Shown here: piece after piece, positions 1-30,459 of the stretch
Layout: the number at the start of each line of letters is the position of its first letter
Numbering within the stretch: the stretch's first letter is position 1
Origin: a virus
Reading direction: 5' to 3' (one strand)
DNA: 30,459 nt
IMG/VR virus record: IMGVR_UViG_3300024289_000080
Span: 1 to 30,459 of that record
Made by a program: the position numbers and the translations under genes
The notes under the pieces: model-generated
Database searches by the model: none
What the model saw: the letters and a program-made list of their open reading frames with translations, nothing else
What the model was told of the DNA's origin: nothing

Positions 1-2
1 AC

Positions 3-179
3 CAAGCACGTGCTGAGTTAGCCCGTGATGGCAAGGTACACAAGGGCGATGGCAAAGACGTTGACCATAAAAAGATGCTTGATGGCAAGGGCACAAACGC
101 TAAGTCAAATCTTCGTGTCGTAGATAAAGAGAAGAACCGTGGCTGGAGAGGAAGCAATGGAAGCGCATATGGAAAATAA
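3..179 (+). CDS. C-terminal part of an HNH-nuclease-like phage protein (5' end outside window)
   Basis: An open frame runs from the left edge to a TAA at 177-179 (58 codons visible). The tail reads as a basic segment containing GKDVDHKK, then a Gly/Lys-rich stretch, then NLRVVDKEKNRGW. This resembles the D-H plus N-L-R-V-V-x-x-x-x-N-R pattern at the C-terminus of small HNH-type proteins in phages. The histidine of the DH pair and the downstream Asn are the residues expected near a beta-beta-alpha metal site. The start and any N-terminal Cys pairs are cut off. The stop lies directly before the helicase ATG at 180, so the two are probably co-transcribed. The assignment rests on a short motif only. 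Confidence 0.6.
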   Translation, partial: QARAELARDGKVHKGDGKDVDHKKMLDGKGTNAKSNLRVVDKEKNRGWRGSNGSAYGK

Positions 180-1748
180 ATGCTAGTCAGACAAGATAAG
201 AGGGCGCTGATCCTCAAACTAAAACATCCGACAAGAGTAACCACACCGATACCAACAGCTAAGTTGGTAACGCACAAAGGGCAGACACTAGTGGCTGTCC
301 CACACAGACCTGATGAAGTTAAGGTGCTGAGAAACTTGGGGTTCAATGCCCCTGACCCGATGAGCTACTACTATAAGTGGCCCGGACGTTTCAAACCTTT
401 TGCTGCACAGATCGAGACTGCAAACTTTTTATCCATGAATGATCGTGCGTTCTGTTTGAACAGCATGGGCTTGGGTAAAACAGTTACGTCACTATGGGCG
501 TATGACTATATGCGAGATGCCAAGTTGGTCAACAAAGCATTGGTTATCTGTCCACTGTCTACGATGGAGCGTACTTGGGCTGACGAAGTCTTCAAGACAT
601 TCCCACACTTGGATGCCACAGTTGTGTATGGCACACGAGAGCGTCGCAAGAAATTATTGGCGCAACCCTCTGATATTTACATTATCAATACCGATGGTAT
701 TAAGACGATTCAAGACGAGTTAGCCAACAGACCCGACATCAATTTAATTATTGTTGACGAGATTGCGATGTTCCGTAATGCCAGTACAGACCGCTGGAAA
801 ATCTTGAACAGCATATGTAATAAGCAGACGCACAGACGCATATGGGCTCTGACTGGTGCACCCACACCACACGAACCTACAGATGCATGGGCTCAATGCC
901 GTATCGTATGTCCAACCAACCCCGATGTGCCTAAGTACTTTGGTCAGTTCCGTGATTCGGTCATGAAGCAGATCACACAGTTCAAATGGGTGCCTCGCCA
1001 CGATGCAGTTGAGACAGTCAAGAAGGTGATGCAACCTGCTGTACGTTTTGCACTTGACGACTGTATTGACTTGCCTGAGCAAACATTTATCAACCGCGAT
1101 GTTGAGATGACTGATGAGCAGAAGGTGGCATACAAGGGTATGCTTGAGAAGCTGATAACTGAATACGAAGGCGGTGAGGTCCTTGCAGTCAACGAGGCAG
1201 TTAAAGCCAACAAGCTTGTGCAGATTGCTTGCGGAGTTGCCTATGGCAAAGACGGTGAGTACATCAACATACCAAGTAAGCCTAGGCTTGACGTACTGCG
1301 TGAATTGATCGAGGGTTCAGAAGGCAAAGTCATTGTGTTCGTACCGCTGACTGGTGTGCTTGAACACTTGGTCGAGGAACTGTCTAAAGAGTGGTCAGTT
1401 GCGGCTGTCCATGGTGGCGTTGGCAAGGCCGAGCGAGACAGGATATTTGGTGAATTCCAAAACGGCACTGGCCTGCGAGTACTGGTGGCAAACCCTGCCA
1501 CGATGTCTCATGGGCTGACATTAACTGCGGCAACCAATATTGTTTGGTACGCACCCATCCACAGCAACGATGTGTATGAACAAGCCTGCGCACGAGTGCG
1601 AAGACCTGGGCAGACTAGAACGACAGTGATTGCTCACATTGCTTGTTCAGATATCGAAAGACGCATTTACACCCGCTTACGCACCAAGCAGAAACTGCAA
1701 GGTGCACTACTTGAAATCATGAAAGGAATTGAAAATGATGAGCCCTGA
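180..1748 (+). CDS. SNF2-type superfamily II helicase/ATPase
   Basis: This 522-residue protein has the full SF2/SNF2 core. Walker A is SMGLGKT (95-101). Motif Ia is the LVICPLSTMERTW region (about 121-133). Motif II is VDEIAMFRN (192-200), so the usual DEAH/DEAD box is DEIA. Motif III is LTGAP (224-228). Helicase lobe 2 follows with VFVPL (386-390), VHGGV (410-414) and motif VI QACARVRRPGQT (468-479), which carries the arginine finger. Phage members of this family probably remodel or translocate on DNA during replication or recombination. The ATG follows immediately after the upstream stop, and the purine-rich GAGAGGAAG about 25 bases earlier is too far away to be a good ribosome-binding site. 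The 3' end overlaps the next gene by 14 bases. Family call is firm; the exact role is inferred. Confidence 0.93.
   Translation: MLVRQDKRALILKLKHPTRVTTPIPTAKLVTHKGQTLVAVPHRPDEVKVLRNLGFNAPDPMSYYYKWPGRFKPFAAQIETANFLSMNDRAFCLNSMGLGKTVTSLWAYDYMRDAKLVNKALVICPLSTMERTWADEVFKTFPHLDATVVYGTRERRKKLLAQPSDIYIINTDGIKTIQDELANRPDINLIIVDEIAMFRNASTDRWKILNSICNKQTHRRIWALTGAPTPHEPTDAWAQCRIVCPTNPDVPKYFGQFRDSVMKQITQFKWVPRHDAVETVKKVMQPAVRFALDDCIDLPEQTFINRDVEMTDEQKVAYKGMLEKLITEYEGGEVLAVNEAVKANKLVQIACGVAYGKDGEYINIPSKPRLDVLRELIEGSEGKVIVFVPLTGVLEHLVEELSKEWSVAAVHGGVGKAERDRIFGEFQNGTGLRVLVANPATMSHGLTLTAATNIVWYAPIHSNDVYEQACARVRRPGQTRTTVIAHIACSDIERRIYTRLRTKQKLQGALLEIMKGIENDEP
1721..1742 (+). repeat. Left copy of 22-bp imperfect direct repeat carrying a ribosome-binding site
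   Basis: This segment begins GAAAGGAATTGAA and ends GATGAG. It matches 2421-2442 at 19 of 22 positions, exactly 700 bases downstream. It holds the AAAGGA ribosome-binding site for the gene at 1735. It also encodes the helicase C-terminus KGIENDEP, and the right copy encodes KGIESDE at the end of the intervening gene. Confidence 0.85.
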
Positions 1749-2445
1749 GTTCTCAAAGTACATTTCCATATGGGAGGACAAAGTAAACAGTGCGGGATAC
1801 GGTGCTTATCTGGAAGGGACTAAGTACTTTGTGTGCCATGATGATTTTCCACAGATTGCCATTGATGCTATTGAAAAGGATGAGCCTTTAGAGATAACAC
1901 ACCTGCCGTTTCCACGGACGGGCATAGTGTGTAAAGCCAATGGGATGGTAGTCGTGCTTAATCTTTGGATGGACAAGGATGGCTTGAATGTTCACGGGGC
2001 ATTAGGTGACAGGGATGGAGTTTCAGAATTACCGCATACATTACTGAACGAGGGGAAAAAAGTGATGTATGTAGACCATAGTATGGGCAAACAGGCTGTT
2101 AACCTTATGCATGGATTAGCTTATTCTGCAATAATTTTTCTAATACATGTTAATGAGTCAGGTGGCACCGCTTTTGTGTCATCCCCACATGAGTCTAATG
2201 CAAGGCGTAAGGCTAAAGGTAAGCGCCCATTGTTTACATGGACAACCGTGAACCTAGACGCCCCTCGATACAAGAGCGAACCCAAAGGCGGAACACATGC
2301 TTCACCTCGACTGCACGACAGACGTGGTCATTGGGTAACCAGTAAGTTGGGCAAACGTTTTTGGCGTAAAGACACGAAAGTAGGAAGCGCTAAGAACGGT
2401 ATAGCATTTCAAACATATCAGAAAGGAATTGAATCAGATGAGTGA
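1735..2445 (+). CDS. Phage protein of unknown function with basic THASPRLHDRRGHW motif
   Basis: A frame is open from a TTG at 1729, but AAAGGA at 1722-1727 sits 7 bases before the ATG at 1735, so I choose that start (236 residues). The C-terminal third has THASPRLHDRRGHW followed by GKRFWRKDTKVGS. This His/Arg/Trp-rich block recurs at the C-terminus of phage hypothetical proteins that I recognise but cannot assign to a function. No transmembrane segment or nucleotide-binding motif is evident. A hydrophobic stretch near the middle (YSAIIFLIHV) is probably a buried strand. The gene overlaps the helicase by 14 bases and is bracketed by direct repeats, which hints at a mobile single-gene insertion. 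Its position suggests a role near DNA replication, but that is only guilt by association. Confidence 0.8.
   Translation: MMSPEFSKYISIWEDKVNSAGYGAYLEGTKYFVCHDDFPQIAIDAIEKDEPLEITHLPFPRTGIVCKANGMVVVLNLWMDKDGLNVHGALGDRDGVSELPHTLLNEGKKVMYVDHSMGKQAVNLMHGLAYSAIIFLIHVNESGGTAFVSSPHESNARRKAKGKRPLFTWTTVNLDAPRYKSEPKGGTHASPRLHDRRGHWVTSKLGKRFWRKDTKVGSAKNGIAFQTYQKGIESDE
2421..2442 (+). repeat. Right copy of 22-bp imperfect direct repeat
   Basis: GAAAGGAATTGAA followed after three mismatched bases by GATGAG, matching 1721-1742. It again places AAAGGA upstream of an ATG (2438), but that frame closes after five codons. Confidence 0.85.
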
Positions 2446-2455
2446 AAACACTTAG
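2438..2455 (+). other. Five-codon open frame (MSENT) behind a good ribosome-binding site; possible gene remnant
   Basis: AAAGGA at 2422-2427 is 10 bases before this ATG, which reads M-S-E-N-T-stop. It overlaps the end of the preceding gene in another frame. A signal of this quality in front of five codons suggests either a truncated former gene or a start site copied together with the direct repeat. The 57 bases between the two flanking genes hold nothing else I can identify except a weak AGGA before the ATG at 2503. Confidence 0.35.
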
Positions 2456-2502
2456 CACAAACACACCAAATAAGAGTAAGCTAACACCCCCTTAGGATAA
2501 AT

Positions 2503-2883
2503 ATGAAAATATCAGAACTGGTAGCAAAATACGTAGAAATACGCGACAAAAAAGCTCAGATCAAAGCTGAGTATGATGGCAAAATAGCCAAGGTCGATGA
2601 AGTACTAGACAAGATTGAAGCCGCCCTGCTCAAGACATTTGAGACCACAGGCATGGATTCTGTACGCACGGAATTTGGCACGGCATACACTTCTTCAAAG
2701 ACAACTGCATCCATTGCAGACCCCGATGCGTTCATGACTTTCTGTAAAGAAAACAACGCATGGCATATGTTGCAAAAACGTGTGGCGCAATCCGCTGTCG
2801 AGCAATATAAAGACGAACACGAGACACTGCCCCCCGGCATTGACTGGCGTGTAGAACGAACCATCAACGTTCGTAGATCATAA
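2503..2883 (+). CDS. Small helical phage protein, Gp157-like in layout; function unknown
   Basis: This 126-residue protein has a charged, coiled-coil-prone N-terminal half (residues 1-45, rich in Lys, Glu and Ala). It is followed by a segment with EFGTAYTSSKTTASI and a C-terminal half ending in a basic WRVERTINVRRS tail. Layout and wording resemble the siphovirus Gp157-like group, often found near recombination and single-strand binding genes. The match is by eye and weak. AGGA lies about 8 bases before the ATG. The next gene starts 20 bases after the stop, so both should share a transcript. Confidence 0.8.
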   Translation: MKISELVAKYVEIRDKKAQIKAEYDGKIAKVDEVLDKIEAALLKTFETTGMDSVRTEFGTAYTSSKTTASIADPDAFMTFCKENNAWHMLQKRVAQSAVEQYKDEHETLPPGIDWRVERTINVRRS

Positions 2884-2903
2884 TTTTTAACCGGAGAAAA
2901 CAC

Positions 2904-3791
2904 ATGAGCGATATCATTCCATTTGAATCTGGCAACCTGCCTGCATACTTAAAGAACGTAAACGTTGAGGACTTGAACTCTGACTTGGCAGCAGCCAATA
3001 CAGGCTTCCCAGTTATCTCTATCAAAGGCAAGGTGTTTACCATCGTACGTGGTGGTGAGCGTACAACCATGATGAACCCTAAAGACCCTGACAGCGCGGC
3101 AACTGCGATTGAGGTGGTCTTGATCAAAGCCAACAAAGGCTTGTCCAAGGTGTACTACGCCAAAGGTTACGACGAGAAGGCCGAGAACCAAAAGCCTGAT
3201 TGCTTCAGCAATGAAGGCACTAAACCCGATTCAAGCGTGGACAAACCCCAGTCCAAATCTTGCGCAACTTGCCCACATAACCAATGGGGTAGCAAGATTG
3301 GTGACAACGGTGGCAAGGGCAAGGCATGTCAGGATTCCAAGCGTATGGCGATTGCAGCCCCTGGCCTCATCAATGACCCATACCTGATTCGTGTACCCCC
3401 TGCATCCATCAAAGCACTGAGCGAATACGGCAGTGGATTGGCTAAACGCGGTGTACCTTACAGTGCAGTCGTGACCAAGGTGGGCTTTGTTATGGAAGAA
3501 GCTACACCTAAACTGACATTTAAAGCTGTTGGTCTGTTGCCTGATGCCATGTTCCAAGAAGTGCAGTCTGCCATGGACAGCGAAGTTGTGCATAGCATCT
3601 TGGGTACTGTCGGTACACATACCGAGGCTGATGAACTGCCAGTCATTGAAGCTCCTGCTCCAGTGGTTGAGAAGCCAAAGGCCGAAGCCAAACCAAAACC
3701 CAAGGCTGAGCCAAAACCTGAACCCAAGCCAGTTGCGGTTACAGAACCCGAAGTCGATCTGAACCTAGACGACCTGAACTTCGACGACTAA
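2904..3791 (+). CDS. Phage protein with CxxC segment and acidic C-terminal tip; candidate single-strand DNA-binding protein
   Basis: The ATG follows CCGGAG at good spacing, giving 295 residues. Cysteines at 100, 120, 123 and 142 surround the segment CATCPHNQWGS (120-130), suggesting a small metal-binding or disulfide-stabilised element. A Pro/Lys/Glu-rich linker covers about residues 234-275, and the chain ends in the acidic tip DLNLDDLNFDD. A globular domain, flexible linker and acidic/aromatic tip is the architecture of phage and bacterial single-strand DNA-binding proteins, where the tip recruits partners. Neighbours are a helicase and a primase-polymerase. No recognisable OB-fold sequence signature is visible, so the binding role is inference. 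I recognise the Cys segment as recurrent in phages but cannot name a family. Confidence 0.8.
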   Translation: MSDIIPFESGNLPAYLKNVNVEDLNSDLAAANTGFPVISIKGKVFTIVRGGERTTMMNPKDPDSAATAIEVVLIKANKGLSKVYYAKGYDEKAENQKPDCFSNEGTKPDSSVDKPQSKSCATCPHNQWGSKIGDNGGKGKACQDSKRMAIAAPGLINDPYLIRVPPASIKALSEYGSGLAKRGVPYSAVVTKVGFVMEEATPKLTFKAVGLLPDAMFQEVQSAMDSEVVHSILGTVGTHTEADELPVIEAPAPVVEKPKAEAKPKPKAEPKPEPKPVAVTEPEVDLNLDDLNFDD

Positions 3792-3796
3792 TTAAC

Positions 3797-3845
3797 GAGG
3801 GGAAAGCCGTGCAACTTAGCTTGCGGACGAGCGGTTAGTACCCTC
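3797..3845 (+). promoter_or_regulatory. Possible structured leader or leader peptide before the gene at 3869
   Basis: The 77-base gap contains GAGGGG (3797-3802), then GTG at 3809 opening nine codons to TAG at 3836-3838. GAGGG (3797-3801) can pair with CCCTC (3841-3845), enclosing that mini-frame. An inner GCAA/TTGC pairing is also possible. This could be a translational control element or chance. No promoter is evident. Confidence 0.3.
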
Positions 3846-3868
3846 ACCCTTTTGTTTCAGGAATACAT

Positions 3869-4120
3869 ATGTCATATCAAATAGATCAGAGAAAAGTTGT
3901 CGGTGTTGTTTTGGAAGCTAACGCGGCCTTGAACGACAAAGGTTTCAATCATGGTGAAGTTATCCTTGGGTTGTCTGAGTTAGTGGGCCGCATCATTGTT
4001 GAAGCCGCTGAGACACAAATCCAAGCAAGTGAGCTTCTCAATGTGGCTGTTGCCCATATTGGCAAGACCATCAAGATCGGGGCCGAAGCCCAAGACAAAC
4101 GCATCATTACAGGGGTGTAA
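3869..4120 (+). CDS. Small helical protein of unknown function
   Basis: AGGAA sits about 7 bases before the ATG. The 83-residue product is alanine- and valine-rich with alternating charged residues and no membrane segment or cysteines, and is probably an all-helical small globular protein. I do not recognise the family. It lies between the Cys/acidic-tail protein and the primase-polymerase, only three bases from the latter's ATG. It is therefore probably co-translated with the replication enzymes and might be an accessory subunit, though nothing in the sequence proves it. Confidence 0.75.
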   Translation: MSYQIDQRKVVGVVLEANAALNDKGFNHGEVILGLSELVGRIIVEAAETQIQASELLNVAVAHIGKTIKIGAEAQDKRIITGV

Positions 4121-4123
4121 TCC

Positions 4124-7087
4124 ATGGACACTCTCAAGTTCCTGCAAACAATCCTTCCTGAGGAGGGGTTTAAGTTCGTAGGGTTGGGACGTGTTGGACG
4201 CGATGGTATTGCCCACAAAGCCTATGAGTCTCTTGAACTCATGGCGAAAGCCATCGAATCTTATGATGCACAAAGCAACCTGATTGTCTACCACGCATGC
4301 TGTTCCTATAAGGCGGCAAGCTACGAAGCTGAGGTCAATGGCGTAACCAAAACCAAATACCGAGGCGCACAGAACTGGCATAAAGCCAAGTCATTTTGGA
4401 TTGATATCGACTGCGGTGAAGACAAAGCGGCTGAAGGTAAAGGCTATCTGAATAAAACAGAAGCCGCCAAAGCCATCCTTGGTTTCTGTAAGACACACCA
4501 GTTTCCTAACCCCATGCTTGTTGATTCAGGCGGTGGACTACATTGCTACTGGCCTTTGACTAAACCCATTGGCCCTAACAGTTGGCGAACCATTGCCAAC
4601 GAATTCAAAGCCGCACTCAATGCCGCTGGACTGTTGGTTGACCCAACCCGAACTGCTGACTTGTCTTCTATCCTACGACCTGTAGGTTCACATAATCGCA
4701 AAGCCGGACGTGAAGTCCGTGAAGTCAAGGTCAAAACTCAACCCACATTTGTTGAGCCACAAGAATTTGCAGCCACAGTCTCACGCGCAGTGAAGGCCCT
4801 CCAAGCTCATGTACCAAAGCAATCATCAGCGCCTGGTTTAAATGATGACTTGATCACACCATACGATGGGCCACAGTACGAGACTTCTGCTCGGTTGATT
4901 GCTGACCACTGCCAACAGGTAAGAATCATGCGGGATACCAAGGGCGATGTTGAATACCACACATGGTTTAACGTCATTGGGATTATTAGACACTGTGTTG
5001 AAGGCATTGACCTTGCGCATGAGTGGAGTGAAAACCGTTCTGCTAAACATTCTAATGTTGACGTAACCACACGATACGAGACATGGAACGCAGGTTCCAC
5101 TACCTGTGACAGATTTGAAACTGATAATCCTGCAGGCTGTGTTGGTTGCCCTCACCGTGGGAAAATCAATACCCCCATGGTTTTAGGTAGGGTTATCCCT
5201 GAGCCTGTTGAACAGGTCATGGAAGTTGTGGATGATGACGAAGTCGTAGAGACCATTGTGCCCCCACTGCCTGAGAACTATGAGTTTCAGAATAACCGGA
5301 TGATTCGTTTCATCAAGGACAAGGATGGTGTAAACCAGCCCTTTACATTCTGCTACCAGTTGTTCTATCCTATTCAGCGTATTCGTAAGGCTGACGGTGC
5401 GTATGCGTTTACCATTCGTATGCACTTGCCGGACAAGCGAATCAGGGAATTTGAGGTGGACACAGCATCCATTGCTTCATCGGCTGATTTACTCAAGGCC
5501 ATGTCCAAGTATGAACTTATGCCTTCAAATAATAAGGATGCAACGATGCATTTGACTGCGTATATTCGTGACTCAATTACCAAGCTGATGACCGAGCAGA
5601 GGGAGGTGGACACACTGACTTCATTTGGTTGGCGTGACAACATGTCAGGGTTTTTACTAGGTGACAGGCTGTATCACACTGATGGTTCAGTTCGCCATGT
5701 GTATGTAGGTGGCGGGGCTTCTGCGTATAAGAATGTTTATCCTGCGCCTCGTGGGTCACTTAAAGCGTATTCCGACGCTGTTAATTTTGTCTACAACCGT
5801 GAGAGCAGTGAAGCCGCTCAGTATGTTTTCTGCAATGTCTACGGTTCAATCCTGACGCCATTTGGTGAAGACAGCTACAACGGTGTATTGGTCGCTGTTA
5901 ACTCAGGCCACTCGGGTAAAGGTAAAACGACTGTATGGCGTGCCGCGCTGTATGGCTTTGCTGATGCCAACCAGTTGATCGTGGGTGGTAAAGAAGGGGT
6001 GACGCAGAAAGCTCGGTGGAATACCATTGGTACACACAAAAACATCCCAATCGTGTTGGACGAATTGACTGACTTGGATGCGGCTGAAGTTAGTAGCATG
6101 GCCTATACCGTCTCCCAAGGCGCAGATCGTGTGCGTCTTACATCATCAGGTGGCAAGGTCAGTGTAGCTGAAAGGCATACATGGAAGTCTGTAGTAGGTA
6201 TAACTGCTAACGAAGACTTGCACTCTAAGTTGGCCGCACATAATGCAAATACTCAGGCAGAAGGTGTGCGCATGATCGGCATCAACTTCGAGACTTATGG
6301 TGTACCTGTGTTCAAAAACGCTGTGGAAGTTTCTGCCGCTGTTGATCAGATGCGGGACAACTGGGGTCATGCAGGCGATGTGTTTTTAAAGTACGTGGTT
6401 ACACACCAAGAGGAAGTTTCCAAGCTGTGGTCTAAGATTGAGTCTGAAATGTCTGTTGCCCTGCCAGAGAGTGAATACAGGTTTTGGCGTAGCCATGCCA
6501 CTGCAACACTGGCAGCAGCTCGCATCCTGATTGACTTGAAGATTGTGGAATTTGACTACGACATGCTTGTTGCTTTTACCAAGCGACTGATGGTAGATAT
6601 GAGTCAAGCGGTTACCACTGGCAACATGACAACCCCTGAGGACGCTCTGAACCGCATGATCCGCGACTTGTCCAACCGCATCATAGTGACAGCAGAGTAC
6701 CGTGACATTCGTACAGACGCTCGTGGCCCTGAAGATTCAATCTCAAGAATCGTTGGTGCACCCGCAGGTCGACGCATTATTGGTAATCAGACGACCAAGG
6801 GCAAAGACAAGTACATCGGTAAGCTGTTCTTAGCCAAAAAAGAATTTGGCGAGTGGTGTGCCAAGAACCGGATGGAGCCCAAAGAACTTGTCAAATGCGC
6901 TGTCAAGCACGGTTGGATTATTCCTTGGCAGGAAAAGTTCAATATTGGTAGGGGGACAGCCCACTCGACTGGTAGCTGTACTTGCTATGCGTTTGACTTC
7001 TCAGCCATGGAAGGTGCTGTAGAAAATACCAGTGGTCCAGTAACACTTGTACAAACTGAGGAAAGTGCAGTATCATCTGCTCACTAA
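4124..7087 (+). CDS. Primase-polymerase fused to a DUF927-type helicase
   Basis: This 987-residue protein looks like the phage's replicative primase/helicase. The N-terminal archaeo-eukaryotic-type primase-polymerase half has FWIDIDCG (91-98, metal-binding D94 and D96) and GGGLHCYW (136-143, H140). The SSILRPVGSHNRK segment (181-193) is typical of phage primases. A Cys cluster (C328, C339, C342; NPAGCVGCPHRG) separates it from the C-terminal half. That half carries SGHSGKGKTT (594-603, Walker A K601) and PIVLDELTD (642-650, Walker B D646/E647), as in DUF927 / superfamily III-like helicases. One chain can thus synthesise primers and unwind. The start follows GGGGTG and comes three bases after the upstream stop. 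The gene is the last on the rightward transcript. Confidence 0.92.
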   Translation: MDTLKFLQTILPEEGFKFVGLGRVGRDGIAHKAYESLELMAKAIESYDAQSNLIVYHACCSYKAASYEAEVNGVTKTKYRGAQNWHKAKSFWIDIDCGEDKAAEGKGYLNKTEAAKAILGFCKTHQFPNPMLVDSGGGLHCYWPLTKPIGPNSWRTIANEFKAALNAAGLLVDPTRTADLSSILRPVGSHNRKAGREVREVKVKTQPTFVEPQEFAATVSRAVKALQAHVPKQSSAPGLNDDLITPYDGPQYETSARLIADHCQQVRIMRDTKGDVEYHTWFNVIGIIRHCVEGIDLAHEWSENRSAKHSNVDVTTRYETWNAGSTTCDRFETDNPAGCVGCPHRGKINTPMVLGRVIPEPVEQVMEVVDDDEVVETIVPPLPENYEFQNNRMIRFIKDKDGVNQPFTFCYQLFYPIQRIRKADGAYAFTIRMHLPDKRIREFEVDTASIASSADLLKAMSKYELMPSNNKDATMHLTAYIRDSITKLMTEQREVDTLTSFGWRDNMSGFLLGDRLYHTDGSVRHVYVGGGASAYKNVYPAPRGSLKAYSDAVNFVYNRESSEAAQYVFCNVYGSILTPFGEDSYNGVLVAVNSGHSGKGKTTVWRAALYGFADANQLIVGGKEGVTQKARWNTIGTHKNIPIVLDELTDLDAAEVSSMAYTVSQGADRVRLTSSGGKVSVAERHTWKSVVGITANEDLHSKLAAHNANTQAEGVRMIGINFETYGVPVFKNAVEVSAAVDQMRDNWGHAGDVFLKYVVTHQEEVSKLWSKIESEMSVALPESEYRFWRSHATATLAAARILIDLKIVEFDYDMLVAFTKRLMVDMSQAVTTGNMTTPEDALNRMIRDLSNRIIVTAEYRDIRTDARGPEDSISRIVGAPAGRRIIGNQTTKGKDKYIGKLFLAKKEFGEWCAKNRMEPKELVKCAVKHGWIIPWQEKFNIGRGTAHSTGSCTCYAFDFSAMEGAVENTSGPVTLVQTEESAVSSAH

Positions 7088-7134
7088 TTGAGGTTGCCCT
7101 TTGTTAGTGTGTTTTGCTCTCCTAAGTTGGATTT

Positions 7135-7166
7135 ACCCCCTAGCCTAAAAACTAGGGGGTTTTTTT
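7135..7166 (+). terminator. Intrinsic terminator ending the rightward transcript
   Basis: A perfect 9-bp stem ACCCCCTAG (7135-7143) pairs with CTAGGGGGT (7152-7160) around an 8-base loop and is followed by seven T residues (7160-7166). It lies about 48 bases after the primase-polymerase stop. On the opposite strand no T run follows the hairpin, so it should work mainly for the rightward transcript. Confidence 0.92.
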
Positions 7167-7535
7167 ATCACCAAGTTCTTCTAGATACTGCGCGGCAAAT
7201 TTAAGCAATTCAGGATCATCTCGAAAATGCCCTAAACCTCTATTGCAGTGATTGCAAAGCATACCTCGAACCTTACCAGTTACGTGGTCATGGTCTACAA
7301 CCAATGGTTCATTGCTCCCACAAATCACGCATTCTGTTACTGTAGCTTTTATTTCTGCCAATTGTGCATCAGAGATAACAGCGCGAAACTTCCCACGACA
7401 GTTAGCGTTTCTATAAATAGACCTACATGCCCGACACCAGCTGTCTAGCCCATTCCGCTTTTTATTATGCGGTGGAAAAAACTCCAGTGTACTAGGCTTA
7501 CTCAGTTTACATTTAGTGCAGGTTAGCAGTTCCAT
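7152..7535 (-). CDS. Endonuclease VII-family (HNH/His-Me finger) nuclease
   Basis: The 127-residue protein has an N-terminal CTKC (6-9) and CRAC (34-37) Zn-binding pair. A second pair is CVIC (69-72) and CNHC (94-97), and between these two lies the DHDH core (81-84) in VVDHDHVTGKVRG. This is the hallmark of recombination endonuclease VII (T4 gp49-like), which cleaves branched DNA before packaging; here it would resolve replication or recombination intermediates. The C-terminus (LGHFRDDPELLKFAAQYL) also fits. The gene's last codons and TAG stop lie inside the hairpin of the convergent terminator. Its start overlaps the upstream gene by 13 bases, and it is the last gene of the leftward transcript. 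It could also be a homing-type relative of the family. Confidence 0.92.
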   Translation of the reverse strand: MELLTCTKCKLSKPSTLEFFPPHNKKRNGLDSWCRACRSIYRNANCRGKFRAVISDAQLAEIKATVTECVICGSNEPLVVDHDHVTGKVRGMLCNHCNRGLGHFRDDPELLKFAAQYLEELGDKKTP

Positions 7536-7783
7536 GCTTTCAATGATAACGCTTTTCTAGTTGGCTTACCTTTTTCATCCTTCATAGGGCCGGGCATGCC
7601 TGACATTCGAGCACAAAAAGATGCACGGCGATTAGCGTCTTTCTCAGTCTTGGGATGAGGAGCAGGCGGTTTCAGTCCGGGCTTGCCGGGGTTTGCTTTG
7701 TTGTAAGATGCACGACCTTTGGCGTTTAATCCGCCTTCAGGGTTCTTACCTTCTTTGCGTTGCCATGCTGGTGACTTAGCCAT
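7523..7783 (-). CDS. DUF6321-like small basic phage protein
   Basis: The frame is open further upstream, but AAGGAA precedes the ATG at 7783 by 6 bases and the family consensus starts MAKSPAW, so 86 residues is preferred. The protein is very basic and rich in Lys, Pro and Gly. It has KEGKNPEGGLNAKGRASY near the N-terminus and RRASFCARMSGMPGP plus KPTRKALSLKAW near the C-terminus, all recurrent in a small phage family I know as DUF6321. Its function is unknown; the charge suggests nucleic-acid contact. It sits between the giant ejection protein and endonuclease VII, overlapping the latter by 13 bases. Confidence 0.82.
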   Translation of the reverse strand: MAKSPAWQRKEGKNPEGGLNAKGRASYNKANPGKPGLKPPAPHPKTEKDANRRASFCARMSGMPGPMKDEKGKPTRKALSLKAWNC

Positions 7784-7793
7784 ACGTATTCCT

Positions 7794-10700
7794 TTATTGG
7801 TTAACTTGTGACTCAACAAACCTACGATTCGATTTAGTGGTTTCTACACCACCAACAACACCACGTTCACGCTTACGCGCTTCGGCTGGTGCACGGAACA
7901 ACTCAGACATTCCCTGACGCTTGTATCCGTTCCTAACTCTCGACTCTTGCAACTTCTGCCAGTCATCTCGTGCTTCAGCCATTGCTGCTGAGTCACTTGC
8001 TCGAGAGCTTTCAACATAACTTGCTTTAATATCTTTGGCACGTTCTGCATAGAACTTGTCAAACTCGGCAACCACTTTCTGAGTGAATTGTCTGTCTGTA
8101 ACGGTCGAAGTGGGGAGACCAACCAGTTGGAAACCAGCATCAATCATGCTGACTTCATCAGGACTCATCACCAAATCCCCATTGCGCATCGTAATCCCTT
8201 GGGTTGGGAAACGATATGCTTTCATCACATTGGCTACGCCATTAGGCATCGCCATCTCTAGGCCCTTGTAGTAATTGCCTTTGGAAATCAAATCCAATGC
8301 ATCTGCAAACTTCAGCCCCATACTTGCGGCTGGGCCCATCATACCCACCAACATCTTCTCAGCACCGGAGCGGGAAGCCAAGTCAGGTTCAACGAATGGA
8401 CCGAATGGAGACGCAACGTTTTCCATGGACAGCTTCTTGCCCAAAGACTCCAAACCAAAATAAGCAGGCACACCGCGAAGCAACAGGTCAGCGGCAGGGC
8501 CGTCACCTATCATGCGACGTAGTTTGTACTCGTAATCATCGGGTTCATCGGGGTCACCAAACGCTTTCGATGCAAGCCAAGCAATCTGTGAAACAAACGG
8601 CACGCCCAAAGCACCGCCAAGAACTGCCATGTGCGCAACAATGAATTTCAATGAAGCAAACGCTACAGCTCTTTCTTCTTTACTTGCGCCACGGAATGAG
8701 TTGTTAATCAACTTAATCAACATGGACAACTGAATAATTTGGAAGCGTTTGAATTGCCCCAATAAAGAAGCTGTGTTTCCTTGCAGTATGCGAGGCGCAC
8801 TTGTGGAAGTGTATGAACCGTGAGTATTGTCAATAACTTCAGCAGCGTACTTGGTAGCAGCAGCCGTATCACCGTTCTTATAACGCTCAAGGTATCCACG
8901 ATAAGCAGCTACGGCAGCGGCAGCACGATTGATTGACTCAATACGTGTATTGACACCTTTGAGTTTAGCCATGGCTACCTCGAAGGGACCGCGTTCTTCT
9001 GTGCGTGCCTTGATGTCTGTCTCAATACCAATGTCGATCTTACCCATGCCAACCAATGTGTTGAGCATATTGCGCACATCAGAGGGAGCTTGGTTAAAGT
9101 CAATGTGGCCTTCAATCCCAATGTCTTTGGTCAATGGGGCAATATCGCTGTAGGCACGCTTAAGCGCACGACCTGTACGGAAGTAACCAAGACGTCCTGC
9201 CATGTATGGCTGAGAAAGCACCATGGTCTGCACCATCTGCTGGAGATAGAACGCTGGGTTAGTGGACAAAGTCCACAGACTTGTCATGCGTGTTAAGGCA
9301 GTTACCAAGTCGCTGACTGGTTTGTAATCCATACTGAGCGCATTGCGGGCATACAACTCGTTGTACAGGGGGCGTGCTTCTTTCAAATTCTTCTGAGCTT
9401 CGACACGCATTGACTCTAATGAATCAGAGATGGCATCGTTACTTGCCATGGAAGCCAAGAAGTGTGCATCGGCACGGCCACTGGTAGCCAAGTTGCGCAT
9501 CATGTTCTTAGAAGCACCAGCCACATTCTTACGTTGACGGGCACTGGACTCAGCCACAACCATTAGATACAGATCACCAATAGCTTTGGTCAAAGCAGGA
9601 TTAGTATCCTCACCACCGCGCTCAGCCATGCCGCGCAAGCGAGACAGACCATACATTAAATCAGCACCACCTGCGTAAGACGCATGAGCTTCTTTTTCCG
9701 CAGCGTCTTCGGGTTGCACATCATATTGACCAGTTGCGCCCAGTTGAGCAGCAATTTCATCCGCTTCAGCTTGTGTCTCAGCAAATTCCACAACGTAATG
9801 GTTGGGGTCTGAGATGTGGTCTTGCAACCAGTTTTTGGCCTGCTGTGGGTCACCAATGATTGAGTTATCTTTGGTGCGGCTTTCTGTTCCTGAAGCAGCT
9901 TTTTCGTATGCAATAAACTCAGGTGACTTGGCGACCACTACATAGTTTCCGTAGCGTCCAAGGTATGCGTAAGGATTACCGACCTGTACTTGTTGCAAGC
10001 TGGCGATGCGTTTGAGCGCACTTGCCTTTTCTTTGGCAATCTTATCCAACAGATCAGCATCATTGGCTGCAGCTTTTTCGCGTGACTCATATTCACGGTC
10101 GACAGCATCTCTAGCCGCTTGCTTCTTCATTTGCAATGCTTGGTATCCATGCTCAAATACATCTTTAATGAGCTGAGCAGCCGCAGGACTTTGCGCTTGA
10201 ATTTTATTAAACCGTTCTTCAAAGTCTGGGTCGACCTCAAACAACTTAGTACCCACTTGATGTTCACCGGGGTAGTAGCCCCACTTCTTCTCACGAGTGG
10301 AATCAAAAATAAATTCATTGACGCTACCAGAGCCTTCGCCTTTTAGATTGGCAGGCAGTCTGTCATAAGCAGTCAGAATTTTGTTGATGCGGTTTTCAAA
10401 CTGAACACGTGTGGCATACCGAGCGTACTGTGCATCCAAATACTTGGTTGCCGATGGCATAAACTTCTTAGCCATACTGACAATGTCTTCAGTCATTGCC
10501 GCAGAATATAAACCCTTCTTAGCTGCGCTAAGTAGGTTGGTCACAACATTACGAACTGGCTTTCGTAATACCCGTGGTAGTGCGCTGATTACAGTGTCTG
10601 TTGTAGATGGTGCGTTAACACCGAACTTCATAGCCATACCAGTTTTATCTACCAACAATGTAGCATTGCTGTCTAATTCTAGTTTGGGAAGTGTAGTAGC

Positions 10701-13700
10701 CAGTTTATCTACTGGTACAGTAAGTCGACCTTCCACCATACGGGCTTCTTGTTCACCTGCAATTCCATAATACAAGTAACTTCGCATCTGCTCTTCTGTA
10801 ATTTTGTACAGTTCTAGAGCTTGCTGTGCCTTTAAAACATAAGTGTCTACCGCCCTGTCTAAATTCATTTGCAGCCCTGCAGTTTTTACAGGATCAGTGT
10901 TTAAGACTAACTGCAATTGAGCTTCGTTGACCAGATCATCATACCGCGCTATGTGAGAGAGTATTTTTTCAATAGCAAGCGCTGCTTTTTGCTGACCCGT
11001 CTGTCGCAAAATAGCTTCAAACTTAACGAAAGAAACTATAGAGAGTGGATCAGCAATATGGTTTGGTGACCCGCCGGGATCAAAACCTTCAATCTGTTGA
11101 ATAGCGTGTTGGATTTCATGTAGTAATGTAGGCATGTCATCTGGATACTGCCCAGACATTGTTATACGCCCATTGAACGGATCAAAACTGGCATTTTTTG
11201 GTGGCATATCTGCATCAAAAACTAAAGTATAGTCTTTGAGCTGAGGGTACGCTTTAAATAAAGCTGGGTGCTCAAGAACATCCTGCAGCTCGTAGTCGTG
11301 GTCAATTTCGACTCTGTCGTTTTTGAATGGTTTAAATTTGGCATTGGTGTCGGGAATTTCATATTTCCATTTCCCATCTATGCCTTTAAACCAGCCGGTT
11401 TCAACCCACATTTTGTCTTCTGTGGCACCTGCAGCAAACATCAATTTGGCTTTAACCAATTGAGCTTTAAGCTTATCAGTTTCAGCAGGGTCTAAATTAT
11501 AGAATGAACGTTGCCCAGCAATGCCAAACTGTGTGCGATTTGCAGTAGACATGTTGCGCTGTGCGTCTGACATTTCAATTTTTGCAGCACCATAAGCCAT
11601 GTTAACCACGTCTTGTGCAGTCAATTTATCGGTTCTAAAACCAAGCTTACGTGCAATGGCTTGAATGGCTGACCACAAAGTGCGAAACCAAGTAGCTAAC
11701 GGGCCAGTTAACTTTCCTGATGCAGCTGGATCAATACCAGCCAGCATGGATTCTTCAACAAAATATGCCAACAATTCTGCAGGTTTATCTTGAGTTTCAG
11801 TTTGAGCAGCATCTACTCGTGCTTGAGCTTTCTTGGCTATACGGGACTCAAGTGAATTGTCTTTGGATGCAACCCAACGGGCTAACTGCGCAGTAAGTTG
11901 ATCGTAAACAACTTTGGGCAGTAATTTTTCTAAACCCAAATGGGCTCCGACTTCGTGCATAAATTTAGCACGACCTTCGCCTTTACTGATGCGGTTGGCA
12001 ATCAGATACGCAGTGCCGTTTGCTGTAACACCATAAGCACCTTTATTGCCAATAGCTTTGGCAAGGTTCTGTAGGTCTGCTGAATTTGAATTTGCTAAGT
12101 CTTCTAAGCTGCCAACAATAACCAGTTTGCGACCAAGGATGTCTGCACGAATAAAGTCTTTAATGTCTTTGACCAGTTCAGCAGCAGTGTATGGATTAGT
12201 GGCTACACCGTCTTTACCAAACTTGGGGTTTACCGCTTCAGCAGTTCCATCAGTGCCTGTTGTCTCAGGCTTTTCACTGGCCAATACTGTGCCAGCAGGT
12301 TGAGGCTTCTCACCGACAATTTTGACAGCAGCAGCAAGGTTAGCTTGTCCACGGTGGACGAGATCATCCCAACGAGTTTTTTCAGATTTTGCAAGAAGTT
12401 CATATGCGGGTAACTCCGGTGCTAATTGTGATAATGCGGCCCACTCTTCAGCGGGAGTTTTTACTTCTTCGGCTTTGGCTTCTTGCTTGGGCTCGACTTT
12501 GACTTCAGCTTTTCCGGCAGATTTTTTGGGTTTGGCGTTTCCTTTGCCCACCTTTTTGCCACCTCCGGCTGGTTCGCGAACATTTCCCTCATCTGCGCTT
12601 TCGACTTGAACGGCATTCTCATCTCCTTCTTCGGTTACAGCAGCTTCGCCTTTGGCTCTGCGTTTCTCTTGGCCTTTGGCATAGTCTGCCCACAGCTTCT
12701 GAAGCTGTTCTGCTTTGGCAGCACGACGTGGGTCTTTAGGAGGCATTGCTTCCAACTCAGCCTGTAGTTTTTCAACTTTGGCAAAGAACGCAGCACCTTC
12801 ACTATCTACAGCACCTTGGCTACCACCAGCGGTGGACACCATGCCCATGGTCTGACCCTCAGCGTTTTCTTTACCGCCAAGTTCTTCTTGGAGCTTGGCT
12901 CCAGGTTTGCCTTCTTGTTCTCCAGCTTCAAGTTCTTCTGCTAATGATGCGGCAGATTGCTCTTCACCTTCGTAACGAGTATTATATAGACCAGCCAACT
13001 CACCTTGACCAATGCCATCGGGGAATTCAGGTGCTCTATATGCAGCAGCGGCTTCGACAAAACGTGCGGCAAACGCAGGGTCTACTACTTGGAATTCGCC
13101 ATCGACCAACTTAACGCCCATGCGTTCCAGTTGTTTTTCAACAGCGTCAACTTTAAGTCCTGTGTACGCTGCAATATCTGCATGACGAAACTGCTCAAGC
13201 AAAGCCAAGCGAAGGATTTCTGCACGCTTTTCAGCGGGTACAGTATTAGTCCGGTTTTGGATTGGGGCCAAAACACGTAGCAGCAAATCAGAGATTAGCT
13301 GGACGCGACGCTCGCTTGAGATGTGGCTAAGGTCGGTTGAGTAGAAGCTGATGCGGGGGTCGTATGTGCGTGGGCCATTCTGTACAGATTGTTGATCCAC
13401 GTTGGGTGTACCGGCTTGCTGGGATTGACCGGATGTTTCCCCGCCACCCAAAGCGCTTTGGCTGGCTTGTTCACTTGTAGCTCCAGTTACTTGCGACGGC
13501 GCGTTACCATTGCCAACATTGGCATCTGCACTGGTGCCAGTCCGTATTCCTTCTCCTGATAACTGTCCAGTTTGGAGACCAAGCGATCCTTCAGGGACAC
13601 TTCCTGATTGGACGGATTGAACTCCGCTGGGTTGTACAGTCCCATCTGCTGTTGTAGTTGTTTCTCCTGTTCCGCCTTCGACTGGAACTGTTCCCAGCCC

Positions 13701-15557
13701 GGTAGTTGTTTGCAGTGGCAGTTTTCCATCTTTAGCTCCTTTTTCCGCTTTAGCGGTTTGTGCTGCGATAAATCCATCTGTATCTTGACCAGTAATGGCT
13801 TCGTAGATGGCGTTGAGTTGCTCCAGTTGATTACCTTTGGTAGTCGTCGAGAGTTTGTTAAGAATCTGTACGGCCTCATCCAGTGATTGCACATGGTCAA
13901 TCTGGAACTTGGTCATGGTTTTACCCAAGGCGGCTATGGCTTTTTCAGCGGAACCGCGTGGGTTTGTGGCATTAAAACTGAAGCTGACCAATGGGCTTGG
14001 CTTTTCAGGTGTTGCAAACGCTTTGTTTGCTTGCACGATTGCTTTAGCAATCTGCTGCACATGAGGGGGCAGTGTATTGAATACATCTGCAAACCGGTTA
14101 CCAAACGGTGCAATACGTGGGCCAGTAATTGTCTGACCAAAAATGCTTACCGTATCAGGTGAGTACTCGGATGCCAGCACACCAAGAACATCGTCACGCT
14201 TGGCTTGTTGCTGTTGAGCAATTTCAGCTTGTTGATTTTGTGCTGCAGCAGCTTGAGACTGCTGAGCAATATCAGTTGTACCACCTGTGACGACAGGCGG
14301 TGTCATGTTTGCCACTTGGGCTTTGAGTGCTTTGTACTCTTGCTGTTCTTCAGGTGTAAAGAAACGACCTTCAGTGGCTGGAATTTTTAATGGTTGACCA
14401 TCGGGGCCTTCCACGGTGCGTGCAGGTGTGCCTCTACCGATTGCTTCCAACTCAGCCAAACGTGCCATGGGGTCTGGGTGGTTTGCTGGCGTAATAGGGG
14501 GCGTAACGGGTGGGGCTACATTGGCAGTAGGTGTACCACTAACTTCTGGTTGATTAAAGGCTTGCTGAATATCGTTAGTCGCAGGAGTGCTTCTACGCCA
14601 ACCTCCAAGGCCACCACCCATCAAACCGCCAAGGGTTGCACCACCAATAAACGATTCTTTATATCGCTCAAGCGCTTCAGGATCAGTAAGTGTCGCGTTG
14701 GGGTCAACGGCCATACGGCCTGCTTGATTCAATACTTCTTGCCCAGTTTCAGAAATACCTTCTTTCAGTCCAACACCAGTGGCTGTAGCAGTAGTACGAG
14801 CCGCAGCACCCAAGAGACCGCCCGGACGATCAAGTAAATTGATTGTGTTCTTAAATGCACTTCCGCGCATTAACGCAGTGTCAACACCTAAAGCATTTAA
14901 ACCTGCATAAGGAATAGCCAATGCCCCAGCAGCCAATAAATCTGTCTTGCCACTTTGCTCACGTTGGTTACTCAGAATGTCGCCAACAGCAGATGGATAT
15001 GATGCAGCTACGCCGCCAACAGTAGACCCAAGATCAAGAGCTTTTTTGGCAGCCAATGCTTCTTCAGCAGTTTTAGCCCCAGCCAACGCAGCACGAGTAC
15101 CAGACATTACGCCACGAGCAATCAAACCGCCTGTTAGAGCTTCAGCAGCATACGGAGCAGATTGGATGGCTAAGTTTTTTGCATAGCTTCCAAAGTCACC
15201 GACACCTTGAACGTCTTTCCATTCGGTAACAGCGCCCTTGGCTTTTGCACGAGCTTCGGCAACATCAGCCTCCATCTCGTTTGTTCTACGCTGGTCTTCC
15301 AGCCAACTGCTAGTTTTATTCAAGCCAGCAGCTTTAGTTACAGCCTCACCGACACCATATAGCCCCGCTTGGTATCGATCGATAGAGGATGAAAACTGTT
15401 GCCCAGTTACTCCACGGTTAGGATTGCCCACTCCCAGAGAGTTTGCAGCATCAAGAACTGATGTGCCTGTTGTTTTTGCAAACCAATCAACGATGTCCGC
15501 ATCAGACGCATCTTTTGCGTCAGGATACATCTGACGAATCTGGGCTATAGACGGCAT
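7794..15557 (-). CDS. Giant polyvalent internal virion / genome-ejection protein
   Basis: At 2587 residues this one gene fills a quarter of the window. The N-terminus (IRQMYPDAKDASDADIVDWF) resembles the short signature opening many phage ejection proteins. Residues up to about 320 are Gly/Ala-rich with amphipathic or membrane-active stretches. Low-complexity Gln, Gly/Ser and Lys/Glu regions follow to about 1100. Two zincin-like segments come next: HEVGAH (1201-1206, one residue longer than HExxH) and canonical HEIQH (1480-1484) with downstream EQEARMVEGR, as in large-polyvalent-protein peptidase domains. The C-terminal third has TNPAFYLQQM, GQFKRFQIIQL and DLLLRGVP, resembling PLxRG-type proteins. 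It is likely packaged and injected with DNA. No lysozyme or transglycosylase motif was recognised. The gene starts 5 bases after the preceding stop. Confidence 0.88.
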   Translation of the reverse strand: MPSIAQIRQMYPDAKDASDADIVDWFAKTTGTSVLDAANSLGVGNPNRGVTGQQFSSSIDRYQAGLYGVGEAVTKAAGLNKTSSWLEDQRRTNEMEADVAEARAKAKGAVTEWKDVQGVGDFGSYAKNLAIQSAPYAAEALTGGLIARGVMSGTRAALAGAKTAEEALAAKKALDLGSTVGGVAASYPSAVGDILSNQREQSGKTDLLAAGALAIPYAGLNALGVDTALMRGSAFKNTINLLDRPGGLLGAAARTTATATGVGLKEGISETGQEVLNQAGRMAVDPNATLTDPEALERYKESFIGGATLGGLMGGGLGGWRRSTPATNDIQQAFNQPEVSGTPTANVAPPVTPPITPANHPDPMARLAELEAIGRGTPARTVEGPDGQPLKIPATEGRFFTPEEQQEYKALKAQVANMTPPVVTGGTTDIAQQSQAAAAQNQQAEIAQQQQAKRDDVLGVLASEYSPDTVSIFGQTITGPRIAPFGNRFADVFNTLPPHVQQIAKAIVQANKAFATPEKPSPLVSFSFNATNPRGSAEKAIAALGKTMTKFQIDHVQSLDEAVQILNKLSTTTKGNQLEQLNAIYEAITGQDTDGFIAAQTAKAEKGAKDGKLPLQTTTGLGTVPVEGGTGETTTTADGTVQPSGVQSVQSGSVPEGSLGLQTGQLSGEGIRTGTSADANVGNGNAPSQVTGATSEQASQSALGGGETSGQSQQAGTPNVDQQSVQNGPRTYDPRISFYSTDLSHISSERRVQLISDLLLRVLAPIQNRTNTVPAEKRAEILRLALLEQFRHADIAAYTGLKVDAVEKQLERMGVKLVDGEFQVVDPAFAARFVEAAAAYRAPEFPDGIGQGELAGLYNTRYEGEEQSAASLAEELEAGEQEGKPGAKLQEELGGKENAEGQTMGMVSTAGGSQGAVDSEGAAFFAKVEKLQAELEAMPPKDPRRAAKAEQLQKLWADYAKGQEKRRAKGEAAVTEEGDENAVQVESADEGNVREPAGGGKKVGKGNAKPKKSAGKAEVKVEPKQEAKAEEVKTPAEEWAALSQLAPELPAYELLAKSEKTRWDDLVHRGQANLAAAVKIVGEKPQPAGTVLASEKPETTGTDGTAEAVNPKFGKDGVATNPYTAAELVKDIKDFIRADILGRKLVIVGSLEDLANSNSADLQNLAKAIGNKGAYGVTANGTAYLIANRISKGEGRAKFMHEVGAHLGLEKLLPKVVYDQLTAQLARWVASKDNSLESRIAKKAQARVDAAQTETQDKPAELLAYFVEESMLAGIDPAASGKLTGPLATWFRTLWSAIQAIARKLGFRTDKLTAQDVVNMAYGAAKIEMSDAQRNMSTANRTQFGIAGQRSFYNLDPAETDKLKAQLVKAKLMFAAGATEDKMWVETGWFKGIDGKWKYEIPDTNAKFKPFKNDRVEIDHDYELQDVLEHPALFKAYPQLKDYTLVFDADMPPKNASFDPFNGRITMSGQYPDDMPTLLHEIQHAIQQIEGFDPGGSPNHIADPLSIVSFVKFEAILRQTGQQKAALAIEKILSHIARYDDLVNEAQLQLVLNTDPVKTAGLQMNLDRAVDTYVLKAQQALELYKITEEQMRSYLYYGIAGEQEARMVEGRLTVPVDKLATTLPKLELDSNATLLVDKTGMAMKFGVNAPSTTDTVISALPRVLRKPVRNVVTNLLSAAKKGLYSAAMTEDIVSMAKKFMPSATKYLDAQYARYATRVQFENRINKILTAYDRLPANLKGEGSGSVNEFIFDSTREKKWGYYPGEHQVGTKLFEVDPDFEERFNKIQAQSPAAAQLIKDVFEHGYQALQMKKQAARDAVDREYESREKAAANDADLLDKIAKEKASALKRIASLQQVQVGNPYAYLGRYGNYVVVAKSPEFIAYEKAASGTESRTKDNSIIGDPQQAKNWLQDHISDPNHYVVEFAETQAEADEIAAQLGATGQYDVQPEDAAEKEAHASYAGGADLMYGLSRLRGMAERGGEDTNPALTKAIGDLYLMVVAESSARQRKNVAGASKNMMRNLATSGRADAHFLASMASNDAISDSLESMRVEAQKNLKEARPLYNELYARNALSMDYKPVSDLVTALTRMTSLWTLSTNPAFYLQQMVQTMVLSQPYMAGRLGYFRTGRALKRAYSDIAPLTKDIGIEGHIDFNQAPSDVRNMLNTLVGMGKIDIGIETDIKARTEERGPFEVAMAKLKGVNTRIESINRAAAAVAAYRGYLERYKNGDTAAATKYAAEVIDNTHGSYTSTSAPRILQGNTASLLGQFKRFQIIQLSMLIKLINNSFRGASKEERAVAFASLKFIVAHMAVLGGALGVPFVSQIAWLASKAFGDPDEPDDYEYKLRRMIGDGPAADLLLRGVPAYFGLESLGKKLSMENVASPFGPFVEPDLASRSGAEKMLVGMMGPAASMGLKFADALDLISKGNYYKGLEMAMPNGVANVMKAYRFPTQGITMRNGDLVMSPDEVSMIDAGFQLVGLPTSTVTDRQFTQKVVAEFDKFYAERAKDIKASYVESSRASDSAAMAEARDDWQKLQESRVRNGYKRQGMSELFRAPAEARKRERGVVGGVETTKSNRRFVESQVNQ

Positions 15558-15562
15558 GTTAC

Positions 15563-17101
15563 TTAAGCTCCGGTAGCTGAGAAACGAGTCAATCCAGATG
15601 TTCGGGATTTGCCCGACATAATAGCATCTCGTTCAAGCATTAAGCGCAATTTATTTTCTTCAGAGGTTCCTTCCAGCTGAAGTCGCTCGTTGATTTCTTT
15701 CAAGCGCACACGCTGAGCTGTGTCTAAGCCACCAAGTGGAGCATTAGTAGTTGGGGCCCCAATAGGTGCATGAGAGCCAGAAGTAGTTGGTAACGCTGCA
15801 GAAGGTTTAGCTTTCGTGATACCGGCGGCTTGCCCTGCTGGTGGCAGCTTTTCCATGGTATCAATCTCGTTCAGAGCCTTAAACTTTTCCTCAACAGTCA
15901 TGTCCTTATTGCCAATAACTGATGCACGCAGAGCTCCAAACTTTGAGTCTACGGGTGTAGTGGCAGTATCGCCTTCAGAAGCACGGGCTTGCGCAGCTTT
16001 AAGAATAGTAGGATCAGTAATTTTCTGACCGTTTAAATCGTACGCAGTGACGACAGGTACTTTGTCTTTGTTGCGTGAGATCGAGATCGTAATAGGCATT
16101 TTGCCTAGTGGCTGACCATTCTTGTCTTTACCGAGGTCAACCTGAATAAGTTTATCAGTGACTTTGCCTTCACCAATAGCGCCAGCATGAGCACGTGCGT
16201 AAGCTGCATTGGCTGTATTAAGAGCAATTTTTGATGGTACAAGCGCAGCTTCACTTGCTGCCTGAGACGTGAGCGCAGCGCCATGAGCTTCTTGATAACC
16301 AATTGTGCTCTTGGTTTTGTAAAACTCTTGCAAGTCCTTGGCGTTAGTAAACACGCCAGCGGTAAGCATACCTTGCATGGCGTTGTGTTGGATTCGTTTA
16401 CCAAGCACATCAGTTAAGCCATTTAAAATGTCATCGTGGTCTGACAAGCGTTCAATAACTTTACCTTTAGCGTCTTTAATAACAAGTTCATTTCCAATAA
16501 CGGACGCTGTATGTCCTGTTAATTTTGTAAATTCAGAACCATATTTTGTGACAGTGCCACTTATACCATTGGTCTTTAGTTCACTTTGAACTTCATCCCG
16601 CAGTGCTGGAATCTTGTCTTTCAACGTATTCATGTACGTATCAAACGCAGCTTCTTTTTTTGCAGCACGTTTGTAAGCATCAATTTCCAGCTCGCCTTTT
16701 TCCAGGCCTTGCATTTTTCCAAGGACTTCAGCGCCTTTTGTGGCGCTAATACCCATGATTTTATTTCTGTAGTCTTGCATAGCCTGATCGCGGCTATACA
16801 ATTTTTGCGTTGGAAACGCTTCTGTAGGGTTGGCAGACAGTGCTGGTTGGGCACCTTCTTCTTGTGGGCCTCTGGAGCCTCCGGCTGTTCTCCATGCTTC
16901 GGGAGTACCTGCTCGGCCTAACGTGTCTGCGTAGGCTTTATCAAGTTCATTTTCCTTTTGGATTTCCGCCATTTTGGCGTCGTGCAGTTCCTGCAGTCGT
17001 TTTGCTTCTGCATCACGACGTTCTTCTTCGCCTAAACGAAAATAGGTATCAACGCCAGCTTTGGCAGCGCCGCCAGCGAATGCGCCAAAATTAAACCCCA
17101 T
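15563..17101 (-). CDS. Internal virion protein, Ala-rich coiled coil
   Basis: The 512-residue product has a short Gly/Ala-rich N-terminus (MGFNFGAFAGGAAKAG). A long charged helix follows (about residues 22-60, RRDAEAKRLQELHDAKMAEI), then Ala-, Lys- and Ser-rich segments typical of podovirus internal core proteins. There is no catalytic motif. AAGGTGAT precedes the ATG by 5 bases, and the start overlaps the S74 gene by 11 bases in another frame. Placed between that gene and the giant ejection protein, it probably forms part of the ejected core/channel complex. The role is inferred from position and composition; I cannot name the family. Confidence 0.78.
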   Translation of the reverse strand: MGFNFGAFAGGAAKAGVDTYFRLGEEERRDAEAKRLQELHDAKMAEIQKENELDKAYADTLGRAGTPEAWRTAGGSRGPQEEGAQPALSANPTEAFPTQKLYSRDQAMQDYRNKIMGISATKGAEVLGKMQGLEKGELEIDAYKRAAKKEAAFDTYMNTLKDKIPALRDEVQSELKTNGISGTVTKYGSEFTKLTGHTASVIGNELVIKDAKGKVIERLSDHDDILNGLTDVLGKRIQHNAMQGMLTAGVFTNAKDLQEFYKTKSTIGYQEAHGAALTSQAASEAALVPSKIALNTANAAYARAHAGAIGEGKVTDKLIQVDLGKDKNGQPLGKMPITISISRNKDKVPVVTAYDLNGQKITDPTILKAAQARASEGDTATTPVDSKFGALRASVIGNKDMTVEEKFKALNEIDTMEKLPPAGQAAGITKAKPSAALPTTSGSHAPIGAPTTNAPLGGLDTAQRVRLKEINERLQLEGTSEENKLRLMLERDAIMSGKSRTSGLTRFSATGA

Positions 17102-18161
17102 GATTCATCACCTTATCATAGTCAACAAGTTTGTATCCATCCATGTGGGTGGTTACAGCCTCAGGCAAGATGGGTTCAACGTCTTGCGCCATCACACCGA
17201 TTTGAATGCCGTGGCCCCATGTGTCGCGATACTCTGGTTTGTATTCAAACGCATACAAGGGGAAGCCATTGGTCAGTGTGCCAATCTGGTAAACATTTTC
17301 TTTAATGTTAATGTCTGAGCCAAAGAGCGCAGCAGCACCTGTTGGGTTCTTAATAGCCGCAGCACCAAGCGTTCCAAACATACTTCCAAAGCCAGCAGAC
17401 GCATTTGAATCAGCAGAATATTTTTCCAAATCGGCTTTATATTTGCTAACGCCAAGGTTACCAACATTGTTCCAGCCTCCCATGGCAGTAGACGTTGCAC
17501 TATTCAACGCACCAGATGCAGATGTCGTACCAGCCAAAGCTTTACCAGTAGCGTCAATACCAGCTGTACCAGAACTCACAGCAGAATTAGATGACGCAAG
17601 AGACTGCGCAGGAAGACCGGCAGCCATATTAAATACTTGAGCTTGTTTTGCTAAACCAAGTTGCTTGGCTGCTTCGCGTGTTTGCGTACCGGCTTGGGCT
17701 TTTGCCAAAGCAGCGGCAACGTTATTAGCATTGAATCCTGCACCAGAACGACCAGATGTTGGATCAATACCATAAGCACGATCCCTATTAACCTGTGTTT
17801 GACGCGCAACTTCTTGTGCACTGGCAATATCGCCAACGGCTTGGCTTGCCATTTGTTCTTGGTAGCCTGCTTCGTTATATTTGTTAGCGTCTTCAATTAT
17901 TTTTCTACCTGCAGAGAAGCCAACATCTTCGTAGATGGAGCGGTCTGTCATGGCATTTTTAAGTTGAAACTCACTAGCTCTTTTATCCATTGCCCACACT
18001 TCATCAGCACGGGAATTTTCTTTTTCCATCTGCTTGAGCAGAGTAGGATAAATATCCGTTTTAAAAGTTGTCCACATTTCTGTTGACAAATCAGACATTT
18101 GTTTTTCTGCGATACCGATATTAGGATCGGGCGCAGGAGCAGAGCCACCCCAGAATGACAT
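17091..18161 (-). CDS. Virion protein with C-terminal S74 intramolecular chaperone peptidase domain
   Basis: This is a 356-residue protein. The first 280 residues are helical and Ala/Ser/Gln-rich like an internal virion protein. The last 75 are a Peptidase_S74 domain with the self-cleavage dyad S282 and K287 (SDINIK), YAFEYKPEYRD, IGVMAQDVEPILPEAV and GYKLVDYDKV. In tail spikes this domain folds the trimer and then cuts itself off before the Ser. Here cleavage would remove nearly the whole domain. Translation is coupled to the upstream gene by TAATG, with AGAGGTGA just before it. The combination of an internal-type body and an S74 tail suggests trimeric assembly of a tail or core component. 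Confidence 0.88.
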   Translation of the reverse strand: MSFWGGSAPAPDPNIGIAEKQMSDLSTEMWTTFKTDIYPTLLKQMEKENSRADEVWAMDKRASEFQLKNAMTDRSIYEDVGFSAGRKIIEDANKYNEAGYQEQMASQAVGDIASAQEVARQTQVNRDRAYGIDPTSGRSGAGFNANNVAAALAKAQAGTQTREAAKQLGLAKQAQVFNMAAGLPAQSLASSNSAVSSGTAGIDATGKALAGTTSASGALNSATSTAMGGWNNVGNLGVSKYKADLEKYSADSNASAGFGSMFGTLGAAAIKNPTGAAALFGSDINIKENVYQIGTLTNGFPLYAFEYKPEYRDTWGHGIQIGVMAQDVEPILPEAVTTHMDGYKLVDYDKVMNHGV

Positions 18162-18613
18162 TATTCACCTCTTGAAAATTCGTTAAAGGAATCATTGGAA
18201 GCAGAGTCTGTCCACCCTCTCAATGATGCTGCACGTGCGTCTGCAAAGTTACTGGTTAAAGCCACGCACAAGACTACCAAATTAATAAATTCTTTGCGCA
18301 GCGTATAGGCGTGCGCTTGCGATTCATCAGTACTGTGGTCAGCGTTGGATGTATGCCACGACGTAATCATGACCACAATCATTCCAGCCAAAGCCGTGTA
18401 GTGCCGCTGATAGAATTCGTTTGCAGGCAACTTAAGTAGCAGCTGAGAAAACACATTGTTAATGTCATCAGGGGTAACCCGATTGTCTTGGTCAATGATG
18501 TCATCCCATACTTCAATAGCGTTCAAGACAAGAGTCAGGAACTCCAAAGCCTCCAAGTCTTTTACAGACTCGGTCATCCATGGGGACAAGGGCCGAAGTG
18601 TATGGTTACTCAT
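18161..18613 (-). CDS. Unknown helical phage protein
   Basis: The 150-residue protein is mostly helical, with an acidic N-terminal half (EVWDDIIDQDNRVTPDD) and a hydrophobic stretch TALAGMIVVMITSW that could be a buried helix or a membrane segment. It has no cysteine cluster or enzyme motif, and I do not recognise it. The ATG has no strong ribosome-binding site, and 40 bases of AT-rich sequence separate it from the upstream gene, so initiation may be weak or the start uncertain. Its stop forms TAATG with the S74-protein start. Its position among structural genes suggests a virion or assembly role. Confidence 0.72.
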   Translation of the reverse strand: MSNHTLRPLSPWMTESVKDLEALEFLTLVLNAIEVWDDIIDQDNRVTPDDINNVFSQLLLKLPANEFYQRHYTALAGMIVVMITSWHTSNADHSTDESQAHAYTLRKEFINLVVLCVALTSNFADARAASLRGWTDSASNDSFNEFSRGE

Positions 18614-18653
18614 GGGGCTGTATCTTACATTGTTTATGCATTATGTCCTATAG

Positions 18654-18971
18654 CTAAGTTTTTGGATACTTAGTTTTTACAGCTTGACAAACGGCAATAT
18701 AGGCATCGATTCCATCTTGGTCACCTTTGACGATAGCGTCCAAGTAATCAGTTATGGGTGGGTACTCAGCTTCCCGCTGAAGTTTGTAATCTAGAATGCT
18801 TGTGACAGTCTTCACACATTTGCCATCGACCAAAGCAATGTCTACCAAAACACGTGTGTATGGTTTTGTAAGGTTGAGTATTTCCACATATTCAATGTAT
18901 GTGTCGTCACCTTTGTAGGTGCTTGGGCCAGATACGATTTGCCCGTTCTCAAACTTGACCCACTGCTGCAT
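18654..18971 (-). CDS. XkdW-like small tail-associated protein
   Basis: The stop of the upstream tip protein and this ATG share the A of TAATG (18971), and GGGGAG lies before it, so I choose the MQQWV start (105 residues) over an upstream in-frame M. The C-terminus reads EYPPITDYLDAIVKGDQDGIDAY followed by VKTKYPK. This matches the Y-P-x-(I/G)-x-D-x-L-D ... V-K-x-K-Y-P pattern of XkdW/YorD-type phage proteins that follow tail-fibre genes. Function is unsettled; an accessory or chaperone role to the tip protein just upstream is plausible. Confidence 0.78.
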   Translation of the reverse strand: MQQWVKFENGQIVSGPSTYKGDDTYIEYVEILNLTKPYTRVLVDIALVDGKCVKTVTSILDYKLQREAEYPPITDYLDAIVKGDQDGIDAYIAVCQAVKTKYPKT

Positions 18972-20794
18972 TAGCGAACTCCCCAAGCTAAGCCGTTGAT
19001 TGCTTGAATCGTATAGTCAGCGTTATAGCCTGTTACAAAAATGCCCACAGGGGTGGCTGAAGCGTAAGTACCGGATGTAACCCCAGAAGAGTTGGTGGCA
19101 ATTCCGTATGAGCCAGAGTTGGTCATGTAGGAAATCTGTTCTTGCGCAGTTAAATAGTCGCCTGAAATATTGTAGTTTGTAAGGATCAGCACGCCAAGGT
19201 CTTTTGATGCGCCCCCAGTAGTTGCTTGGACATTAACTACAGCAGCAATTTTATGTGGGGCTGTGGCGGGCGCTGGCATCGTTCCTGAATACACAAGGTA
19301 CAAAGGAGTACCGGTATTGCCATTTAGGTAGTACGGGCCATTGGTTGTCGAAATGGGCGTACCACCAGACACTTTGACATACAGTCCTGAGTAAGAATTA
19401 ACTTGATAGGCTGTTAGCAAAGCACCAGTAATTTGGCCTGAGCGCACGCTGATGGCGTTGAATTCCACGTTACCACTACTGTCGATAGTCCAGCCTGCCG
19501 AGCCTGCCGAGTAGTTACTAGAGCGGATGTATGTTGGGCTGATATTGCTACCGCCAATCGTACCGGTCGTGACATTACCGCCAATCGTGGCGTTACCAGC
19601 GTTGTCAATTGCAAATGTAACGGAGCCTGCTTTTTTGGCAACAATACCGTCTTTACCAAAGTACACGCCATTATTTAGGTCTGACCCAGCAAACATGCCG
19701 TCAGTAATTGAAAACGTAATCCGTCCGGTTACTGTATCCCCAGACTTTGATACTTTAGAGTTAGCAGTATTTTGAGCATTGGTAATGCTTGGGGTTAGCG
19801 CAGAATTAAGCCAGCCGGGATCGGGATTAACATAGCTATAGTTAAGTGCAGTGCCTGCGGCAAGGATGACATTGCCAGACATGTCTTTGATAGACAACCC
19901 ACGAGTATCAATTTGACTGGCTGTAAGCAAGCCACGAATAGAGGCTGCGCTAAATTCAGCAAAACCATTACCGTCAATCTTCCAGCCTGTGGTACCTGCG
20001 GAGTAACCGGTGGACTGAATATACTGACCTACACTAACAGAACCAGCCGTAAGTTTATTGACCGCTAGGCTAGAGATTTTGGCATCGTCTACAGCAAGGT
20101 CTTGAATCTTGGCATTAGAAACCGCAAGGTTGGCAATGGCTGCATTACCCACGGCAAGGTTGGCAATCTTGGTTGTCGTGATTGCGTAGTCTTTAATCTT
20201 GCCAGACTCAACTGCATTTGCCGCCAGCTTAGTAGCATCAATAATTAAATCGCTAAGGTCTACTCCGCCTACAAGGCCAGTGCCACCAAGTGTGCCAGTT
20301 GAACTGTTGTATGGGCCAGCAATGTTGGCTTGAGATACAAAACGAATCCAATAGTAGTAGCTTTTATTAGTGCCTACAGGATCAGAATACACAGCCCCGG
20401 GAGCAAAACCTTGAAGTACAGCATGAGCAAGAACGTTGTCAACTGAACGCCAGACTTCTGTGTATGCGTAATTAAGGAATGCGCCCGATACATTGGGATC
20501 AGTCCAGCTAAGCAGAATGTTGGTAAAACCAGCACTGATTGATAACCCACCAGGGGTAGGGGGTGGTGTGGTATCTGTGGCCCCGTCATAAACATTGGTA
20601 GTGTTTATGGTCGTATTTGAAATAGCAGGGTTTAGCCCTGCATCAACCACCGTGCCATTAGGTAAGGGATTACCCGATATAGCCCCGCCAAGAATTTCCA
20701 GACTTTCTTTCATAGGGCGCAGAATTGCCGCTATGGTCGTGTCCTGAACTGGACTAATTGAGGGTATACCCGGTAGTTTTGGCAGGTTAGCCAT
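18971..20794 (-). CDS. J-like tail tip / receptor-binding protein with FN3 domain and repeats
   Basis: This is a 607-residue fibre-like protein. A fibronectin type III-like domain spans about residues 78-165 (PPPTPGGLSIS ... LLSWTDP ... SYYYWIRFVS). Four 10-residue tandem repeats occupy 209-248. Two copies of a tip module follow (about 257-300 and 421-466), each with GYSAG or NYSAG, G-W-x-I-D and a phenylalanine-rich strand, as in DUF1983-type tip proteins such as lambda J. The C-terminus is Gly/Ser/Thr-rich and probably beta. The likely role is host contact. It is unusual to see a J-like module in an otherwise podovirus-like set. Start and stop are both TAATG-coupled to neighbours. Confidence 0.82.
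   Translation of the reverse strand: MANLPKLPGIPSISPVQDTTIAAILRPMKESLEILGGAISGNPLPNGTVVDAGLNPAISNTTINTTNVYDGATDTTPPPTPGGLSISAGFTNILLSWTDPNVSGAFLNYAYTEVWRSVDNVLAHAVLQGFAPGAVYSDPVGTNKSYYYWIRFVSQANIAGPYNSSTGTLGGTGLVGGVDLSDLIIDATKLAANAVESGKIKDYAITTTKIANLAVGNAAIANLAVSNAKIQDLAVDDAKISSLAVNKLTAGSVSVGQYIQSTGYSAGTTGWKIDGNGFAEFSAASIRGLLTASQIDTRGLSIKDMSGNVILAAGTALNYSYVNPDPGWLNSALTPSITNAQNTANSKVSKSGDTVTGRITFSITDGMFAGSDLNNGVYFGKDGIVAKKAGSVTFAIDNAGNATIGGNVTTGTIGGSNISPTYIRSSNYSAGSAGWTIDSSGNVEFNAISVRSGQITGALLTAYQVNSYSGLYVKVSGGTPISTTNGPYYLNGNTGTPLYLVYSGTMPAPATAPHKIAAVVNVQATTGGASKDLGVLILTNYNISGDYLTAQEQISYMTNSGSYGIATNSSGVTSGTYASATPVGIFVTGYNADYTIQAINGLAWGVR
20051..20170 (-). repeat. Four tandem 30-bp units encoding a decapeptide repeat
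   Basis: Codons 209-248 of the tip protein encode KIANLAVGNA, AIANLAVSNA, KIQDLAVDDA and KISSLAVNKL. The consensus is (K/A)-I-x-x-L-A-V-x-x-(A/L) with an exact 10-residue period. The DNA shows the same 30-base period, best conserved between the first two units. Such periodicity fits a trimeric stalk or beta-solenoid and suggests slippage-driven length change. Confidence 0.85.
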
Positions 20795-22464
20795 TAGGCT
20801 TGCTCCAACTCATCCACAGATGTGGCTACAGTAATACGGCGTACAGGCACGTTACCGGTAAGTTCAATCTCCCAATAGTAAGACCGAGTGACATTTGGAA
20901 TCCTGACCGGTTCATCGCCAGTCATATTGATTGTTAGAACTCCCTGCCCTTCAGCGTACAGATTGACTGTTAGATAAGAACCTGGGTTAGCCGCCATGTA
21001 TACATAATCTGCGTGCACTTGAAGCGCCGCGTAGGTTGTAGGGCGGTTGTGAATAAACTTTTTAGACCGCCATGTATAGATCGTATTGCCCGTTGTACTG
21101 GTGTCCAGTGAATAAATTTTGTTGTCTGTGGCAGATAAAAAGTAAACCGTACCGGTAACAGAATCAACAAACCGTGCTTTAGCAGGGGAGTCAAACGTAG
21201 CCAACGGCGGGTTATCACCTCGCAAAACAATGATTGAGTTACGAGCACCAGCGACAGTCTGGAAAAATCCAAAGTACATGTTGTTGTACACCGCGCCAAT
21301 CATGGATGACGGGTTTAACTGTTGCCATTCTTCACGGGTGTATAACGCATTAGAAATAACTTCTTGAGTGCCGGGGGCTATAGAAACCAAGCCGTTGGGA
21401 CTGGCATACAGCACGCCATACTGGTCAGATGTAATGGATTTCTTAGACACACAAGGCTGCATCATTGGCAGTTTTTCTTGCATCATGCTAGTAGGTGTCG
21501 TACCCGTAATCATGTACGGGTTATGTGTGGTGCCTACAAAGAGTGAATTACCAAAGACACCAAGCCCAACAATTGGAAAATGTGTTGTCAATTTATAGGT
21601 TTCAGGCCAAGCATGGGGTAAATAAGGTTCGCAGAACCAAATTTCGTTGCCCGTAAAACCTGCCAACATGCCGTTAGGCATGGCCACAATACCTTGTAGA
21701 GTAGAAGGTGGGGGTGAATAGTACAACGACTGCAGTGAGTCACCTAACTGAGTTGCAGTTTTCGTGTCCACATAGGAAGTTGTAGCCATTGGTATTGCAG
21801 CTACTAACAAATAGGTAGAAGTGGTAGCCCCAATAACAGAACGATAAATACGGCGTTCGTAGAAATTGTAGTTGCCAGTGGGGGGCGTAGCAAAACCTGT
21901 AATGGTTACAGAGTCACCAGATGTGTTGACTCCTGTAATATTGGTAGGAGGACTAGGAGCAGACTCCTCATATACGTTCCCAAATTTAGTCACATAGGTA
22001 TATACATACGCACGGTCTTCGCTGGGCGCAGTACCTGTGCCTGCTTTGGATAGAGCAGGCGCACCTGTTGGGGCTGGAACTCCCATTTCATAATAGGAGT
22101 TAGGGTAAGGGGCAGTTCCTGAACTGGTCGCCATCGCCCAGTTAGTCTTTCTAGGGGTAAACCCTGAGCTTGTATAGTACAAGCGAAATTCATCTAAGTC
22201 AGCAACAGGGCCTGGCACGACGTCCACGTCGTAGTTCCACTCAAGCCACACAGGCGAAGAACTGGATGGGCCTCTAAACTTATAAATAGATTGAACGCTA
22301 GAGCCGCCACTTGGCGTGTACTCTAAAGTCGGGTTTCTCCAAGGACGAATCTCAAGAGACGTCAGCTTGGCATTGTTAGCAATCTGCGCTTGGTTACCCT
22401 CGAGCGCAGTGGGACCAGTCCTCGGTACGATACCGGAAAAGTTGTCGATACGGAGTCCGGGCAT
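20794..22464 (-). CDS. Tail nozzle/stabilisation-like beta-rich structural protein
   Basis: The 556-residue protein is strand-rich throughout. The N-terminus (LRIDNFSGIVPRTGPTALEGNQAQIANNAKL) resembles the opening of podovirus nozzle or head-tail stabilisation proteins. The middle shows blade-like repeats with GIVAMPNGMLAGFTGNEIWF, GLGVFGNSLFVGTTHNPYMI and YGVLYASPNGLVSI, which looks like a beta-propeller. There is no membrane segment or enzyme motif. AAGGTGGGATC precedes the ATG. It lies upstream of the J-like tip protein (TAATG coupling), consistent with a tail-tube-distal component. The assignment by fold resemblance is moderate. Confidence 0.72.
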   Translation of the reverse strand: MPGLRIDNFSGIVPRTGPTALEGNQAQIANNAKLTSLEIRPWRNPTLEYTPSGGSSVQSIYKFRGPSSSSPVWLEWNYDVDVVPGPVADLDEFRLYYTSSGFTPRKTNWAMATSSGTAPYPNSYYEMGVPAPTGAPALSKAGTGTAPSEDRAYVYTYVTKFGNVYEESAPSPPTNITGVNTSGDSVTITGFATPPTGNYNFYERRIYRSVIGATTSTYLLVAAIPMATTSYVDTKTATQLGDSLQSLYYSPPPSTLQGIVAMPNGMLAGFTGNEIWFCEPYLPHAWPETYKLTTHFPIVGLGVFGNSLFVGTTHNPYMITGTTPTSMMQEKLPMMQPCVSKKSITSDQYGVLYASPNGLVSIAPGTQEVISNALYTREEWQQLNPSSMIGAVYNNMYFGFFQTVAGARNSIIVLRGDNPPLATFDSPAKARFVDSVTGTVYFLSATDNKIYSLDTSTTGNTIYTWRSKKFIHNRPTTYAALQVHADYVYMAANPGSYLTVNLYAEGQGVLTINMTGDEPVRIPNVTRSYYWEIELTGNVPVRRITVATSVDELEQA

Positions 22465-22480
22465 GATCCCACCTTCTCAA

Positions 22481-22726
22481 TTAAGCTGCTGGAGCGTCTT
22501 CAGCAGGAGTTTCTGCTGCTTCAGCCTTCTTAGACTTTGTTGCTTTTTTACCACTGGGGGTTTCAATTTCGTCAGCCAGTAGTTTGCCGTCGTCGTTCAA
22601 GTTAAACACACCTTCATCGTTCAAGCTGCCGACTTTTTTGCGGTCGCCCATAACACCCACGATGATGTTGCCAGCAACCAGCTCAGCGCCTGTTGCTTCC
22701 ATAAATTGTTCAAAACTGATTGCCAT
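22481..22726 (-). CDS. Small charged protein of unknown function
   Basis: AAGGAG sits 6 bases before the ATG at 22726, an excellent ribosome-binding site. The 81-residue protein has a compact N-terminal half (MAISFEQFMEATGAELVAGN) and a disordered Lys/Glu/Ala/Pro C-terminus (KKATKSKKAEAAETPAEDAPAA). No family is recognised. It is the first gene after a terminator that separates it from the lysis block, and it precedes the nozzle-like protein by 16 bases. It may be an abundant small virion or assembly factor, judged only from the strong ribosome-binding site and its position. Confidence 0.72.
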   Translation of the reverse strand: MAISFEQFMEATGAELVAGNIIVGVMGDRKKVGSLNDEGVFNLNDDGKLLADEIETPSGKKATKSKKAEAAETPAEDAPAA

Positions 22727-22747
22727 GTTGGCTCCTTGAAAGTTGTT

Positions 22748-22767
22748 AAAAAGGTCTCCACAGACCT
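22748..22767 (-). terminator. Intrinsic terminator between lysis and structural genes
   Basis: Read on the minus strand, AGGTCT (22767-22762), loop GTGG, AGACCT (22757-22752) forms a 6-bp stem with a tetraloop, followed by four more T residues (22751-22748). It lies in the 56-base gap between the endolysin stop and the 81-residue gene. Moderate strength and a short T run suggest partial termination. Confidence 0.72.
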
Positions 22768-22782
22768 ACACACATTCTGCCA

Positions 22783-23382
22783 CTAAGCAGTTAAGACTTC
22801 AAGCGCATGGTTGATATGTTTGATCCGGTCATTCAAGCCAATGGTGCCGCCGTTAATTTTTTTGGTCAGACCAATCCAATCTCCTGCTTCAGCCAATTCA
22901 TTGCATTTACGTGTGGACCAAAACCACCCTGCAGTTAATGCGGCATACATAGGCGTAGCTACTAATTCTGGGTTGGCCCAGAAGTCAACACCAAGTGCTT
23001 TACCAGCATGATAATACCCATCAGAGCCAGTCAGCTGAATACAGCCTCGACCACGAAAACGGTACCCATCTCCACTAGCTTCATCTCGGTTGCCCATGCG
23101 TGACGCATAAACTTTGTTGGCAATCTTCTTAGGTTGTTTCTCGTACTCATTTGCAATCTCTTGAGTAGGAAATCTTTTTGGCCACAGCTTCATCAACGTT
23201 GCAGCACGGTAGTTCAAATTCTCTTCAAGCAATCTAAAGTGTCCGCACTCATGACCACACTGCCCAATAAATGCAGCTTGCTGGCGGGGCGTGCTGATAC
23301 CGAAACGAGTAAACGTTTCATTCAAGGCGTCTACCCATTCTGGGCCAATTTTCAGTTTGGCTAGTTGCTCAGCGTTTAGCAT
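22783..23382 (-). CDS. Endolysin, glycoside hydrolase family 19 (chitinase-like muramidase)
   Basis: The 199-residue protein carries the GH19 signature FIGQCGHECGHF with the likely general acid E45, and then LLEENLNYRA. The block GDGYRFRGRGCIQLTG follows, as in phage endolysins such as that of SPN1S. There is no signal peptide or membrane segment, so release would depend on a holin. GAGGGAG precedes the ATG. The start overlaps Rz by 14 bases. It cleaves peptidoglycan at the end of infection. Length is normal for the family and no key residue is missing. Confidence 0.95.
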   Translation of the reverse strand: MLNAEQLAKLKIGPEWVDALNETFTRFGISTPRQQAAFIGQCGHECGHFRLLEENLNYRAATLMKLWPKRFPTQEIANEYEKQPKKIANKVYASRMGNRDEASGDGYRFRGRGCIQLTGSDGYYHAGKALGVDFWANPELVATPMYAALTAGWFWSTRKCNELAEAGDWIGLTKKINGGTIGLNDRIKHINHALEVLTA

Positions 23383-23836
23383 TTACCAACTCCCTCATTT
23401 CGTTGTAGGTTGAGATGCAGGCGTTGAGCTGGTTGATGGCTGCGTCCCCTTCGGCGACGATGGCTGCAATAGCTGCGAGAGTCTGTCTGTCAGATTCGCT
23501 TGTCTCGGTGTCGCGATTGCTGTCGGCAGGGGCGGTACCTGTGGTGGGTTGTACACAACTGGAGGTGGGGAGGCGCAGCTTGCCAGCACGAATGGCGCGA
23601 TCAAGGGCAGTAGTTTTTTGATTGAGAGCATCATTAGCCTCCTGTAGCTTGTTGGTTTGTGCAATAACTTTACTGGTCATGGTCCGTTCAACTTCACGGG
23701 CCTCCTCATTTTTCTTAGCAATTTCAATTTGCATTTCAGCATCACGCTCAGACCAGCCAACATGATGCCCGTAGAAATAAACACCAAGAGCTGTAACAAT
23801 AGCGCCTAGGATTACATAAGGGTTGAATATACTCAT
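23369..23836 (-). CDS. Rz: Inner-membrane spanin subunit (Rz-like)
   Basis: The 155-residue protein has one N-terminal transmembrane segment (about 7-24, YVILGAIVTALGVYFYG). A periplasmic charged coiled coil (30-85) and a Cys-containing tail follow: a type II membrane topology typical of i-spanins. In Gram-negative hosts it joins an outer-membrane lipoprotein to fuse the two membranes after the cell wall is cut. It overlaps the upstream membrane gene by ATGA and the endolysin by 14 bases. It encloses the complete Rz1 frame, a classical nested arrangement. Sequence identity to lambda Rz is not claimed; the call is by topology, position and nesting. Confidence 0.9.
   Translation of the reverse strand: MSIFNPYVILGAIVTALGVYFYGHHVGWSERDAEMQIEIAKKNEEAREVERTMTSKVIAQTNKLQEANDALNQKTTALDRAIRAGKLRLPTSSCVQPTTGTAPADSNRDTETSESDRQTLAAIAAIVAEGDAAINQLNACISTYNEMRELVNAKR
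23395..23631 (-). CDS. Rz1: Outer-membrane spanin lipoprotein nested inside Rz (Rz1-like)
   Basis: A frame in another register inside Rz begins at ATG 23634 or 23631. AGGAGG (on the minus strand, 23643-23638) is 3 bases from the first ATG and 6 from the second, so I prefer 23631 (78 residues). The signal peptide MLSIKKLLPLIAPFVLASC ends in a lipobox (L-A-S-C, lipidated Cys19). The mature part is very Pro/Thr/Gln-rich (SPPPVVYNPPQVPPLP), as in Rz1 proteins. It pairs with the Rz coiled coil across the periplasm. Cys and proline-richness together make this call strong despite the small size. Confidence 0.92.
   Translation of the reverse strand: MLSIKKLLPLIAPFVLASCASPPPVVYNPPQVPPLPTAIATPRQANLTDRLSQLLQPSSPKGTQPSTSSTPASQPTTK
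23638..23643 (-). promoter_or_regulatory. Consensus AGGAGG ribosome-binding site for nested Rz1
   Basis: AGGAGG on the minus strand lies within the Rz coding sequence, 6 bases before the ATG at 23631. It is the only full-consensus ribosome-binding site I noticed in the lysis block and selects the internal start in a different frame. Confidence 0.85.
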
Positions 23837-24366
23837 GTCTCATTCCTTGCGAGTGAACGCTCTAGAGCAATATCCCCACGTTCGGGATGTTCATGGTCGG
23901 CTGAAGTTGTCGGAGGTGGGCCGGGTGTCCAGGACTCATCAAGTTGAGGATTTACCCAGACCGGCATCTGTCCAAAGGGTTGACCAGCAATTACTGGTGA
24001 TGCACCGGAAGAAGTTGATACTGGTGGGCATGGACTTGCGTTGCCACTTGGTGGATATGTTTGTGTAGTTGTAGAACCGGTTGCTGCACCTACGGCACGC
24101 TTACCAACAATACCGCCAATACCGCCCACAATTAACAACACAATATCGTTGAGCATCTTGGTGTAGGCTTGGTCAATCGGAGCCATGCTCTTAATTGGTT
24201 GTGTAACAAACGTCACTGAATACAACAGTGCAAACACAATCCCAAACAAAATGATTGTGATCATGATAACCACGAAGCCCCAGATGCGGACTTCGATTTC
24301 GTCCGCAGTCAGTTTATGCTGCGCGTCACTTCTGAAGACTTGATTCAGGAACTTGAGGGGGTTCAA
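23833..24366 (-). CDS. Two-segment membrane protein, candidate holin
   Basis: The 177-residue protein has two hydrophobic segments (about 28-54, IWGFVVIMITIILFGIVFAL, and 72-94, NDIVLLIVGGIGGIVG), followed by a Pro/Ser/Thr-rich tail without further membrane spans. Two spans beside Rz and endolysin make it the best holin candidate of the cluster, although the long extra-membrane tail is atypical. A GGAGAAG lies about 14 bases before the ATG. It overlaps the lipoprotein gene by 41 bases and Rz by ATGA. It could instead be a virion membrane anchor. Confidence 0.75.
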   Translation of the reverse strand: MNPLKFLNQVFRSDAQHKLTADEIEVRIWGFVVIMITIILFGIVFALLYSVTFVTQPIKSMAPIDQAYTKMLNDIVLLIVGGIGGIVGKRAVGAATGSTTTQTYPPSGNASPCPPVSTSSGASPVIAGQPFGQMPVWVNPQLDESWTPGPPPTTSADHEHPERGDIALERSLARNET

Positions 24367-24532
24367 TTTTCTTCTCCAGTATGGGCGCTACAAGATACTC
24401 AGGACACATCTGCGTGAACAGACACTTTGGTTTTTGGCATTCAGGTTTGTAAAAGTTGTCAGGGTTTTGGCATGGGTATCTGTAAACATCTTTACAGCCT
24501 GTCAACAATAAAACCAGAATGAGGTATTTCAT
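24326..24532 (-). CDS. Small Cys-rich lipoprotein
   Basis: The 68-residue protein starts with MKYLILVLLLTGC, a short signal peptide with a lipobox (L-T-G-C, lipidated Cys13). A Pro/Cys-rich segment follows (YPCQNPDNFYKPECQKPKC, then CPEY), with paired cysteines likely to form disulfides in the periplasm. It is distinct from the nested Rz1 lipoprotein. Such late small lipoproteins in other phages (for example Cor or Llp) block superinfection by covering an outer-membrane receptor, so that is a reasonable but unproven role. It is ATGA-coupled to the upstream gene and overlaps the holin candidate by 41 bases. Confidence 0.82.
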   Translation of the reverse strand: MKYLILVLLLTGCKDVYRYPCQNPDNFYKPECQKPKCLFTQMCPEYLVAPILEKKIEPPQVPESSLQK

Positions 24533-24684
24533 TTACCAAGCCCAACTTTTCCAAGCAACAAATTGACTATCTTGTCTGCCAAGTCGTTTGGCAAAAACTT
24601 AAGAAACCCAAGAAAATAAAGTGCCACACAGCCGTAAATAAAAATCTTGAGTGCGAGATCAAACGTCTTTTGGTATTCATTCAT
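24529..24684 (-). CDS. Very small single-pass membrane protein
   Basis: An in-frame ATG at 24714 exists, but the ATG at 24684 overlaps the upstream stop as ATGA, so I choose the 51-residue form. It has one hydrophobic span (about 10-30, LALKIFIYGCVALYFLGFL), then a short charged loop and a Gly/Leu/Lys-rich end. It could be an antiholin or a small holin-like pore protein in the lysis cluster, but there is no family match. It is co-translated with the upstream coiled-coil membrane protein and the downstream lipoprotein, both through ATGA. Confidence 0.65.
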   Translation of the reverse strand: MNEYQKTFDLALKIFIYGCVALYFLGFLKFLPNDLADKIVNLLLGKVGLGK

Positions 24685-25181
24685 CGTCCACCACACCTTC
24701 TGGTTGTATGACAAAAATCAATCATTTCATTCACACCAACAAAAAGTATAAATAGTACAAAGAACGTACCGCCAATAATCATCGCCCATTCTTGCATCTC
24801 TTGATCTTTGGCCTTGGCTTCCTTCTCAGCCTTCTTTAATGCACTTAATTCTTTAGCATCTGCCAAGTCCATTTCTGCTTGACGGGCTTTGATCTTGTTC
24901 CAGACATCAATCTTGCCTGTCTGCATGAAGAGCATCTTCAACTCTTCTTCAAACGCACGGGCTTGTTCTAGCGCCATTTCAATTTCAAGAGCAGTTCCCA
25001 TATTGGAACCTTTCTTGCCAGACTTTGCTTGCAGCATTGCCTTGGTAGCTTGACTCTTGGCGTCAAACATTTTGCCCAGCATGGGCGCTAATGAACCTAG
25101 GTCATTGGCAACTTTACTTGCCTTCTTGACCATACTGATGGCGCTTTGCAGGCCATTCAGTGCCGTGATTGGGTCAATCAT
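24681..25181 (-). CDS. Coiled-coil protein with C-terminal membrane segment
   Basis: A GTG one codon upstream is also open, but the TGATG overlap points to the ATG at 25181 (166 residues). The N-terminal part is helical. The segment SNMGTALEIEMALEQARAFEE and a Lys/Ala/Glu helix (about 105-130) look coiled coil. One hydrophobic span (WAMIIGGTFFVLFILFVGV) sits near the C-terminus, followed by a short Cys/Arg tail. I recognise this architecture as recurrent in environmental phages, without a known function. Its place among the lysis-associated membrane genes suggests a role at the inner membrane. Confidence 0.8.
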   Translation of the reverse strand: MIDPITALNGLQSAISMVKKASKVANDLGSLAPMLGKMFDAKSQATKAMLQAKSGKKGSNMGTALEIEMALEQARAFEEELKMLFMQTGKIDVWNKIKARQAEMDLADAKELSALKKAEKEAKAKDQEMQEWAMIIGGTFFVLFILFVGVNEMIDFCHTTRRCGGR

Positions 25182-25414
25182 CACTTATCCTGTTTTGAGT
25201 CTAACTTGTCAAAGATTTGCCTCAGAATAGTTTTGATCTCTGCAATGTCAGACTTGTAGTCGTCCTTTTGGACGTAGTCTCTAAGCAGATTCTCCCGCAA
25301 AGAATTGGCGTCATCTTCCAACTTCTGAATCTTGCGGGTCGTTTGGTTAAACACGAACACAGCCAAGAAGGCTGCGATTGCCACAACAAAATTAAATATC
25401 TGTTGGTTGTCCAT
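25181..25414 (-). CDS. Small membrane-anchored coiled-coil protein
   Basis: The 77-residue form starting at ATG 25414 (MDNQQIFNF) is favoured by the TGATG overlap with the upstream gene; a GTG just before it would add one residue. One N-terminal hydrophobic span (about 8-22) is followed by a charged coiled coil (KLEDDANSLRENLLRDYVQ, then DIAEIKTILRQIFDKL). The protein belongs to a type often seen next to phage lysis genes and might be a spanin-like or holin-partner protein, but no function is assigned. It is likely anchored in the inner membrane with the coil on one side. Confidence 0.8.
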   Translation of the reverse strand: MDNQQIFNFVVAIAAFLAVFVFNQTTRKIQKLEDDANSLRENLLRDYVQKDDYKSDIAEIKTILRQIFDKLDSKQDK

Positions 25415-25773
25415 CACTTCAGATTTCGTAATTTATACAGGGTACTCAAGTATTCTGCAACGGCTTCATCAATGATATTCTGAAGTGCAGTGTCTGTCTT
25501 GTTAACAGCTGTGTACCGAATCTTTTCTACAGAATCTAAATGACGGGCCAACACATCGGCGGGCTCACCTGTATCTGTCTCTTCCAGCATGGGAATGTCG
25601 TCAATGATGCCGTGACGCCCTTGGTAGGCTTCAGTCAGAGAGTCAGCAATGCCCACGATGCTGGCGTAGAAATCACCCAGCGCCATGTGCTGGGCGTAAC
25701 TTGTTGTACGTAAGTGCGCTCTGTGCGCATATTCACGGCTTAAGAACAGCAGTGCAATCAGTCGTCCGATCAT
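25414..25773 (-). CDS. DUF5856-like four-helix protein
   Basis: The 119-residue protein carries REYAHRAHLRTTSYAQHMAL and then DFYASIVGIADSLTEAYQGRHG. This resembles DUF5856, a phage family with a ferritin-like helical bundle look (His, Tyr and Glu spaced along helices). No clear di-iron ligand set is complete, so iron binding is not claimed. The ATG overlaps the glycosyltransferase stop as ATGA. The family call is by memory of the motif wording; its role in the phage is unknown. Confidence 0.75.
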   Translation of the reverse strand: MIGRLIALLFLSREYAHRAHLRTTSYAQHMALGDFYASIVGIADSLTEAYQGRHGIIDDIPMLEETDTGEPADVLARHLDSVEKIRYTAVNKTDTALQNIIDEAVAEYLSTLYKLRNLK

Positions 25774-26834
25774 GTCAACTCCACGGTAGGATTCATAGAC
25801 GCAAGGTTAGCTACAAGCCTGCTGTCCGTAGGGTTGAATTCTAGAGCTTTTTTGCAAAACTCGATAGCAGAATCTTTCAGTCCAAGGTTCCATGCAGCGA
25901 TGCTGGCAAGGTCATATGGTTTCTCAGTCCATACTGATGGGTCCATCGTATACACCAACTCTTTGTTTTTGATGTTCAGTGCAGACAAAGCAGCAGCGTA
26001 AGACTCAGCCCACATCGATCTGCGGTAGCACATCAGAGACAATTCAACCCATGGCTCACGTGTTCCGGGGGCTTCGGCAACAGCAAGGCGTGCCCACTTC
26101 AGAGCTTCTTCTGTATGCCCCAGTTCGTCGTGTGATTTAGCCATGAGGCGCATAGCGTAGGAACGCTCGTTCTGCCAAGTGGCCTCAGGCATGTTCAGAT
26201 ATTTATCAAGGGCTGCAATGGCTTCTTGCCAGCGGTAGTAGAAGGTCAGCTCACGGGCATGATAAAACGCGTTACGTGGGCAACGTGGGTCTTCTGCCAC
26301 AGCCAGTTCCAGCAGCGGCATGTACTGTCCACGAGATTTAGTATTGTCAGGATGGTGGCTGACTAACAGCATATCCGTGTGGGCGTAAACTTCCTTGGTA
26401 CGGTTGTCAGCTCGGGGGTACTCATGAACTGGGTGGTGCCAGTGATAACCGGTGCGGTGATGAATCTTTTCGTAGAAAAAACTAATTCCACAACCCCAGT
26501 CGAATTTATAGCGTAGACGGGTTGTGTTATCTGTCCAAACACGTTCAATCTCTTCACGCCAGCCGGGCTCCAAGACTTCGTCCAAGTCGAGCGAGATGCA
26601 GACATCATAGTCTCCGGGAATCAGGTTAAGGGCAGTGTCACGCGCCTTGTCGAAACGCCAAGGTCTAACGGATATGTCATACACCGTAGCACCCAAAGAG
26701 CGGGCAAGACCAGCGGTGTTATCTGTAGAACCTGTATCAGCAATAAGAATAAGGTCAGCATCTCTGGCAGATTCACAGAAGCGTGCTACAAATTGTTCTT
26801 CGTTTTTACTGATGGCGTATACGGCAATTTTCAT
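25770..26834 (-). CDS. Family 2 glycosyltransferase with C-terminal TPR repeats
   Basis: This 354-residue protein has an N-terminal GT-A domain. IADTGSTDNT (31-40) is the nucleotide-sugar loop, SLDLDEVL (81-88) holds the D83/D85 DxD metal site, and HHPVHEYP (133-140) is a likely catalytic region. From about 170 to the end, helical pairs such as EALKWARLAVAEAPGTREPW and SAIEFCKKALEFNPTDSRL are TPR repeats. The fusion is known for GT2 enzymes acting on proteins or glycans. Located between tail-chaperone and lysis-associated genes, it may glycosylate a virion protein or alter the host surface. Start follows TAAAGG; the stop overlaps the next gene by ATGA. No signal peptide, so cytoplasmic. Confidence 0.9.
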   Translation of the reverse strand: MKIAVYAISKNEEQFVARFCESARDADLILIADTGSTDNTAGLARSLGATVYDISVRPWRFDKARDTALNLIPGDYDVCISLDLDEVLEPGWREEIERVWTDNTTRLRYKFDWGCGISFFYEKIHHRTGYHWHHPVHEYPRADNRTKEVYAHTDMLLVSHHPDNTKSRGQYMPLLELAVAEDPRCPRNAFYHARELTFYYRWQEAIAALDKYLNMPEATWQNERSYAMRLMAKSHDELGHTEEALKWARLAVAEAPGTREPWVELSLMCYRRSMWAESYAAALSALNIKNKELVYTMDPSVWTEKPYDLASIAAWNLGLKDSAIEFCKKALEFNPTDSRLVANLASMNPTVELT

Positions 26835-26843
26835 ATGTATCCT

Positions 26844-27353
26844 TTAAGAAAGTGGGTCGGTTGGCCACACCACTGTCTTTATATCAGAATACGTTTTAGT
26901 TATGTCGCGCAAGGCTTGGCGATATGCAAGTACAACCGCAAACTTCTCCGCTGACATTGTGTTGGGGATACCCATAAGGTCTTCTTCATTTTTACGGATC
27001 AGCACCCAGTCAGTCATAGCCAACTTGATATTACGGGTTTCTACTAATGTCAGTTCCCGATGCGCAGGATGCTCGGCTTCATCTTGGATAGCCGCTGCTT
27101 CAATTTTGCTTAAATTTTCAGCAATCCACACCATTTCATGCAGGTCGGCCCCAGACTTTACTTGCCCATTGGTGTACTCAACTACATAAATATTTCGGTC
27201 CGGCTCGTATGCAAGAACACGAACATTTTCAGCATAGGGAAAACCCGCACCATACATAAATGCGTTGGTGGAAGAAAAAACACGATCAACACTATTGATT
27301 CTGCAGCTTACTGCGTTGTTGTAAAAATCAACAGTAATGTAAGTATGTGCCAT
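26844..27353 (-). CDS. Tail fibre assembly chaperone-like protein (Phage_tail_APC type)
   Basis: The 169-residue protein ends in TDWVLIRKNEEDLMG, then SAEKFAVVLAYRQALRDIT and VVWPTDP. This is the pattern of the tail assembly chaperone domain: D/S-D-W, then a Y-R-Q-A-L-R-D-I helix, then V-V-W-P. The N-terminal half is beta-rich, and there is no enzyme motif. It follows the collar/HxH fibre gene by 11 bases and probably helps fold or trimerise that fibre. AAAGG of the preceding stop acts as ribosome-binding site. Confidence 0.85.
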   Translation of the reverse strand: MAHTYITVDFYNNAVSCRINSVDRVFSSTNAFMYGAGFPYAENVRVLAYEPDRNIYVVEYTNGQVKSGADLHEMVWIAENLSKIEAAAIQDEAEHPAHRELTLVETRNIKLAMTDWVLIRKNEEDLMGIPNTMSAEKFAVVLAYRQALRDITKTYSDIKTVVWPTDPLS

Positions 27354-27364
27354 GATAAGTGCCT

Positions 27365-28489
27365 TTAAATGACCAATTGGATAAATGCAAGTTTAATGTT
27401 TGCAGGTACAGCGTCTGAAGTGACTGATCCGCCAGCAACAGCGTGTGTATGTGAAAAAGTTCCAGAACTGTGGTTTACATACATCTGAGTGTAATAACTG
27501 CTGCCACCCGAATAGTGTGCGTGTGCGTAGTTATCAGATGCTGCAGTTGGCCCAGTCGTCGTATACGTATTTGTCTCACTGGTTACTGTTCCGTGTGCAG
27601 TGGCTGAAGATGTAGCGTACCCAAGGAAATACCCTTGCATGTCAATCGTGCCATTAGCGCCGTTACAAACTTTCCAGTACGGTGGCAGTAAGGACAAGTT
27701 TCCGCAGTACATAACCACAGTAGCGCTTTTTGGTAACTGCCGCGATGCTGCGATCCACAGTTTAAGAAGCTTGCCTTTTAGCGCGTTAATGGTTGCCGTT
27801 GCAGTGACAACATGTGTATGGCTAGACGGCGGATACGAAGTACCGTTGGATTGCAAACTGGATGTCTGCGTAGACGTGTATTCGTTGTATGGGCTAAGGC
27901 TATGTGAGTGTGACCCAGAAGAATACAAAGCCGCTGTAAGCGTCATGGTGTGACTAGTTGCTGCGGTGTCTGCCACCGCGCTGCCACCCGCGATATAACG
28001 GTTAGATGTAGCCGCCAGTTTTTGAGTCCCACTGACCAAGTTTGTACCATTAATGTGGATGGTATTGGCTGGAAAGAACCTTTGCTCCGTGGCTGTACGA
28101 AGCATAGTTATGGTAGTTCCAACTGGTTTTAGCTCGGTACTCGCTGTACCGTTGGCCGTAATAGAGTGCGTATGCTCACCAGAAGACCTTCTTGAGCTTG
28201 TCGGTGAAGCTCCATATCCGCCAGCAACAAGAATGTCAGGGCCGTAGTGTGATCCTGCGGTAGATAAACTTGTGGCTGTGGCTGTTGAGCTTCCACTGGC
28301 AGCTGCTGTGGTGGCAATTTCTGCTTGAGTTGCCGTGCCTACAATAAATTTGTTGGCCGCGTCTGTGTAAATATCCCAGCCGTCTACCGCAGCAGAATAA
28401 GTGCCATTGTAAAAAATAACAGTATCAGCAGGGATTGCATAGACGTAAGGTGAAGTAAACCCGCCGAGTGAACTTTTGACGGACAGCAT
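27365..28489 (-). CDS. Tail fibre with collar-type domain and five HxH motifs
   Basis: The 374-residue protein is beta-rich with Gly/Ser/Thr/Ala composition. A collar-type block (about 269-290) reads PPYWKVCNGANG then TIDMQGYFLG, matching the P-P-x-W-x-x-C-x-G and D-x-x-G-x-F pattern of phage tail collar domains. Five HxH pairs occur at H106/H108, H194/H196, H224/H226, H323/H325 and H347/H349. In T4 gp37 similar HxH pairs from three chains coordinate iron along a fibre needle. A receptor-binding or distal-fibre role is likely. It is followed by a fibre assembly chaperone. AAAGGT, including the upstream stop, precedes the ATG. Confidence 0.85.
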   Translation of the reverse strand: MLSVKSSLGGFTSPYVYAIPADTVIFYNGTYSAAVDGWDIYTDAANKFIVGTATQAEIATTAAASGSSTATATSLSTAGSHYGPDILVAGGYGASPTSSRRSSGEHTHSITANGTASTELKPVGTTITMLRTATEQRFFPANTIHINGTNLVSGTQKLAATSNRYIAGGSAVADTAATSHTMTLTAALYSSGSHSHSLSPYNEYTSTQTSSLQSNGTSYPPSSHTHVVTATATINALKGKLLKLWIAASRQLPKSATVVMYCGNLSLLPPYWKVCNGANGTIDMQGYFLGYATSSATAHGTVTSETNTYTTTGPTAASDNYAHAHYSGGSSYYTQMYVNHSSGTFSHTHAVAGGSVTSDAVPANIKLAFIQLVI

Positions 28490-28498
28490 GATTTACCT

Positions 28499-28981
28499 TT
28501 AAGCGTATTTGATCTGAGACACAAGAGCGGTGTACGTGGCAGCGGCTGTCTTAATTAAAGTCAAAGTGTAGATATCCAAAGCACTGGCGCTACCGCCTGT
28601 GATGGGCGAACCACCGGGATATTTAGGCGTAACAGTTACCGTGTCCACAGTAAACGCTGTGGGGTAGTAAGCCGTGGTGCTGTTGGTAACGATCAGAATC
28701 GCTGTGACAGACTGGCCGGTTTGCAGCAAAGAGTCCAGCGTTGTGCCACTGTTGCCTCGCACGTTCCACGTAAAGTTTGTCGTTGCGTTGCCGGTGTAGT
28801 ACAGGATACCTTGCGTGAGTACATCGTACTGAAGCGTTGCCGCAGGCGCGGATGGGGATACCGTTACAAACTCGAACGGCCCCTTGAGCGTTTTGCTGGT
28901 CAGCGTTTGATTGCCTGTCAGCGTTGCCAGCGTGGCTAGAAATGTAGCATCTACGTTTGGCTGAATGATTTGCGTTGTCAT
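28499..28981 (-). CDS. Small beta-rich fibre-associated protein
   Basis: The 160-residue protein contains GNQTLTSKTLKGPFEF near the N-terminus, a phrase recurrent in phage fibre and baseplate-distal proteins (T-L-T-(N/S)-K-T-L). Its remainder is Thr/Val/Ala-rich with YDVLTQGILYYTGNATTNFTWNVRG, which looks like beta strands. No enzyme motif or membrane span is present. It sits between the LamG protein and the HxH fibre, so it is likely a small virion component attaching to one of them. AAAGGTA precedes the ATG and contains the upstream gene's stop codon. Confidence 0.8.
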   Translation of the reverse strand: MTTQIIQPNVDATFLATLATLTGNQTLTSKTLKGPFEFVTVSPSAPAATLQYDVLTQGILYYTGNATTNFTWNVRGNSGTTLDSLLQTGQSVTAILIVTNSTTAYYPTAFTVDTVTVTPKYPGGSPITGGSASALDIYTLTLIKTAAATYTALVSQIKYA

Positions 28982-28990
28982 GCTGTACCT

Positions 28991-30459
28991 TTAGGAAGTA
29001 GGCAGTGGTGCTGTTGGCGGTGTGAACGTTGCGGTGTAACGAGCTTGGCTGTTAGTAATACGCCAATCAGCCAAATACCCAGTGTAATATTCACTTGCAT
29101 AACCGGGGGCTGCGCCAAACCAGCAATAACCGTCCGTAAACGTTTGTGTAGTAAGTGTCCAAGTGCCGCCGAGAACGCCGTTAATATAAATATTAAGTGC
29201 TGTGCCGTTACGAACAAATGCTACATGGTTCCATGCATTTAAATTCATTGCATTTGTTGTTGTAACTTTAAATGCACTTGCGCTGTAAATAAACACGTTG
29301 CCGCTTGCATTCAAACCTGTGTGGAATCCTGTAGATGATGCGGCTCCAGAACTGCACCCCCACAAAGATTTATAGTTGGCAAACGCTGTTGGGTACAGCC
29401 ACATTTCAGCCGTAAAGTTACCCGTGCCAAAAGCATTTTTTGTACTTAAAGGCGCGATGATGTAGTCACCCGTACCGTCAAAATACATACTGCTGTACGT
29501 GTTCTTCTGGAATGGGTTAAACGATTTGACCGCAGTGTCGCCATTCCTTGTAATAGTGAACGCGTTTGTGCTGTTATCCACAAACGATTTAGATTGACAA
29601 GTTAAAAGCGATGTACCACTGACAGCGGTTAATGGTGCGGTGGGGGGTGTAAAGGCAGATGTATAAAGGGCTGTGCCTTTAATTGCACGAACATTAGAGA
29701 TATAACCAGTAAAAGCCTCAGCACCTTGTCGTGCTGCAACACCAATAATGTTAGTACTGTTGGTGTCCAACGAAGCAGAACTTGTTCCTGTTGCCTCAGA
29801 CACTCCGTTTAAATATAAGGTAAACGCAGTCCCATTACGAACTAATGCAATGTGATACCACTGATTGGGAACAAGCGTTGTTGTTCCTTGCATAAACACA
29901 CCACTACTATTTAAATTGTACGCCCACAATTGCAATTTATTTAGAATTGAAGGTGCACCGTTACTCCATTGAATTTCCCAAGCATTTGCACCATAAGTTA
30001 AATTGTTGCCTAAGAAATGCGTTGTTGAACCTTGTGCAGCAGTTCCATAAGCCCAGAATTCAATTGTGAAATTACTTGTGCCAAATGACAAAGCAGAACT
30101 TGAGGGTGTTGTTAAATAATCACCAGTACCATCAAAATAATTACTGTAGTAAGACCCAGCGTATGGTGTCTCATAGGCAATCTTTGTGTCACCAACTGTT
30201 TCAAAGTCGGCTGTACGGCTGCTATCGGTTGCACCAGCTTTGTCCATGTTGAGCAGCAAGACTGTGTTTTGAACAGCTTGTACTGGTGCTACGGGTGGAG
30301 CGAATCCGCCGGTGTAGAGTGCTTGACCTTTGATGATACGGAAATCAGAAATGTATCCGGGCAAAAAGCTTGCTCCGGCTTGCGACGCCAAATACAACGT
30401 GCCTGTGTTGTAGTTTGTTGAATCAGTAACTGTTGCAATCAAAACACCGTTGATGTAGA
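28991..30459 (-). CDS. LamG/concanavalin A-like repeat protein, probable virion adhesin (N-terminus outside window)
   Basis: The frame stays open to the window edge (the TTG at 30442 is internal to YINGVLIATV), so the gene starts outside. At least three LamG-like units are visible, the first truncated. Each full unit has FDGTGDY near the start, a W-Y/N-H-(I/V)-A-(L/F)-V-R-N-G-T strand, a Y-(L/I)-N-G-V strand, then YTxxFxPPTAPL. The FDGTGDY copies are 654 bases apart (218 codons). LamG modules bind glycans, so this is a candidate receptor or polysaccharide-binding tail protein. It is the first visible gene of the leftward late transcript. Confidence 0.88.
   Translation of the reverse strand, partial: YINGVLIATVTDSTNYNTGTLYLASQAGASFLPGYISDFRIIKGQALYTGGFAPPVAPVQAVQNTVLLLNMDKAGATDSSRTADFETVGDTKIAYETPYAGSYYSNYFDGTGDYLTTPSSSALSFGTSNFTIEFWAYGTAAQGSTTHFLGNNLTYGANAWEIQWSNGAPSILNKLQLWAYNLNSSGVFMQGTTTLVPNQWYHIALVRNGTAFTLYLNGVSEATGTSSASLDTNSTNIIGVAARQGAEAFTGYISNVRAIKGTALYTSAFTPPTAPLTAVSGTSLLTCQSKSFVDNSTNAFTITRNGDTAVKSFNPFQKNTYSSMYFDGTGDYIIAPLSTKNAFGTGNFTAEMWLYPTAFANYKSLWGCSSGAASSTGFHTGLNASGNVFIYSASAFKVTTTNAMNLNAWNHVAFVRNGTALNIYINGVLGGTWTLTTQTFTDGYCWFGAAPGYASEYYTGYLADWRITNSQARYTATFTPPTAPLPTS

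Follow-up and report, generated by a model that had tools for sequence, protein, structure and literature searches.

Detailed knowledge of lysis timing comes from a few cultured phages. Antiholins of the T4 RI kind delay lysis through an extracytoplasmic domain by which they bind the holin. A study on mycobacteriophages Girr and NormanBulbieJr names class II holins, e.g., S of phage 21, as two-span proteins, and reports that lysis is efficient only when LysF1a, with two spans, and LysF1b, with one, are both present (PMC13056207). According to a second study, a single-span helper, gp25 of phage Mu (releasin, DUF2730), can act beside the endolysin (PMC9239132). The open-access literature searched held no paper on the family names, motifs or gene arrangement described below, and within that literature the locus is indeed undescribed, as the original prediction had it.

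The locus lies in a virus record from IMG/VR; all 30,459 bases of it were analysed and are called the window here. All genes of the region are on the minus strand. A DUF5856-type gene is followed by cc78 (25417 with GTG or 25414 with ATG as start, to 25181; 77–78 aa), which has an N-terminal span and then a charged C-terminal helix, and by ct167 (25184 or 25181 to 24681), a helical protein with a C-terminal span and the Cys-containing tail FCxTTxRCGR that matches phrog_32327 (E 1.8e-11). Next come ss51 (24684–24529), a single-span peptide of 51 aa, and lp68 (24532–24326), a 68 aa lipoprotein of the YRYxCQ family with the lipobox LLLTGC and four further Cys. The candidate holin tm177 (24366 with TTG as start, to 23833; 177 aa) has two spans and a Pro-rich tail and matches phrog_25359 (E 3.3e-11). 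It precedes the i-spanin Rz (23836–23369; phrog_1327, Rz-like spanin, E 7.8e-12), within which the o-spanin lipoprotein Rz1 is nested (23631–23395; 78 aa; lipobox LASC; phrog_3198, Rz-like spanin, E 3e-5). A GH19 endolysin of the chitinase class I type (22783–23382; phrog_181, endolysin, E 6.8e-76; PF00182, E 1.7e-10, above cut-off) and an 81 aa gene complete the order. Thus, the window encodes a two-component spanin, consisting of an inner-membrane Rz and a nested lipoprotein Rz1; the latter was absent from the original list of genes. The five overlapping membrane or lipoprotein genes that had been placed before Rz are all present on inspection of the sequence, and their junctions from cc78 to Rz read as claimed: TGATG, ATGA, ATGA, a 41-base overlap and ATGA.

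In our judgement there is an even chance that this run supplies the membrane proteins of a modular lysis cassette, with tm177 as holin or holin subunit, lp68 as its constant partner, and ct167-ss51 and cc78 as accessories. The reading builds on gene order, overlaps, co-occurrence, block exchange and alternative lysis genes found in the same place, and extends these to a presumed tm177 topology, a presumed holin activity, and a putative lp68-tm177 contact with a role in timing. With its two spans and its production just ahead of the endolysin, tm177 would be the holin or a pore-forming subunit; it presumably opens the inner membrane and lets the GH19 endolysin reach the wall, and Rz/Rz1 would complete the break. 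With its small Cys-rich domain predicted outside the inner membrane, lp68 most likely binds the conserved inter-span loop of tm177 and would thereby set or trigger the timing of lysis. The second, movable membrane pair, ct167-ss51, would combine a cytosolic helical protein bearing a C-terminal anchor with a single-span peptide, and both this pair and cc78, as the third and optional element, most probably have an auxiliary, holin- or antiholin-like role.

Compared with the described systems, tm177 is like the class II holins in having two spans and a small size and in lying beside endolysin and spanin genes, but it differs in lacking a holin-family match, in its conserved Pro-rich tail and in always occurring with a Cys-rich lipoprotein. 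The setting also differs from that of S of phage 21, because the endolysin of the window contains no hydrophobic segment and thus no SAR segment. In function, LysF1a/LysF1b would by analogy be the nearest studied arrangement; no sequence relation was found. Like these, the cassette has two-span and single-span membrane proteins side by side with endolysin genes, and cc78 shares with LysF1b a predicted N-out/C-in single span. No family in common with LysF1a/LysF1b was found, however, and the cassette has spanins, a lipoprotein and a helical protein with a tail anchor in addition, and carries cc78 only optionally. Like Mu gp25, cc78 has one N-terminal span, a predicted N-out/C-in orientation, a charged cytosolic part and a place in a lysis cassette, whereas it has no DUF2730 match and lies upstream, not downstream, of an endolysin that has no SAR segment. 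The single N-terminal span with N-out/C-in orientation was predicted from charges in 6/6 representatives of cc78. Pfam searches with cc78 gave no match to DUF2730 and only DUF4446 at E 0.053, and no match to DUF2746, the LysF1b domain, appeared at E up to 1. It matches phrog_462 “lipoprotein” (E 1e-9), yet the protein of the window has no lipobox.

Scans of viral contigs with lp68 and tm177 yielded at least 543 and at least 597 confirmed relatives, respectively, and the best 80 of each were used. The best loci of both scans, joined by the slice of the window and two records from GenBank, formed a first-pass set of 160 loci in 80 sequence clusters; here as in every scan, the best 80 loci are not a random sample. 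Raw loci were counted for the scans and cluster representatives for overlaps and charges. Iterated profiles recovered lp68 and tm177 in 160/160 loci each, figures that are partly circular as the set includes the window and its loci were fetched by one of these two genes. Rz was found in 155 of the 160 loci, Rz1 in 149, the endolysin in 147, ss51 in 130, ct167 in 129 and cc78 in 16, most commonly in the order ct167-ss51-lp68-tm177-Rz-Rz1-endolysin. Because of the circularity, the endolysin served as the anchor of a further scan. Upstream sequence was too short in 31 of its 80 loci, and lp68, tm177, Rz and Rz1 were all present in the 49 testable ones (49/49), while ct167 occurred in 22, ss51 in 15 and cc78 in 10 of them. 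Among cluster representatives in which both gene ends could be set, lp68 and tm177 overlapped in 79/79 and tm177 and Rz in 77/78, ct167 and ss51 in 46/56, and ss51 and lp68 in 28/57. A gap of about 165 bases between ss51 and lp68 was filled by an ORF of 56–58 aa with ATGA at both sides in 10/10 loci displayed. The overlap of lp68 and tm177 alone would make both genes move together. The layout of the cassette in relatives is more than chance, and by gene content the cassette is composed of three separable blocks: lp68 with tm177, the movable pair ct167-ss51, and the variable cc78.

Comparison with the related genome G001 is consistent with an exchange of such blocks. Nucleotide identity between the two was 99.2% for cc78, 98.8% for ct167, 100% for ss51 and 98.3% for the endolysin, whereas it was 79.7% for lp68, 67.8% for tm177 and 86.1% for Rz; the borders, which are sharp, fall within the lp68 and Rz genes. 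Outside the cassette it ranged from 78.7% (gene 25770–26834) to 84.2% (25414–25773). In this one genome pair, the identity pattern therefore indicates recent sharing of the tracts flanking lp68-tm177, but not of lp68-tm177 itself.

For ct167, the i-spanin architecture of an N-terminal span and a periplasmic bulk does not apply, as the span is C-terminal and begins at residue 133 of 167. K and R were more frequent before the span in 52/61 representatives, equal in nine and never reversed. The tail held two Cys in 58/61, with a mean of 0.05 Cys in the remainder of the protein. This bias and the tail Cys pair point to a predicted topology with the N terminus inside and the tail outside. In ss51, K and R were more frequent after the span in 36/57 representatives, equal in 12 and reversed in nine. 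The predicted ct167 model (mean pLDDT 83.9) consists of four helices; its best viral fold matches were uncharacterised phage proteins (E 6.5e-10 and weaker), no solved structure matched it with E ≤ 0.001, and a profile search of solved structures gave just two weak matches (best E 0.49); the fold comparison thus gave no lead to a function. A disulfide between the ct167 tail and lp68, considered as an argument for a complex, was rejected: the tail Cys pair is kept in 9/9 loci without lp68 and in 57/57 with it, so lp68 is not needed for the tail Cys.

A scan anchored on ct167 showed what else can follow the movable pair. With 27 of 80 loci too short downstream, 53 were testable, 44 of which had lp68 and tm177; the other nine had ct167-ss51 and lacked both. 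In four of these nine (L265, L274, L300 and L323), genes for a phrog_6637 membrane protein of 167 aa and for a GH24 lysozyme lie downstream of ct167-ss51, and the same order of ct167, ss51, phrog_6637 gene and lysozyme is found in GenBank record MW202710. The remaining five (L298, L299, L306, L310 and L319; 5/53) had neither lp68/tm177 nor phrog_6637/lysozyme; here ct167 lies apart from any recognised lysis gene, which also speaks against the reading as a lysis cassette. Across the full 80 loci, tm177 was present in 56, the phrog_6637 gene in seven, both in none and neither in 17, many of which are too short. In record MW202879, a ct167 homologue stands directly before a PF11351 holin (E 3.6e-9, above the Pfam cut-off; phrog_3427, holin, 4e-26), after which a gene annotated as peptidase M15 follows. 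These neighbours show that the position following ct167-ss51 is one for holin and endolysin genes. The whole set of lp68, tm177, Rz, Rz1 and GH19 endolysin is replaced together, however, so the swap by itself does not single out tm177 as the holin. The link to lysis proposed in the original prediction is well supported: the run keeps a fixed place before Rz, Rz1 and the endolysin in all testable endolysin-anchored loci, and ct167 or ct167-ss51 also directly precedes two other holin/endolysin sets. As the same accessory pair is found with unrelated holins and endolysins, it can be assayed with them. The matches of ct167 to phrog_32327 and of the alternative holin-like gene to phrog_6637 are to families with no function assigned in the library.

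These data bear directly on the proposal that the run makes up one stable five-protein envelope complex. All five genes are chained by overlaps in the window, and hardly any membrane protein of this phage is encoded elsewhere. We consider such a complex very unlikely nonetheless, given the counts for cc78 (16/160) and ct167 (129/160), the separate exchange of blocks between the window and G001, the nine of 53 loci with ct167-ss51 but no lp68/tm177, the five loci in which ct167 stands off recognised lysis genes, and the tail Cys pair that ct167 retains in the loci without lp68. The genes split into three blocks instead, and the proposal of a single complex is not supported. The refuting condition named with it, genes scattered or absent in relatives and without envelope effect, applies in part to cc78, which is absent from most loci. 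No observation favoured envelope protection over a control of lysis.

The slot of the movable pair can also be taken by other proteins. The 27 endolysin-anchored loci without ct167 encode a larger protein with a C-terminal span instead, with a small single-span partner in 26. This alternative pair stood directly before lp68 in 22/27 loci and in four was separated from it by an ORF of some 200 codons; in one, the larger member was alone. One of two larger proteins tested matched phrog_32327 (E 1.4e-4), and hhalign aligned the alternative larger proteins with ct167 at a probability of 76% over 38 columns; they may thus be distant relatives of ct167. For the alternative small proteins, hhalign detected no relation to ss51 (probability 0.6%). 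Record G002 has both kinds of pair in tandem before lp68.

With spans at about residues 30–48 and 75–93, tm177 is a small two-span protein in a lysis operon, as are class II holins. Its TTG start aligns with the ATG of relatives (66 ATG and 14 TTG in 80 representatives). No other credible ORF with at least two spans was predicted in the window or within 40.0 of the 41.5 kb of G001; an antisense-looking ORF of the window with two weak spans (2–346) was left aside. This and its constant place by endolysin and spanins make tm177 the first holin candidate. Searches found no known holin family (PF07332, Phage_holin_3_6, E 0.18, below cut-off), its only other family match was phrog_25359, again without assigned function in the library, and a profile search gave no match to a solved structure. 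Mean K+R numbers in 79 representatives were 2.3 in the N-terminal part, 1.85 in the loop and 1.3 after the second span, values that do not single out an N-in/C-in topology.

Alternatively, tm177 could be an antiholin or timing factor, with ss51 or ct167 making the lesion in the style of single-span class III holins and lp68 helping to sense the envelope. Two points invite this idea. In the phage DSL-LC01 (OQ999401), the gene before the lipoprotein/two-span pair has a weak holin match (phrog_443, E 1.5e-5; its better match is phrog_26427 “nuclease”, 4.6e-18), which would leave tm177 as a possible antiholin or a protein of yet another kind. Moreover, LysF1a/b offer a precedent in which the single-span member can be the active holin and the two-span one depends on it (PMC13056207). 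We regard the idea as rather unlikely, as tm177 is constant whereas the loci without ct167 carry another pair or, in one case, the larger member only, and as ct167-ss51 or ct167 also stands before loci with a holin of their own.

If tm177 is N-in/C-in, its loop and the conserved part of lp68 would be on the same side, and together with the constant partnership this leads us to infer contact and timing control. Eight residues were invariant in 40 aligned lipoproteins, namely R18, Y19, C21, Q22, P24, C32, C37 and C43 (window numbering). The predicted lp68 model is weak (mean pLDDT 71.4, pTM 0.36) and shows no clear fold, and a profile search of solved structures gave no match; nor was homology to T4 RI-type antiholins detected in phrog and Pfam searches. 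The pair itself reaches beyond the close relatives of the window. DSL-LC01, described as a phage assembled from a lake metagenome with a predicted Actinomycetia host, encodes an lp68-family lipoprotein that overlaps by ATGA a 98 aa two-span protein matching, like tm177, phrog_25359 (E 2.8e-17). The two-span core motif was present in 79 of the best 80 viral loci fetched with the DSL-LC01 lipoprotein; in the lone exception (L361) the sequence ends shortly past the lipoprotein gene. The two genes overlapped or lay within 60 bases in 70 of the 79 loci and were about 440–700 bases apart in nine. A GH25 muramidase gene (E 1.4e-30) lies between them in L347, and the intervening gene in L362 had no Pfam match. 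The lipobox Cys was found in 79/80 of these lipoproteins, with a membrane span instead in L396; a span also replaces it in the homologue from GenBank record MW202675.

Phage lipoproteins of the superinfection-exclusion or receptor-masking kind include Llp and Cor, and the Ltp-type lipoprotein reportedly acts in superinfection exclusion. An lp68 of this kind, with or without tm177, placed in a late operon would fit the occurrence of such lipoproteins in Gram-negative and Gram-positive hosts alike, and the presence of the pair in a predicted actinophage, whose host would have no outer membrane in the usual sense. The sole library match of lp68, Cor phrog_1119 (E 0.068), covers residues 1–23, i.e., the signal peptide only, with no Cor-type homology over the mature domain, and the lipoprotein is constantly coupled to lysis genes and the two-span protein, which makes this explanation unlikely. 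Still far less probable is a second spanin set of lp68 and a membrane partner, although the lipoprotein adjoins inner-membrane proteins that have coiled regions. The cassette already encodes Rz and, nested in it, Rz1, which leaves lp68 an extra lipoprotein with no i-spanin of its own; the bulk of ct167 is on the K/R-rich, cytosolic side; and a predicted actinophage, too, has a relative of lp68. Across the ten proteins of the cassette, the sole further spanin match was that of cc78 (phrog_739, E 0.0077).

Lysis cassettes as such are already known, but the lipoprotein/two-span unit may prove to be more than a variant of them. In hundreds of contigs of uncultured aquatic phages (at least 543 and at least 597 by the two scans), the pair accompanies lysis genes that belong to several enzyme classes. 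If it is a holin with a lipoprotein partner, it would represent a type of lysis control lacking in the cultured models and would give a function to families now listed without one. As a possibility that we hold tentatively, YRYxCQ lipoproteins and phrog_25359-type proteins might form a new lysis unit in which the holin loop is held by a lipid-anchored, disulfide-stabilised domain and the state of the envelope sets the timing. Such a unit would be common to uncultured aquatic phages, whether their hosts have an outer membrane or not, with exchangeable tail-anchored pairs stacked on it.

With regard to hosts, relatives of the structural genes were found in phages of many proteobacteria at 31–34% identity. 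A tblastn search detected the pair in four of 50,697 phage records, none of them naming a cultured host. Genome contigs with relatives were three MAG contigs from three phyla, one of them a Burkholderiales MAG. Among 300 genomes of its order, the two-span family occurred in this MAG only, and the lipoprotein occurred in the same MAG and, as a marginal match (E 9.9e-4) in a 34 aa frame, in one other genome.

Two kinds of tail-anchored pair occur in tandem in one phage, the relative with record G002, where they lie ahead of lp68, the gene of the YRYxCQ lipoprotein (locus L412, 908-2350); the order is a pair of 260 aa and 106 aa, a pair of the types of ct167 (C-terminal span protein) and ss51 (51 aa single-span peptide), and then lp68. 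A membrane span, not lipid, anchors the YRYxCQ domain in L396 (3550-3762) and L002 (2810-3013). Between ss51 and lp68, e.g., in L067, L059, and L137, there is a soluble ORF of 56-58 aa that begins MRITTYQQNAKML, with an ATGA junction at each side in 10 of the 10 loci inspected.

Directly 5' of ct167, small proteins ending in a CxxWxW...VxCLxW pattern are encoded in L265, L274, L319, and L323, and another of this kind was found in L327 (4879-5004). Most have a signal-like start, and comparison by eye revealed no relation to the five window genes. Downstream of ct167 in L298 and L299, an opposite-strand gene resembles, by eye, D-alanyl-D-alanine carboxypeptidase; such a gene is reported in the account of the lake metagenome-assembled phage DSL-LC01 (PMC10611076).

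In the window, a DUF5856 gene (25414-25773; PF19174, E 3.1e-16) adjoins cc78, directly before it, and matches phrog_858, labelled 'starvation-inducible transcriptional regulator'. The 2587 aa ORF at 7794-15557, which occupies about one quarter of the record, probably encodes a large internal or virion-associated protein.
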